Below are positions 1 to 64,000 of a DNA stretch of 64,000 nt, piece after piece. Each line of letters opens with the position of its first letter. The stretch's first letter is position 1. The notes below the pieces were generated by a model. It made no database searches and was not told the DNA's origin. It saw only the letters and a program-made list of their open reading frames with translations. The stretch covers positions 4,386,501 through 4,450,500 of the forward strand of contig NZ_CP053439.1 in NCBI RefSeq assembly GCF_000769405.2, read 5' to 3'. Source of the DNA: Rhizobium brockwellii (GTDB lineage Bacteria > Pseudomonadota > Alphaproteobacteria > Rhizobiales > Rhizobiaceae). The position numbers and the translations under genes are program-made.

Positions 1-708
1 ACCGAGAAGACCTATCCCGACATGGAAAAGGCGATCAAGAAGATCAAGGACACCGTTCCGGCCGACAAGCTGAAGGGTTATGTTCTCGACCTGCGCCTCA
101 ATCCGGGCGGTCTGCTCGACCAGGCGATCAACGTCTCCGATGCCCTGCTGCAGCGTGGCGAAGTCGTTTCGACCCGCGGCCGCAATCCGGATGAAACCCG
201 CCGCTTCAATGCCGGCCCGGGCGACCTGACGGATGGCAAGCCGGTGATCGTGCTGATCAACGGCGGTTCGGCTTCCGCATCGGAAATCGTCGCCGGCGCT
301 CTTCAGGATCTGCGCCGTGCCACCGTTCTCGGCACGCGCTCCTTCGGCAAGGGTTCTGTCCAGACGATCATCCCGCTCGGCGAAAACGGCGCGCTGCGCC
401 TGACCACGGCGCTCTACTACACGCCGTCGGGCCGCTCGATCCAGGGTACCGGCATCACCCCCGACATCAAGGTCGAGGAGCCGCTGCCGCAGGAACTGCA
501 GGGCAAGATGGTGACCGAAGGCGAATCCAGCCTGCGCGGTCACATCAAGGGTCAGAGCGAGACCGACGAAGGTTCGGGCTCCGTTGCCTACGTCCCGCCG
601 GACCCGAAGGACGACGTTCAGCTGAACTACGCGCTCGACCTTCTGCGCGGCAAGAAGACCGATCCGGCCTTCCCGCCGAATCCGGACAAGGCCGTCGTCG
701 CCAAGTAA
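1..708 (+). CDS. ctpA: Carboxy-terminal processing protease CtpA (3' part)
   Basis: S41-family periplasmic serine protease, cut by the left window edge; 235 C-terminal residues are visible and the frame is open from base 1. The S41 core is clear: LRLNPGGLLDQA, then GGSASASEIVAGAL, whose serine is the expected nucleophile, then FGKGSVQ with the general-base lysine. The tail after about residue 160 is the usual charged linker. The PDZ domain and signal peptide lie outside the window. CtpA-type proteases trim periplasmic and envelope proteins. It is followed by a strong hairpin and then the deacetylase and rppH genes on the same strand, a common rhizobial neighbourhood. Family identity is very likely; the substrate cannot be read from sequence. 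Confidence 0.93.
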   Translation, partial: TEKTYPDMEKAIKKIKDTVPADKLKGYVLDLRLNPGGLLDQAINVSDALLQRGEVVSTRGRNPDETRRFNAGPGDLTDGKPVIVLINGGSASASEIVAGALQDLRRATVLGTRSFGKGSVQTIIPLGENGALRLTTALYYTPSGRSIQGTGITPDIKVEEPLPQELQGKMVTEGESSLRGHIKGQSETDEGSGSVAYVPPDPKDDVQLNYALDLLRGKKTDPAFPPNPDKAVVAK

Positions 709-719
709 TTGATCCCCTC

Positions 720-744
720 AAGGCCGGGCACCTCGCCCGGCCTT
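720..744 (+). terminator. Hairpin after ctpA
   Basis: Perfect 10-bp stem (AAGGCCGGGC / GCCCGGCCTT) with a 5-nt loop, 12 bases after the ctpA stop, followed by a moderately T-rich stretch. Probable intrinsic terminator, although the T-tract is broken. Confidence 0.7.
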
Positions 745-785
745 GACCCTTTCTGCTGTTTCCCGGTTTTGGAGCGGGCGAAAAA

Positions 786-1982
786 TTGGGAACGGACCTG
801 CATACGCCTCTAGGCCGCAACCGCAAAACCGGCCGCAAGCGTCCGGGTTTTTTGCGCCTGGGCCGTATGGCCGCCAGTCTTTGCCTTTTCGCGATAGGCG
901 GCTTTTCCCTCTATACGGCATTTCGCGGCGATGGGCTGGAACGCACCAAACCGCCGGCGGCCGAACAAGCCGCAACACCCCCTGCCAATACGCCTCAGCC
1001 ACCGACGGCCACCACGGGCCAAGCTGCCGACGGCATGCCCCGCGCCGATCCGCGCTCGGGCGCCAATGTCGAGCAGATGGTCACCGGCGACGGCTCGGTC
1101 GTCACCAAATACAGTCCCCGCCCTCGTGACGGCGGCGGGCCGGTGCTGGTCGACGCCATGCAGATCGGCCAGGATCCGCGCATGGCAGCCCAACCCAATG
1201 ATGCGCTGCTCGAAGAGACGCCTTTTGGCAGGCTGCCGATCATCGGCCCCGATGGCCGGCGGCCGATGGATCAATATGCGCGTCCCTCACCTGGCGCGCG
1301 CGGCGTCCGCATCGCCATCGTCGTCAGCGGCCTCGGGCTCAGCCAGACCGGAACGCAGCGCGCCATCGCGGAGCTTCCGGAGGAGATCACCTTCGCTTTT
1401 GCCGCAAGCGGCAACAGCCTGCAGCGCTGGATGCAGGAGGCCCGCCGCGGCGGTCACGAGATCCTTCTCCAGGTGCCGCTCGAACCCTTTGATTATCCGG
1501 CGAACGATCCGGGGCCCGAAACGCTACTGACCACGAAACCTGCCGCCCGCAACATCGAGAACCTGCACAAGGCGATGGGCGAGATCACCAACTATACCGG
1601 CGTCATGAATTATCTCGGCGGCCGTTTCCTGTCCGATCCCGCCGCCATGGAACCTGTCATGCGCGACATCGGCAAGCGCGGGTTGCTGTTTCTCGACGAT
1701 GGCACCTCAGCGCAGTCGAAGACGGCGGCAATCGCCAAGGGAACCGAACTGCCCTATGCCTTCGCCGACCTGCAGCTCGACGGCCAGCTTGATATCAACG
1801 CTGTCCTGAAGAAGCTCGACGAACTTGAGCGCATCGCCCGCAAGAACGGCCAGGCAATCGGCGTCGCCTCGGCTTTCGATGAGAGCGTTGACGCCATCGC
1901 CAAATGGAGCGAGGAGGCCGCGATGCGCGGTATCGAGATTGTCGGCGTTGCCGCCCTTTCCAACGACCCCCGGAATCCTTGA
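786..1982 (+). CDS. Divergent polysaccharide deacetylase family protein (DUF610/YibQ-like)
   Basis: 398 residues starting at TTG 786, with GGAG 11 bases upstream; an ATG at 868 would remove the basic N-terminus. A hydrophobic segment at about residues 29-47 (ASLCLFAIGGFSLYTAF) suggests a membrane anchor or uncleaved signal. It is followed by a Pro/Ala-rich linker to about residue 165 and then the C-terminal domain, beginning VRIAIVVSGLGLS and ending with EIVGVAALSND. This matches the divergent polysaccharide deacetylase family, a NodB-like barrel often without the full metal site. It lies between ctpA and rppH, so a cell-envelope role is likely, but the substrate is unknown. Confidence 0.85.
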   Translation: MGTDLHTPLGRNRKTGRKRPGFLRLGRMAASLCLFAIGGFSLYTAFRGDGLERTKPPAAEQAATPPANTPQPPTATTGQAADGMPRADPRSGANVEQMVTGDGSVVTKYSPRPRDGGGPVLVDAMQIGQDPRMAAQPNDALLEETPFGRLPIIGPDGRRPMDQYARPSPGARGVRIAIVVSGLGLSQTGTQRAIAELPEEITFAFAASGNSLQRWMQEARRGGHEILLQVPLEPFDYPANDPGPETLLTTKPAARNIENLHKAMGEITNYTGVMNYLGGRFLSDPAAMEPVMRDIGKRGLLFLDDGTSAQSKTAAIAKGTELPYAFADLQLDGQLDINAVLKKLDELERIARKNGQAIGVASAFDESVDAIAKWSEEAAMRGIEIVGVAALSNDPRNP

Positions 1983-2022
1983 GAGTATCCTTGAGACGGA
2001 TCCTTGAGAGATATCCCTGAGA
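1975..2022 (+). repeat. Short tandem-like direct repeats (ATCCTTGAGA)
   Basis: Three exact copies of ATCCTTGAGA begin at 1975, 1987 and 2000, and a one-mismatch copy (ATCCCTGAGA) begins at 2013, giving a 12-13-bp period. The first copy contains the TGA stop of the deacetylase gene, and the array ends just before the rppH ribosome binding site. Confidence 0.75.
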
Positions 2023-2045
2023 AGAATTCCTGAACGGAGAAGAAG

Positions 2046-2579
2046 ATGAGTCAGGCGACCGTGAAAGCCGAGGATCTGCCCTACCGCCCCTGCGTCGGCG
2101 TGATGATCCTGAACCGCGATGGCCTCGTCTGGGCCGGGCGGCGCATCTCCGACGGCAATTCCGAATATGATGGCTCGCCGCAGCTCTGGCAGATGCCGCA
2201 GGGGGGCATCGACAAGGGCGAGGATCCATTGGACGCTGCCTACCGCGAGCTCTACGAGGAGACCGGTATGAAGACGGTGACCCTGCTTGCCGAAGCGAGA
2301 GACTGGATCAACTATGATTTGCCGCCGGCACTGATAGGCATCGGGCTCAGGGGGAAATTCCGCGGCCAGACGCAGCGCTGGTTCGCCTTCCGCTTCGACG
2401 GTGACGCCAGCGAGATCGCCATCAATCCGCCGCCTGGCGGCCACGAGCCAGAATTCGATGCCTGGGAATGGAAGCCGATGAAGCAACTGCCGGAGCTGAT
2501 CGTGCCCTTCAAGCGCGCCGTCTATGACCAGGTGGTGGCTGAGTTCCAGCACTTGGAAACACTTCAATCGGAAGACTGA
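2046..2579 (+). CDS. rppH: RNA pyrophosphohydrolase RppH (Nudix, IalA-like)
   Basis: 177 residues; ATG preceded by GGAG. The Nudix box lies at residues 54-76 ([20 protein letters not shown] followed by TG), and MPQGGI is the hallmark of the RppH/NudH/IalA branch. This enzyme removes pyrophosphate from the 5' end of primary transcripts and so starts 5'-dependent mRNA decay. In related alphaproteobacteria the same family is called invasion protein A or dinucleoside polyphosphate hydrolase. Length is typical. It follows the deacetylase after a 63-bp gap filled with direct repeats and is convergent with bfr. Confidence 0.94.
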
Positions 2580-2629
2580 TCACGGCAGGATGACTGCCTC
2601 CGTTTGTCTCGGCGGCGGGAATAGGATAA

Positions 2630-2650
2630 CCGGCCGCCATGGGCGGCCGG
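2630..2650. terminator. Hairpin between convergent rppH and bfr
   Basis: Perfect 9-bp stem CCGGCCGCC / GGCGGCCGG with a 3-nt loop in the 86-bp gap between convergent genes. There is no T-tract, so it may work as an mRNA 3'-end stabiliser or weak bidirectional terminator. Confidence 0.45.
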
Positions 2651-2665
2651 CATCTCGCTCGAATA

Positions 2666-3151
2666 TTATTCGGCTTCGTTGGCGGAATCGGCGTTGAGCT
2701 GGCCGTATTTGCTCTCGCCGATTTTCTCAAGCAGGTCGATCTGTGTTTCGAGGAAGTCGATATGACCTTCCTCGTCCGCCAGCAGCTCCTCGAAAAGTTT
2801 CATGGAAACGTAGTCGCCGGCGTCATGACAGATGTCGCGCGACTTTTTGTAGGCCGCGCGAGCGTCGTACTCGCCGGCAAGATCGGCTTCCAGAACTTCC
2901 TTGACGTTCTGGCCGATGCGCAGAGGTGCAAGGGTCTGCAGATTGGGATGGCCTTCGAGGAAGATGATGCGGGCAACAAGCCGGTCGGCATGGTGCATCT
3001 CTTCGATGGATTCGGCGCGCTCCTTCTTGGCGAGCTTGGTGTAGCCCCAGTCCTCAAGAAGACGATAATGAACCCAGTATTGGTTGACCGCACCGAGTTC
3101 GAGGAACAATGCCTCGTTAAGCCGCTCGATGACCTTTTTGTCGCCTTTCAA
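2666..3151 (-). CDS. bfr: Bacterioferritin
   Basis: 161 residues from a TTG start at 3151; AGGAGAG sits 6 bases upstream and the protein then begins [20 protein letters not shown], the normal Bfr start. An ATG eight codons earlier would add a non-conserved tail and lacks a good ribosome site. The four-helix ferritin ligands are visible (E in [34 protein letters not shown]). The Met of IEEMHHAD matches the usual haem-binding position. The protein stores iron as a ferric core in a 24-mer. Its start overlaps the upstream bfd gene by 35 bp, so the two are probably translated from one message, as expected for an iron storage/release pair. Confidence 0.95.
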
Positions 3152-3428
3152 TGTCCGCTCTCCTGTTTTCCTCATGGAATTGTTTCAAGCGGGACATGAA
3201 ATCAAATATTTCGGTATCCGTCGAGTGGCGACGGGCGTGATATTCCTCGGTCGTCTGGATAATGATGTCGACGACGTTGGGGAAGCAGCCGCAGCAGCGG
3301 CCGCGTTTTTCCATGGCGTGGTAGACCTTCGCAGGCACGATAAGCTGCCAACAGTCTTCATCGAGAAGGTTGGTGATAACCTCCCGGATTTCTTTATCGG
3401 TTATATAATTGCAGCTACAGACGAGCAC
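3117..3428 (-). CDS. bfd: Bacterioferritin-associated ferredoxin-like (2Fe-2S) protein
   Basis: Best start is GTG 3428, giving 103 residues beginning (M)[13 protein letters not shown]. The [2Fe-2S] Fer2_BFD motif has cysteines in VCSCN and RCCGC about 32 residues later, followed by FPNVVDII. Bfd passes electrons to bacterioferritin to release stored iron. The family is usually about 65 residues; here a basic, glutamine- and histidine-containing C-terminal tail of about 40 residues is added. The gene is immediately upstream of bfr and overlaps it. In rhizobia such genes respond to iron through Irr or RirA, but I could not find a clean operator in 3429-3647. A longer open frame exists upstream but is not conserved-looking. 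Confidence 0.88.
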
Positions 3429-3647
3429 GTCTTCATTCCAAACATGACACTGACTATCGTGTTTTCTGCTAAAGAAGATGGTGGCTGTCAAGAAAAAATT
3501 CGAGCCCCATGTCATCGAGTCGCAGCGGCTACGTAACGTTCAAGATCCGAGTGGATCCCGGGCAGAATTGGCCTGAAATCCGAATCCTTATCTAAATCAA
3601 GAGGTAGGGCACACCGATGCCGTACAAAACACTTATGTTTTCCGGCA

Positions 3648-6600
3648 TCAATGGAAATTCCGCCCACGCGGCATAACCTGGGCAGTTTCCGCCGCGCCCG
3701 TATGACCGCCTGCGGCAACCACCCGTTTTTCCAACTCCGCCTTCTCCTGCACATGCGCAAGCTTTCGCTGCCGCTGATCGACGCCCGGCCTCAGCACCTC
3801 ATCCGCCCGCTCGCAGACGCCGAAACGCCGGGCCTCGCGCTGCAGAATACCAAGCGCCGGCGTCATATCCTCGATATGTTCGACGACGGTATGGATCACC
3901 CCGCTTTGGCTTTGCAGCCTGCCCCGGATTTTGACGAGCCGGGCACCCATGACGACCGAGCGGTATTTGTCGAATACCTTATTCCAGACGATGGCATTGG
4001 CGACCCCGGTCTCATCCTCCAACGTCATGAAGATCACCCCCTTGGCCGAACCCGGGCGCTGCCGCACCAGAACCAGTCCAGCGATCGTGACCCTTTTTCC
4101 GTTCGGTACTGTCAGAAGATCGACATTGCGCGTGATGCCCATCTTCTGAAGCTCCTCACGCAGGAAAGCGACCGGATGCCCCTTGAGCGACAGGGAGAGA
4201 TAACGGTAATCCTCGATCACCTGTTCGCCCGGCAGCATGTCTGGCAGCTTCGTCGTAGGCTCAACCTGGAGGTCGACATGACGCACCTGCTCGAAAAGCG
4301 GCAGCTCCTCGGTCGAGCTCTTCACATCCAGCGCCCGCACCGCCCAGAGCGCTTCGCGTCGTGATAGATTGAGGGATTGGAACGCATCGGCGTCCGCCAG
4401 TCGCTCGATGACCGATTTCTGCAGACCGGACCGTAGCCAGAGATCGCGCACCGAGCTGTAGCCTTCGCCTCGATGGCTGACGAGCTGTTCCATATCGTCT
4501 GTCGAAAGGCCCTTGATCTGCCGGAAGCCGAGCCGCACCGCATGCCGTGTCTTGATGATCTCGCGCATCTCATGATGCCGAAAATCGATAGCATTCCGAT
4601 CGAAAGCAGCTTCTTCCAGACCGCAATCCCAGTTCGAGTCATTGATATCGACCGGCAGGATCTTTACCCCGTGCTCGCGTGCATCCCGCACCAGCTGCGC
4701 CGGCGCATAAAAGCCCATCGGCTGGGAATTCAGCATCGCCGTGCAGAAGACGTCGGGATAATAGGCCTTGAGCCATGAGGAGGCATAGACGAGCAGTGCG
4801 AAGGAGGCGGCATGGCTTTCCGGGAAACCGTATTCGCCGAAGCCTTTGATCTGGTTGAAACATTGCTTCGCGAACTCCGGATCATAGTCCTTTGAGACCA
4901 TTCCCTCGATAAACCGCTTTTCGAAGTTGCCGATCGTACCCGTTCTCTTGAATGTCGCCATCGCTCTGCGAAGCTTGTCGGCTTCCGCCGGTTTGAAGCC
5001 TGCGGCGGTAATGGCGATCTGCATGGCCTGTTCCTGGAACAAGGGCACGCCGAGGGTTCTTTCCAGAACCGTTTCCAACTCCTTGCTCGGATATTTGATC
5101 GGAATGTTCTTGGCCCGCTGCTCCCGGCGCTTCAGATAGGGATGCACCATGTCGCCCTGGATCGGTCCTGGTCGCACGATCGCCACCTCGATGACGAGAT
5201 CGTAGAACACCTTCGGCTTCAGACGCGGCAGCATGCTCATCTGCGCCCGGCTTTCGATCTGGAAGACGCCGAGCGTATCGGCCCGGCCCATCATGTCATA
5301 AACCGGTTCGCCTTCGTCCCCATGCTCCTTGTTGCCGAGGTCTGCGAGCGTCTTCTTCACGTCGTAATGCAATTCAAGCAGCGAGAAGGCCTTCCGCAGG
5401 CAGGTCAGCATGCCGAGCGCCAGCACATCCACCTTGAGGATCTTGACGTTATCGAGGTCGTCCTTGTCCCACTCGATCATGTAGCGATCCGGCATCGCCG
5501 TCTTCATGATCGGCACCACCTCATCCAGCCTATCGCGCGTGATGACGAAGCCGCCGACATGCTGGGTGAGGTGGCGCGGGAACCCGAGAAGTTCGGACGC
5601 ATACTGAAGAACGTTTCGGGTCACCGGATCCTTGACGTCGAGACCCGCCGCCTTCGCGTCCCGCTCCGAGAGATTATCCTCCGACCAGCCCCAGACGAGG
5701 CTGCTGATCGCCGACTGGACATCCTCCGATAGCCCGAAGGCCTTGGAGACCTCGCGGCCCGCCGAGCGCGTACGGTAGGTCGTCACCCCCGCCGTCAGCC
5801 CAGCATGTTCTATGCCGTATCTCTCATAGATGAACTTGATGACCTCTTCACGCCGGTCATGCTCGAAATCGACATCGATATCCGGTGGTTCGTCCCGATC
5901 CATTGAAATGAAGCGGTCGAAAAGCAGTGTGCTTTTTTGAGGATCGACTTCCGTTATCTCGAGGCAATAGCAGATAACCGAATTTGCCGCCGATCCGCGC
6001 CCCTGGCACAAGACCTTAAGTTCATAGCGGGCGTGCTGTATAATCCTGTGAACCGTCAGGAAATAGGAAGCATATTTCTTCCTTCCAATCAGATCGAGTT
6101 CATATTCGATCTGCGGCGCAACCTTCGGCGGAATACCCTGGGGATAGCGTCTTGCTGCTCCCGCTCTCGTCAGCCTTTCGAGAGTCTCCTGCGGCGTTTC
6201 GCCGGGATCGTTTTCAAGCGGATAATTGTGCTCCAGCTCCTTCAGCGAAAAGGTCAGTTTGCTGAAGAAGCCTTGCGTATTCTCGATCGCATCAGGATAG
6301 TCCCGGAAGATCCGGACCATTTCACGTGAATCCTTGAGGTAACGCTCGGCATTCGGCGCCAGCAAGAATCCGGCTTGCGCTATCTGCACATGCTCCCGGA
6401 TCGCGATCACGACATCCGAAAGCGGCCGGCGGTCGGGATGATGATAAAGCGGCTGGTTGGTCGCAATCAGCGGCACGCGGTTTTTGGTACCAAGCATGGC
6501 AAGCACCGCAAAGACCTGCCTGTCGCGGCCGTCATAGGCTGGCGCCAGCACCATAAAAAAAGCCTTGCGGAAGCGTTTGCGAAACCGTTCCAGGTAATCT

Positions 6601-7112
6601 TCCAGCGTCGACTGACTCGTCTGATGATCGACAAGGGTGCGATCGGGAACAAGGGCAAGCATCATCTCGTCCCCCCATTCCATAAGTTCCGCTTCCGTGA
6701 GAATGCAGCTTCCCTTGACCGCTTCTTTCTTCAGATTGCCGGCGGTGAGAAGACGGCAAAGGTTCGCCCAGCCCCGCCTGTTGCTGGGATAGGCGAGGAT
6801 ATCGGGAGTTCCGTCGGAGAAAACGAGACGGGCACCCGGCTGAATCCGGATGGGATCGAGGATCTCCTCCTTTTTTCCTTCCTTCTTCGCCTGGACCAGA
6901 ATCTCATCCCTGTTCTTGTATCTCTCCTCAAGCTGTTCTGCCTGCGCATGCGCCCGCACCACGCCGGCAACCGAATTCCGGTCCGCAATCCCGAGACCGC
7001 CGAGCCGTAGACGAGCAGCCTGCACGACCATCTCCTCCGGGCCAGAGGCGCCTTCAAGAAACGAGAAATTCGTCCTTGTGCCGATCTCGAAAAATGCGCG
7101 CGCGATTGTCAT
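3648..7112 (-). CDS. dnaE2: Error-prone DNA polymerase DnaE2 (ImuC)
   Basis: 1154 residues from ATG 7112, which overlaps the imuB stop as ATGA. The N-terminus ([20 protein letters not shown]) is the PHP domain. The polymerase core contains [17 protein letters not shown], with the acidic metal ligands, and the shared C-family motifs GRGSAANS and [15 protein letters not shown]. The C-terminus ends VMPRGRNFH, a hallmark of the DnaE2 subgroup. Length is slightly above the family norm. DnaE2 does translesion synthesis with ImuA and ImuB after DNA damage and is the source of SOS-induced mutation in bacteria lacking PolV. It is last in the imuA-imuB-dnaE2 operon behind the LexA box at 9530-9544. Confidence 0.95.
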
Positions 7113-8719
7113 GCGAACACGCCATGCATGAACCAACGAGGATCAAGCGCCTGACCATAAAAGCCCCGCCGATAGATCCAGAAGCGATGTCCGGTCTCAT
7201 CCTCGATGCGGAAATAGTCACGCGCCTCGGCGTCATTCCCATCGATCCACCATTCCATGGCAATCCGTTCCGGCCCTTCGCTTCTTGCCACCTGATGCTG
7301 CATGCGCCGCCAGCGGAAGATCTGCGGCGGACCATCGGGCACTTCGGCAAGTATGGTCTCGACGGGCTCCGGCGTTGCAAAGAGCCGCAGCGGGCGCTCT
7401 TCGCGAAAAGGAAGCTGGATGTCCTGGGCTGCCTTCCGCCTGGGAAGGCTCTCCATCACAGGAACCGTGATGACGGCGCGTTCCGGAACATGGCTCTCGC
7501 GGAGCTGAAAGCTTTGCAGGCAATCCGCACCAAGCCGGGCCGAGACCCGGTCGACGAAGGCCGAAAGCGAGATCTCTCCTTGCCGGTCGCCCTCGAAATC
7601 ACCTTGTGCCTCGTTGAAGGGATCGTGCCGCAACACATTCAACCGCAGGATCTCGAAACCATAGCCGGCATCGAGATCGTCATAGACCGCCTGCAATCGC
7701 TCGGAAAAAAGCCCTGCAATGAACTTGGGTTCGCGAAGCGGCTGCGAAGCGCCGACGGAAATACGGAAGACCCTGCCGTCGACGCGGAACAGGACCAGTT
7801 CGAACACGCGCCCACCGGCTCCCCGCGCCTCAAGCGACGGCTGCAGCGACATGGCCACCTGCCTGGTGACGGCAAGGATCTGTTCTTCCGTCCCGATGGG
7901 CTCGATCAGGCGGCTTTCGGCCGAGAGGCTGGCAACAGGACGCCGGGGCGAGACCGGCTCCTCTTCACGTCCCAGCGCCTGGTCGAGACGCAGAAGCAGC
8001 TCCGGGCCGAACCGGCGGGTCAGCGGCGCTCGCGGCGCATCGATGACGTCGCCGATATATTTCAGACCGAGCTTCTTCAGGGCATCGACGGTTCGTCCTT
8101 CCAGCCGCAAGGCTGCAACCGGCAAGGACACCAGCACATGTTCCGTCTCTTCATCCTCGATCACGCCGCCTGGCCCGAAGCGGGACGCGGCCCAGGAAAG
8201 GCCGGGAGACGATGAGATCGCGCCGCGGGCATCGAACCCCATATGGAAAAGCCGCGACAGCACATCCCGAAGAAGCGCCTTTTCACCACCGAAGAGATGG
8301 GCGCAGCCGCTAATGTCGAGAAACAGGCCGTCCTTGCCGTCGAACGCCACCAGCGGCGTATAGCGGTCGCACCAGTCGGCAATTGCCTCCAGCAACCGGC
8401 GGTCGGCCGCCGGATCCTCTTCCGCGACCTCGAGCATCGGGTACATGGCGCGCGCTTCGGCAACGCCCAACTCCTTCCTCAACCCCAGCCTCTCGGCCAA
8501 CTCGTCCAGTGCCGTCAGCCGCATGGCATTGTTGAGCTTGCCGGAACAGACGATAGGCGGCGTCTCAGGACGCCCTTTCGAACGCCAGGAGAGCCCCCAT
8601 CGCTTGCGGGCGATGCGGTCCGTTGGCAGATGCGGAAAGCTGAGCGCCAGAATGCGCTGACTGTTCGCCTGGAGGGCGAACGAGGTTTGGTTCGGCGACA
8701 GGGAGAAATTCGCGTTCAT
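7109..8719 (-). CDS. imuB: ImuB, Y-family polymerase-like mutagenesis protein
   Basis: 536 residues from ATG 8719, with GGAG about 10 bases upstream. The conserved part starts near residue 22 ([20 protein letters not shown]) and includes [16 protein letters not shown] and [18 protein letters not shown] of the Y-family fold. The C-terminus ends [19 protein letters not shown], as in ImuB proteins. ImuB proteins have lost the polymerase catalytic acids and act as a hub linking the beta clamp, ImuA and DnaE2. The clamp-binding motif is probably QDIQLPF. The gene overlaps dnaE2 by 4 bp and imuA by 155 bp. No good later start codon precedes the conserved region, so the long overlap seems real. Confidence 0.92.
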
Positions 8720-9509
8720 GGGGATTCCACTCCAGAAGAAAGGAGAGCGGGGCCGGATTACGGCTCTTCTCCAGCGTCAGACGAAAAATCGGATTGCCGA
8801 TGCTGCCGGAAAGTGTCGATCCATCCGGCAACGGCCGCAGAGCGGACGGGGCCGGTTCGACATGCAAACGCAAGGCCGCACTGCTTGCCTCCTCCGCCCC
8901 GGCCTGACGGACAAGAAAGAGCGGACGGCGGGCAGCATGCGCCCTGAGACTAAGCCGGCGGCTTTCGGTCAGGCCGAAATGGGCGGGATTGCCCCGGACT
9001 TCGAAGATGACGGCCGAGAAGGCAGCACTTTCCACCGCCACCTCCGCCAGCCAGAGCGCCTCGTCCAGCTTGCGCGGCGCGGCATGGAGAAACCGCTCCG
9101 GGCTCAACCCGAAATCCCGAAGCCCGGGAGCATAGGGACGGCCGGCCTCCAGTGTGCCGACGGCATCGCCGATCCAGAGCAACGGCAGAAGGCGGCCGCC
9201 ATCCGCCTCCTGTTTTTGCAACCGCGCGGCAACAGCCATCGCCAGCCCGCTTGCAGCACCGGCATCGCGAGACAGAGCGGAACGGAATTCGGTGATCGCA
9301 TCGAGCGGCAGACCGCCTTCCAGCGCCCTGTCGAGAAACTCCACCCCAAACGCCAGGGGCGGCAGTGTGCGCTCCTGGTGGGTCTTACGTCCTTCCGCCA
9401 GGGCTTCCCGTTCCGCGGCGGCAAGCGCCGGCGCGAGTCTTCCCTCCAGTCTGGCGATGGTTTCGCGGAGCGCAAAAAGCCGCTCGCGCGCCAGGGCGTG
9501 CTGCGCCAT
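8565..9509 (-). CDS. imuA: ImuA, RecA-like SOS mutagenesis protein
   Basis: 314 residues; ATG preceded by CGGAG six bases upstream. The start LARERLFALRETIARLEGR, then LPPLAFGVEFLDRALEGGLPLDAITEF, is the ImuA/RecA-related N-terminal region. ImuA works with ImuB and DnaE2 in damage-induced translesion synthesis. The LexA box GTTC-N7-GTTC ends 21 bp before the start, so the operon is expected to be SOS-induced. The last 50 or so residues, from about 264, are read in a different frame over the first 155 bp of imuB. The recognisable family part ends around [12 protein letters not shown], so this tail may be poorly constrained. Confidence 0.9.
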   Translation of the reverse strand: MAQHALARERLFALRETIARLEGRLAPALAAAEREALAEGRKTHQERTLPPLAFGVEFLDRALEGGLPLDAITEFRSALSRDAGAASGLAMAVAARLQKQEADGGRLLPLLWIGDAVGTLEAGRPYAPGLRDFGLSPERFLHAAPRKLDEALWLAEVAVESAAFSAVIFEVRGNPAHFGLTESRRLSLRAHAARRPLFLVRQAGAEEASSAALRLHVEPAPSALRPLPDGSTLSGSIGNPIFRLTLEKSRNPAPLSFLLEWNPHEREFLPVAEPNLVRPPGEQSAHSGAQLSASANGPHRPQAMGALLAFERAS

Positions 9510-9529
9510 GGCGTTCTCCGATCCGTCTT

Positions 9530-9544
9530 GTTCCTGTTATGTTC
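9530..9544 (-). promoter_or_regulatory. LexA (SOS) box of the imuA-imuB-dnaE2 operon
   Basis: GTTCCTGTTATGTTC on the + strand is an exact GTTC-N7-GTTC, the alphaproteobacterial LexA site. It lies 21 bp from the imuA start codon, and a TATAAG sits just upstream of it in the imuA direction, so bound repressor would block transcription. It could also affect the divergent metallopeptidase gene starting at 9671. Confidence 0.9.
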
Positions 9545-9670
9545 TTATAGATTCCAGAGAGCTAATGAAGAGTCAACGGCCATTTTCTATGAATTTATTC
9601 CTGCCTTTGATTCCGCACTCGAAAATAGGCAATAAAGGTTCTATATGGGCCCGCAAAGGAAGGAATATTC

Positions 9671-10108
9671 ATGGCCCGCATAGACCAGAGCGATGATTGG
9701 CGGGACCGCCATGCGCCGACGATCAGCGCCTTCGAGTCGCTGGCGATGGATGCCTATAGCCATCTGCCGGATGAATTCCGCCAGCTGACGACCAACCTCA
9801 CGATCGAGATCGAAGATTTCCCCGATGACGACGTTTTCGAGGACATGGCGCTGGAAACCCCTTTCGATCTGCTCGGCCTTTTCGAGGGCAGGGGCATTTC
9901 CGAACGTTTCACGGTGGAAACCGGCGAGATGCCGAACCGCATCCGCCTCTACCGCCGCCCCATCCTCGATTACTGGGCTGAGAACGACGAGACGCTCGGC
10001 GATATCATCACCCACGTCCTGATCCACGAGATCGGCCACCATTTCGGGCTGAGCGACGATGACATGGAGCGGATCGAGGCAAGCGCCGAGGAAGCCGCTG
10101 AGCGATAG
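9671..10108 (+). CDS. Small metallopeptidase family protein (zincin-like, DUF1025-type)
   Basis: 145 residues; ATG with AAAGGAAGG upstream. The zinc-binding motif HEIGHHFG is at residues 119-126, followed by GLSDDDM, which matches the minimal zincin family annotated as metallopeptidase or possible Zn-dependent protease. The N-terminal part carries TIEIEDFPDD, and RIRLYRRPILDYW runs along the edge strand. No signal peptide, so it is probably cytoplasmic. It is divergent from the imu operon, and its TAG stop is inside the first palindrome of an intergenic repeat. Substrate unknown. Confidence 0.88.
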   Translation: MARIDQSDDWRDRHAPTISAFESLAMDAYSHLPDEFRQLTTNLTIEIEDFPDDDVFEDMALETPFDLLGLFEGRGISERFTVETGEMPNRIRLYRRPILDYWAENDETLGDIITHVLIHEIGHHFGLSDDDMERIEASAEEAAER

Positions 10109-10209
10109 AGCGCCGCGCGTCCAAGGACGCGCTAAGGACGCTCTATCACTTTCAATCACGCATAATCCTTTCCGAAAATCGATTACGATTTCCGGAAAGG
10201 ATTATGCGT
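10106..10209. repeat. RIME-like intergenic element, copy 1 (two palindromes)
   Basis: Palindrome A (10106-10145) starts TAGAGCGCCGCGCGTCC and closes with the complementary arm containing AAGGACGCTCTA. Palindrome B (10158-10209) has arms ACGCATAATCCTTTCCG and its complement around an AATCGATTACGATT centre. The stop codon of the metallopeptidase forms the first three bases of A. Related copies lie at 16254-16356 and 45766-45870. It resembles the Rhizobium-specific intergenic mosaic elements (RIME); exact family membership is inferred. Confidence 0.8.
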
Positions 10210-10216
10210 TAAAACC

Positions 10217-10423
10217 TCACTGCTCGGAGAGTTTCATCTCAGGATCGTATTCCTTGCCTTCGACCTGCTTGACGACGGCCTGGCCGCACTGCATCGCGCC
10301 GGTTGCGGCATTGAAGGCATAGGTCGGGGAGCCCTCCAGCGACCAGCCCTTGTTGAGGGCGGCGGTGACCTTATGGCAGAAGGAAGCATCGTCGGGACCG
10401 GTCAGAAAGCGGTAGAGTTTCAT
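10217..10423 (-). CDS. DUF1737 domain-containing protein
   Basis: 68 residues from ATG 10423, which shares one base with the TGA of the upstream CoA-ester lyase (TGATG), so translation is probably coupled; a GTG one codon earlier is an alternative start. MKLYRFLTGPDDASFCHKVT and the following LNKGWSLEGSPTYAF match the DUF1737 family of small soluble proteins. Contains two cysteines and no membrane segment. No function is established for the family. Confidence 0.82.
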   Translation of the reverse strand: MKLYRFLTGPDDASFCHKVTAALNKGWSLEGSPTYAFNAATGAMQCGQAVVKQVEGKEYDPEMKLSEQ

Positions 10424-11343
10424 CACATCGTCTTTCGTGCTGCAGCCTGGCGGGCTGCGATCAGGTGGGCTTTATGGACCAGACTTTCCGCCTGGACAAG
10501 ATGCAGCCGCTCGACCATCCGCCCGCCTGCATTGATGACGTTCAGCCCGTCGGAAGCGGGGTCGGCAAAGGCTGATATGATCGCCTCCGCTTCCGCAATC
10601 GCTGCCGGATCCGGACCGAAATGCCGGTTGGCGGGCTCGATCTGCGCCGGATGGATCAGCATCTTGCCGGCAAAGCCCATGGCCCGGCCCTGCAGACATT
10701 CGGCATCAAAACCCTGTTCGTCCCTGAAATCGTTGAAGACGCTGTCGATTGCATCGAGCCCGTAGGCGCTGACCGCAAGGACGACCTGCATCAGCCACGG
10801 CACGAGATAGTTCCGCCCCGGCTGTGGAAGCACGCCTGTTTCCTTGCGCAGGTCGTTGAGCCCGACGACGAGGCAATCGAGCCGCGAGCCCGGCGTGCGC
10901 CCGGCTTCAGCGATAACAGCCGCATTGAGGATACCGCGCGGTGTCTCGATCATCGCCCAGATGCGCAGATCATCAGGTGCATCCGCCTCGGAGAGAAGGT
11001 CACCGAGCGCCATGACATCCTGCGGTTCATCGACCTTCGGCAACAGCACGGCGTCGGGATTGAGCGCGATTACCAGTTCCATGTCCGCCAGGCCGAAATT
11101 GGTCGACAGGTCATTGATGCGGATGATCCGTTCCTTGCCTTGGAGCGGCCGAGCCGAAAAGAAATTCCACAGATTTTCCCGCGCTTCCGCCTTCTTTTCC
11201 GGCGCCACGGAATCCTCGAGATCGAAGATCACCGCATCGCAATCGACCGCGTGAGTTTTTTCGAGGGCGCGGAGATTGATGGCAGGCACACTCAGCACCG
11301 AACGGCGCAGGCGGACGGAGCGGGGCGTGGGGTTTCGGCTCAT
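10423..11343 (-). CDS. HpcH/HpaI aldolase/citrate lyase family protein (CoA ester lyase, CitE-like)
   Basis: 306 residues. The N-terminus RRSVLSVPAINLRALEKT, then CDAVIFDLEDSVAPEKKAEAR, carries the metal-binding DLEDSV signature of CitE/malyl-CoA lyases. RIIRINDLST supplies a conserved arginine, and the Mg-binding Glu/Asp pair is in WAMIETPRGILN and VGLNDLRKETG. These enzymes cleave CoA thioesters such as malyl-CoA, citramalyl-CoA or methylmalyl-CoA in a TIM barrel. Which substrate applies cannot be decided without comparison. It is co-transcribed with the DUF1737 gene. Confidence 0.88.
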   Translation of the reverse strand: MSRNPTPRSVRLRRSVLSVPAINLRALEKTHAVDCDAVIFDLEDSVAPEKKAEARENLWNFFSARPLQGKERIIRINDLSTNFGLADMELVIALNPDAVLLPKVDEPQDVMALGDLLSEADAPDDLRIWAMIETPRGILNAAVIAEAGRTPGSRLDCLVVGLNDLRKETGVLPQPGRNYLVPWLMQVVLAVSAYGLDAIDSVFNDFRDEQGFDAECLQGRAMGFAGKMLIHPAQIEPANRHFGPDPAAIAEAEAIISAFADPASDGLNVINAGGRMVERLHLVQAESLVHKAHLIAARQAAARKTM

Positions 11344-11481
11344 GGCGAATTAGTGCCAAGCTTTGAAAGCCGAAGCAAGCAGCCCACCCCAGAACATCTA
11401 GCAGAACAACAAAAAGCCATGCTTGCCTTGCAGAGAGGAAGGAGAAGGACCACATTCCTTTCCGAAGAAAGGTCTCTAACC

Positions 11482-11715
11482 ATGCAGAACATTCGCTCCA
11501 TCTTCCTCATGCTTGCCGGCGCCACCGTTTTCGTGGCCATGCTGCTTTTCACCTTTTCGGTGACGCTCGCCGTCGGCGGCATCCTGACCGTGCTCATGGT
11601 CGGACGTGCGCTTTCGATGAAGATGAAGCCCGTTCCGGTCCGCGCCAAGGCAAACAACGGTAAGCGTGAGATGCGCGTGTGGAACGACGGCCGCGGCACG
11701 ATCATCGATCTCTGA
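11482..11715 (+). CDS. Small membrane protein of unknown function
   Basis: 77 residues from ATG 11482, with AAAGG upstream. I do not recognise a family. Residues 6-42 are strongly hydrophobic (SIFLMLAGATVFVAMLL, FSVTLAVGGILTVLMVG) and would make one long or two short membrane segments. They are followed by a basic stretch (SMKMKPVPVRAKANNGKR) and the end VWNDGRGTIIDL. Codon use and GC are like the neighbours. It is a single gene between the CoA-lyase (divergent) and a VOC protein. Confidence 0.65.
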   Translation: MQNIRSIFLMLAGATVFVAMLLFTFSVTLAVGGILTVLMVGRALSMKMKPVPVRAKANNGKREMRVWNDGRGTIIDL

Positions 11716-11827
11716 TCACCGGATTTTCCAAAAATTTTGACCGACACTGTCGGCTCCAGGTTCCATCATGCGTCCTTGAAACAGCCAGGCATTCCGCCGG
11801 CTCGTGAAAAACGTATGGAGGACGAGC

Positions 11828-12250
11828 ATGGATACAACGACAGAGAGCAACTCGACCAAGATGCCGCCGGTCAAGAATGGCCTGCTGCCCTATCTGACGG
11901 TCGATGGCGCAGTGAAAGCTGCGGAATTCTACAAGAAGGCTTTCGGCGCCGAAGAGGCATATCTCGTGCCGGTCGACGAGAGCGGCAGAACGATGCATGT
12001 GCATCTCTACATCAACGGCAGTTCCCTCATGCTGTCGGACGCCTATCCCGAATACGGCCATGCCTTCAAAGGCCATGAAGGCTTCGCCATCCAACTGGTG
12101 ATCGACGATATCGATTTCTGGTGGGATCGCGCGGTTGCTGCCGGCGCCGAGGTCGTCATGCCGGTCGAACTGATGTTCTGGGGCGATCGCTATGGCCAGC
12201 TTCGTGATCCGTTCGGCGTCCTCTGGGGCCTGAACGCACCGTCCAAATAA
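11828..12250 (+). CDS. VOC superfamily protein (PhnB-like glyoxalase/bleomycin-resistance fold)
   Basis: 140 residues from ATG 11828, six bases after GGAGG; an upstream in-frame ATG at 11804 has no ribosome site. PYLTVDGAVKAAEFYKKAFG begins the first beta-alpha-beta-beta-beta unit, and WGDRYGQLRDPFGVLWGLN is the typical end of the second. Family members bind a metal and act on diverse small molecules or sequester toxins. The PhnB-like branch has no agreed activity. Stands alone between unrelated genes. Confidence 0.85.
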   Translation: MDTTTESNSTKMPPVKNGLLPYLTVDGAVKAAEFYKKAFGAEEAYLVPVDESGRTMHVHLYINGSSLMLSDAYPEYGHAFKGHEGFAIQLVIDDIDFWWDRAVAAGAEVVMPVELMFWGDRYGQLRDPFGVLWGLNAPSK

Positions 12251-12383
12251 GGGACAGCCGCAATCGGTGGACCGCGCGAAACGTCGCGTGGCCGCCGTCT
12301 GTGAAAGATTCTCCTTCATTTCGGCAAAAAACTGGACTAGATGCAAATTCAGAAAGTAGATTTGCTGAAATGGAGCATGGATC

Positions 12384-12992
12384 ATGGATAAATTCGTGAA
12401 GCTCACGGGCGTTGCAGCGCCCCTGCCGGTCGTCAACGTCGACACCGACATGATTATTCCGAAGGATTATCTGAAGACGATCAAGCGCACCGGCCTCGGC
12501 ACCGGCCTCTTCGCGGAGGCTCGTTATAACGAAGACGGCTCAGAAAACCCGGATTTCGTGCTGAACAAGCCGGCCTATCGCGCTGCCAAGATCCTCGTTG
12601 CCGGCGACAATTTCGGCTGCGGCTCCTCGCGCGAGCACGCGCCCTGGGCGCTTCTCGATTTCGGCATCCGCTGCGTCATCTCGACCAGCTTCGCCGATAT
12701 TTTCTACAACAACTGTTTCAAGAACGGCATCCTGCCGATCAAGGTCAGCCAGGAAGACCTCGACAAGCTGATGGACGACGCCTCGCGCGGCTCCAACGCC
12801 GTCTTGACCGTCGACCTTGAGAACCTCGAGATCACCGGCCCCGATGGTGGTTTGATCAAGTTCGATCTCGACGAGTTCAAGCGTCACTGCCTGCTGAACG
12901 GCCTCGATGATATCGGCCTGACGCTGGAAAAGGGCAAGGCGATCGACAGCTTCGAAAAGAAGAACGCCGCTTCGCACCCCTGGGCAGCCTGA
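12384..12992 (+). CDS. leuD: 3-isopropylmalate dehydratase small subunit
   Basis: 202 residues; ATG with GGAG 8 bases upstream. [20 protein letters not shown] and [19 protein letters not shown] are signatures of the swivel domain of the aconitase family. With LeuC it isomerises 2-isopropylmalate to 3-isopropylmalate in leucine synthesis. Full length. leuC is not in the window, but leuB follows at 14151, separated by a convergent PLP-enzyme gene, so the leu genes here are scattered rather than an operon. Ends at a strong terminator. Confidence 0.97.
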
Positions 12993-13015
12993 GCCTATCC
13001 AATCGGTTGCCGATC

Positions 13016-13044
13016 AAGCCGGGCTTTCGCCCGGCTTTTTCTTT
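13016..13044 (+). terminator. Rho-independent terminator after leuD
   Basis: Perfect 9-bp stem AAGCCGGGC / GCCCGGCTT with TTTC loop, followed by TTTCTTT. It lies 24 bp after the leuD stop and just before the end of the convergent dehydratase gene. Confidence 0.88.
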
Positions 13045-13052
13045 GGCGTAGA

Positions 13053-13985
13053 TCAAAGAAACTTTTCTTTCCAGCCCCTGAGTTTATCGAGCGACACGCC
13101 GATGCCGCCGCAGACTTCGATAAGCGGATTATCGAAGCGCTGAAGCAGCCCGGCATGTACATCGGCAACCGCAAGGGCCGCACCGCAAGCCGGCTCGACC
13201 AGAATGCGCTGCGCATCGGCAAATTTCAGGCAGGCGGCAACGGCATCAGCGTCGCTGACGACAACACTTTCGATCGGATGCTGCTTCGGCAAGTCGAAGA
13301 CATGCTGCGCCACCTGCCGCGCGCCGAGCGAATTGGCAATCGAAGTAATGGCGGGAAGGGTGATACGCTCATTCGCCTTGAGGCTGGCGTTCAGCGAGGC
13401 CGCCCCTTCCGTTTCGACGGCGATAACAGGCACATCGGAAAGCCCGTTGCGCTTCAATCCCTCGACAATGCCGGCAAGCAGCCCGCCGCCACCGACGCTG
13501 GTGATGACGCAATCGAATTTTGCCCCTTTGGCCACAACCTCGTCGATCAGCGTGGCATGGCCATCCCACAGAAGCGGATGGTCGAAGGGGTGAACATAGG
13601 TTGCCTTGCGGCTCCGGGCGAGTTCGACTGCATGAGCATTGGCCTCATCGAAAACCGAACCATGAACGAGGACATTCGCACCCGTTGCGGCAATCGTCTG
13701 CCGGACATCGGCCGCCGTCGTCTCCGGCACGACGATCGTGACCGGCACACCGAGCGCCCGGCCGGCATAAGCCGCGGCAATGCCGGCATTGCCGCCGGAA
13801 GCGCAGAAGATCTCGCGCGCCCCATTTTCCACCTCGTGCTGGCAAAGCCGGCCGACGCCGCGCAGCTTGAAGCTGCCGGAAGGCTGCAGAGCATCGAGCT
13901 TCAGCCAGAGCGGTTTGCCGCTGGCGCTATAGCCAGGTGCCGTCTGAACCAAGGGCGTGTCGAGATGGAGAGGTACGAAAGGCAT
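13053..13985 (-). CDS. PLP-dependent threonine/serine dehydratase-like enzyme
   Basis: 310 residues from ATG 13985, with GGATGG just upstream; a GTG 10 codons earlier is possible. Fold-type II PLP enzyme: the Schiff-base lysine is in SGSFKLRGVG, the substrate loop is CASGGNAGIAAAYA and the phosphate-binding glycines are VGGGGLLAG. These match serine/threonine dehydratases, which deaminate hydroxyamino acids to 2-oxo acids. There is no C-terminal ACT domain, so it is not the feedback-regulated biosynthetic IlvA; a catabolic or racemase-like role is possible. Convergent with leuD. Confidence 0.87.
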   Translation of the reverse strand: MPFVPLHLDTPLVQTAPGYSASGKPLWLKLDALQPSGSFKLRGVGRLCQHEVENGAREIFCASGGNAGIAAAYAGRALGVPVTIVVPETTAADVRQTIAATGANVLVHGSVFDEANAHAVELARSRKATYVHPFDHPLLWDGHATLIDEVVAKGAKFDCVITSVGGGGLLAGIVEGLKRNGLSDVPVIAVETEGAASLNASLKANERITLPAITSIANSLGARQVAQHVFDLPKQHPIESVVVSDADAVAACLKFADAQRILVEPACGAALAVADVHAGLLQRFDNPLIEVCGGIGVSLDKLRGWKEKFL

Positions 13986-14150
13986 GGGAACCATCCAGGA
14001 TAAAGATAGGGTCACCGTTTAATCCGTTTGCGGACGCAGGAGCAACCGTCACTGCTCAAAGTGAAGCGTACCGATTCACCGCTTCTGTCGCTTGAAATGC
14101 CCAATTCCGGGGTCTAAGAAACCGCAACTTGTTTTTCCCAGGAGGGTTTC

Positions 14151-15263
14151 ATGACAGCGCGCAATCTTTTCCTGCTGCCGGGTGACGGCATCGGTCCCGA
14201 AGCCATGGGCGAGGTCCGCAAGATCATCGCCTATATGAACGAGGCGATGAATGCCGGTTTCGTCACCGACGAAGGCCTTGTTGGCGGGTGCGCCTATGAT
14301 GCGCATGGCGCTGCGATCTCGGAAGCCGACATGCAGAAGGCGATTGCCGCCGATGCCGTTCTGTTCGGCGCCGTCGGCGGTCCGAAATGGGATAGCGTGC
14401 CTTATGAAGTGCGCCCGGAAGCCGGCCTGCTGCGCCTGCGCAAGGATCTGCAGCTCTTTGCTAACCTGCGCCCCGCCATTTGCTATCCGGCCCTTGCTGC
14501 GGCCTCGTCGCTGAAGCCGGAGCTGGTCGAAGGCCTCGATATCCTGATCATCCGCGAGCTGACGGGCGGCGTCTATTTCGGCGAGCCGAAGGAAATCATC
14601 GACCTCGGCAACGGCCAGAAGCGCGGCATCGACACGCAGGTCTACGATACCTACGAGATCGAGCGCATCGCCGGCGTCGCCTTCGAAATGGCCCGCACGC
14701 GGCAGAATCGCGTCTGCTCTATGGAAAAGCGCAACGTCATGAAGTCGGGCGTGCTGTGGAACCAGGTGGTGACCGAAACGCATAAGGCGAAATATTCCGA
14801 CGTCCAGCTCGAACACATGCTGGCCGATGCCGGCGGCATGCAGCTGGTGCGCCAGCCCAAACAATTCGACGTCATCGTCACCGACAACCTCTTCGGCGAT
14901 ATGCTCTCCGACGTCGCCGCCATGCTGACCGGCTCGCTCGGCATGCTGCCATCGGCCTCGCTCGGCGCGCCTGACGGCAAGACCGGCAAGCGCAAGGCGC
15001 TTTACGAGCCGGTGCACGGCTCGGCCCCTGACATCGCCGGCAAGGGCATTGCCAATCCGATCGCCATGATCGCCTCCTTCGCCATGTGCCTGCGTTACTC
15101 CTTCAATCTGGTGAAGGAAGCCGACGATCTGGAAAAGGCGATCGCCAACGTGCTCGACAAGGGCATCCGCACCGGCGACATCATGGCCGATGGCGCAAGG
15201 CAGGTCGGCACCATCGAGATGGGCGATGCGATCCTCGCCGAGTTCAAGACGCTTTCCGCCTGA
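14151..15263 (+). CDS. leuB: 3-isopropylmalate dehydrogenase
   Basis: 370 residues; ATG preceded by [25 protein letters not shown] opens the isocitrate/isopropylmalate dehydrogenase fold. [20 protein letters not shown] substrate residues, the metal-binding [15 protein letters not shown] and the NAD-binding [20 protein letters not shown] are all intact. It oxidises 3-isopropylmalate with NAD+ to the leucine precursor. Full length. The TGA stop is immediately followed by a parS-like palindrome. Confidence 0.97.
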
Positions 15264-15279
15264 TATTTCACGTGAAACA
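15264..15279. promoter_or_regulatory. parS-like ParB-binding palindrome, distal site
   Basis: TATTTCACGTGAAACA differs at one position from the parS consensus TGTTTCACGTGAAACA and begins at the base after the leuB stop. It is about 40 kb from parAB and 47 kb from the probable oriC. Confidence 0.72.
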
Positions 15280-15425
15280 GTTCCGGCCCTTCGCATCATG
15301 CTTGCGGGGGCTTTTTCCTCCTGAACGCGAGCCGCATCGGCTTGGTCGAATTATCCCAAACGGACTATTCTCGGCCACAATCTCGTGTATTTTTGCGCCG
15401 GATTTTAACGAGCGCATAACCTCGA

Positions 15426-15490
15426 CATTGGAAACGATTTTCCAATGGACTACGCGCCAATTCAAAATAATAGAGCGTCCTTAGCGCGTC
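15426..15490. repeat. Palindrome plus fragment of the RIME-like element
   Basis: CATTGGAAA / TTTCCAATG forms a 9-bp stem with a 4-nt loop at 15426-15447. At 15471-15490, TAGAGCGTCCTTAGCGCGTC is the exact reverse complement of the right half of palindrome A of the copy at 10106-10145, so this looks like a decayed remnant of the element. Confidence 0.65.
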
Positions 15491-15525
15491 GTGGCACTTT
15501 AGGGCAAATTTGAACGGACGACGGA

Positions 15526-16260
15526 ATGCGGGCATTTTGGGCTTCCTTGGACAGGCGCTGGCGCCGGAGCAGCGCTGGCATACCGCCTTTGCGTTGGCAG
15601 GCCTGCCTCTTCATCACGCTGAATGCCGTGATTCTCTCCATGCTGCTCTTCGATGCACCGATCGGCGCCAGCGAGGCTCCTGCACCGGTGAAGCACCTCG
15701 GCGAAATGCTGACCGGCTTCGGCGATTCCGCCTGGCTGATCTATACCAGCATCCTGCTGTTCTTTCAGGGCCGGGCCGGCTACAAGCTTGTGAAGACGGC
15801 GCGCTCCAAGGCGCAAGCGCTTTATGTCAGCTGGATCGGCGCTTATCTCTTCATCACGGTTGTCTTCTCCGGGCTGCTCGCCAATCTGCTAAAGCGGGCG
15901 ATCGGCAGGGCGCGTCCCGATCATTTTCATGACTACGGCATGTTTTCCTTCACGCCCTTTTCAGGCCATGCCGCTTTCGAAAGTTTTCCGTCCGGCCATT
16001 CCACCACGGTCGGCGCCTTCTTTGCTGCCTTCGCGCTGCTGTTTCCGCGCTATCGCGTTGCCTTCATCGCTTGCGCCATCTGGCTCGGCATGACGCGTGT
16101 CATGGTCGGCGCCCATTATCCGAGCGACGTCATCGCCGGCCTTGCCTTCGGTGCCTGGTTCTCGCTGCTGACGGCGATCGTCTTTGCGCGCTGCGGCTTG
16201 CTCTTCAAGCTGGCGCCGGATGGCTGGCCACTCTCGAAGCGCCTGTTTCGCACTGCATAA
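15526..16260 (+). CDS. PAP2-family membrane phosphatase
   Basis: 244 residues. All three motifs of the PAP2/lipid phosphatase family are present: KRAIGRARPD (KX6RP), PSGHSTT (PSGH) and TRVMVGAHYPSDV (SRX5H-like, with R and catalytic H). Several hydrophobic segments (for example LITLNAVILSMLLF and LFITVVFSGLLANLL) make it an inner-membrane enzyme with the active site at the periplasmic face. It likely dephosphorylates a lipid phosphate such as undecaprenyl-PP or phosphatidate. The start lacks an obvious Shine-Dalgarno sequence. The TAA stop lies inside the palindrome of the downstream repeat. Confidence 0.9.
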   Translation: MRAFWASLDRRWRRSSAGIPPLRWQACLFITLNAVILSMLLFDAPIGASEAPAPVKHLGEMLTGFGDSAWLIYTSILLFFQGRAGYKLVKTARSKAQALYVSWIGAYLFITVVFSGLLANLLKRAIGRARPDHFHDYGMFSFTPFSGHAAFESFPSGHSTTVGAFFAAFALLFPRYRVAFIACAIWLGMTRVMVGAHYPSDVIAGLAFGAWFSLLTAIVFARCGLLFKLAPDGWPLSKRLFRTA

Positions 16261-16356
16261 TTCCTTCAATCGGAATCGATTTAAGGATAAAATTATGCAG
16301 CAATTCAATATGTTACAGCGTCCTTTGCGCGTCCGAAAAGACGCGCGGCGCTGTAA
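16254..16356. repeat. RIME-like intergenic element, copy 2 (inverted orientation)
   Basis: Palindrome B (16254-16299; TGCATAATT ... AATTATGCA) is followed by palindrome A (16313-16356; TTACAGCG ... CGCTGTAA). A read on the minus strand is nearly the same as A of the copy at 45766. The stop codon of the PAP2 gene is part of B. Confidence 0.8.
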
Positions 16357-16365
16357 TATGGAAAA

Positions 16366-16396
16366 GCCCGGCGCCTTGTGAGCGCCGGGCCTTTTT
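16366..16396. terminator. Bidirectional terminator between PAP2 and MHS transporter genes
   Basis: Perfect 9-bp stem GCCCGGCGC / GCGCCGGGC, 7-nt loop, then CTTTTT on the + strand and a short T-rich tail on the minus strand. It sits between convergent genes. Confidence 0.85.
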
Positions 16397-16426
16397 CTCA
16401 AGCGCGGATTGGTCTCAATCCGCCGC

Positions 16427-18313
16427 TCAATCCATGGCGTGGATATCCCTGTTCTTCGTTTCCGGCAGGAAGATCAGGCCGATCACCAGCGTGATCGACG
16501 CAAAGACGATCGGGTACCAGAGACCGTAATAGATATCACCCGCGGCAGCGCTCATCGCGAAGGCTGTCGCCGGCAGCAGGCCGCCGAACCAGCCGTTGCC
16601 GATGTGATAGGGCAGCGACATGCCGGTATAGCGGATGCGGGTCGGGAAGAGCTCGACCAGCAGTGCCGCAATCGGGCCGTAGACCATCGTCACATAGAGG
16701 ACGAGGACGAACAGCACCGCGATCGTGCCGATCCAGTTGACACGGGCGGGATCAGCAACCATGGCGAAGGCGCCGCCATTGGCGACGTTGTAGACCGCCA
16801 TGTCGGTGACGCCATTGGCCTCATCCGCGGTCAGCAGCTTGGTCTCGACCAGCTTGGCCGCCGGTACGGTTTCCTTCTCGCCGGCGCGCACGGCTTCGGC
16901 GTTGAGCGACAGTTCCGGATTGGCTGCAATGAAGGCATCAAGCTTGGAATCCGGCACCTTGATGGCGCCGCGGTTCAGCGGGTAGCCGGCATCATGGAGC
17001 GCGATGTTGACGCTCTTTTCGAAGGCGGCGGTCATGCCCTTGGCCTTGTCGCCGGCAGCGACGACGTCGAAGCTTGGGATCGTCGCGTTGCCGACCTTGA
17101 CCGTTGCCGGCTGTCCGGCGGTACCGGGCACGACGTCGTAAGGCACCGAGTTCCTGGTCAGGAACGCCGTCGCCACGTCGCAGGAACTGGTGAACTTCGC
17201 CGTGCCGGTCGGGTTGAACTGGAACCTGCAGTCGGCCGGATCGGACGTCACCGTTGCCCGAATCGAAGCCTGCGCTTCGGCAAGCGCCGGGTTCGCCGTC
17301 CAGGTCATCGCCTTGAAAAGCGGATTGTAGGTCAACGCCGCAATGAGAAGGCCTGCCATGATGATAGGCTTGCGACCGATCTTGTCGGAGAGGCCGCCGA
17401 AGATGACGAAGAACGGCGTGCCGAGGAGAAGAGCGATGGCGACCATCACATTGGCCGAGAACAGGTCCACCTTCAGCACGTTCTGCAGGAAGAACAGCGC
17501 ATAGAACTGGCCGCCGTACCAGACGACCGCCTGGCCCATGGTGGCGCCGAGCAGCGCGATGATCGCGATCTTGGCATTTTTCCATGTCCCGAATGCTTCG
17601 GTCAGCGGCGCCTTCGAGCCCTTGCCTTCCGCCTTCATGCGCTGGAATGCCGGCGATTCGTTCATCTTCAGGCGGATCCAGACCGATACGCCGAGCAGGA
17701 TGACCGAGACCAGGAACGGGATGCGCCAGCCCCAGGCGGCAAACTGAGCCGCACCCATCAGATATTGAACAAAGACGATGACTATCAGCGACAGGAACAG
17801 GCCGAGCGTCGCCGTCGTCTGGATCCATGAAGTGAAGTACCCGCGGCGCCCATTCGGCGCATGTTCAGCGACGTAGGTTGCCGCACCGCCATATTCACCG
17901 CCCAGCGCCAGACCCTGGAGCAGGCGCAGCCCAATCAGGATGATCGGGGCTGCGATGCCGATCGTAGCGGCACCCGGCAGGACGCCGACGAGGAAGGTCG
18001 ACAGACCCATGATCAGGATCGTCACCAGGAAGGTGTATTTGCGGCCGACGAGGTCGCCGAGACGGCCGAACACCAGGGCGCCGAAGGGGCGCACCAGGAA
18101 GCCGGCAGCAAAGGCGAGCAGCGTGAAAATGTTGCGCGTCGCCTCAGGATATTGGGTGAAGTAGGTCGCGCCGATATAGGTGGCGAGCGAACCGTAAAGA
18201 TAGAAATCGTACCATTCGAAAACGGTGCCAAGCGAAGAGGCGAAGATTACCTTCTTCTCCTCGCCGGTCATCGGAGCGGCCTTCGCGCCGTCGATGCTTG
18301 CGACATTTGCCAT
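16427..18313 (-). CDS. MFS transporter, metabolite:H+ symporter (MHS) family, with large loop insertion
   Basis: 628 residues from ATG 18313, with GGAGGACAG upstream. The start (SSLGTVFEWYDFYLYGSLAT) and FGRLGDLVGRKYTFL plus LGGEYGGAATYVAEHAP are MHS-family signatures (relatives of ShiA, ProP, KgtP). Twelve membrane segments are expected. Unlike the usual 430-470 residues, an insertion of about 170 residues sits near residues 350-520, between YNPLFKAMTW and PARVNWIGTIAVL. It is polar, has two cysteines (ADCRFQF, SSCDVAT), and by the position of the flanking helices probably faces the periplasm. Substrate is likely a carboxylate or betaine but cannot be named. Single gene. Confidence 0.88.
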   Translation of the reverse strand: MANVASIDGAKAAPMTGEEKKVIFASSLGTVFEWYDFYLYGSLATYIGATYFTQYPEATRNIFTLLAFAAGFLVRPFGALVFGRLGDLVGRKYTFLVTILIMGLSTFLVGVLPGAATIGIAAPIILIGLRLLQGLALGGEYGGAATYVAEHAPNGRRGYFTSWIQTTATLGLFLSLIVIVFVQYLMGAAQFAAWGWRIPFLVSVILLGVSVWIRLKMNESPAFQRMKAEGKGSKAPLTEAFGTWKNAKIAIIALLGATMGQAVVWYGGQFYALFFLQNVLKVDLFSANVMVAIALLLGTPFFVIFGGLSDKIGRKPIIMAGLLIAALTYNPLFKAMTWTANPALAEAQASIRATVTSDPADCRFQFNPTGTAKFTSSCDVATAFLTRNSVPYDVVPGTAGQPATVKVGNATIPSFDVVAAGDKAKGMTAAFEKSVNIALHDAGYPLNRGAIKVPDSKLDAFIAANPELSLNAEAVRAGEKETVPAAKLVETKLLTADEANGVTDMAVYNVANGGAFAMVADPARVNWIGTIAVLFVLVLYVTMVYGPIAALLVELFPTRIRYTGMSLPYHIGNGWFGGLLPATAFAMSAAAGDIYYGLWYPIVFASITLVIGLIFLPETKNRDIHAMD

Positions 18314-18559
18314 TGTCTGTCCTCCACAGAGTGATGAGCACGCGCGCGGCCTACTTCTCCTCAAAGCATACCCCTGGCCGCGACACGCCTGACGGGAGTG
18401 TGCCAGAAACGACAGATCAAAAAGAGAGAGGCTTTCGGATTATGACTTTAGTCTAATAATGACGCGCGGTTCTCACGCACATCAGGCCCGCCGCCACCCG
18501 TGAGGATTGTGCTGCCGGAGGTTTCGAAGCAGGTTTCACGCGGTTGTAATGTGGACCCG

Positions 18560-19876
18560 TTACGCTCTCAGCGCCTGCGCCGGCGATTGCCGATAGGCAA
18601 GCACTGCCGGCAGCGCAGCGAGAAGTGTGGCAAAGGCAAGCAGCACTGCCGCAAGCCCGGCATCTTCACGGGCGAAGCCGACCGGCATGGCAACCCCGCT
18701 TGTTTGCGAGAACATGCCGGATAAGATGAGGGCTGCGGCATAACCGAGCGCGAATCCGAGTGCGATGCCAGTTGCCACCAGGAAGAAGAATTCCAGCCAG
18801 ACGATGCCGAAAATCGCGCCGCGTGGGGCGCCGAAGGCCCTCAGTGCGCCGATCTGACGGCGGCGCTGGCCGATATGGATGACCGTGACCAGCACCAGCG
18901 AGGCTGCGACGAGAGCTTGCGCGCCGGAGGCGACGGCGACCAGGATCTGTTTGGCGTCGCCGAGCGTGGCGTAGAGATTGGTCAGCACCTCGCCGGGAAA
19001 GACAGCGACGGTATCGCCGCTGCGATAGTCCTGCCGCAGCTTATAGGCATCGGCGATCGTCTTCGGCTTGACGAGAATGGCGGGAAGGCCAGGAGCGCCC
19101 GCAGTCCAGCTCTCATCAAGCGCGGCATCCGGATCGGCTTTCCCGTGATGCCCATGCCCATCATGATCAGCGCCGGCTTTCTCGTGCTCATGGCCATGTT
19201 CAGCGCTGTCCGTGCCGGACGCCGCTTCATGATCGTGCTCGGCTTCGGCACCATCTTCCAAATGCTCTTCCGCCTCCATGCCATGGATGTGCCAGACAGC
19301 CTGGATCGGAACGAGAATGGCCCGGTCCCAGGCGGTGCCGGTCGGCCGCAAACGGCCGGCGATATGATAGACGAGCTCGGTATGAGTCTCGCCGCCCTCT
19401 TCCAGCGACCCGTGCATCGGCTTGATCTCGCCGCCGAGCGACAGCTTGACGGCGGCGCCGATCACTGCCTCGCCCTCGCGTGCGAAAATCTTGCCTTCGC
19501 CCAAACCGCCGGACAGGTTCTGCGCCAGCATGGTCGTTGTGCCGATGATCGGATAGCCGGAGAAGGAATCGCCGAAGCCGATCGGGGCTGCCCAATCGAC
19601 CCGCGGATCCGCGGCAAGCTTGCCCAGCACTTCGCCCGGCATCAGTGGCAGCGGCGAGGGCTGCAGGAAGACGGAGGACAGCACGAGCTGCGTCTCGCTG
19701 CCGCCGGCGCCGATGACAAGATCGAACTTGTCGGCGGCGCGTGCGCTGCCGAGACGAAGCGCCCGCTCCTGCAGGACGACAGAAACGCCGAGCGCGATCG
19801 CAAGCGCCACCAAGAGCACGACCACCAGCGACCCCGCCCAGAGGCGACGAAGGTCGGAAAGGATGAAGCGGATCAT
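18560..19876 (-). CDS. FtsX/MacB-type ABC transporter permease with His-rich loop
   Basis: 438 residues. An N-terminal membrane segment (SLVVVLLVALAIALGVSVV), a large extracytoplasmic domain, then three C-terminal segments with IGALRAFGAPRGAIFGIVWLE define the FtsX/LolC/MacB permease class, which usually drives envelope or periplasmic mechanics rather than substrate import. Residues 196-244 hold 12 histidines among Asp/Glu, a strong sign of metal binding in the periplasm. Start overlaps the ATPase stop (ATGA). Operon order is Tat-secreted protein, ATPase, permease. A role in zinc or copper handling is inferred from the His-rich loop only. Confidence 0.85.
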   Translation of the reverse strand: MIRFILSDLRRLWAGSLVVVLLVALAIALGVSVVLQERALRLGSARAADKFDLVIGAGGSETQLVLSSVFLQPSPLPLMPGEVLGKLAADPRVDWAAPIGFGDSFSGYPIIGTTTMLAQNLSGGLGEGKIFAREGEAVIGAAVKLSLGGEIKPMHGSLEEGGETHTELVYHIAGRLRPTGTAWDRAILVPIQAVWHIHGMEAEEHLEDGAEAEHDHEAASGTDSAEHGHEHEKAGADHDGHGHHGKADPDAALDESWTAGAPGLPAILVKPKTIADAYKLRQDYRSGDTVAVFPGEVLTNLYATLGDAKQILVAVASGAQALVAASLVLVTVIHIGQRRRQIGALRAFGAPRGAIFGIVWLEFFFLVATGIALGFALGYAAALILSGMFSQTSGVAMPVGFAREDAGLAAVLLAFATLLAALPAVLAYRQSPAQALRA

Positions 19877-20565
19877 GCAGCCTCTCCCGCCGTTGCCGCG
19901 GAATCATCGCCGATCCGGCCGGAACCGAAGGTGATGCACCTGTCGAGGCGGCCCACCAAGCGCTGGTCGTGTGAAACGACAATCAGCGTGCTGCCTTCGG
20001 CAATGGCCAGATCGAGGATGAGATCGCCAACCGCCTCGCCGCTTTCGGCATCGAGGCTTGCAGTCGGCTCGTCTGCGATGATGACGCCGGGCTTGCGCAG
20101 CAGCGCCCGGCCGATCGCCACGCGCTGCATCTCGCCGCGCGACATGGTTTCGATTTTCTGGCCGGGGCGCGAAAGACCGACCGTGCCCAAAAGCGCATGC
20201 GCCCGCTCGATGACATCAGCCGTGGCGGCGCCGGCAAGCCGCGCCGGCAGGAGTACGTTCTCCAGTGCAGACAGGCCGGGAAAGAGATGGAACTCCTGCA
20301 TGACCAGGCCGATATTGGCGGCACGGAACCGGTCGCGCCGGCTTTCTGAAAAACCCGCGATATCCTCGCCGTTCCAGCAGATGCGGCCTTGCCGCGTCCG
20401 CTCCAGCCCGGCAACGATATTGACGAAGGTACTCTTGCCGGATCCGGACGCGCCTGTGACGGCGACCTTGCTGCCTGCCTCGATCGACAGGCGGCCGATC
20501 GCCAGTGCCGGCGAGGACAGGCCCGGAAAGGCAACGGTCAGGTTTTCGATATCGAGAGCGAGCAT
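19873..20565 (-). CDS. ABC transporter ATP-binding protein (LolD/MacB type)
   Basis: 230 residues. Walker A GASGSGKSTFVNI, signature MSRGEMQRVAIGRALL, Walker B VIIADEPTASLD and the switch histidine in VVSHDQRL are all present. The FHLFPGLSALENVLLPARL Q-loop region is typical of the MacB/LolD/FtsE branch. It energises the adjacent FtsX-type permease, with which it overlaps by 4 bp. The signature deviates slightly from LSGGQ (SRGEM), as often in this branch. It begins 6 bp after the Tat-secreted protein gene. Confidence 0.92.
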   Translation of the reverse strand: MLALDIENLTVAFPGLSSPALAIGRLSIEAGSKVAVTGASGSGKSTFVNIVAGLERTRQGRICWNGEDIAGFSESRRDRFRAANIGLVMQEFHLFPGLSALENVLLPARLAGAATADVIERAHALLGTVGLSRPGQKIETMSRGEMQRVAIGRALLRKPGVIIADEPTASLDAESGEAVGDLILDLAIAEGSTLIVVSHDQRLVGRLDRCITFGSGRIGDDSAATAGEAA

Positions 20566-20571
20566 ACCGGT

Positions 20572-21039
20572 TCAGACGGCGGAATATTCGGCCTGGCGGA
20601 TCCGCAGCAGGCTGACGAAGCCTGTGTCCGGATCCGTCCACGAACCGTATTCAAGCGTCCCGCGCACTTCTATCGTCTGGCGCGGCTGCACGAAGGTCTG
20701 CTTCTCGCCGAGATAGACGACGACGATATTGTCCGGCCAGTCCGCATCCGAGGAACAGAAGGGGCAGAGCGACATCGGCACCTCGGTGAGCACGAAGAAC
20801 TGGGCCTCGGCCTTCAATGGCGGTGCCATGAAACCTTTCATGCTGACGTCTTTGCCGGCAAGGCGCTTCACCTTGTCGGAGAATTCGAGGCCGAGCACGC
20901 CGAACTTGCCGTAAAGCTCATCGAAGCTGATCAAGGAATCCGCAGCAAAACTCGGGCGAGCAATAGCGGCGAAGGCCAGCGTGCCGATGGCGCCGATCAG
21001 GCTGCGGCGGCTGAGATGCAGCAAAGGGAGCTTTTCCAT
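20572..21039 (-). CDS. Tat-exported protein of an ABC cassette (DUF3299-like)
   Basis: 155 residues from ATG 21039, with GGAG 6 bases upstream. The N-terminus LSRRSLIGAIGTLAFAA is a twin-arginine signal, with likely cleavage after SFA near residue 32, so it is exported folded. The mature part has FDELYGKFGVLGLEFS, SMKGFMAPPLKAEAQFFVL and a CPFCSSDADWPDN cysteine pair. This pattern resembles DUF3299-type proteins seen next to MacB-like ABC genes; that assignment is from memory. Tat export plus CxxC and a His-rich partner suggest metal binding. First gene of the cassette, 92 bp after the phosphatase gene with a hairpin between. Confidence 0.72.
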   Translation of the reverse strand: MEKLPLLHLSRRSLIGAIGTLAFAAIARPSFAADSLISFDELYGKFGVLGLEFSDKVKRLAGKDVSMKGFMAPPLKAEAQFFVLTEVPMSLCPFCSSDADWPDNIVVVYLGEKQTFVQPRQTIEVRGTLEYGSWTDPDTGFVSLLRIRQAEYSAV

Positions 21040-21060
21040 GGCGATCTCCAAGAATGAAAT

Positions 21061-21120
21061 CCCGGCCGCTGAACAGCCGGGACCATGATCGGTGAAAGAG
21101 GCAAGGCCGGCAAGCGGCCT
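21061..21120 (-). terminator. Two hairpins after the alkaline phosphatase gene
   Basis: AGGCCG / CGGCCT at 21104-21120 and CCCGGC / GCCGGG at 21061-21081. The second is followed on the minus strand by ATTTCATTCTT. Together they probably end or attenuate the phosphatase transcript before the ABC cassette. Confidence 0.55.
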
Positions 21121-21143
21121 AGCCGGATCAGATAGGCTTCAGA

Positions 21144-22898
21144 TCAGTTCGTCTGCTTGGCGCCGAGAGCGAAGGTGTCGGCGAGCACGCGATAGACGTC
21201 GCTCTGTTCCATGTAACCATGGAAGCCTTCAGCGCCAGGACCTGCCGACTGCAGGACGACGTCGTCGACGGCGTGGACGCCACTATCGCCGGCCTTCGGG
21301 ATATTGCCCTGAACGAAGACCGCGCCGGGAACATCCTTATACTGCTCGTTGGCGACATATTCCTTCTTTTCGTTCTGGACAGCCGGAACGAACGGGCCAT
21401 CGAGCTTCGGACGGAAGGTCTCGTAGTGATCGGGGCCATTGTTGGCACTCAGGAACAGGCGGCGGCTGACGTCGACCTTATCGGGATAGCCGTCGCCGTT
21501 TTCGTCCTTGTAGTTCGGGAAGCCGGCTTCGGCATAGGTCCCGACCTTTTCGCGCATTTCCGTGCCGGGCTTTTCATCATCGACGGTACCGATGATGGAT
21601 ACGCCATGCGTGTGGTCGCCGGTGACGACGATCAGCGTGTCCGGATGGGCCTTCTGGAATTCGCGGGCAACGCCGATGGCCTGGTCGAATTCGATGGTTT
21701 CGTAGACGGCACGATCCCAATCGAGCGGATGAGACATTTTGTCGATCGAGGAGCCTTCGACCATCAGGAAGAAGCCATCAGGATTCTTCGAGAGGCGGTC
21801 GAGCGCAACCTTGGTCATGGCGACGAGGCCCGGCTGGTTCGGGAACTTGTCGACGGTGCCCTTCTTCAGGAACTCGCGATCAAGCGTCACGTCCATATTG
21901 CCGGTGTGGAAGAGACCGAGGAGATTGCCTTCCGCCGATGCATTGGCTGCGAGCTCGTTCTTGTCGGTCGCAAGCTTGTAACCGGCATCCTGGAACTGCT
22001 TGATGTAGTCCTGATTGTCCTTGCGCTTGGAGCCGGCGACTTCCTTGCCGAGGAAATAGGCCGAGCCACCGCCGAGGAGGACTTCCGGCTTGACGTCGAG
22101 CAGCATGCCGACAACGTCGGCCTTGTCGTTGCGGTTGCGGGTGTGGGAAACGACCGCGGCCGGCGTAGCATCTTCGACCTCGGCCGTTGCAACGATGCCG
22201 ATCGACTTCTTGGTCAGGCGGCGAACGGCTTCTGCGAAGGTTTCAACACGCGGATCATCGAGGGAGGCCGGCGTACGGTCCGCATAAACGCCGATCGCGT
22301 TGACGGCCGTCTTGTGACCCGTCATGTAGGCCGACATGGTGTTGGCCGAGTCCGTATCGACGGCATTCGTCGCCGACGTGCCGATAAACGCCATACGCTC
22401 GAGATCGTCCATATTCAGGCGGCCATTCGCCTTCCCTTCGGTCATGCCCTTGGACATGATGCGGGCAGCGGTGCGATGCGCAACGGAAAGGCCGTCACCC
22501 AGCAGGAAGATGATGTTCTTTGCCTTCGGCTGGGCCGCTGTTTCATAAACATTCCAGATGACAGACTTCGTTTCGTCGCCGGCAGCGACTTCGATCTTGT
22601 AGTCGCCAGGAGCGGAAATCTTCAGGTCGCGCAGCAGGATAGCGGAGCCGAGAGCCTTGTCGTCCTTGCCCTTTTCCAATTCGACGAACTGCGCTTCTCC
22701 TCCGAGGACGGTCTTGTAGTCCTGGCCGTTGACGGTGATCTTCACGTCTTCGGGCTTGACCTGCTTGTTGAGCTCGACCTTGAAATCGAACGGCGAACCG
22801 GCAAGGATCGTCGCGCGATCAAGCGGATAGACCGTCGTCGCCTGAGCGGCGCCCGCAAGGATGGTGGTGGCCGCAAAGGCGGCAAGAAGCGTACGCAT
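21144..22898 (-). CDS. Alkaline phosphatase (PhoA family), secreted
   Basis: 584 residues with a Sec signal (LLAAFAATTILAGAAQA, cleavage near residue 20). An N-terminal beta-type domain of about 100 residues (about 21-120) precedes the phosphatase domain. Metal and catalytic residues are visible: LLGDG at 133-136, the nucleophile serine 184 in DTDSANTMSAYMTGHKT, MVEGSSIDKMSHP and VTGDHTHG. It releases phosphate from organic esters in the periplasm. A PHO box lies 58 bp before the start, so induction by PhoB under phosphate limitation is expected. Upstream 22974-23309 has no other clear gene. Confidence 0.92.
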   Translation of the reverse strand: MRTLLAAFAATTILAGAAQATTVYPLDRATILAGSPFDFKVELNKQVKPEDVKITVNGQDYKTVLGGEAQFVELEKGKDDKALGSAILLRDLKISAPGDYKIEVAAGDETKSVIWNVYETAAQPKAKNIIFLLGDGLSVAHRTAARIMSKGMTEGKANGRLNMDDLERMAFIGTSATNAVDTDSANTMSAYMTGHKTAVNAIGVYADRTPASLDDPRVETFAEAVRRLTKKSIGIVATAEVEDATPAAVVSHTRNRNDKADVVGMLLDVKPEVLLGGGSAYFLGKEVAGSKRKDNQDYIKQFQDAGYKLATDKNELAANASAEGNLLGLFHTGNMDVTLDREFLKKGTVDKFPNQPGLVAMTKVALDRLSKNPDGFFLMVEGSSIDKMSHPLDWDRAVYETIEFDQAIGVAREFQKAHPDTLIVVTGDHTHGVSIIGTVDDEKPGTEMREKVGTYAEAGFPNYKDENGDGYPDKVDVSRRLFLSANNGPDHYETFRPKLDGPFVPAVQNEKKEYVANEQYKDVPGAVFVQGNIPKAGDSGVHAVDDVVLQSAGPGAEGFHGYMEQSDVYRVLADTFALGAKQTN

Positions 22899-22955
22899 GG
22901 AAAACCCCCGTTTTCGTTGCAGACATTAACAACCGGGCCGGGATACCTCCCGAGG

Positions 22956-22973
22956 ATGACAGCGGCATGACAA
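22956..22973 (-). promoter_or_regulatory. PHO box (PhoB site) of the alkaline phosphatase gene
   Basis: Read on the minus strand: TTGTCAT GCCG CTGTCAT. These are two 7-bp direct repeats spaced by 4 bp, one mismatch from the double CTGTCAT consensus, 58 bp from the start codon. Confidence 0.9.
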
Positions 22974-23309
22974 AACGTCGCAGCATTGCGGCAGCCGCTT
23001 TCGCCTGCGAGCTCCAAGCGCAAAAACCTTGACTCCTGTGGAAAACCTTCTAAGAGCAACATCGGAAAAGGAATATCCATGGTTCGCGACGAACACGCCA
23101 TTGCCGAATGCAATGACCGGGCACGGGTTGCCGGGGTGGACATTGCCGTTCCGGTTTCTGCCAAAACCAAGGCCAAAACGACGACGAAAACCGTCTGACG
23201 TCTCTGGCCTGCCGCTCTCTCCCCGGCTCGGCTGGGGACAGGAAGACGCGATTAATCGCGCCTTTCCCCTCACCGGACAAGAGGAGAGAAGAGAAAGAGA
23301 GCTTGAGAA
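22974..23309. other. Intergenic region between phosphatase and asd
   Basis: 336 bp without a convincing gene. It holds a CCCCGGCTCGGCTGGGG inverted repeat near 23221, a GACGCGATTAATCGCGCC imperfect palindrome near 23245, a purine-rich run before asd, and a 39-codon open frame from ATG 23079 ending in Lys/Thr repeats whose coding status is doubtful. Confidence 0.4.
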
Positions 23310-24344
23310 ATGGGTTTCAAAGTAGCAGTTGCGGGAGCGACCGGTAATGTCGGCCGGGAGATGCTCAACATCCTCTCTGAGCGAGGCTTCCCCGCCGATG
23401 AGGTCGTGGCACTCGCCTCCTCGCGTTCGCAGGGCACCGAAGTTTCCTACGGTGACCGGACGCTGAAGGTCTCCAATCTGGAGAATTACGATTTCTCCGA
23501 TACCGACATCTGCCTGATGTCGGCCGGCGGCGAGGTCTCCAAGAAGTTCTCGCCGAAGATCGGCCAGCAGGGCTGCATCGTCATCGACAATTCCTCGGCT
23601 TGGCGCTATGACGCCGACGTGCCGCTGATCGTGCCGGAAGTGAACCCGGATGCGATCAGTCAGTTCACCAAGCGCAACATCATCGCCAATCCGAATTGCT
23701 CGACCGCCCAGTTGGTGGTGGCGCTGAAGCCGTTGCACGACTTCGCCAAGATCAAGCGTGTCGTCATCTCGACCTACCAGTCGGTTTCCGGCGCCGGCAA
23801 GGACGGCATGGACGAGCTCTTCAACCAGACGCGCGCCGTCTTCGTCGCCGATCCGATCGAGAACAAGAAGTTCACCAAGCGTATCGCCTTCAACGTCATC
23901 CCGCACATCGACGTCTTCATGGAGGACGGCTACACCAAGGAAGAGTGGAAGGTGCTGGCCGAGACGAAGAAGATGCTCGACCCGAAGATCAAGGTGACCT
24001 GCACGGCGGTGCGCGTGCCGGTTTTCATCGGTCATTCGGAATCGGTCAACATCGAATTCGAAAACGAGATCACTGCCGACCAGGCCCGCGACATCCTGCG
24101 CGATGCACCAGGCTGCCTCGTCATAGACAAGCGCGAGGACGGCGGCTACATCACGCCATATGAATCCGCGGGCGAGGATGCGACTTACATCTCGCGCATT
24201 CGCGAGGATGCAACTGTCGAAAACGGCCTCAACATCTGGGTGGTCTCCGACAACCTGCGCAAGGGTGCTGCCTTGAACGCCATCCAGATCGCCGAGCTGC
24301 TCGTCAATCGCGGCCTTGTCAAGCCGCGCAAGCAGGCCGCCTGA
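23310..24344 (+). CDS. asd: Aspartate-semialdehyde dehydrogenase
   Basis: 344 residues. AVAGATGNVGREMLNIL is the NADP-binding start, the catalytic cysteine is in NPNCSTAQLV, and VISTYQSVSGAGKDGMDEL follows. It reduces aspartyl phosphate to aspartate semialdehyde, the branch point to lysine/diaminopimelate, threonine and methionine. Full length. The ribosome site is within a purine-rich leader (GAGAAAGAGAGCTTGAGAA). Ends at a strong terminator, so it is monocistronic. Confidence 0.97.
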   Translation: MGFKVAVAGATGNVGREMLNILSERGFPADEVVALASSRSQGTEVSYGDRTLKVSNLENYDFSDTDICLMSAGGEVSKKFSPKIGQQGCIVIDNSSAWRYDADVPLIVPEVNPDAISQFTKRNIIANPNCSTAQLVVALKPLHDFAKIKRVVISTYQSVSGAGKDGMDELFNQTRAVFVADPIENKKFTKRIAFNVIPHIDVFMEDGYTKEEWKVLAETKKMLDPKIKVTCTAVRVPVFIGHSESVNIEFENEITADQARDILRDAPGCLVIDKREDGGYITPYESAGEDATYISRIREDATVENGLNIWVVSDNLRKGAALNAIQIAELLVNRGLVKPRKQAA

Positions 24345-24369
24345 TACCATTTGTAAACCATAATATGCT

Positions 24370-24399
24370 AAAGCCCTGCTGATGAAGGCAGGGCTTTTT
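24370..24399 (+). terminator. Rho-independent terminator after asd
   Basis: AAAGCCCTGC / GCAGGGCTTT, perfect 10-bp stem with an 8-nt loop and a T-run (TTTTT). Confidence 0.9.
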
Positions 24400-24616
24400 G
24401 CCGAGCCGTGGGCGCCCTCTATCCATAAGCGCTTACTAAAAGGTGATCGTGACAAAATCGCCTTCGGCTGGCATTCTGCCCGGCGTCAGCCAAGCTATGC
24501 CGCCCGAGACCGTGTAGCGGTTTGGGGCAAGGACATGAACAGAACGAAGATTTAAGGCGCGTCTCATGGTCCCGATCGGCCGCGGCGCGCTTCAGCAGAC
24601 CGGAGCGGGGTTCCTC

Positions 24617-25438
24617 ATGCGCATGACAACATTCCTTCTGGCGGCGTTTACGGCAGCCGGCGTTCTCCACGCGCTGCCGGCAGCGGCCCAGGGCGCCCAA
24701 TGCGGCAATAATAGCAGCGGTTTCACTGCCTGGGTCGCCGACTTCAAGCAGGAAGCAGCGGCAAACGGCGTCAGCCGCTCGGTCCTCGACCGCGCCTTCG
24801 CCAACGTCAATTACAACAAGCCGACGATCGCCGCCGACCGCGGCCAGAAAAGCTTCAAGCTCTCCTTCGACGCTTTCATGCAGAAACGCGGCGGTGCCAC
24901 GGTCATCTCCCGCGGCCGCAGCATGAAGGCCGCCAACCAGGCGCTTTTTGCCTCGATCGAGCGCCGTTACGGCGTTCCGGCCGGCCCGCTGATTGCGATC
25001 TGGGGCATGGAGACCGGTTTTGGCAGCTATATGGGCAACCAGCATACGCTGTCGGCTGTTTCGACCCTTGCCTATGACTGCCGTCGCTCGGACTATTTCA
25101 CCGACCAGCTCTATGCAGCACTCCAGCTCGTCTCCGAGGGTTATCTGAGCCCGCAGGCCAAGGGCGCTGCCCATGGTGAAATCGGCCAGACGCAGTTTCT
25201 GCCGCGCAATGTCGTGCGCTTCGGCGCCGACGGCGACGGCGACGGCCGCGTCGACATGGTCGGTTCCCGCGCCGATGCACTGGCCTCGACGGCGAATTTC
25301 CTCAAGGGCCATGGCTGGCGCGCCGGCTCCGGCTATCAGCCGGGAGAGCCGAATTTCGTCGCCATCCAGGGCTGGAACGCCGCCAGCGTCTACCAGCAGG
25401 CGATCGCCTATATCGGCCAGCAGATCGACGGCAAATAG
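24617..25438 (+). CDS. Lytic murein transglycosylase (MltB-like)
   Basis: 273 residues from ATG 24617, with GGAG 11 bases upstream; another ATG two codons later and one 17 codons earlier are possible. Signal peptide MTTFLLAAFTAAGVLHALPA with AAA-QG cleavage. The catalytic glutamate is in IAIWGMETGFGSYMG, followed by AHGEIGQTQFLPRNVVRFG and DGDGRVDMVGSRADALASTANFL, typical of the SLT_2/MltB family. It cleaves glycan strands of peptidoglycan with 1,6-anhydro-muramic acid formation. No lipobox, so probably soluble in the periplasm. Confidence 0.92.
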   Translation: MRMTTFLLAAFTAAGVLHALPAAAQGAQCGNNSSGFTAWVADFKQEAAANGVSRSVLDRAFANVNYNKPTIAADRGQKSFKLSFDAFMQKRGGATVISRGRSMKAANQALFASIERRYGVPAGPLIAIWGMETGFGSYMGNQHTLSAVSTLAYDCRRSDYFTDQLYAALQLVSEGYLSPQAKGAAHGEIGQTQFLPRNVVRFGADGDGDGRVDMVGSRADALASTANFLKGHGWRAGSGYQPGEPNFVAIQGWNAASVYQQAIAYIGQQIDGK

Positions 25439-25478
25439 GCCTTTACGGCGGATAAGCCTTCATCGACACCAATACCCG

Positions 25479-25506
25479 AAAACGCCGCTGCGATATGCGG
25501 CGTTTT
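25479..25506. terminator. Bidirectional terminator between convergent genes
   Basis: AAAACGCCGC / GCGGCGTTTT, 10-bp perfect stem with an 8-nt loop, and T-runs on both strands. It ends one base before the stop codon of the diguanylate cyclase gene. Confidence 0.9.
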
Positions 25507-27126
25507 TCACATGCGGGAATCAAAGCCGCCGCCGGACGCCGCCTTGCGTCGCTCCTCCTGCACCGGGGCCGGCAGGGTCGGTCCCGAGAAGACGCAGTTG
25601 CGGCCGGAGGCCTTGGCTGCGTAAAGCGCCAGATCGGCGCGTTTGACCAGATCCTCGAAGTTCCGGTTGGTGGCTTCATTTGCCCGTCCGGCGCATCCGA
25701 AACTCGCAGTCACCTTGAGAACATCGCCGCTCGTCAGGGGGATTTCCGCCCCCTCGATTGCCAGCCGCACGCGCTCGGCAACGATTGCGGCATCATCAGG
25801 CGTCGAATCCGGTAGAAGCGCCAGGAACTCCTCGCCACCATGGCGCACCAGCAGATCGAAGGAACGAAAATTCTGGCGCGCAACGCCCGCGACATGCCGG
25901 AGCACGGCATCGCCGGCGTCATGCCCGTGAATGTCGTTGATCTTCTTGAAATGATCGAGGTCGAAGAGCACGACGGAAATCCAGCGTGATCCATGCTCGG
26001 CCTGAGTGAGAAGCGCGGATGCGGCGACCTCAAAGCCGCGCCTGTTGTAAAGACCGGTCAGAAGATCGGTCTGCGCGGCGCTGCGCAACTCGCCGACCAG
26101 CGTCTCCCGATCCTGGGTCAGCCGGTCGATCAGGCGCAGGCCCTTTGCCGCCAGCACCAGCACCAATGTGGCGAGTATCAGCAGGCCGGCACACAGCGCC
26201 AGGATCCGCGTCAGGTGTATGTGCGAGCGCGTCGACAGGTTTTCGCCGGTCGCGTGAATATCCTGTGCGGCCTCGATCATCTTCTGCTGCAGGAAGCCCA
26301 TGCGCTCGCTCTGCGCGGCCGCCCAGACGTCATGCACGGCCCGTGTCGGCCGCGATCCGGCGAGAATGGCATCGGTGATCGCATTCGCCTTCACCTGGCT
26401 GCTGCGGCCGAGATAAGCGACGATGTTGCGCACGATCGGCGCGGAGGAATGGAAAACCATGTGATCCATGCCCTCGCCGAGCATGACCTTGCCCTGCACG
26501 AAGAGCTCCACCGGCAATCTGGCGGAAACCCCTTGGTTGAGATAACGGGTGCCGATCCCGGTGATCAGCCTTTCGCCGTAATAGGTCAGCAGGATGCCCA
26601 TCAGCTGGTTGGATTTCTCAAGCAGCACCGGATCGCTGATCAGCGGTGAAAGCGCATCGACGACGGCAAGCTGCTTGAGAGCCGCATACCAGTAGATGGA
26701 ACCAGGATCGCTGCCGGCATAGCGGCCCTGGTCGACGGCGCTGCGCGCAGCGACGATGCGGCTGTAGGCAAGGCTGAGAATCGATAATTCGCCGACGAGC
26801 CCTTCGTCGAGCGCATCGCGGGAGGGCAGGCTGGCATAAAAAGCGCGGCGTTCGCGATCGAGCGTCACCCGGCTTTGCTGCATGTCGACGGCATTCCTGT
26901 CGCTGGGATCTGCGAGGTAGCGGCGGGTGGCGTCAATTTCAGTCAGAATCTCCGTAGCGGCGATCGACCCGCCACGGGCAAGCACATCGGCGAATTGCCG
27001 GTCCTTTTCGAGGTTCCAGTATTGATTGACCGAAGAACGTATGACGACGACGCCTTCAATGAGCATGAAGACGAAGGGCAGCATGATAGCGGCCAGGATA
27101 ACCTTTTTAATGGTTTCGAACTTCAT
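25507..27126 (-). CDS. Membrane-bound diguanylate cyclase (GGDEF) with unknown sensor domain
   Basis: 539 residues from ATG 27126 (a TTG two codons earlier is possible). One membrane segment near residues 8-28 (ILAAIMLPFVFMLIEG), an extracytoplasmic region of about 270 residues, and a second segment near 305-325 (LCAGLLILATLVLVLAAKG) flank the sensor. The GGDEF domain starts at TDLLTGLYNRRGF and has an intact GGEEF active site near 430 plus an RSFD inhibitory-site motif, so it should make c-di-GMP and be product-inhibited. There is no EAL domain. I recognise no known sensor family in the outer part. Single gene. Confidence 0.88.
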   Translation of the reverse strand: MKFETIKKVILAAIMLPFVFMLIEGVVVIRSSVNQYWNLEKDRQFADVLARGGSIAATEILTEIDATRRYLADPSDRNAVDMQQSRVTLDRERRAFYASLPSRDALDEGLVGELSILSLAYSRIVAARSAVDQGRYAGSDPGSIYWYAALKQLAVVDALSPLISDPVLLEKSNQLMGILLTYYGERLITGIGTRYLNQGVSARLPVELFVQGKVMLGEGMDHMVFHSSAPIVRNIVAYLGRSSQVKANAITDAILAGSRPTRAVHDVWAAAQSERMGFLQQKMIEAAQDIHATGENLSTRSHIHLTRILALCAGLLILATLVLVLAAKGLRLIDRLTQDRETLVGELRSAAQTDLLTGLYNRRGFEVAASALLTQAEHGSRWISVVLFDLDHFKKINDIHGHDAGDAVLRHVAGVARQNFRSFDLLVRHGGEEFLALLPDSTPDDAAIVAERVRLAIEGAEIPLTSGDVLKVTASFGCAGRANEATNRNFEDLVKRADLALYAAKASGRNCVFSGPTLPAPVQEERRKAASGGGFDSRM

Positions 27127-27222
27127 CGCCAATCGCCACGGTGATCAAAACGTCGGTCGTGCGCGACCAATTGGCGGCGAGCTTAACAACAATCCTTAAA
27201 AAACTGATAAACCGGCATGTCC

Positions 27223-27864
27223 CTAGATTTCGGGACGAATGAAGTCGCGTGTCTCGGCGTCCATGACCCAGAGTTCACCGGTCGAAATGTCGAACCAGGC
27301 GCCGTGGAGATGCAGGTTTCCCGCTTCCTCGAGCGCCTTGATGTCGGGAAAGCTTCTGAGATTGTTGATCGAATTGCGGATGGAGACACGCTCCAGCGCC
27401 GTCTGCCGCTCGGCGGCCGTCATCACGTCGTTGCTCTGGATCTGCTCGGCGGCGGGTTTGACCAGCGACATCCAGCGGCCGATGAAATCGCCGGGCGACA
27501 ATGGCTCGGCATTCGGATCGAGTGCTGAACGGATGCCACCGCAGCGGCCGTGACCCATCACGACGATATCCGAGACCTTCAGAACCTGTACGGCAAATTC
27601 GAGTGCGGCCGACGTCGAATGAAAATGGCCATCCGGCTCGTAGGGCGGGACCATGTTGGCAACGTTGCGAATGACGAAGAGCTCGCCCGGGCCAGCATCG
27701 AAGATCAGCTCCGGGGCCGCGCGAGAATCCGAACAGGCAATGACAAGCGTATGGGGACTTTGGCCGTTTTCGGCAAGCTGCCGATACCTGTCGCGGGCGT
27801 CGGCATAACGCCCGTTCATAAAGTTGCGATAGCCGTCCAGAAGGGGGTTTGGAAAACGCTGCAT
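27223..27864 (-). CDS. Beta-carbonic anhydrase
   Basis: 213 residues. Zinc ligands Cys44, His105 and Cys108 are in ACSDSRAAPE and MGHGRCGGIRS, with the Asp46-Arg48 dyad intact. GELFVIRNVANMVPP is also characteristic. It interconverts CO2 and bicarbonate, supplying bicarbonate for carboxylases. Cytoplasmic, typical length, no partner genes. The end has a short GTCCC/GGGAC hairpin across the stop. Confidence 0.94.
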   Translation of the reverse strand: MQRFPNPLLDGYRNFMNGRYADARDRYRQLAENGQSPHTLVIACSDSRAAPELIFDAGPGELFVIRNVANMVPPYEPDGHFHSTSAALEFAVQVLKVSDIVVMGHGRCGGIRSALDPNAEPLSPGDFIGRWMSLVKPAAEQIQSNDVMTAAERQTALERVSIRNSINNLRSFPDIKALEEAGNLHLHGAWFDISTGELWVMDAETRDFIRPEI

Positions 27865-27935
27865 GCTTCTGGATTAGCGCGCGCGGACGACAAGATCAAC
27901 TGCTGCACCGCAAAATGAACATATTTGCAGATGCG

Positions 27936-28811
27936 TCATTTTTTCCGCCGCTGCGCCGGGTGCACGAGTCGGCGCATCTGCACCATGGCCATCGGCGTCG
28001 AAAGACTGGAAGCATCGCTGGCCAGCATCAACTCGTTGCTGCCGCGCTTGACGGCACGCGCAAGCACCTCGAAGACGCTGGCGGTGGCAAGCTGCAGCGC
28101 CTTTTCGTCCTCGATCCCGGAAAGCAGGCGCGACAGGAAGACAGCGGCGATGAGGTCGCCGAGACCATTCGGCGGGTTTTCGACGACGCGATGCTCGGCA
28201 AGAAGGGCGTGACGGCCGGAAAGATAGAGATTGCCGGTACCGCCCGCCATCATCGGCACCGCCGAAGTGACGAGCATGCGCGATGGTCCGAGCGCGAGCG
28301 CCGCCTCCATGATCGCGCTGTTGTCTTCGAGGGCTGCCCCCGAAAGCCATGCGAGTTCGTAGCGGTTCGGCGTCGCGAGCGAGGCAAGCGGAATGAGATG
28401 ATCGCGAATGGCCTCTGCGGTCGCTTCCGGCACGTAAAGGCCGCCGAGATCGCCCATGACGGGATCGCAGACATAGAGCAGATCGGGATTGTTTTGCCTG
28501 AGCGCACCTATCAGCCGGGCGACGGAGCGAGCCTGGGCGGCATTGCCGAAATAGCCCGAAAGCACCGCCTTGACTTCGCCGATCCAAGGCGCGCGGATCA
28601 GATCGTCGATCGCCGCATCGAAATCCGTTTCCGCAAAAGTCAGCCGCGTCGAGCGGCCGTGGCCGGGATGCCAGGGCAGCACGATGGTCGGCAGGGCCCA
28701 GACCGGATGACCGAGCGTCTCCAATGCAAAGACGGCGGCCCGGTTTCCGACCGAACCACGCACCACATGGCTGGAAATGACGATGACTGCGCCCGCTGCA
28801 TTTTCCGACAT
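27936..28811 (-). CDS. pdxY: Pyridoxal kinase (PdxY/PdxK type)
   Basis: 291 residues from ATG 28811 (GGAT upstream); a 21-codon longer frame has no ribosome site. VISSHVVRGSVGNRAAVFALE is the pyridoxal-kinase N-terminus, YVCDPVMGDLGGLYV follows, and the anion-hole/catalytic glycine-aspartate is in NPPNGLGDLIAAVFLS. It phosphorylates pyridoxal to PLP in the salvage pathway. The terminal LSRLLSGIEDEKALQ is typical. It is divergent from gdh across a 277-bp gap. Confidence 0.93.
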   Translation of the reverse strand: MSENAAGAVIVISSHVVRGSVGNRAAVFALETLGHPVWALPTIVLPWHPGHGRSTRLTFAETDFDAAIDDLIRAPWIGEVKAVLSGYFGNAAQARSVARLIGALRQNNPDLLYVCDPVMGDLGGLYVPEATAEAIRDHLIPLASLATPNRYELAWLSGAALEDNSAIMEAALALGPSRMLVTSAVPMMAGGTGNLYLSGRHALLAEHRVVENPPNGLGDLIAAVFLSRLLSGIEDEKALQLATASVFEVLARAVKRGSNELMLASDASSLSTPMAMVQMRRLVHPAQRRKK

Positions 28812-29088
28812 GATATCCAAGATCCAAATGATGACCGCGTTTGATGATCTTTTTGACGCCACGCTGTCAACCATTCTTCATGCGGGCGTGGAAATGTGCG
28901 GCGGAACAAAAAAACCGGAAGACGGGGCTTTCGCTTTCGTTTGGCGAAGAAAGCGGAAAATCTCTTACAATTTCTCGTTTCCAGCGCCAAAAAGCGTCAA
29001 AACAATCCTTCGGACCGCTCTTTTAGAGATTTTTTCGAAGAATCTTCTGCTAGCTTGCGGAAAATCAGACCATTGAGGGAGGCGATCC

Positions 29089-32000
29089 ATGGCTGCCAGA
29101 AACAATCCGAAACGGGAAAAGCAGATCGAGAGCGCGCGCAAGATCGCCAAGGCGACAGGCGAGGCGCATCTCGATCCGGAAATTCTCTTCGGCCGGGCAA
29201 GCAATGACGATCTCGAACTCTATACACCGGAAATGCTGGCACTCTCTGCCGTGCGTTCGGCAAAGGAACTCGACGCCTGGAACGGCAAGGCGCCTCGCGT
29301 CAGCATCGACACCATTGCCGATGTGACGCCCGGTGGCATCGCCGTCTCGGTGCTGTCAGTCACCGACCAGAACATGCCTTTTCTGTTTGAATCGGTCATG
29401 GGCGAAGTGACGAGCACCTATCGCGACCTGTTCATGGCCGTGCATCCCATCCTGATCGTGGAAAAGGGCAAGGCGCCGGTGATTTATTCCGCCGATCACC
29501 CGAGCGACGCGGCCAACCGCGTCAGCCATATCCAGCTTCATATTGCGCCCCTCAACTCCAACCAAGCCGCCGATCTCGCCAAACGCATCGAAAAAGTCCT
29601 CGAACAGGTCCGCCTGTCGGTTTCCGACTGGAAGCCGATGCTCTCCAAGATCGACGGAGTGATCGCCGAGCTTGCGGCCAATAGCGCCAGCCGGAAGAAG
29701 GCCGATCGCGACGAAGCCGTCGCTTTCCTGACCTGGCTGCGCGATGAGAATTTCACGTTCCTCGGCATGCGGGAATATGTCTATTCAGGCAAGGGGATCG
29801 ATGCCAAGGTCGAACGCGACAAGGGTGCTGGCCTCGGCATCCTCTCCAATCCCGATGTTCTGGTGCTGCGCACCGGCAAGGACGCCGTCACGACAACGCC
29901 TGAGATCCTTGCCTTCCTCGACGGCCCCGACTTCCTGATCGTCACCAAGGCGAATGTGAAATCGATCGTCCATCGCCGCGCCTATATGGATTATGTCGGC
30001 GTCAAGCGCTTCGACGCTGAGGGCAACGTCACCGGCGAACTGCGCATCGTCGGCCTTTTCACCTCGACGGCCTACACCTCGCTCGCCTCCGAAATCCCGC
30101 TGCTGCGTTCCAAGATCGAGAAAGTGAAGGAACATTTCGGCTTCGACCCGATGAGCCATTCCGGCCGCATGCTCGACAACACGCTGGAATCCTATCCGCG
30201 CGACGACCTTTTCCAGATCGACACGACGCTGCTTGCAAGTTTTGCCGAACAGATCAACGACCTGGCCGATCGGCCGCGCGTGCGCGTCCTGCCGCGCATC
30301 GACCATTTCGACCGCTTCGTCTCGGTGATCGTCTACGTGCCGCGCGAGGAATATGACTCGATCGTACGCGAACGGATCGGCACCTATCTGAAGACTGTCT
30401 ATGACGGCCGTGTCTCTGCCTATTACCCGGCTTTCCCGGAAGGCGGCGTGGCGCGCGTGCATTTCATCATCGGCCGCTCGGGCGGCAAGACGCCACGCAT
30501 TCCGCAGGCAAAGCTCGAGCAGGTGATCCGCGAAATCACCGCCCGCTGGGACGACCGTTTCGAGGCGCTGGCAGGCGCCAAGGCGCCGAAGATATCCGTC
30601 GACCAAGCCTTCCAGGATTCCTTCACTCCGGAGGAAACCGTGGCTGACCTCGCCGATATCGGCGCCTGCGCCGCCGGCGAGCCGCTTCGTATTCAGTTCT
30701 ACCATCGTCGGGAAGAATACGGCCGCACCCTTTCCTTGAAGATCTTCCACGCCGGCGGCCAGCTGGCGCTGTCGCGCCGCGTGCCGCTTCTCGAGAATCT
30801 CGGCTTCAATGTCGTCAGTGAACGCACTTTCGACATCGGGGTGCCTGCCGCCGATGGAGAAAAGAAACTCGTCGTGCTGCACGATATGGAGCTCGAGGCC
30901 CGCAATGGCGGCGAGATCGATCTGCAGCGTTACGGCGCCGCCCTCGAGGAAGGCTTCGTTGCCGCCTTCGCCGGCACGATCGACAATGACAGCTTCAACC
31001 GGCTGATCCTTTCGGCCGGGCTCTCGGCGCGCGAGACGAACGTCCTGCGCGCCTACGCGCGTTATCTCCGCCAGGCCGGCATCGCCTATTCGCAGGATTA
31101 TATCGCCACGACGCTCGACAAATATCCCGGTGTCGCCGCCGCTATCTTTCGTCTCTTCCATGACACGCTCGACACCAGGCTTTCGGAGAAGATCCGCGTC
31201 AAGAAGCTTGCCGAACTGCACCAGGCGATCGAGGCCGAGCTTGCCAACGTGCCGAGCCTCGACGACGACCGTATCCTGCGCCGCTACGTCAACATCGTCG
31301 ATGCGACGCTGCGCACCAATTATTTCCAGAAGAACCCGGATGGTTTGCCGAAAGCGATGCTGGCCTTCAAGCTTGATCCGCATCTGGTCGACGGGCTGCC
31401 GCAGCCGAAACCCTTCCGCGAGATGTTCGTCTACGGCGTCGAGGTGGAAGGCGTGCATCTGCGCTTCGGCAAGGTGGCGCGCGGTGGCCTGCGCTGGTCG
31501 GATCGCGCCGAGGATTACCGCACTGAGGTGCTCGGCCTCGTCAAGGCGCAGCAGGTCAAGAACGCAGTCATCGTGCCGGTCGGCGCCAAGGGTGGCTTCT
31601 ATCCGAAGAAGCTCCCTGTCGGCGGCAGCCGCGACGAGATCTTCAATGCCGGTCGCGAAGCCTACAAGACCTATATCCGCACGCTGCTTTCCATCACCGA
31701 CAATATAGTAGGCGCCGATATCGTCCCGCCAAAGGATACCGTCAGGCTCGACAGTGACGATCCCTATTTCGTTGTCGCCGCCGACAAGGGCACCGCGACC
31801 TTCTCCGATACCGCCAATGCACTGGCGCAGGAAGCTGGCTTCTGGCTGGACGACGCCTTTGCCTCCGGCGGCTCGGCCGGTTACGACCACAAGAAGATGG
31901 GCATCACTGCCCGCGGCGCCTGGGAAACCGTGAAACGCCATTTCCGGGAAATGGACATCGACATCCAGACGACGCCTTTCACCGTCGCCGGCGTCGGCGA

Positions 32001-33864
32001 CATGTCGGGCGACGTCTTCGGCAACGGCATGCTGCTCTCTCCGAAGATCCGACTCATTGCCGCCTTCGATCACCGCGACATCGTCATCGATCCCGACCCC
32101 GATATGGAAAAGACGCTGGCTGAGCGCCAGCGGCTCTTCGACCTGCCGCGTTCAAGCTGGCAGGATTTCGACAAGAGCTTACTGTCGAAGGGTGCAATGA
32201 TCATTTCGCGCGCAGCGAAATCGGTCACGCTGACGCCGGAAGCGGTTGCCGCGATCGGCATCGACAAGGCCGTGGCCACGCCCCTCGAGATCATGACGGC
32301 GATCCTGAAAAGCCCGGTCGACCTGCTCTGGTTCGGCGGCATCGGCACCTATGTGAAAGCGCCGTCCGAAACCGATGCCGAAGTCGGCGACCGCGCCAAC
32401 GACCCGATTCGCGTCGCGGCGACAGAGGTGCGCGCCAAGGTGATCGGCGAGGGCGCAAACCTCGGCGTCACCCAGAAGGGCCGCATCGCCTATGGTCTCA
32501 AGGGCGGGCACTGCAATTCCGACGCCATCGACAACTCGGCCGGCGTCAACACCTCGGACGTCGAGGTCAATATCAAGATCGCGTTGGCAGCCGCCATGCA
32601 TGACGGACGCCTGACGCGTGCGAAGCGCGACCAGCTTCTTTCTTCGATGACCGGCGAAGTGGCGACCTTGGTGCTGCGCAACAACTACCTGCAGTCGCTG
32701 GCGATCTCACTGACAGAACGCAAGGGCACGGCAAACGGTCTGCAGCTTGGCCGCTTCATGACTGTGCTTGAGGGCGCCGGCCAGCTGAACCGCAAGGTCG
32801 AGACACTGCCGGACGACCAGACCCTGGCCGAACGCTATACAGCCGGCAAGCCGCTGACGCGGCCGGAAATCGGCGTGCTGTTATCCTATGCCAAGATCGT
32901 ACTCTTCGACGCGCTGGCCGCAAGCGATCTGCCGGACGATCCCTATTTCATCGCGACGCTTTTGAATTATTTCCCTGTGAAGATGCAGAAGTCGAACGCC
33001 GGCGATATCACCAGTCACCGCCTGAAGCGCGAAATCGTCGCGACCGTGCTTGCCAACGAAGCGATCAACCGTGGCGGACCAAGCTTCACCGTCGCCATGA
33101 TGGACGCGACGGCAGCTTCGGCACCGGAGGTGGTGCGCGCCGCAATCGTTGCGCGCGACGGTTTCGACCTGACCCGCCTCTGGGCCGAGACGGACGCCCT
33201 GGACGGCAGGATATCAGGCGAGATGCAGAACCGCATCTACGAGGAGATCGGCCACAGCTTTGTCGTGCTGACGCGCCTGCTGCTGAAGACGGGCATGACC
33301 AAGGCCGATATGGCGGAAGTGATTAGCCGGCTGCAGGCGGCCCTGAAGAAGCTGAAAACCGCCTTCGCCGGACAGGTGGCCGGCGAGGTCGCCGTGCGCC
33401 AGGCGGAGTACAGCCAGGCGGGCCTGCCCGAAAAACTTGCGGCCGAGATTGCCAGCCTCCCGATCTTCGCACTGGTGCCGGAGATCATGCAGATCGCTGA
33501 ACGCACCGGCGAACCGCTGGTGCGCGCCGCCGAGAACTACATCGCTGTGTCGCAGACCTTCCGTATCGGCAGGCTGCTGGCGGCGGGCGGGCGGATCCTC
33601 ACCTCAGACCATTACGAGAATCTGGCGCTTGCCCGCAGCATCGACCAAATCGCCAGCGCAAGGCGCGACATCGTCATCTCGGCCCTTTCCGATCACGGCA
33701 AGGAAAAGCTTCCCGTTCAAGCCTGGCATGCGCAGGATCGCATCCGCATCAACCGCATCCTCGAGGAGCTTTCAAGCCTCAGCGACGGCGGCGATCCCAA
33801 TCTCGCGCGTATTACCGTTGCTGCAGGTATCCTGACCGATCTTGCGCGCGACCGGGCGAGGTGA
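29089..33864 (+). CDS. gdh: NAD-specific glutamate dehydrogenase, large (180 kDa) class
   Basis: 1591 residues; ATG preceded by GGGAGG. This is the large GDH class, with N-terminal ACT-like and linker regions (about 1-700), the catalytic domain and a C-terminal domain. The substrate site is KVARGGLRWSDRAEDYRTE, followed by KNAVIVPVGAKGGFYPKKLP with the catalytic lysines. FTVAGVGDMSGDVFGNGMLL and VIGEGANLGVTQKGRIAYG belong to the NAD domain. It converts glutamate to 2-oxoglutarate and ammonia and is usually catabolic. Full length and intact. A UMF1-type transporter follows after 27 bp and is probably co-transcribed. Confidence 0.96.
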   Translation: MAARNNPKREKQIESARKIAKATGEAHLDPEILFGRASNDDLELYTPEMLALSAVRSAKELDAWNGKAPRVSIDTIADVTPGGIAVSVLSVTDQNMPFLFESVMGEVTSTYRDLFMAVHPILIVEKGKAPVIYSADHPSDAANRVSHIQLHIAPLNSNQAADLAKRIEKVLEQVRLSVSDWKPMLSKIDGVIAELAANSASRKKADRDEAVAFLTWLRDENFTFLGMREYVYSGKGIDAKVERDKGAGLGILSNPDVLVLRTGKDAVTTTPEILAFLDGPDFLIVTKANVKSIVHRRAYMDYVGVKRFDAEGNVTGELRIVGLFTSTAYTSLASEIPLLRSKIEKVKEHFGFDPMSHSGRMLDNTLESYPRDDLFQIDTTLLASFAEQINDLADRPRVRVLPRIDHFDRFVSVIVYVPREEYDSIVRERIGTYLKTVYDGRVSAYYPAFPEGGVARVHFIIGRSGGKTPRIPQAKLEQVIREITARWDDRFEALAGAKAPKISVDQAFQDSFTPEETVADLADIGACAAGEPLRIQFYHRREEYGRTLSLKIFHAGGQLALSRRVPLLENLGFNVVSERTFDIGVPAADGEKKLVVLHDMELEARNGGEIDLQRYGAALEEGFVAAFAGTIDNDSFNRLILSAGLSARETNVLRAYARYLRQAGIAYSQDYIATTLDKYPGVAAAIFRLFHDTLDTRLSEKIRVKKLAELHQAIEAELANVPSLDDDRILRRYVNIVDATLRTNYFQKNPDGLPKAMLAFKLDPHLVDGLPQPKPFREMFVYGVEVEGVHLRFGKVARGGLRWSDRAEDYRTEVLGLVKAQQVKNAVIVPVGAKGGFYPKKLPVGGSRDEIFNAGREAYKTYIRTLLSITDNIVGADIVPPKDTVRLDSDDPYFVVAADKGTATFSDTANALAQEAGFWLDDAFASGGSAGYDHKKMGITARGAWETVKRHFREMDIDIQTTPFTVAGVGDMSGDVFGNGMLLSPKIRLIAAFDHRDIVIDPDPDMEKTLAERQRLFDLPRSSWQDFDKSLLSKGAMIISRAAKSVTLTPEAVAAIGIDKAVATPLEIMTAILKSPVDLLWFGGIGTYVKAPSETDAEVGDRANDPIRVAATEVRAKVIGEGANLGVTQKGRIAYGLKGGHCNSDAIDNSAGVNTSDVEVNIKIALAAAMHDGRLTRAKRDQLLSSMTGEVATLVLRNNYLQSLAISLTERKGTANGLQLGRFMTVLEGAGQLNRKVETLPDDQTLAERYTAGKPLTRPEIGVLLSYAKIVLFDALAASDLPDDPYFIATLLNYFPVKMQKSNAGDITSHRLKREIVATVLANEAINRGGPSFTVAMMDATAASAPEVVRAAIVARDGFDLTRLWAETDALDGRISGEMQNRIYEEIGHSFVVLTRLLLKTGMTKADMAEVISRLQAALKKLKTAFAGQVAGEVAVRQAEYSQAGLPEKLAAEIASLPIFALVPEIMQIAERTGEPLVRAAENYIAVSQTFRIGRLLAAGGRILTSDHYENLALARSIDQIASARRDIVISALSDHGKEKLPVQAWHAQDRIRINRILEELSSLSDGGDPNLARITVAAGILTDLARDRAR

Positions 33865-33891
33865 GACAGTCCGCGTCAAAACAAGGAGCGG

Positions 33892-35280
33892 ATGTTGAAT
33901 CGCATTGACTGGACAGGAACGCAACCGCCGAAGGCCACGGAGAAGGGCATCTGGGGGTGGATGTTCTTCGACTGGGCAGCACAGCCCTTCTTTACCGTGG
34001 TCACAACCTTTATCTTCGGCCCCTATTTCGTTTCCCGCCTGACCGATGACCCGGTTTCCGCGCAGACGACGTGGAGCAACATGGCGACGATCTCCTCTGT
34101 GATCATCGCCCTGCTCTCACCCGTTCTCGGTTCGATCGCCGACCAGTCCGGCGCACGCAAACCCTGGATCGGCTTCTTCGCGATCATCAAGATCGCCAGC
34201 CTCTCCTGCCTGTGGTTTGCCGCACCCGGTTCGCCTATTGTCTATCCCGTCATTTTCATGATCCTCGCCTCGATCTCGGCCGAGTTTTCGATCGTCTTCA
34301 ATGATTCGATGATGCCGCGCCTGGTCGGCAAGCACGAAGTCGGCAAGCTTTCCAACACCGCCTGGGGGCTCGGTTACCTCGGCGGCATCATTGTGCTCAT
34401 TGCCGTCGTGACGCTCTTGGCGGCGAGCCCCGAGACCGGCAAGACCATCCTCGGTCTCGATCCGCTATTCGGCCTCGATCCTCGGACCGGTCAGGATGCA
34501 CGCATCACCGGGCCGATCTCGGCCGTCTGGTATCTGATCTTCATCCTGCCGATGTTCTTCTTCACGCCGGATGTCGGCAGGGGGCTTCCCTTCGGCACTG
34601 CCGTCCGCTCCGGCTTGCGTGAACTCAGAAACACGCTTGACGAACTCACGGAACGCCGCGGCATCCTGACATTCCTCATCGCCCGCATGATTTATCAGGA
34701 CGGCGTCAACGGCCTGCTGATCCTTGGCGGTATCTTCGCGGCCGGCATGTTCGGCTGGGCGACGATCGAGATCGGCATCTACGGCATCATCCTGAATGTT
34801 GTCGCGATATTCGGCTGCCTGATCGCCGGCCGCGTCGACAAGAGCGTCGGTTCGAAGGTGACCGTCGTCATCAGCCTCACGATGCTGCTTCTCGCCACCA
34901 TCGGCATCATCTCGACAGGACCTGGTTACACCCTGTTCGGACTGATGCCGCTGCCGACGGCCGATTCCGGCGGCCTTTTCGGTACTGCGGCGGAAAGGGC
35001 CTACATCCTCTACGGCCTGCTGATCGGGCTCGCCTTCGGGCCGGTGCAGGCCTCGTCGCGCTCCTATCTCGCCCGCAGCGTCAGCCCGGAGGAAGCCGGC
35101 CGCTACTTCGGCATCTACGCGCTTTCGGGCCGCGCCACCAGTTTCATGGCGACGCTGCTCTTCTCTCTGGTGACCTATATGAGCGGATCACCGCGGCTCG
35201 GGATGGCAACGCTGATCCTGTTTCTTGCCGGCGGACTGGTGCTCTTGTTCCGTACACCCTATCCAGCCGACCGGGCATAG
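33892..35280 (+). CDS. MFS transporter, UMF1 (Atg22-like) family
   Basis: 462 residues; AAGGAGCGG before the ATG. GWMFFDWAAQPFFTVVTTFIF is the UMF1 family start, and the cytoplasmic loop motif SIADQSGARKPWIGFF follows. About twelve membrane segments. The yeast relative Atg22 exports amino acids from the vacuole; bacterial members have no firm substrate. Its position 27 bp after gdh suggests a link to amino-acid efflux or turnover, which is only inference. Convergent with purH. Confidence 0.88.
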   Translation: MLNRIDWTGTQPPKATEKGIWGWMFFDWAAQPFFTVVTTFIFGPYFVSRLTDDPVSAQTTWSNMATISSVIIALLSPVLGSIADQSGARKPWIGFFAIIKIASLSCLWFAAPGSPIVYPVIFMILASISAEFSIVFNDSMMPRLVGKHEVGKLSNTAWGLGYLGGIIVLIAVVTLLAASPETGKTILGLDPLFGLDPRTGQDARITGPISAVWYLIFILPMFFFTPDVGRGLPFGTAVRSGLRELRNTLDELTERRGILTFLIARMIYQDGVNGLLILGGIFAAGMFGWATIEIGIYGIILNVVAIFGCLIAGRVDKSVGSKVTVVISLTMLLLATIGIISTGPGYTLFGLMPLPTADSGGLFGTAAERAYILYGLLIGLAFGPVQASSRSYLARSVSPEEAGRYFGIYALSGRATSFMATLLFSLVTYMSGSPRLGMATLILFLAGGLVLLFRTPYPADRA

Positions 35281-35332
35281 GAACGAGCCCGATCAAGCCG
35301 GAGATGAGCGCGTGACCGCGCCCAATCCTCAT

Positions 35333-36949
35333 TCAGTGCCGGAAATGGCGCATGCCGGTAAAGACCATTGCGACGCCGTGTTCGTTGGCGGCATCGATGA
35401 CTTCCTGGTCGCGCATCGAGCCGCCCGGCTGGATAACTGCCGTCGCCCCTGCGGCGATCATCGACAGAAGACCGTCGGCAAAAGGCAGGAAGGCTTCGGA
35501 GGCGACCGCCGAGCCATGCGTCATCGGCACTGCGAGGCCGAGCGCCTTGGCAGCCTCTTCGGCCTTCAGCGCGGCAATGCGGGCGGAATCGACCCGGCTC
35601 ATCTGGCCGGCGCCGATGCCAGCGGTCTGGCCGTCCTTGGCATAGACCACGGCATTCGATTTCACATGTTTGCCGACCTTGAAGGCGAACTTCATGTCAT
35701 CAAGTTCCTGCGCCGTCGGCGCACGCCTGGTGACGACCTTGAGTTCCAGATCCTCGACCATGCCGTTGTCGCGGCTCTGGACGAGCAGGCCCCCGGAAAC
35801 GGTCTTTGCCGTCAGGCCCGCGGCACGCGGATCGGGCAGGCCACCTGCAGACAACAGTCGCAGGTTCGGTTTGCGGGCGACGATCGCCTTTGCCTCCTCC
35901 GTGACATCCGGCGCGATGATCACTTCGGTGAAGAGCTTGACGATCTCTTCGGCCGTTTCGGCATCCAGCGTCTGGTTGAGCGCGATGATACCGCCGAAGG
36001 CGGAAACGGAATCGCAGGCGAGCGCCCGCCGATAGGCCTCGACCAGGCTCGATCCGGTGGCGACGCCGCAGGGATTGGCATGCTTGATGATCGCGCAGGC
36101 CGGCGCCTTCTCAGGCAGGAACTCGGCGACCAGCTCGTAGGCCGCATCCGTATCGTTGATATTGTTGTAGGAGAGCTGCTTGCCCTGGAGAAGAGCGGCC
36201 GTCGAAACACCCGGACGCTTCTCGCCGGTCACGTAGAAGGCAGCCTTCTGGTGCGGGTTTTCGCCGTAGCGCATCTCTTCCTTCAGCGCGCCGCCGATGA
36301 CCCGGTGGCGCGGCGTGTTGATCGACAGCGCCTCGGCGAACCAGTTGGAGATCATTGCATCATAGGCGGCCGTGCGGGCATAGGCCTTGGCGGCCATACG
36401 CTGGCGGAAGGCATAGGCGGTCTTGCCGTCATCTGCGGAAAGCTGCTCCAGCAGCTCGGCATAATCAGCCGGATCGGTCATGGTCGTCACATAGGCATGG
36501 TTCTTGGCCGATGCGCGGATCATCGCCGGACCGCCGATGTCGATATTCTCGACCGTCGTCGGATAGTCGCCGCCGGCGGCGCGCACCTCCTCGAAGGGGT
36601 AAAGGTTGATGACGGCGAGGTCGATGCCCTCGATGCCATGCGTTTTCATCGCTTCCTGGTGTTCGCTGTCGTCACGGATCGCCAGCAGGCCGCCATGCAC
36701 CGTCGGATGCAGCGTCTTCACACGCCCATCCATGATCTCCGGAAAACCGGTGATTTCGGAGACATCGGTGACGGCAAGACCGGCAGCAGTGATCGCTTTA
36801 TAGGTGCCGCCGGTCGAAAGCAGGCGCACACCTCTGGCAGACAAGGCGTGGGCGAGGTCGACGATCCCGGTCTTGTCGAAGACGGAGATGAGCGCGGTCT
36901 TGATTTCGACCTTGTCGGGGGCGGGGATCTTCTTGGAAATGACGGCCAT
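35333..36949 (-). CDS. purH: Bifunctional AICAR formyltransferase/IMP cyclohydrolase
   Basis: 538 residues from ATG 36949, with GGAGAAGG upstream; longer frames start without a ribosome site. The N-terminal MGS-like IMP cyclohydrolase domain is clear ([39 protein letters not shown]). The C-terminal AICAR transformylase domain has [28 protein letters not shown] and [18 protein letters not shown]. It catalyses the last two steps of IMP synthesis. Downstream of rsmB and the heparinase-like gene on the same strand, with a 205-bp gap before it. Confidence 0.97.
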
Positions 36950-37154
36950 GAAACCTTCTCCGTTCGGGCTTCGGGAGGACATCCGCAAGGGATGCTCGCA
37001 TGCTGGCGTCGCGTTAGCACAGGTTTGCCGCCGCGCAAACAGGCCTCAGAGCAGATGTCGAAAGCACGCGCCATTTTTGGTCGGCATCGTACTCTACTCA
37101 CTTGATGTGGATGCGATCCCATTCTCGGGCCACTCGGCCCAAGATCATCCACCC

Positions 37155-38828
37155 CTAGCTTTTGCGGGACAAAAACCAGCGGATTTCCATCTTCTCGGCA
37201 AGATCGAAATCGATCTCGATCTGGTCCGAGCCGCAAATGCCGGAGCTGTCGGCAAAGAAGATGTCCTCGGTGATCAGCACTTCATTGCCAGGTGCGGAAA
37301 ACAGCCAGCTTTCGCCGTCCGGCGCCGTCAGCAGCACGGACTCGCCATCACTCTGATGCAGGACGATCGAAGGATGAATATGAAAGCGGGCGACCGCCTT
37401 CAACGGTTCGTCATGCTCATATCCTTCGCGGACGACGAGCCGGTCGCGGCCGGTCACGATCGAGCCTGCAGCATTGAGTGTCAGCTCACGCTCGTGCAGC
37501 ACCCCGAACACCCTGAGATAACCGTCATGGCTGAGCTTGATGCCGTCGCGTCCGTCCTCTGTTTCGGCACGCTCCACGGTAATTGTCCTCACCGGTTCGG
37601 TGATTGCGTGGTTAAGGAAGGGCGAGGGCGAAAAACGGCTGGACGAGGTGTCGTTGAGGATGACGGTCGAATGCGCCGCCGTCGTGCGCGCCATCTGGAC
37701 ATAACGGTGCCCGGCAAATTTCGGCGAACCGGAATTGACGATGAAGCGATGGCGGCCGGACGACATCTCGAAGGAGAGGCTGCCCGCATGCGCGGTCCGA
37801 AGCGCGCCTCCCGAAGGCGGCGTGCCGGTATCGGCAATGATCACCGTCTTGCCCCCCGAAAGCCGCTGATAACGCGAATGCGGTAAAGCCTTGAACGGCT
37901 GACCGGCGGTTTCGTCATATCGCAGCACCGACATCAGCTCGTTTGCGAGCGTCGAGGTCGCGCCGTTGAAGAGCGCCAGGTCCCCGTCCTGATGGCGAAA
38001 GAACCGCAATGCCGGGTAGATGCGATCTATACCGGAGATCAGCTTCTGCGGCAGGTCATGGCCGAGATTGACATAGGTCTGTCGGAGCGGCAACAGATCG
38101 AGCAGCAATTCCAGCCCGACGCGCGGATTGCGCGACACATGGCCCCCATCCGGCAGAATCTGGCTATCGAATTCGCGGTCGAGCGCTTGTGCCGCCCTTC
38201 TCAGCGTAGCGGCGCGGGTCGGCATGGCGACGGAGGCCATGGCGAGCGCGATACGCAACCGAAACAGCTCCAAGCCGCCGAGGGTGAACGGCGCCATACG
38301 GCGCAGGAACCTCACCTGGAACGCCAGCGACTTCATGAAGCGGCGATAGAAGCCGCGGTCGGCATTCTGCAGCACCACCGGCGAATGCGACAACCAGGCG
38401 ATAACGCGCTGGGCGGTGACGTCGGTCTCCCAGGCAATCCCCTCCATGCGACCGGCATGGATGGAAAGCCAGCTGTCGACGATCGCGCGGGCGGCAGCCG
38501 AACTGCGCTCCGTCTTGTTCGCCCGCATATGCCGCAGCCAGCCGAAGCTATGAAGACGGATCGCAAAGGGGCGCGAGGGCAGGGTGAAGGTGAAAGGCGA
38601 CTTCTCGTTGGTTTCCAGCATGCGCCCGGCCAGGAGAAACCGTCCGTTGAGGATCTCGTCGGCCACATGCGGATCGATGCTGCGGAGATCGGTCGGCGCG
38701 ACGATCAAACGCTCGGGCACCTTGATCGAATGACGAAAGAGCTTCAGGCGCAGCAACGCAACGCGGCGCAAGGCGCGCCGCCAAGCCTCCCGAACATACA
38801 TGCTCGCAAAACGCCGACCGGACTGCAT
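37155..38828 (-). CDS. Heparinase II/III-like protein
   Basis: 557 residues. The N-terminal part is alpha-helical and Arg-rich (LRRVALLRLKLFRHS; HSFGWLRHMRANKTERSSAA; WETDVTAQRVIAWLSHSPV), as in the alpha/alpha barrel of heparinase II/III proteins. The C-terminal beta domain starts near HSRYQRLSGGKTVIIADTG and contains HAGSLSFEMSSGRHRFIVN and HSTVILNDTSSSRF. No clear signal peptide. Such genes next to rsmB are common in Rhizobiales, but the polysaccharide acted on is unknown. Lies 216 bp after rsmB and before purH on the same strand. Confidence 0.85.
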   Translation of the reverse strand: MQSGRRFASMYVREAWRRALRRVALLRLKLFRHSIKVPERLIVAPTDLRSIDPHVADEILNGRFLLAGRMLETNEKSPFTFTLPSRPFAIRLHSFGWLRHMRANKTERSSAAARAIVDSWLSIHAGRMEGIAWETDVTAQRVIAWLSHSPVVLQNADRGFYRRFMKSLAFQVRFLRRMAPFTLGGLELFRLRIALAMASVAMPTRAATLRRAAQALDREFDSQILPDGGHVSRNPRVGLELLLDLLPLRQTYVNLGHDLPQKLISGIDRIYPALRFFRHQDGDLALFNGATSTLANELMSVLRYDETAGQPFKALPHSRYQRLSGGKTVIIADTGTPPSGGALRTAHAGSLSFEMSSGRHRFIVNSGSPKFAGHRYVQMARTTAAHSTVILNDTSSSRFSPSPFLNHAITEPVRTITVERAETEDGRDGIKLSHDGYLRVFGVLHERELTLNAAGSIVTGRDRLVVREGYEHDEPLKAVARFHIHPSIVLHQSDGESVLLTAPDGESWLFSAPGNEVLITEDIFFADSSGICGSDQIEIDFDLAEKMEIRWFLSRKS

Positions 38829-39044
38829 ATTCTATTGTCTATTGACCCTCGTGGTTAAGAATAGGTGAAAAGTGGCCTATTTCATCGTCCACAATGAATT
38901 AATTCGTGACAAGGTTCGAATATACGCAAATTAACGCGTTTCACCTGAAATCATGCGGGCGGTTTTGGAGCACGGCATGCGTGACACGAGGCTATGAAGC
39001 AACTCGTTTAGTGCAAGCGTGCCGCGAGCGCTCAAGTCTTGCAA

Positions 39045-40433
39045 TCAGGCCACGCGCCGCAGCACAGCCGCATAGAAGCCGTCGAGGCCGGATCCGATGC
39101 CAACAGGCATTTTCAGCATGGTGGGAAGCGTGCGGAATTCGCCGAGCGGCGTGATCGCCGCCTCAAGACCGGGCCAGTCACCGGCGCCGATCGGAACGCG
39201 CTCGACTGCATCCGTATCGGAAAGAACACGGGCGACGACTTCCTCACCCTCGACAGGATCGAGCGAACAATTCGAAAAAACCAGTGTGCCGCCAGGCTGC
39301 AGCAATGTCAGCGCATGCCGCAGCAGCCGTTCCTGCAGCGCCGCCAGCCTGGCGATATCCTCAGGCCCTTTGGTCCACAACACGTCAGGGTGCCGGCGTG
39401 TCGTGCCGGTAGAAGAGCAGGGAGCATCGAGCAGAATCGCGTCGAAACGCTCCGCCGGCTCGAATGTCGTCAGATCTGCCGCGATCGTCTCCGCCTTGAG
39501 GCCGAGCCGGTCGAGATTCGACCGCAGCCGTCTCAGCCGATTTTCCGACTGGTCGAGGGCGGTGACTGCGCCGCCAGCAAGGATGAGCTGCGCCGTCTTG
39601 CCGCCAGGCGCAGCACAGAGATCGGCGGTGCGTTTGCCCGAGAGATCACCGAAAAGCTTGGCCGGTATGCTTGCCGCCGCATCCTGCACCCACCACGCGC
39701 CCTCGTCGAAGCCTTCGACCGAAGGGATGCCGCCGTCGAAAGCCGCGAGCCGCACGCCGCCGGTGGGCAAAACAACGCCGTTCAGCCGCTTCGCCCAACC
39801 TTCAGGGTCGGACTTGACGGTCAGATCGATTGCGGCCGGTTCGAGCTGGGATTCCGAAATCGCCAGCGCCGCGTCCCGGCCATAGGCCTTTTCCAGCCTG
39901 GCGATGAACCAGGCCGGCATCGGCGCGACCTTGCCGATCTCATCAAGCACCTGCTCCTTCTCGCGGCCGAGCCGGCGGAGGATAGCGTTGACCAGCTTGG
40001 CGAAACGGCGATTGCGTGGATCCTGATTGGCCTGCTCAACGGCAAGATCGACAGCCGAATGATCCGGCACGTCGAGATAGAGGATCTGCGCCGCCCCGAT
40101 TGCGAGCACGTGATGCAGCGCCCTTGCGCCCTCCGGTAACGGCGAATCCAGCAGCCCGGCAATCGCGGCATCGATGCGCGGCAGGTGACGCAGCGTCGTG
40201 TTCAGGATGGCGCGGACGAGCGCCCGGTCGCTTTCGCCGAGCGCCCTATAGGCCGGATTGCCGTGTTCATGATCGAGAGCGCCGTCGAGCGGCAGCTTGC
40301 GGTCGACTACGGCGGCGAGAATTTTTGCCGCCGCGGCCCGGGCCTGCAGGCCGGGCTTATCAGGCGCAGATCGCTCAGTGGAGGGCTTACGCTTGCGGAA
40401 TGGTTTCTTCGTGCCGTCTGAATTCAAGACCAC
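39045..40433 (-). CDS. rsmB: RsmB/NOP family 16S rRNA cytosine-C5 methyltransferase
   Basis: 462 residues from GTG 40433 (overlaps the htpX stop by 10 bp); a basic tail precedes a NusB-like N-terminal domain ([20 protein letters not shown]) and the SAM methyltransferase domain. [14 protein letters not shown] is the SAM site, and the two cysteines of m5C enzymes are in [15 protein letters not shown] and [12 protein letters not shown]. It methylates a cytosine of 16S rRNA (C967 in E. coli numbering for the namesake). Coupled to htpX. Confidence 0.93.
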
Positions 40434-41386
40434 GGACCTTTTGGCGGTTGCGAACCACCGCGACCAAGACCCGTATCCGGAACAGAGCGCGATTTGCGCG
40501 ACGGATTAGCAGCACGAGCCGGCGACGTCGAGACATTCATGCCGCTTTGCGCCATGTCGTGCAGCGCCGCGATGCGGTTTTCCGTGTTCGGATGTGTGGA
40601 AAACAGATTGTCCATACGCTCGCCGGAGAGCGGATTGATGATGAACATATGCGCCGTCGCCGGGTTACGCTCGGCGTCCGCGTTCGGCACGTGGGCGGCA
40701 CCCCGCGCGATCTTGCCGAGCGCCGAAGCGAGCCAGAGCGGATTGCCGCAGATCTCGGCGCCGCGGCGGTCCGCCGAATATTCGCGCGTGCGGCTGATTG
40801 CCATCTGCACCAGCATGGCGGCCAGCGGCGCCACGATCATCGCGACGAGGACGCCGACGAAGCCGAGGGGATTGTTGTTGTTCTCGCGGTTGCCGCCGAA
40901 AAAGAAGGCGAAGTTGCCGAGCATGGAGATCGCGCCGGCAAGCGTTGCCGTGATCGTCATCGTCAGCGTATCGCGGTTCTGAATGTGGGCCAGTTCATGC
41001 GCCATGACGCCTGCGACCTCCTCGGGAGACAAGGCGCTGAGCAGGCCGGTCGAGGCGGCGACGGCGGCATTATCGGGATTGCGGCCGGTGGCGAAGGCAT
41101 TCGGCTGCGGACTGTCGTAGAGATAGACCTTCGGCATCGGCAGGCCGGCATTGCGGGCCAGATCGCGCACGATCCGGAAGAATTCCGGCGCATTGCGCTC
41201 GTCGACCTCCTGGGCGCGATAAGCCGAAAGCACCATGCGGTCGGAATTCCAGTAGGAGAAGAAATTCATGCCGGCGGCAATGACGAACGCGATCATCATG
41301 CCGGCCCGACCGCCGATCAGGAAGCCGACAAACATGAAAAGCGCCGTCATGAAGGCAAGCAACATGGCAGTGCGAACGAGGTTCAT
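40424..41386 (-). CDS. htpX: Zinc metalloprotease HtpX
   Basis: 320 residues. Two N-terminal membrane segments ([32 protein letters not shown]), then the M48 zinc motif HELAH at 130-134 with [10 protein letters not shown], two further hydrophobic stretches and [11 protein letters not shown] with the third ligand. It degrades misfolded inner-membrane proteins alongside FtsH. The C-terminal tail is Arg/Pro-rich and not conserved. Stop overlaps rsmB by 10 bp. Divergent from the small SdhAF4-like gene. Confidence 0.95.
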
Positions 41387-41497
41387 GGCGGATCTCCATC
41401 TCCGATTTCGGCGTCACAAGCTTTCAATCCCGACACCGGCGCATTATGATTTGGTTATTCACCAGCCATTTTCAATATTTTCCGGCAGGAGACGGCC

Positions 41498-41722
41498 ATG
41501 CAGGACGCCGATAATGACAATAGCGAAACGCCGAGGGCCGAGGGAACAGAGCCGCCGCGCAAGATACTGTCCCCGGCTGCCAGACGCGCCCTTGCCGAAG
41601 CCGAAGAGCGGCGAAAGAAACAGAAACCGCTGGAGTTGTCGCCAGAGATCGGCGGCCGCGGCGGAGCCGAGCCGGCGCGCTTCGGCGATTATGAAATCAA
41701 TGGCCGAGCGATTGATTTCTAA
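41498..41722 (+). CDS. DUF1674 / SdhAF4-like succinate dehydrogenase assembly protein
   Basis: 74 residues; GCAGGAGACGGCC before ATG. The C-terminus GGRGGAEPARFGDYEINGRA plus IDF matches the DUF1674 signature, shared with the eukaryotic succinate dehydrogenase assembly factor SdhAF4, which helps insert FAD-loaded SdhA. The N-terminal half is charged (LAEAEERRKKQKPLELSPE) and probably disordered. Short gene between divergent htpX and convergent acs. Identity from the C-terminal motif; role in this organism is inferred from the family. Confidence 0.82.
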   Translation: MQDADNDNSETPRAEGTEPPRKILSPAARRALAEAEERRKKQKPLELSPEIGGRGGAEPARFGDYEINGRAIDF

Positions 41723-41779
41723 GTCGATATTCCTATTGGCGTCTTACGGTCGGAATAGCCAAGAATCCGGCTAACGAAA

Positions 41780-41814
41780 GAGCCGCTCCGGAACCGAACG
41801 GACGGGAGCGGCTC
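41780..41814 (-). terminator. Hairpin after acs
   Basis: GAGCCGCTCC / GGAGCGGCTC, 10-bp perfect stem with a 15-nt loop, followed on the minus strand by CTTTCG. Weak T-tract. Confidence 0.65.
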
Positions 41815-41820
41815 GATATG

Positions 41821-43776
41821 TCAGGTGGTTGCCTTGTTCTGCCGGTTGGCGATCAGGTCGTCGACGACTGCCGGATCGGCAAGCGTCGAAGTGTCGCCGA
41901 GAGCGCCGAAATCATCCTCGGCAATCTTGCGCAGGATGCGGCGCATGATCTTGCCGGAGCGGGTCTTCGGCAGGCCGGGCGCAAACTGGATCTTGTCGGG
42001 CGCAGCGATCGGGCCGATTTCGGTACGAACATGTTTCACCAGATCTTGGCGAAGCGTATCCGATCCCTCGTGGCCGGCCATCAGCGTCACATAGCAATAG
42101 ATGCCCTGGCCCTTGATCGGATGCGGATAACCGACGACCGCGGCTTCCGAGACCAGATTGTGCGAGACGAGAGCGGATTCCACCTCCGCCGTGCCGAGCC
42201 GGTGGCCGGAGACGTTCAGCACGTCGTCGACGCGGCCGGTGATCCAGTAATAACCGTCCGCGTCGCGCCGGCAGCCGTCGCCGGTGAAATACTTGCCCTT
42301 GTAGGTGGAGAAATAGGTCTGAATGAAGCGCTCGTGATCACCATAGACCGTGCGCATCTGACCTGGCCAGCTGTCGGTGATGCAGAGATTGCCATCGGCG
42401 GCGCCTTCCAGCACCTTGCCCTCATTGTCAACAAGCTGCGGCTTGATACCGAAGAACGGGGTCGTCGCCGAACCGGGTTTCAGATCGGTGGCGCCAGGCA
42501 GCGGCGTGATCATATGGCCGCCAGTTTCCGTCTGCCACCACGTATCGATGACAGGGCAGCGCTTGTCGCCGACGACATTATAATACCATTCCCAGGCCTC
42601 GGGATTGATCGGCTCGCCGACCGTGCCGAGCAGGCGCAGCGAAGAGCGCGAGGAGCGCGTGACGAATTCGTCACCGGCACCCATCAGCGAGCGGATCGCC
42701 GTCGGCGCCGTATAAAAGATGTTGACCTTGTGCTTGTCGATGACTTCCCAGAAACGCCCCTGGTCCGGGAAATTCGGCACGCCCTCGAACATCAGCGTCG
42801 TCGCGCAGTTCGCAAGCGGCCCGTAGACGATATAGGAGTGGCCGGTCACCCAACCGACATCGGCCGTACACCAGTAGACGTCGCCGTGGTGATAATCGAA
42901 GACATATTCATGCGTCATCGCCGCATAGACGAGATAACCGCCGGTCGTGTGCAACACGCCCTTCGGCTTGCCGGTTGATCCTGACGTATAAAGAATGAAG
43001 AGCGGATCTTCCGCCTTCATCTTCACCGGCGGGCATTCCGCCTTCACCGTGGCAATTTCTTGGTGATGCCAGAGGTCGCGGCCGGGCGCCCAGCCGGTCT
43101 TGCCGCCGGTGCGGCGAACGACCAGAACCTTGTCCACGATTACGTGCTGGCGCGCTGCAATGTGAATTGCGGTATCGGTATTGTCCTTCAATGGCACCGG
43201 CTTGCCGCCGCGCAGGCCTTCGTCGCAGGTGATGACGAAGGTGGATTCGCAGTCGACGATGCGCCCGGCCAGCGCCTCGGGCGAGAAACCGCCGAAGACG
43301 ACCGAATGCACCGCGCCGATGCGGGCGCAGGCAAGCATCGCATAGGCCGATTCCGGGATCATCGGCATATAGATGGTGACGCGATCGCCCTTCTTGACGC
43401 CGTGCTTCTTCAACACGTTCGCCATCCGGCAGACATGCTCGTAGAGTTCGTTATAGGTGACCTTGTTGTCGATATAGGGGTTGTCGCCCTCCCAGATGAT
43501 CGCCACCTGGTCGCCATTCGTTTTCAGATGGCGGTCGATGCAGTTGTAGGAGACATTTGTCTGACCGTCCTCGAACCACTTGATCGAAACCTTGCCGGTA
43601 AAGGAAGTGTTCTTGACCTTGGTATAGGGCTTGAACCAGTCGATCCGCTTGCCGTGCTTGCCCCAGAACTTGTCCGGGTTCTCAACGCTTTCCTCGTACC
43701 ATTTCAGGTACTTTTCCTTATCGATCAGGGCGCGCGCCTTCACCGGCTTCGTGACCGGATAGATCTTCTCCGACAT
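41821..43776 (-). CDS. acs: Acetyl-CoA synthetase
   Basis: 651 residues from ATG 43776, behind GAGGAGGAG. Motifs: [20 protein letters not shown] (phosphate-binding loop), [27 protein letters not shown] and the C-terminal [11 protein letters not shown], whose lysine is the usual acetylation control site. It activates acetate to acetyl-CoA through acetyl-AMP. Length is that of AcsA proteins. Single gene with its own terminator, divergent from trcR. Confidence 0.97.
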
Positions 43777-44008
43777 GCAACTCCTCCTCATGGGACATGC
43801 GACGGGCCGCGTGAGCTAGGAAGGGCCCGGATTTGAAATCACGGCAATTCATAGCAGTTCGCATCGCCACGGCAATTAGACAAAGGTCATTTCATTTCGG
43901 AAGAATTGCAATTATGCGACAGTGCGGTTATATAGCGGCATATTTCCCGGACATTGTGGTGACAATCCACGGACCGCGACCGGCGCGGACGATAGAAGGA
44001 CTATATCC

Positions 44009-44713
44009 ATGGCTCAAACACTGCTCATGCCGAAGGCGACCGCCATCTGGCTCGTCGACAATACGGCACTGTCTTTCGATCAGATCGCGCAGTTCTGCAA
44101 ACTGCATCCGCTCGAAGTCAAGGCGATCGCTGACGGCGAAGCGGCGCAGGGCATCAAGGGCCTCGACCCGATCTCGACAGGACAGCTTTCCCGCGACGAG
44201 ATTGCCCGCGCCGAGGCCAATCCGAACCACAAGCTGAAGCTTTCCGAACCGAAGGTGCGCGTGCCGGAATCCAAGCGCCGCGGTCCGCGTTATACGCCGG
44301 TTTCCAAGCGTCAGGACCGCCCGAACGCCATTCTTTGGCTCGTTCGCAACCATCCGGAGCTGAAGGACGCGCAGATTTCCCGCCTGGTCGGCACGACGAA
44401 GTCGACCATCGAGCAAATCCGCGAGCGCACGCACTGGAACTCTGCCAACCTGGCGCCGATGGATCCGGTGACGCTCGGCCTCTGCAGCCAGATCGATCTC
44501 GACATGGAAGTGGAAAAGGCCTCCAAGGGCCGTCCGCTGCCGACCGCCGCCGAGCTTGGCGCGACGCTGCAATCGGCTCAGGAAACCGAGCGCCTGACCC
44601 CGAGCTACGAGCGCGAGGAGGAAAAGGAAAAGGAAATCGACGCCGATGCCGTCTTCCGCAAGCTGAGCTCTCTGCGCTCGGCCCCGAAGGACGAGGACGA
44701 CGATCAGTACTGA
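44009..44713 (+). CDS. trcR: DUF1013 family regulator (TrcR-like, cell-cycle transcription factor)
   Basis: 234 residues from ATG 44009 (AGAAGGA upstream). LLMPKATAIWLVDNTALSFD and IAQFCKLHPLEVKAIADGEA look like a DNA-binding helix-turn-helix, and WLVRNHPELKDAQISRLVGT plus TKSTIEQIRERTHWN a second one. The end is acidic (EEEKEKEIDADAV). This is the alphaproteobacterial DUF1013 family, called TrcR and linked to cell-cycle control. Targets here are unknown. Followed by a strong terminator. Confidence 0.9.
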   Translation: MAQTLLMPKATAIWLVDNTALSFDQIAQFCKLHPLEVKAIADGEAAQGIKGLDPISTGQLSRDEIARAEANPNHKLKLSEPKVRVPESKRRGPRYTPVSKRQDRPNAILWLVRNHPELKDAQISRLVGTTKSTIEQIRERTHWNSANLAPMDPVTLGLCSQIDLDMEVEKASKGRPLPTAAELGATLQSAQETERLTPSYEREEEKEKEIDADAVFRKLSSLRSAPKDEDDDQY

Positions 44714-44732
44714 GATATCAGCGATTTCACGA

Positions 44733-44768
44733 AAAACCCCGCCGGTATGAGCTGCCCGCGGGGTTTTT
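44733..44768. terminator. Bidirectional terminator between trcR and flagellin
   Basis: AAAACCCCGC / GCGGGGTTTT, 10-bp perfect stem with a T-run (TTTTTT) on the + strand and matching Ts on the minus strand. It lies between convergent genes. Confidence 0.9.
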
Positions 44769-44791
44769 TATTGCGAATGGCCTGTTTCGAA

Positions 44792-45727
44792 TTAGCTACG
44801 GAATAGGGTAAGAATGTTCTGCGCCGAACTATTGGCGATCGAGAGCGACTGGACGGCGAGCTGCTGCTGCGTTTGCAACGCCGAGAGCTTGCTTGATTCC
44901 TCTTCCATATCGGCATCGACCAGGCGCCCGACGCCGGAGTCGATCGAATCGTGCAGACCGCTGACGAATGTTTCCTGCAGCTGAATACGGGTCGAGATCG
45001 AGCCCAATGCCGAGCCGGCGGCGGTCATGGCGCCGAGAACCAGTTCGACACCGGTCAGGGCTGCGTCAAGCTGGCCCTGGGTGAAACCGGTGATGTCGAG
45101 ATCATATATTGACGCCATGACGATCACGGTGCCGCCGTAGGTTCCGTTGAAGGCCGTGCCGATGATACCGCTTGATGTCTCGATCGCACCGGTGCTCGTC
45201 ATGCCGAAAAGCACGTTTCCAAGCGAGCCCGAATCGAGCACATAGTCCGTCATCTTGACGGAGACGGCATTGCTGCCGTCGCGGACGAAGGACGAAACGA
45301 CGCTCTTCGTGCCGGAAGCGCCGGCAACCCAGTTTTCGCCGGAGAAGGACGCCGATTGAGCAATGCTCAGCAGTTGCTCCTGCAACTGGTCGAGTTCTTG
45401 CTGGATCTTCGTCTTGTCGACGCCCTTTTCGGTGGCGGCGACGATCTTGGCCTTGATGTCGCTGACGACATCGAGCGCGCTGTCCATAGCCGAATAGGCC
45501 GTGTCGACCTTGGCCGCGCCGAGACCGAGCGCGTCGGAGACGGCCGAAAGCGCCTGGTTGTCAGAACGCATGGTCGTAGCAATCGACCAGTAAGCGGCAT
45601 TGTCAGCTGCCTTTTCGACACGATAACCCGATGAAACGCGACCCTGGGTGTCCTTGAGGCTATCGTTTACGCCGCGCAAAGTCTGCAGCGCTGCCATAGC
45701 AGCGTTGTTGGTAAGGATGCTTGTCAT
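44792..45727 (-). CDS. Flagellin (isolated gene)
   Basis: 311 residues from ATG 45727. The N-terminal D0/D1 region (SILTNNAAMAALQTLRGVND, then GYRVEKAADNAAYWSIATTM) and the C-terminal GSISTRIQLQETFVSGLHDS and QSLSIANSSAQNILTLFRS are typical of short rhizobial flagellins. The middle is variable. No other motility genes are nearby, so it is an extra flagellin separate from the main flagellar cluster, as described for some Rhizobium flagellins (such as flaE or flaH); I cannot tell which. A RIME-like repeat starts 39 bp upstream of the start codon. Confidence 0.93.
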   Translation of the reverse strand: MTSILTNNAAMAALQTLRGVNDSLKDTQGRVSSGYRVEKAADNAAYWSIATTMRSDNQALSAVSDALGLGAAKVDTAYSAMDSALDVVSDIKAKIVAATEKGVDKTKIQQELDQLQEQLLSIAQSASFSGENWVAGASGTKSVVSSFVRDGSNAVSVKMTDYVLDSGSLGNVLFGMTSTGAIETSSGIIGTAFNGTYGGTVIVMASIYDLDITGFTQGQLDAALTGVELVLGAMTAAGSALGSISTRIQLQETFVSGLHDSIDSGVGRLVDADMEEESSKLSALQTQQQLAVQSLSIANSSAQNILTLFRS

Positions 45728-45765
45728 GATCCGTTCCACAATCGTTGAGAAAGAGGCAATCCGGA

Positions 45766-45870
45766 CTACAGCGCCGCGCGTCTTTCAGACGCGCAAAGGA
45801 CGCTGTAGCACTTCTACTGCTGCATAATTTTGCCCTTAAATCGATTCCGATTTAAGCAATTATGCAGTAG
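45766..45870. repeat. RIME-like intergenic element, copy 3
   Basis: Palindrome A (45766-45808; CTACAGCGCCGCGCG ... CGCTGTAG) and palindrome B (45814-45870; CTACTGC, TGCATAATT ... AATTATGCAGTAG). A is nearly identical to A of the copy at 16254 read on the other strand. It lies in the leader or promoter of the flagellin gene. Confidence 0.82.
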
Positions 45871-45983
45871 GCCGGTAACGGCGACCGCGTCATGCAAAGC
45901 CTGCTATGCAAGCCATTGCCGTTAACAAATGCTTGCATCAACATGGTTAACAATTCCTCAATTAGCTTTACCGAAAGTTTAAT

Positions 45984-47894
45984 TCACATCGGCAAGGAGC
46001 CTAAACCGCGCCCACGCAGCGCCTCGGCAATTTCCTCTAAAATCGTTGGATCATCAATGGTTGCGGGCATTTTCCAGGGTATGCCGTCGGCGATCTTCTG
46101 CATCGTACCGCGCAGGATTTTGCCGGAGCGCGTCTTCGGCAACCGGTTAACAGTGATGGCCGTCTTGAAGGCAGCAACAGGCCCGATCGAATCACGAATC
46201 ATCGCCACGACCTCTGATTCGATCGCCGTTGCGTCACGGGAAACATGTCGTTTCAGCACCAGGAAACCGCAGGGCGCCTGACCCTTCAGCACATCGATCA
46301 CGCCGATAACAGCGCATTCGGCGACATCGGGATGACGCGCGCAAACCTCCTCCATCGCCCCCGTCGAGAGCCGATGACCGGCGCAATTGATGATGTCGTC
46401 GGTGCGCGACATGATGAAGAGATAGCCATCCTCATCGACGTAGCCGGCATCGGCCGTCTTATAGTAACCGGGAAACTCATCGAGATAGGCGGATCGAAAA
46501 CGTTCGTCCGCGTTCCAGAGGGTCGGCAGGCAGCCGGGCGGCAAGGGCAGCTTGACGACGATATTGCCGAGCGTTCCCGCCTCGATCGCATGCCCGGCAT
46601 CGTCAAGAACCGCAATATCATAGCCGGGCATCGGCAGCGCCGGCGAACCGTGCTTGACGTGAAGGGCGCCGAGACCGAGCGGATTTGCGGCGATCGGCCA
46701 GCCGGTTTCCGTCTGCCACCAATGATCGATGACGGGTATGCCAAGCATACGCTCCGCCCATTTCAGCGTCTCCGGATCCGCTCTCTCGCCGGCCAGAAAC
46801 AGCGCCCGTAGATCGGGCATGGGATACTCGTGCATCAATTCACCGTCACCATCCTCCCGCCGGATGGCTCGGAATGCCGTCGGCGCCGTGAACAGCACCC
46901 GTACCTTATGCTGCGAAACGATGCGCCAGAATGTGCCGGCATCCGGAGTGCCGACCGGTTTGCCCTCGAAGATCAGAGTGGTTACACCGGATAGCAACGG
47001 GGCATAGACGATATAGGAATGTCCGACGACCCAGCCGATATCCGAAGCCGTCCAGAAGACTTCGCCCGGCTTCAAGCCGTAGATATTCCGCATCGACCAG
47101 TTGAGCGCGACCATATGGCCGCCATTGTCGCGCACGACGCCCTTCGGCTGGCCCGTCGTGCCCGAGGTATAGAGGATGTACAGCGGATCGGTTGCCTTGA
47201 CGGAGACACAGGCGATCTCGGCGCCACGATGCTGCGCCACAGCCGCCTCGAAATCTTGATCGCGGCCGCTGACGAGATCTGCCCGAAGCTCCGGCCGCTG
47301 CAGCACCAGGCAGCGCTCCGGCTTCGAGCGCGCGATCTCGATCGCCTGGTCGACCAGGGGCTTATAGGCGACAATGCGACCAGGTTCGAGCCCGCAGCTC
47401 GCGGTGATCACCAGCTTCGCACCGCAATCGTCGATGCGCGCCGCAAGTTCGCTGGCGGCAAACCCGCCGAAAACGACGGAGTGAACCGCACCGATGCGGG
47501 CGCAGGCGAGCATGGAAAAGACCGCCTGCGGCACCATCGGCATATAAAGGATGACGCGATCGCCTTTGCCGATGCCGCGTTCCAACAACGCTGCTGCGAT
47601 GGCCATCACCTCCCGAAGCACCTCATCATAGGTGAAATGGCGCTTCTCGCCGTTCATTGCGCTGTCGAAGATGACCGCTGTCTCGCCGCCGCGGCCGGCA
47701 GCCACATGCCGGTCCAGGCAATTGTGGCAGGTATTGGTTTCCGCTCCGGAGAACCAGCGGCCGTAGACGCCCTCATTGGGCGAAAAAATCCGCTCCGGCG
47801 GCTTGAACCAGTCTATGTCGACCGCCGCTTCGCGCCAGAAGGCTTCGGGATCACTTTTCCAGGCCGCATAGGCCTGATGATAGCCGTTCTGCAT
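45984..47894 (-). CDS. prpE: Propionate-CoA ligase-like acyl-CoA synthetase
   Basis: 636 residues; GGGGAGGAG before ATG. It belongs to the acetyl/propionyl-CoA synthetase family: LYILYTSGTTGQPKGVVRDN, IDHWWQTETGWPIA, and the C-terminal [15 protein letters not shown] with the lysine that can be acylated. The WQTETGWPIA and GKPVGTPDAGTFWR features are those of PrpE rather than Acs, so propionate is the likely substrate, made into propionyl-CoA for the methylmalonyl or methylcitrate route. A second related gene (acs) is 2.2 kb to the left. Confidence 0.88.
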   Translation of the reverse strand: MQNGYHQAYAAWKSDPEAFWREAAVDIDWFKPPERIFSPNEGVYGRWFSGAETNTCHNCLDRHVAAGRGGETAVIFDSAMNGEKRHFTYDEVLREVMAIAAALLERGIGKGDRVILYMPMVPQAVFSMLACARIGAVHSVVFGGFAASELAARIDDCGAKLVITASCGLEPGRIVAYKPLVDQAIEIARSKPERCLVLQRPELRADLVSGRDQDFEAAVAQHRGAEIACVSVKATDPLYILYTSGTTGQPKGVVRDNGGHMVALNWSMRNIYGLKPGEVFWTASDIGWVVGHSYIVYAPLLSGVTTLIFEGKPVGTPDAGTFWRIVSQHKVRVLFTAPTAFRAIRREDGDGELMHEYPMPDLRALFLAGERADPETLKWAERMLGIPVIDHWWQTETGWPIAANPLGLGALHVKHGSPALPMPGYDIAVLDDAGHAIEAGTLGNIVVKLPLPPGCLPTLWNADERFRSAYLDEFPGYYKTADAGYVDEDGYLFIMSRTDDIINCAGHRLSTGAMEEVCARHPDVAECAVIGVIDVLKGQAPCGFLVLKRHVSRDATAIESEVVAMIRDSIGPVAAFKTAITVNRLPKTRSGKILRGTMQKIADGIPWKMPATIDDPTILEEIAEALRGRGLGSLPM

Positions 47895-47969
47895 CTGCTC
47901 CTCCCCAGGACATGCAAACCTAATCTAGGCGGCATTGAGGGGAACAGGAAGCCCGACCAAAGCAGCGTT

Positions 47970-48629
47970 TCAGCGCGTGCCGAATATCGCTGATCCCACA
48001 CGCACGCTGGTGGCGCCGAAGGCGATTGCCGTCTCGTAGTCGCTCGACATGCCCATGGAAAGTTTTCCGACGCCGCATTTGAATGCAAGCTTTGCCAGCA
48101 GGGCAAAATGCGGCCCGGGATTTTCATCGGCCGGCGGAATGCACATCAAACCTTCGATGGAAAGGCCGAGCTCATCGCGGCAAAGGGCAATGAAGGCCGG
48201 CGTGTCGTCAGGAACGATACCGGCCTTCTGCGGTTCGAGCCCGGTATTGACCTGAACGTAGAACCGCGTCGTCTTGCCCTGCCGCTTCATCTCTTCGGCA
48301 AGCGCGCGGGCGATCTTTTCCCGGTCCACCGTCTCGATGACGTCGAAAAGCGCTACCGCATCCGCCGCCTTATTCGATTGCAGCGGTCCGATCAGATGCA
48401 GTTCGATATCCGGATGCTCGGCCTTCAGCGCCGGCCACTTGCCCTGGCTTTCCTGCACCCGGTTCTCGCCGAAGACACGCTGCCCGGCTTCGATGGCCGG
48501 GCGGATCGCGTCCGCCTCGAAGGTCTTCGACACCGCGACGAGCTGAACGGAACCGGCCGGACGACCTGCTTCGCGTTCCGCAGCGGCGATCCGCGACCGC
48601 ACGTCGTTCAAGCGCTCTTGAAGTTCCAT
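47970..48629 (-). CDS. YggS/PROSC family PLP-binding protein
   Basis: 219 residues from ATG 48629, with GAGGCAGATTG upstream. The PLP lysine is in LVAVSKTFEADAI, followed by FGENRVQESQGKWPAL, HLIGPLQSNKAADA and LSMGMSSDYETAIAFGAT, all family hallmarks. These small alanine-racemase-fold proteins bind PLP and keep vitamin B6 and amino-acid pools balanced; no enzyme reaction is firmly known. Divergent from leuS across 200 bp. Confidence 0.95.
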   Translation of the reverse strand: MELQERLNDVRSRIAAAEREAGRPAGSVQLVAVSKTFEADAIRPAIEAGQRVFGENRVQESQGKWPALKAEHPDIELHLIGPLQSNKAADAVALFDVIETVDREKIARALAEEMKRQGKTTRFYVQVNTGLEPQKAGIVPDDTPAFIALCRDELGLSIEGLMCIPPADENPGPHFALLAKLAFKCGVGKLSMGMSSDYETAIAFGATSVRVGSAIFGTR

Positions 48630-48829
48630 CAATCTGCCTCGGCATATCCGCATGAAAGGATCGGCAATGCCTAACGAGCCAATCTGTGCTTGCCAAGTCC
48701 CGCCTTGGCGAAATCGCTTGGTCACGATCAAGATCGGACGCTTGCAGCGCCTGCAAAACTTGACGCTACGGTGGTTTCATGGTGAAGGTCTCGACCAACC
48801 TCCCCTGATGTTCCGGAAATACGAATACC

Positions 48830-51449
<2,620 letters not shown>

Positions 51450-51460
<11 letters not shown>

Positions 51461-51971
51461 TATCGCTTGCAAGCTGGCCCGCAATGCCGGCATCGCCATG
51501 ATCCTTGCCTCCGCGGCTTTTCTCTCCGCCTGCCAAGTCCGTCCGCTCTATTCGGAGAGTTCAGGTGTGGTTGAAAAACTTTCCTCGGTCGGCTTTTCCG
51601 AGGCAGGCAGCCGGGTCGAGCAGCAGGTTCGCAATCGCCTAATCTTCCTGGCGTCACGTGGTGCAGGCGAAGCGGTAAACCCGCAATATCAGGTCGAAAT
51701 ACACGCGACGTCGGCCGTTGCCGATACGCTGCTGGCCGAATCCTCCGACACGTCGAAGGCCGGCCGTGTGACCATCAACGTCAGCTACACGCTGCGTGCC
51801 ACTGCCGACAATCATGTCATCAAGGCCGGCAGCCGCCAGGCCACGGCGCTGGTGGATTTCTCCGAGCAGGAATTCGCCAAGCAGCGGGCGATCCGCGATG
51901 CCGAGAACCGCGCGGCGGACCAGACGGCGGAATTCGTGGGAGCCGATATCGCCGCTGCCCTCAGCCGCTGA
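51450..51971 (+). CDS. lptE: LPS-assembly lipoprotein LptE
   Basis: 173 residues from TTG 51450, overlapping the leuS end by 11 bp, with AAGGA 10 bases upstream. The signal [14 protein letters not shown] has a lipobox with Cys28, so it is an outer-membrane lipoprotein. [10 protein letters not shown] and [10 protein letters not shown], then [18 protein letters not shown], match the LptE family. It helps LptD insert LPS into the outer membrane. Position between leuS and holA supports this. Confidence 0.93.
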
Positions 51972-51981
51972 GGGCGGAGAT

Positions 51982-53022
51982 GTGGCAGAGATAAAATCCC
52001 ACGAATTCGAGAATTTTCTGCAAGAATCGGCGCGGAACTATCGGATTTTCGTCATCTACGGGCCTGATCGCGGCCTTGTTTCCGAACGGGCAAGCCTGCT
52101 CGCCGGTAAGAGCGGTGTTGCTCTCGATGATCCCTTCTCGCTGACGAAACTCGATATCGGCGACCTGCAGAAAGACCCGGGTCGGTTGGTCGACGAGGTC
52201 CAATCCATCGGGCTGTTCGGCGGTGAGAAGCTGATCTGGATCCGCGGCGCCGCCAACGAGAAATACCTCGTTGATTCCCTGGCGCTGCTGGCCGAAAAAC
52301 CACTCGAAGCCGCCTATCTGATCGTCGAGGCCGGCGACCTGAAGAAGGGTTCTCTGCTGCGCAAGACCGCGGAGGCCGCACGATCTGTCATGACGATCCC
52401 CTCCTACGCCGATGACAGCCGCGCCCTGAATGCCTTGATCGATACCGAGCTCGGTGCAGAGAAGCTCGGCATTACACCGGCCGCGCGCCATGCGCTGATG
52501 GCTTTGATCGGCGGCGATCGGATCGCTTCCCGCAACGAAGTGCGCAAGCTTGCTCTTTACTGCCGCGGCTTCGATACGGTCGAAGAACATCACGTTACCG
52601 AAATAATTGGTGACGCCAGCGCCATCTCGGTTGACGACGCCGTCGATGCCATCCTCGGCGGCGATCTCAACGCCTTTCTGCACGCCATGCAAAAAATCAG
52701 CAGCTCGAAAACCGCGATCTTTCTCGTTCTGCAAGCATGCCTGAAGCAATTCCAGCTTCTGGATTCGATGCGCGCCGAAATGGACGAAAAGCGGCTGCAG
52801 CCGCCTCAGATCATGCAGACCATGGGGCGGCATTTGCATTTCCGCCGCAAGCCGATTATCGAACAGGCGTTACGTCAATGGACCGCGGAAAGCATCGCCC
52901 GTGAATCCAATCGGCTGCAGGCCGCTATTCTGCAAAGCAGACGACGGCAGGTTCTGGAAGACAGCGTTGCAATGCAAACGCTTCTGTCTACCACCCTTCA
53001 ATCTGGCCGGAAATCCGCCTGA
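51982..53022 (+). CDS. holA: DNA polymerase III delta subunit
   Basis: 346 residues from GTG 51982 just after GGCGGAG; the longer frame upstream lies over lptE and is not conserved-looking. AEIKSHEFENFL and FVIYGPDRGLVSERA open the clamp-loader fold, followed by DDPFSLTKLD, GGEKLIWIRGA and DRIASRNEVRKLALYC. HolA opens the beta clamp as part of the clamp loader. Last gene of the leuS-lptE-holA group, 10 bp after lptE, and convergent with parB. Confidence 0.94.
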   Translation: MAEIKSHEFENFLQESARNYRIFVIYGPDRGLVSERASLLAGKSGVALDDPFSLTKLDIGDLQKDPGRLVDEVQSIGLFGGEKLIWIRGAANEKYLVDSLALLAEKPLEAAYLIVEAGDLKKGSLLRKTAEAARSVMTIPSYADDSRALNALIDTELGAEKLGITPAARHALMALIGGDRIASRNEVRKLALYCRGFDTVEEHHVTEIIGDASAISVDDAVDAILGGDLNAFLHAMQKISSSKTAIFLVLQACLKQFQLLDSMRAEMDEKRLQPPQIMQTMGRHLHFRRKPIIEQALRQWTAESIARESNRLQAAILQSRRRQVLEDSVAMQTLLSTTLQSGRKSA

Positions 53023-53088
53023 TCAGCGCATCGGCCCAATCAGAATCGATTTCGAAAGCACGATGCGTTGTTTCAAGGAAATAGCGCG

Positions 53089-53210
53089 TCCTACCGCGCT
53101 CTAGAGAAATTCCAGCAAAAGTGCGGAGCGGTTTTGCGTCGGGAATTGCGTGAAAACAAAGAGATAGAGCATTTCCGTGATTCGGAGAAAAACGGAAACG
53201 CTCTAGCGCC
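53089..53210. repeat. Second rhizobial intergenic repeat, between holA and parB
   Basis: Starts at GCGCGTCC with CGCGCTCTAGAG, passes through AATTCCAGCAAAAGTGCGGA and GGGAATTGCG, then AAAACAAAGAGATAGAGC, and closes with a palindrome (AGAGC-TTTCCGT / ACGGAAA-GCTCT) near 53165-53205. This motif order is familiar from intergenic repeats of Rhizobium and Sinorhizobium. The parB stop codon (53203-53205) is inside the last palindrome arm. Confidence 0.7.
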
Positions 53211-54084
53211 TCTCAAGCAAACGGCAGATTTCCTCGAGCTGCTCTAATGACTTATAGGAAATTTTGATCTGGCCGCCGCTTGCCTTGTGATTGATCGCAA
53301 CATCAAGGCCGAGTGCATCGGAAAGTGTCCGTTCCAGCGCCAGCGTGTCAGAATCTTTCTGATCTCGCCGCAACGTCGTTTGCGGCGGCTCCGATTGGGC
53401 CTTGATATTGTTTTGCGCCAGCTTTTCCGCATCACGCACCGACATGCCCTTGGCAACGATCGTGCGGGCAAGACTTGCCGGATCAGATGTCGAAACCAGT
53501 GCGCGTGCGTGCCCAGCTGATAGGCTGCCGGCGGCAAGCAGATCGCGAACCGGATCAGGCAATTTCAACAGACGCAACGAATTGGCAACATGGCTGCGGC
53601 TTTTGCCGATGATTTCGCCGAGGTCGTTCTGGGTGTAGCCGTATTCCGCGATAAGCTGCTCGTACCCCAAGGCCTCTTCGAGGGCATTGAGATCCGCGCG
53701 CTGCACGTTTTCGACAATAGCGATTTCCAGCGCCGTCTTATCATCCACATCACGGATAATGACGGCAATCTCGATCAGCCCGGCAAGCTGAGCTGCGCGC
53801 CAACGTCGTTCGCCGGCGATGATCTCATATCGATCCCGCGACATCGTCCGCACAACAATCGGCTGAACGATACCATGTTGACGAATGGAGCTTGCGAGAT
53901 CGTGCAGCTCCGAGTCATCGAAGAACCGACGAGGATTGCGAGGATTGCGGCTGACGAACTCTATCGGGATCATTCTGTCGGCGCTGATAGTCCGCTCAGC
54001 TTCCACCGGGACAGGCTGATCCATTTCACCAATCAGCGCCGCGAGACCACGACCCAATCGCCTCTTTGATACATCGTCATTCAT
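53203..54084 (-). CDS. parB: Chromosome partitioning protein ParB
   Basis: 293 residues. SKRRLGRGLAALIGE, then PRNPRRFFDDSELHDLASSI, and the CTP-binding box GERRWRAAQ at 91-99 mark the ParB N-domain. LGEIIGKSRSHVANSLRLLKL is the parS-recognising helix-turn-helix, and the C-terminus is the dimer domain. It binds parS and slides as a CTP-dependent clamp to load SMC and help segregate the origin. Downstream partner of parA after 30 bp. Confidence 0.97.
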   Translation of the reverse strand: MNDDVSKRRLGRGLAALIGEMDQPVPVEAERTISADRMIPIEFVSRNPRNPRRFFDDSELHDLASSIRQHGIVQPIVVRTMSRDRYEIIAGERRWRAAQLAGLIEIAVIIRDVDDKTALEIAIVENVQRADLNALEEALGYEQLIAEYGYTQNDLGEIIGKSRSHVANSLRLLKLPDPVRDLLAAGSLSAGHARALVSTSDPASLARTIVAKGMSVRDAEKLAQNNIKAQSEPPQTTLRRDQKDSDTLALERTLSDALGLDVAINHKASGGQIKISYKSLEQLEEICRLLERR

Positions 54085-54114
54085 GATCTACACTCACCTA
54101 CTCCTAAAATGATA

Positions 54115-54909
54115 TCACGCGGCCAGTCTTTGGCGTTCTCGCTGGATCACCTCGGAGGCCAGCTGCAGATAGGCCTGACTGCCCGCGCACTTCAAGTCAT
54201 AAAGAATAGCCGGCTTACCGTAGGACGGAGCCTCGGAAACCCGGACGTTGCGCGGAATTAACGTGTGGTAAACCTTGTCCCCGAGATGAGTACGCACGTC
54301 ATTAACAACCTGCTGGGCAAGATTGTTGCGCGCATCGAACATCGTCAAGACGATACCTTGAATATCCAGACGCGGGTTAACTGTCCGCCGAACCTGGCTG
54401 ACGGTCTCAAGCAACTGGCTCAATCCCTCCAGCGCAAAGAATTCACATTGCAGCGGCACCAGGACCGAATGCGCTGCCGCCATGGCATTCATCGTCAGCA
54501 GATTGAACGACGGCGGGCAATCCAGAAGAATATAAGAAAACGCCATCGCCTCGGGCGAAGATAGCGCTTTCCGCAATTTGAACACCCGATCGCTCTGCTG
54601 CGAGATTTCCATCTCGATGCCAAGAAGATCCATCGTTGATGGGACAATAAACAGATTAGGAACTGCTGTTTCGAGAGTCACTTCGGGGATCCCACGATCA
54701 CCAACCATCAGATCGTAGGAGGACAGCTTGCGATCACGACGATCGATACCGAGGCCTGTGCTGGCATTGCCCTGTGGGTCGAGATCGACGATCAAGACGC
54801 GCTCGCCGATAGCAGCAAGCGCCGTTGCCAGATTAATTGCTGTGGTCGTCTTGCCAACGCCACCCTTCTGATTTGCGATGGTGATAATCCGATGTCGTTC
54901 GCCAGCCAT
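54115..54909 (-). CDS. parA: Chromosome partitioning ATPase ParA (Soj)
   Basis: 264 residues. The deviant Walker A KGGVGKTTTAINLATALA (from residue 15), DLDPQGNASTGLG and YILLDCPPSFNLLTMNA are intact. The ATPase moves ParB-parS complexes during segregation. Length is that of chromosomal ParA, with no N-terminal DNA-binding extension as in plasmid types. Located 19 bp after rsmG; rsmG-parA-parB probably form one transcript. Confidence 0.97.
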   Translation of the reverse strand: MAGERHRIITIANQKGGVGKTTTAINLATALAAIGERVLIVDLDPQGNASTGLGIDRRDRKLSSYDLMVGDRGIPEVTLETAVPNLFIVPSTMDLLGIEMEISQQSDRVFKLRKALSSPEAMAFSYILLDCPPSFNLLTMNAMAAAHSVLVPLQCEFFALEGLSQLLETVSQVRRTVNPRLDIQGIVLTMFDARNNLAQQVVNDVRTHLGDKVYHTLIPRNVRVSEAPSYGKPAILYDLKCAGSQAYLQLASEVIQRERQRLAA

Positions 54910-54928
54910 TGCCGCAATATCCGATCTG

Positions 54929-55546
54929 TTAAACCAAGCGCCGGAGATTTGATACTTCCAAAATAACAGATTCCTGCTCGACGGCGCTCTTATGTTCTAA
55001 CAGATCGAATTCCCACCGACCACGTGCTTTGTTGACTTCCCTCAAGTAATCCCGGCCTTTGTGAAAAAAGCCGCGACAATTTTCCTTGCCAAGCATCCAA
55101 GGGGCTGAATACTCGATGAGCCCGTCAAGATCAGCAAGAGCGCGCGCTGAAATCGCACCACATTCGCCAATCTCCGCATAAGAATCTTCGATTCGAAGGA
55201 TATGAACGCTGCCGCGCGCACTTGTCTCGCGCAACGCCGTCCGTAGAAACGCCGCCTTTTTATGGTTGCTTTCGACCAGATGGACCCATCCACCTCTCAT
55301 CTCAGCCAGAAAAATCGCCGTGATAACGCCGGGAAAACCGCCTCCACTGCCGAGGTCAACCCAGCTTGCTGGTTGAGGATGGATTTGAAACACCTGGCTG
55401 CTATCGGCGATGTGCCGATGCCATAGATCATCGAGCGTCGACGGCGCCACTAGATTAATCGCTTTTGCCCACTTCTGAAACAACGCTGCAAAGTGCTGCA
55501 GCCGTTCCTGTGTTTCACGTGAAACACGCAAACCGTTCAATTCCAT
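54929..55546 (-). CDS. rsmG: 16S rRNA (guanine-N7) methyltransferase RsmG (GidB)
   Basis: 205 residues. SAM-binding [19 protein letters not shown] and [20 protein letters not shown] are conserved. It methylates G527 (E. coli number) of 16S rRNA. The N-terminus [20 protein letters not shown] contains the codons that form a perfect parS site. Sits between mnmG (26 bp) and parA (19 bp). Confidence 0.96.
55511..55526. promoter_or_regulatory. parS, perfect ParB-binding site inside rsmG
   Basis: TGTTTCACGTGAAACA, 16 of 16 bases of the consensus. It lies within the first codons of rsmG, where the minus strand reads as codons for R-V-S-R-E-T. Confidence 0.95.
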
Positions 55547-55571
55547 TCTGAAAGACTCTCAAATCTTGCAA

Positions 55572-57449
<1,878 letters not shown>

Positions 57450-57472
57450 TCAGGGACTCCACATCCGGCAGA

Positions 57473-57488
57473 CGTTTCACGTGAAACC
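57473..57488. promoter_or_regulatory. parS-like site between mnmE and mnmG (1)
   Basis: CGTTTCACGTGAAACC: the inner 14 bases (57474-57487) match the consensus exactly and only the two outer bases differ. Upstream of the mnmG start. Confidence 0.88.
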
Positions 57489-57511
57489 ACGCAGGCGTCT
57501 TGTCGCCCCAA

Positions 57512-57527
57512 GGTTTCACGTGAATCA
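57512..57527. promoter_or_regulatory. parS-like site between mnmE and mnmG (2)
   Basis: GGTTTCACGTGAATCA differs from consensus at positions 1 and 14; its last three bases are the mnmE stop codon on the minus strand. It is 39 bp from the previous site. Confidence 0.75.
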
Positions 57528-58838
57528 TTTGCCGATACAAAACTCAGAGAAGATCACGCCGAGCAACTGCTCGACATCGACTCGTCCAGTAATTCTGCCC
57601 AAATACTCAGCGGCAATTCGCATCTGCTCAGTCCGCAGTTCGAGATTCACATCTGACTGCGATATCGCCGCATCAAGCGCCGCTAAACATTTCGCAAGCG
57701 AATCCTTATGCCGTTGCCGGCTGGGGATTGCCATAGACAGACCCCCAAAACGTTTTTCGATGATGTCGCCGATCAATCGTCGCAATTCCGGCAGACCGTC
57801 ACCCGTCGTTGTCGAAATCTGCAAGTCGTACCGATCCTCGGCAATGCCGATGAGATCCTTCTTTGTCCCGACAGTAACATGTGGAGAGGTCTGCTCCAAG
57901 CCGTCGGGAATCAGAGGATCCGTCATATCAACCAGCAACAGGACAAGATCGGCATCACGAAGCGCCACGCGCGCGCGCCGCACCCCTTCTATTTCGACCC
58001 TGTCTTCCGCCTCGCGAAGCCCCGCAGTGTCATAGAGCTTGATCAGGTATCCATCAATATCGAGATCAACCTGTAGGACATCGCGGGTGGTTCCGGCGAT
58101 CTCTGTCACGATTGCCACGTCGCGACGCGCCAAAGTGTTCAACAGGCTCGATTTTCCAGCATTCGGAGCGCCGCCGATGACCACCTTGAAGCCGTCTCTG
58201 ATAATCTCCCCGGCCGAAGCTGTCGCCAGGTGATGCTCGATATCGCTGCGAAGCTTCGCCATATCGGCCCAGACCATATCCGATACCGAGCCTGGAACAT
58301 CATCCTCATCCGGGAAATCAAGCTCGGCCTCGATCAGCGCCCGGGCGCGCGTTAATCGTTCCGCCCACGAATCGTAAATTGCGGAAAGCCCGCCTGCGCT
58401 ATGTTCGACTGCAAGGCGTCTCTGCATTTCAGTCTCGGCGCCGATGAGGTCGGCCAGACCCTCAACCTCGAGGAGATCAAGTTTGCCGTTCTCAAAAGCC
58501 CGGCGGGAGAACTCACCCTCGGCCGCCATCCGCACACCCGGAATATCCCCAAGTGCGTGAAACAGCGCCGCCAGCACGGCTCTGCTGCCGTGGATCTGCA
58601 ACTCGGCAACATCCTCGCCGGTAAACGAATTCGGAGCAGGGAAAAATAGCACCAGGCCGCTATCGATCGGCTCATTGTTACGAGTCCGAATCGTTCGGTG
58701 AGATGCATGCCGAGCTGCCGGGACGGATCCGGCAAGCCTCACCAAAACGTCTCTGGTCAGCGGGCCGCTGATTCGAACGACCGAAACACCCGACGGCGGG
58801 CCACCGCTCGATAGCGCATATATGGTATCATTCAACAT
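57525..58838 (-). CDS. mnmE: tRNA modification GTPase MnmE (TrmE)
   Basis: 437 residues. N-terminal folate-binding domain ([20 protein letters not shown]), GTPase domain with [13 protein letters not shown] (G1) and [19 protein letters not shown] (G3), and the C-terminal Cys motif FCIGK at the very end. Works with MnmG. Full length but at the short end for the family. The start lies 110 bp from the stop of rho. Confidence 0.97.
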
Positions 58839-58892
58839 GCCATATCGCCTGGTTCATCGGGTGGAATCGAAATCGATTCCTCGCAAATAGAA

Positions 58893-58925
58893 AAGCTGGA
58901 GGCATCGTGACAATGCCTCCAGCTT
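58893..58925 (-). terminator. Terminator after rho
   Basis: AAGCTGGAGGCAT / ATGCCTCCAGCTT, a 13-bp perfect stem with a 7-nt loop, then TTTCTATTTG on the minus strand. Confidence 0.9.
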
Positions 58926-58948
58926 AAAGGGGTGAATCCGGCTAAGGA

Positions 58949-60214
58949 TTATGTGTTCATCGATTCGAAGAAGTCGGAATTGTTCTTCGTCTGCTTGAGC
59001 TTGTCGATCAGGAATTCGACCGCGTCGGTCGTGCCCATCGGAGCGAGGATGCGGCGAAGCACGAAGATCTTCTGCAGATCCTGACGCGGAACGAGAAGGT
59101 CCTCCTTGCGCGTGCCGGACTTCAGGATGTCCATGGCCGGGAAAATGCGCTTATCGGCGACCTTGCGATCGAGGACGATTTCCGAGTTGCCCGTGCCCTT
59201 GAATTCTTCGAAGATCACTTCGTCCATGCGGCTGCCGGTATCGATCAGCGCGGTCGCGATGATCGTCAAAGAGCCGCCTTCCTCAATGTTACGCGCCGCG
59301 CCGAAGAAGCGCTTCGGCCGCTGCAAAGCGTTGGCGTCCACACCGCCGGTCAGCACCTTGCCTGACGAGGGAACGACCGTGTTATAGGCACGGCCCAAGC
59401 GGGTGATCGAATCGAGCAGGATGACAACGTCGCGTCCGTGTTCGACAAGGCGCTTGGCTTTCTCGATGACCATCTCGGCCACCTGCACGTGACGGACGGC
59501 TGGTTCGTCGAAGGTCGAGGAGATAACCTCGCCGCGAACCGAGCGCTGCATGTCGGTCACTTCTTCGGGGCGTTCATCGATCAGCAGGACGATCAGATAG
59601 CACTCCGGATGGTTGGCGGTGATCGAATGCGCGATGTTCTGCAGCAACACAGTTTTACCGGTACGCGGCGGCGCGACGATCAATCCACGCTGGCCCTTGC
59701 CGAGCGGCGCCACCAGGTCGATCACACGTGGCGACAGATCCTTGGTGGTCGGAATATCGAGTTCCATCTTGAAGCGCTCGTTCGGATAGAGCGGCGTCAG
59801 ATTGTCGAAATGGACCTTGTGCCGGATCTGTTCCGGATCGTCGAAATTGATGGTGTTGACCTTGAGCAGCGCGAAATAGCGCTCGCCTTCCTTCGGTCCA
59901 CGGATCGGACCTTCGACGGTATCGCCGGTTTTCAGCGAGAAACGGCGGATCTGCGACGGGGAGATATAAATATCATCCGGGCCCGGCAGGTAGTTCGCAT
60001 TGGGCGACCGCAGGAAGCCGAAACCGTCCTGCAGCACTTCGACGACGCCTTCGCCGATGATTTCGACATCCTGGCTGGCAAGCATCTTAAGGATCGCAAA
60101 CATCAGCTCCTGCTTGCGCATCGTGCTTGCGTTCTCGACCTCGAGCGATTCGGCAAATGCCAGCAGATCCGTCGGGGATTTACTCTTAAGTTCCTGAAGC
60201 TTCATTTCAGCCAT
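58949..60214 (-). CDS. rho: Transcription termination factor Rho
   Basis: 421 residues. [14 protein letters not shown] at about 63-76 is the RNA-binding domain, Walker [13 protein letters not shown] is near 181-192, and [17 protein letters not shown] (Walker B) and [20 protein letters not shown] follow. Hexameric RNA translocase that ends transcripts. Full length and highly conserved. A 197-bp leader upstream (to hemJ) has no gene and could be autoregulatory. Confidence 0.98.
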
Positions 60215-60411
60215 GAAGTGACCAATACTCTTTTTAATTTCAAAGGGGAAAGGCGATGTTGGGTCGTATTCGGTACCGCGAAAGGGCTCGCAGACGACTG
60301 AACTCTACACACATGCCACGTAGATGAGATGCGCGGAAAATAGCGACTCGCAATCGCTGCCGCAAGAGGGCTGCTTAAAATGAAGCAAATTTAACCTGAG
60401 GACGATTTTCC

Positions 60412-60954
60412 TCAGAACGGCTTCACCACGACGAGGATGACGATCAGGATCATCAGCACTGTCGGGGCCTCGTTCATGAACCGCCAATAACGCGCCGAGC
60501 GGCGATTTTCATCCCGCTCGAACGCTCCGACGGCGCGGCTGAAGAACATATGAACAGCGGTCAGCAATACAACGAGACCGATCTTGGCATGCAGCCAGCC
60601 GCCCTGGAATCCATAAACCGACCAGGCGAGATAGAGGCCGAAAATCCACGTCAACATCATCGCCGGCGTCATGATGATTCGAAGCAGCCGGCGCTCCATC
60701 ACCTTGAAGGTTTCCGATTGCACCGAACCCGGCTCCGCATCAGTGTGATAGATGAACAGCCGCGGCATATAAAACAGCCCGGCCATCCACGAAATGACCG
60801 CGATGATGTGCAGCGCCTTGATCCAGAGGTAGAGATTGTCGGGGTTCCAAGCAAAAAGCCCGATCGCCATCAGCGCAAAGAAGGCCAGCGCAAAATGAGC
60901 CCGGCGCCGGGCGTAAGCGCCAGATCTGCGATCGGTCTGTTTTTCCATCGTCAC
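60412..60954 (-). CDS. hemJ: Protoporphyrinogen oxidase HemJ
   Basis: 180 residues from GTG 60954, overlapping the hemE stop as GTGA (or from ATG two codons later). Hydrophobic throughout, with about four membrane segments. [20 protein letters not shown], with the conserved histidine, plus PRLFIYH and [19 protein letters not shown] match HemJ/UPF0093. It oxidises protoporphyrinogen IX in haem synthesis in bacteria lacking HemG/HemY. Directly downstream of hemE. Confidence 0.94.
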
Positions 60955-61982
60955 GCCCCGCCTCGCACACGATCCACCAGCAGACGCACATGCTCGGGGT
61001 TGGCCTGCGGTGTAATGCCGTGACCGAGATTGAAGATCAGCGGACCATTGCCGAGATGCTGCAGAATATCGTCGATGCCGTCTTCCAGCGCCCGGCCGCC
61101 GGCAACGACGCGCATCGGATCGAGGTTGCCCTGAACAGGTCCATCCTTTTGAAGTTCCGCGGCAAAGGCCAGCGGGACAGACCAGTCGAGGCCGATTGCA
61201 TCTGCGCCCGTCTTCTGGCGATAGGTTTTCAGCTGATAGCCGGCGCCCTTCGCAAAAGCGATGATACGCGCATGCGGCCGTTGTGATTTGACCGAAGCGA
61301 TCATCCGCGCAACCGGCCTGATCGCAAACGCCTCGAACTCCTTCTCGCCGAGAACACCTGCCCAGGAATCGAAGATCTGCACGGCATCGGCGCCGGCATC
61401 GATCTGGGCGACGAGATAGTCGGCTGAAACGTCAGCAAGCAGCATCAGCAGATGCTCGAAAGCGCGGGGGTGCCTGTAGGCGAAGAGACGGGCAGGCGCC
61501 TGATCCGGCGTGCCGTGACCGGCGATCATGTAGGTCGCAACCGTCCATGGCGCGCCGCAGAAGCCGAGCAGCGTCGTCTCGACCGGCAACTGCTCGCGCA
61601 GCCGCCGCACCGTTTCCAGAACCGGCCTGAGATAATCGACAACCTCTTCGCCATTCAATCTGCCGATACCGGCTTCATCGATCGGATCCATCTGCGGACC
61701 GTGGCCCTCGGTGAACCGGACATTCCGCTTCATTGCATCGGGAATGACCAGGATATCGGAAAATAGAATGGCCGCATCGAAGCCATAGCGGCGGATCGGC
61801 TGCAATGTCACTTCGACGGCATGGTCAGGCGTATAGCAGAGATCGAGAAAACTCCCTGCCTTTGCCCGCGTCTCCCGATATTCCGGGAGATAACGTCCTG
61901 CCTGTCTCATCAACCAGAGGGGAGGAGGGGACAGGCTTTCGCCACCCAAAACCCTCATGATCTTTCGGCGCGTATCGCTCAA
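60951..61982 (-). CDS. hemE: Uroporphyrinogen decarboxylase
   Basis: 343 residues from TTG 61982, with AGGGA 9 bases upstream; the alternative ATG at residue 9 would begin at [26 protein letters not shown] is the uroporphyrinogen decarboxylase signature, followed by [18 protein letters not shown] and [16 protein letters not shown]. It decarboxylates uroporphyrinogen III to coproporphyrinogen III. It borders the probable oriC, as in other Rhizobiales and Caulobacter. Confidence 0.97.
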
Positions 61983-62383
61983 GCGCTTTTTCCCTATAAA
62001 ATAACAAAGATATTTTAAAAGGTTTCTATTTCTTAGAGTCGGTGACTATCAAGGATTAAAATCCATCCACCGCCGATGCCATTTGTCGCGCGGTTGCAAA
62101 ACAAAATCGGGAAGATTTGTCGATCTCGTCCAAATTTCGGGGAGAAGCCGAATCCGGAAATGATTTCAAATCCTTCCAGAGCGGCGATTTTTCTCGTAGC
62201 TGTGGACGGGCTGTGGACGAGCTTTCAAGAAGCCCAGCCCTTCCCCACCGTCCACAGGGCCAACCGAAACCGTTCGGCAAAATCCGAAATGTGGATAAAG
62301 AGGCATGTTTTCCCTTGCCGGAGACTGCCTCGCCGCCGTAGCTCTGTTTCATCCAGTGTTTTCAACAGGCAGCGGAAAATAGC
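61983..62383. other. oriC: Probable chromosomal replication origin (oriC) between hemE and ppsR
   Basis: 401 bp with no gene. Left part (about 61990-62060) is very AT-rich (CCCTATAAAATAACAAAG, TATTTTAAAAGG), a candidate unwinding element. On the right are a perfect DnaA box TGTGGATAA (62290-62298) and three near boxes sharing the TCCACA core: TGTGGACGG (62201-62209), TGTGGACGA (62212-62220) and CCGTCCACA (62248-62256). GANTC sites, the CcrM methylation target, occur at 62036 (GAGTC) and 62150 (GAATC). The hemE-oriC-ppsR arrangement is that of known alphaproteobacterial origins, and flanking genes are transcribed outwards. Confidence 0.85.
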
Positions 62384-63205
62384 GTGGAGAACAGAACGAA
62401 CTTCTTTCATCTGCATCTGATTTCTGACTCAACGGGAGAGACTCTGATCTCCGCCGGGCGCGCCGCGTCGGCGCAGTTCAGATCGGCGCAGCCGATCGAA
62501 CATGTCTATCCGCTGATCCGCAATCGCAAGCAGCTGCTGCCGGTTCTGCAGGCGATCGATGACGCCCCCGGCATCGTGCTTTACACCATTGTCGACCGCG
62601 AGCTTGCAAGCCTCATCGATGAGCGCTGCATCGAGATGGGTGTCGCTTCGGTGAATGTGCTGGAGCCGGTGATGAATGCCTTCCAGATCTATCTCGGCGC
62701 TCCGTCGCGCCGTCGGGTCGGAGCTCAGCATGTGATGAATGCCGGCTACTTCGCGCGCATCGAAGCGCTGAATTTCACCATGGATCACGATGACGGCCAA
62801 ATGCCTGATGATTACAACGACGCCGATGTCGTGATCATCGGCATCAGCCGTACATCGAAAACACCGACCAGCATCTACCTCGCCAACCGAGGCATCAAGA
62901 CGGCGAACATTCCGATCGTCTATGGCGTGCCATTGCCGGAGAGCCTCTTCGTCGCGAGCAAACCGCTGATTGTCTGCTTGATCGCCACCACCGATCGTAT
63001 TTCCCAGGTGCGGGAAAATCGTGTGCTCGGGGTGACGCAGGGCTTCGATCGCGAACACTACACCGATCGCGCCGCGATTTCCGAGGAACTGAAATATGCC
63101 CGCTCGCTTTGCGCTCGTCATAACTGGCCGCTGATCGACGTTACCCGCCGCTCAATCGAGGAAACAGCCGCGGCAATCGTTGCCCTGCGGCCGAAGCTGC
63201 GCTAA
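62384..63205 (+). CDS. ppsR: Pyruvate, phosphate dikinase regulatory protein (kinase/pyrophosphorylase)
   Basis: 273 residues from GTG 62384, with GCGGAA upstream. [20 protein letters not shown] is the DUF299 family start, and the P-loop [18 protein letters not shown] is at 153-170. It switches pyruvate-phosphate dikinase (or PEP synthase) by phosphorylating and dephosphorylating a threonine. The gene next to oriC in Caulobacter and relatives is this same family. Full length. Confidence 0.94.
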
Positions 63206-63238
63206 GCGCTGGCGAAAAGCCGGCACTCTGAGGAACCC

Positions 63239-63838
63239 ATGACGCCGAAACTCATCCTTGCATCGTCGAGCCCCTTTCGCCGGATGCTGATGGAAAATGC
63301 TGGTCTGTCCTTCGAGGCACATGCCGCAAGGATCGATGAACGGGCCGTCGAAGCGCCGCTGGAAAAAGCCGGCGCCAAGCCGGATGCCGTGGCCCTCGTC
63401 CTGGCCAGGGCCAAGGCCGAGGAAGTCAGCAGCCGTTTTCCGGAAAGCCTGGTCATCGGTTCGGATCAAACGATGTCGCTCGGCGACAGCGTCTTCCATA
63501 AGCCGAAGGACCTGGCCGACGCGGCTAGCCATCTTCAAGCCCTTTCGGGGGTCACCCATCGATTGAACAGCGCCGTTGCGATTGTGAGCGCCGGCGTGGT
63601 CTTATGGGAGCATCTTGCGCATGCGGAGCTGACGATGCGGCCGCTGACGGTGGAGTTCATCGCCAGACATCTGGCGCGGGTTGGCGAACGGGCGCTTTCC
63701 AGCGTCGGCGCCTATCAATTGGAGGGGGAGGGCATCCAGCTCTTCGAAAAGATCGAGGGTGATTATTTCACCATTCTCGGCTTGCCGATGCTGCCGCTCT
63801 TAAAAAAATTGCGAGAACTCGGAGCAGTCGATGGGTGA
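63239..63838 (+). CDS. maf: Maf family nucleotide pyrophosphatase
   Basis: 199 residues; CTGAGGAACCC before [21 protein letters not shown] is the Maf start, [12 protein letters not shown] continues, and [12 protein letters not shown] carries the catalytic aspartate. The house-cleaning enzyme hydrolyses non-canonical nucleoside triphosphates such as dTTP/UTP-like or m7GTP; which subtype is not decided. Ends overlapping aroE by 8 bp. Confidence 0.92.
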
Positions 63839-64000
63839 TTCACGTGAAACATTGGGGCCGAGAGCGTTTGTCACCGGCTTTCCCGTCAAGCATTCGCGCT
63901 CGCCCTTGATCCACGGATATTGGCTGAAGACGCTCGGCCTGCCAGGCAGCTACCGCGCTCATGAAGTGGCACCCGAGGCTTTTGCCGATTTCATTCACTC
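63831..64000 (+). CDS. aroE: Shikimate dehydrogenase (5' part)
   Basis: Starts at ATG 63831 within maf and runs off the window after 56 codons. [20 protein letters not shown] is the shikimate dehydrogenase substrate-binding start. Reduces 3-dehydroshikimate with NADPH. The codons for S-R-E-T near the start form a parS-like site. Remainder not visible. Confidence 0.9.
63836..63851. promoter_or_regulatory. parS-like site across maf/aroE
   Basis: TGATTCACGTGAAACA, one mismatch (position 3) from the consensus. It lies across the maf stop and the first codons of aroE, about 1.5 kb from the probable oriC. Confidence 0.82.

Follow-up and report, generated by a model that had tools for sequence, protein, structure and literature searches.

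A conserved candidate unwinding element beside hemE in a probable rhizobial chromosomal origin

The window, i.e., the whole stretch of 64,000 nucleotides analysed here, corresponds to C1:4386501-4450500 of a 7.12-Mb genome in seven contigs, C1 being 4,835,120 bp long. A gap of 401 bp at 61983-62383 separates hemE on the minus strand from a ppsR-family gene on the plus strand, and its extent rests on the assumed start codon of hemE. An earlier note on this DNA had described it as gene-free with both neighbors pointing away, which we confirmed. The ppsR-family gene is presumably equivalent to COG1806/DUF299, and its product is 100% identical in R. leguminosarum, R. johnstonii, R. ruizarguesonis, and other records. 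The parAB genes and a perfect copy of TGTTTCACGTGAAACA, which we take to be a parS site from its motif, are found together 7 to 9 kb from the gap, with the perfect parS at 7 kb. Sites resembling parS (0 to 2 mismatches) were seen in the window at 55511, 57473, 57512, 63836, and 15264; the perfect one at 55511 falls inside rsmG, where the protein reads VSRET. The coordinates of the features are collected in Table 1.

For comparison, 80 loci were drawn via PpsR, and the window was aligned with 69 of them (L062 to L130; the 11 more distant ones were left out), giving 70 aligned loci. The length of the gap is tightly kept, being 398 to 405 bp (SD 1.3) in 65 of the 66 loci L062 to L127 in which both genes were placed, whereas the shorter rho-hemJ gap showed an SD of 3.8 in 64 loci.

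Table 1. Features of the hemE-ppsR region (window coordinates; a dot marks features given without a strand)
Feature	Position	Strand	Basis or remark
parB and parA, for chromosome partition, close to the origin	53203..54909	-	
Perfect parS TGTTTCACGTGAAACA	55511..55526	.	= C1:4442011
hemE, uroporphyrinogen decarboxylase, left boundary gene, TTG start	60951..61982	-	TIGR01464, 402 bits
Chromosomal oriC (almost certain), hemE-ppsR intergenic region	61983..62383	.	Gap, TCCACA cluster, octamer switch, skew
AT-rich tract by hemE, putative duplex-unwinding region	61990..62022	.	AT 0.73 over 61990-62049 and 62001-62060
DnaA-trio-like tract AAG AAA TAG AAA, four NAN triplets	62023..62034	-	Sequence; period-3 adenine across genera
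21-bp signature TTCTRWTTCTWAGAGTCKGTK	62024..62044	+	211/394 family genomes, at most 1 mismatch
GAGTC, a GANTC site of the CcrM type, 1 base from the tract	62036..62040	.	70/70 aligned loci
Degenerate DnaA-box-like TAATCCTTG, 4 mismatches, 15 nt from the tract	62050..62058	-	Overlaps IHF-like 62047-62059
Weak DnaA-box-like CCATCCACC	62063..62071	+	Fixed-spacing box signal, mean 4.92/9, 48 loci
Second GANTC, GAATC	62150..62154	.	GAATC in 36/70 aligned loci
DnaA box A, CCGTCCACA in the window	62201..62209	-	TTATCCACA or CTATCCACA in 33/70 aligned loci
DnaA box B, TCGTCCACA	62212..62220	-	
DnaA box C, CCGTCCACA	62248..62256	+	
DnaA box D, perfect TTATCCACA	62290..62298	-	TGTGGATAA 39/70, TGTGGAAAA 27/70, TGTGGACAA 4/70
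Conserved TTTTCAACA, possible weak DnaA box	62359..62367	+	62/70 aligned loci
ppsR-family kinase/phosphorylase, right boundary gene, GTG start	62384..63205	+	NF003742, 332 bits

Strand polarity was followed over the 1.215 Mb of C1 that we read, comprising evenly spaced samples, 4.14 to 4.835 Mb minus a masked stretch, and the terminus side. The best single polarity switch of GGGNAGGG within 4.14 to 4.835 Mb lies between C1:4448738 and 4450225, in or just beside the gap, with 16 of 28 copies on the plus strand to its left and 29 of 31 to its right. Five other splits were listed within 1.7 log units, four of them no more than 34 kb away and one 67 kb to the left. The right side of the gap is polarised for this motif (29 plus, 3 minus), and the 309 kb on the left (C1 4.14 to 4.449 Mb, including window positions 1 to 62000) are not (16 plus, 11 minus), perhaps through rearrangement or relaxed selection near the origin. 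A second motif, GGGCAGGG, which we take to be a polarised octamer of the FtsK-orienting kind, was on the plus strand in 26 of 26 copies in the 300 kb read of C1 0 to 1.98 Mb and on the minus strand in 17 of 17 in the 220 kb read of 1.98 to 4.14 Mb. It occurred five times on each strand in 4.14 to 4.449 Mb and only on the plus strand (11/11) in 4.449 to 4.835 Mb; two copies within the window run the other way. The terminus polarity switch fell between C1 1,980,218 and 1,994,329, nearly antipodal, and the two arms therefore stand at about 49:51.

The GC-skew change point was located at C1 4,452,000, 3.3 kb from the gap (permutation p 0.013), with a wide bootstrap interval of 4.26 to 4.70 Mb, and the raw cumulative minimum at C1 4,468,000; masked bases were handled in this run by setting five 1-kb bins to the mean. 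A skew switch far from 62 kb, which the earlier note had named as contrary evidence, was looked for and did not appear, though the interval is wide. Strand polarity does switch at the site, and the breadth of that interval, the unpolarised left flank, and the location of dnaA at C1:124, 386 kb from the gap, are what might favor an origin at dnaA or elsewhere, with the gap serving as a DnaA-regulated divergent promoter. We regard this as very improbable, because the octamer switch, the TCCACA cluster, and the hemE/COG1806 synteny coincide at the gap and what was read of the sequence flanking the dnaA start contains no second TCCACA cluster.

The gap holds one perfect DnaA box, TTATCCACA at 62290-62298 on the minus strand, which is the sole perfect match in 64 kb, and three boxes with TCCACA cores at 62201 (-), 62212 (-), and 62251 (+), as the earlier note had it. 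Four TCCACA in 100 bp make this the densest spot in the 1.215 Mb of C1 read, the runner-up having two; across the 64-kb window the hexamer is not enriched (22 found, 18.9 expected). The DnaA-box cluster expected of a Cori-type origin is evident from this TCCACA density but not when only full boxes with zero or one mismatch are counted. Of 86 such boxes in the sequence read, the gap has one and by this stricter measure does not stand out, and two other places carry two within 400 bp. Perfect boxes TTATCCACA are rare, with nine in the 7.12-Mb genome, all on C1; the backward pattern occurs 33 times.

The three TCCACA-core boxes carry G-T letters in the window, and the earlier note had suggested on these grounds a second, weaker DnaA-box class, CGTCCACA. 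The letters were read correctly, but they are not conserved among the 70 aligned loci. Box A reads TGTGGACGG in 1, TGTGGATAG in 17, TGTGGATAA in 16, TGTGGAAAA in 12, and TGTGGACAA in 10 of them, box B is TGTGGACGA in 7, and box C is CCGTCCACA in 1 and TCGTCCACA in 13. We dropped the proposed class because the relatives have different letters at the same places. On the minus strand of 62186-62220, the tandem boxes B and A are separated by 2 bp, and GC and four NAN triplets come next, a BUS-like order; the letters of the triplets are unconserved, and 6 of 100 shuffles equalled the arrangement.

The boundary genes, DnaA boxes, and AT-rich region are shared with Caulobacter crescentus Cori, which the cited portion of PMC1914354 places between hemE and COG1806, and this supports the earlier statement that the hemE junction is a known place of alphaproteobacterial origins. 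The gap likewise has hemE and COG1806 (PpsR/DUF299) as its divergent boundary, and the AT-rich block described in the earlier note is real: the AT-richest 60-mer of the window begins at 62001 (AT 0.73; steps of five bases), and only 0.43% of the 60-mers in the sequence read are as AT-rich as 61990-62049 (AT 0.73) or richer. A marker-frequency maximum near hemE is described for Hyphomonas in the part of PMC6650430 drawn on here. Unlike Cori, the gap contains no TTAAN7TTAA CtrA site, nor does any of the 69 related gaps. The Caulobacter origin has five CtrA sites, which are absent from some predicted origins of the type (PMC1914354, as far as cited), and CtrA of B. abortus binds several promoters and not the origin (PMC2877005, as excerpted). 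Set against the IHF sites of Cori, the window's gap has one IHF-like match with one mismatch, at 62047-62059. The chromosomal origin of Sinorhizobium meliloti was reportedly placed beside hemE, with DnaA boxes, by Sibley, MacLellan and Finan in 2006. An S. meliloti record matches the 55-bp core at 92.7% identity, but of the 401-bp gap only query bases 32 to 86 were matched at E ≤ 1e-5.

What was computed for the gap is its position at the replichore switch, its DnaA-box cluster, its AT-rich tract, and its conservation. Because the replichore switch, the TCCACA cluster, and the near-antipodal terminus switch agree, we conclude that it is almost certainly the chromosomal oriC, of the hemE/COG1806 (Cori) type. 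The earlier proposal of an origin here is upheld by the octamer switch, the TCCACA density, and the skew change point. As a kind, this origin is ordinary and already known.

The best-kept part of the gap is an element at 62023-62058 beside hemE, rather than the DnaA boxes. The best-kept 43-bp window of the 70-locus alignment begins at 62019-62020 and has a mean major-letter share of 0.97, compared with a median of 0.69. The earlier note had recorded the GANTC site and AT-richness of this part and overlooked its conservation. Within it, CAAGGATTA at 62050 is invariant (70/70), and the box signal at fixed spacing averages 4.69/9 at 62050-62058 in 48 loci. The blocks GGCATGTTTTCCCTTGCC and TTTTCAACAGGCAGCGGAAAATAGC, at 62302-62321 and 62357-62383, are also well kept.

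With up to one mismatch allowed, the signature TTCTRWTTCTWAGAGTCKGTK was found in 211 of 394 genomes of the window's family, which we took as Rhizobiaceae from the named loci; no genome had two copies among the matches listed, and the reversed control gave one match among those listed. Order-wide, allowing two mismatches, it was present in 21 of 397 genomes, 19 of them among the draw's 21 family members, and the reversed control in 11 of 397. The two order matches outside the family (L226 and L227) are at chance level, with no hemE in the fetched piece. We fetched 40 signature matches, hand-picked for genus breadth, of which 38 are in the family and represent 37 genera. In all 38, the signature stands 32 to 96 bp from the hemE start; in Rhizobium sp. 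NLR16a, Sinorhizobium sp. C101, and Shinella sp. PSBB067, the distance is 42 to 44 bp, with ppsR about 400 bp from hemE. Another set of 22 loci included four without hemE within the flank.

A further set consisted of 30 genera in which the signature is missing even with one mismatch allowed, with loci picked by hemE. Their best matches within 160 bp of hemE had 2, 3, 4, 5, 6, and 7 mismatches in 13, 8, 5, 1, 2, and 1 loci, respectively, and an equal-length control stretch had 6 to 11. By eye, the element was recognised in 29 of the 30. The sole exception, L266, has both hemE and a RAMA-domain gene and shows no recognisable element upstream of hemE. Some of the more distantly related loci within the order show looser letters of the GA.TCTGT type upstream of hemE, and by eye they were not discerned in class-level loci.

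Read from the GANTC site outward on the minus strand, the element shows a strict adenine period: adenine occupies tract positions 3, 6, and 9 in 29 of 29 loci and position 12 in 28. All 29 have adenine at position 5 too, and positions 1, 2, 4, 7, 8, 10, and 11 vary. A count of DnaA-trios among the 38 signature loci was discarded, since the pattern used to pick them fixes the letters concerned. The tract was instead tested in the hemE-selected loci anchored solely on the adjoining GASTCKGTB with at most one mismatch, which gave 27 of 30 loci; L254 and L261 (two mismatches) and L266 (three) were dropped for poor anchors before the count. At least four consecutive NAN triplets in one phase were present in 26 of the 27 anchored genera, and at least three in all 27. 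In 1,000 composition shuffles, any phase allowed, at least four triplets occurred in 6.6 loci on average and in no more than 16. Counting distinct tracts, at least four were found in 25 of 26, compared with a mean of 2.1 and a maximum of 7 in fixed-phase shuffles. Since the anchored loci are related, the shuffles overstate the significance, and these figures are to be read as support and not as a probability.

In the published scheme, as given in the part of PMC8287927 used here, a NAN triplet counts as a DnaA-trio if a DnaA box is no more than 16 nt away, and a sole box may have at most two mismatches. The element resembles a BUS in its NAN triplets with central adenine, of which the window has more than the three consecutive ones called for (AAG AAA TAG AAA), and in its 15-nt spacer, inside the published maximum of 16 (PMC8287927, same part). 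It is unlike a BUS in that the tract-side box is degenerate in the window and the spacer holds a CcrM site. Because TAATCCTTG, 15 nt away, has four mismatches and fails the box rule, we do not class the element as a BUS, although it may still work like one. In the window, that rule is satisfied by the tandem boxes A/B and their four triplets alone. Chelativorans (L132 and L133) does satisfy the published rule at the place of the element, with TAATCCACA, a 15-nt spacer, and five triplets. A scan of 20 selected gaps by the single-box form of the rule gave matches without one consistent place; in L132 and L133 the match coincided with the element, and in L140 it had a 3-nt spacer.

The proximity of the element to hemE raises the possibility that it is mainly the hemE promoter and leader, regulated by CcrM/GcrA through the GANTC site. 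Its distance of 32 to 96 bp upstream of hemE in 38 family loci is promoter-like, and in Caulobacter a hemE promoter is located in the origin. A promoter and terminator scan of 61900-62450, covering promoters of the sigma-70 type only, found neither a promoter nor a terminator, and a strict three-base adenine period with free letters between, as well as the TAATAATAA-type tracts of several genera, are not promoter-like; we therefore consider a mainly promoter role unlikely. An Rfam search of the window gave no match.

The box-like end of the element could be read differently as well, the invariant TATCAAGGATTAA being an IHF site that bends the origin and not a DnaA box. With WATCAANNNNTTR as the IHF consensus, 62047-62059 has one mismatch, and neither strand of the gap has another such match; the 1.215 Mb contain 140 such matches on the plus strand, so about 0.05 would be expected per strand in 401 bp. 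IHF sites also belong to Cori (PMC1914354, in its cited portion). In many genera, on the other hand, the letters there are CGGGGATTA-, CGGGAATTG-, or TGTGGATTA-like, GGATT or a similar motif being kept and the IHF letters lost, which makes the IHF reading the less probable one, if a serious one.

The reading that we prefer, a Cori-type oriC with unwinding at the hemE-proximal element, has in our estimate a probability of about 0.8 as a whole, its methylation step being weaker. DnaA would load on boxes A to D and on the weak boxes at 62050-62071, and the duplex would open first at the hemE-proximal element. A DnaA oligomer would grip the minus strand via the adenine-every-third-base tract at 62023-62034, and unwinding would then proceed into the AT-rich tract, toward hemE. 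The CcrM site between box and tract might, more tentatively, render this opening methylation-sensitive. The element is probably a well-defined conserved unwinding module of oriC, and a trio-type mechanism there is slightly favored by its tract and spacing.

Adenine-methylation sites lie inside Dam/SeqA-controlled gammaproteobacterial origins, as they do in the window's gap, where both GANTC sites of the earlier note were recovered, GAGTC at 62036 and GAATC at 62150. Unlike in those origins, the sites here are of the CcrM/GANTC type, for which a gating role is suggested by sequence, and we know of no sequestration protein for a CcrM/GANTC-type origin. Methylase and sites are both present, the window genome having one RAMA-domain gene, which we took as CcrM. 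That the GANTC at the element gates initiation at the chromosomal origin through CcrM methylation would fit its presence as GAGTC in 70 of 70 aligned loci and its retention in 26 of 29 further genera. Ten of these have GAGTC and 16 GACTC, a preference for C over G that is skewed because the genera were chosen for lack of the GAGTC-bearing signature. It would also fit the density of GANTC on the AT-rich side, where in the 38 pattern-chosen loci 54 further copies lie beyond the element's site in 1,710 bp (none in 8 of the 38), the opposite side having 63 in 11,400 bp. Ensifer genomes have 0.90 to 1.83 GANTC per kb (PMC8725594, in part).

Two observations weigh against such a gate. The site is absent from the element in 3 of the 29 genera (L254, L261, and L271), and all three keep a RAMA-domain gene, as does L266, and the idea that the GANTC-less genera are CcrM losers found no support; overall, 39 of the 41 genomes searched have the gene, and the remaining two are 72% and 77% complete. 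In A. tumefaciens, CcrM depletion or overexpression affects ori2 without clear effect on ori1, where overexpression gave 47% single foci versus 45%, not significant, according to the cited part of PMC11514494. A methylation gate at the chromosomal origin is doubtful on this balance. The broadest version of the idea, in which Rhizobiaceae chromosomal origins open via a DnaA-trio module with a near-invariant CcrM site in its spacer and post-replicative GANTC methylation tunes strand opening of the main chromosome directly, strikes us as improbable. If true, it would provide an alphaproteobacterial counterpart of Dam control inside an unwinding element and make the 21-bp signature a family-wide origin marker.

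Judged by titles and abstract openings, none of the literature matches listed dealt with hemE-type rhizobial origins in connection with DnaA-trios or a CcrM site. For DnaA-trio, alphaproteobacteria, and oriC combined, the matches listed contained one paper, on Epsilonproteobacteria. No alphaproteobacterium is among the BUS homologues tested as given in the cited part of PMC8287927, and its survey of 2070 species probably holds alphaproteobacterial predictions. The element addresses two questions, namely how alphaproteobacterial origins open and whether the main origin is a direct target of CcrM. The conserved signature may mark the place of first helix opening, where a methylation mark could matter, and the fixed place, phase, and adjoining GANTC of the element make both questions testable with short oligonucleotides. 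The signature is also a simple origin finder for the many draft genomes of the family.

Some records drew attention by their annotation or numbering. The 489-kb "plasmid p3" of Rhizobium sp. NLR16a (NZ_CP072868.1, L276) holds a chromosomal origin region with parAB, rho, hemE, ppsR, dnaQ, and gyrB, and it is either a wrongly labelled piece of the chromosome or part of a split chromosome. In R. johnstonii 3841 (NC_008380.1, L068), base 1 falls within hemE, 72 bp from its edge, and in another genome the first contig (G778:C1) starts 41 bases ahead of the 21-bp signature, as if the origin had been chosen as base 1 in both.
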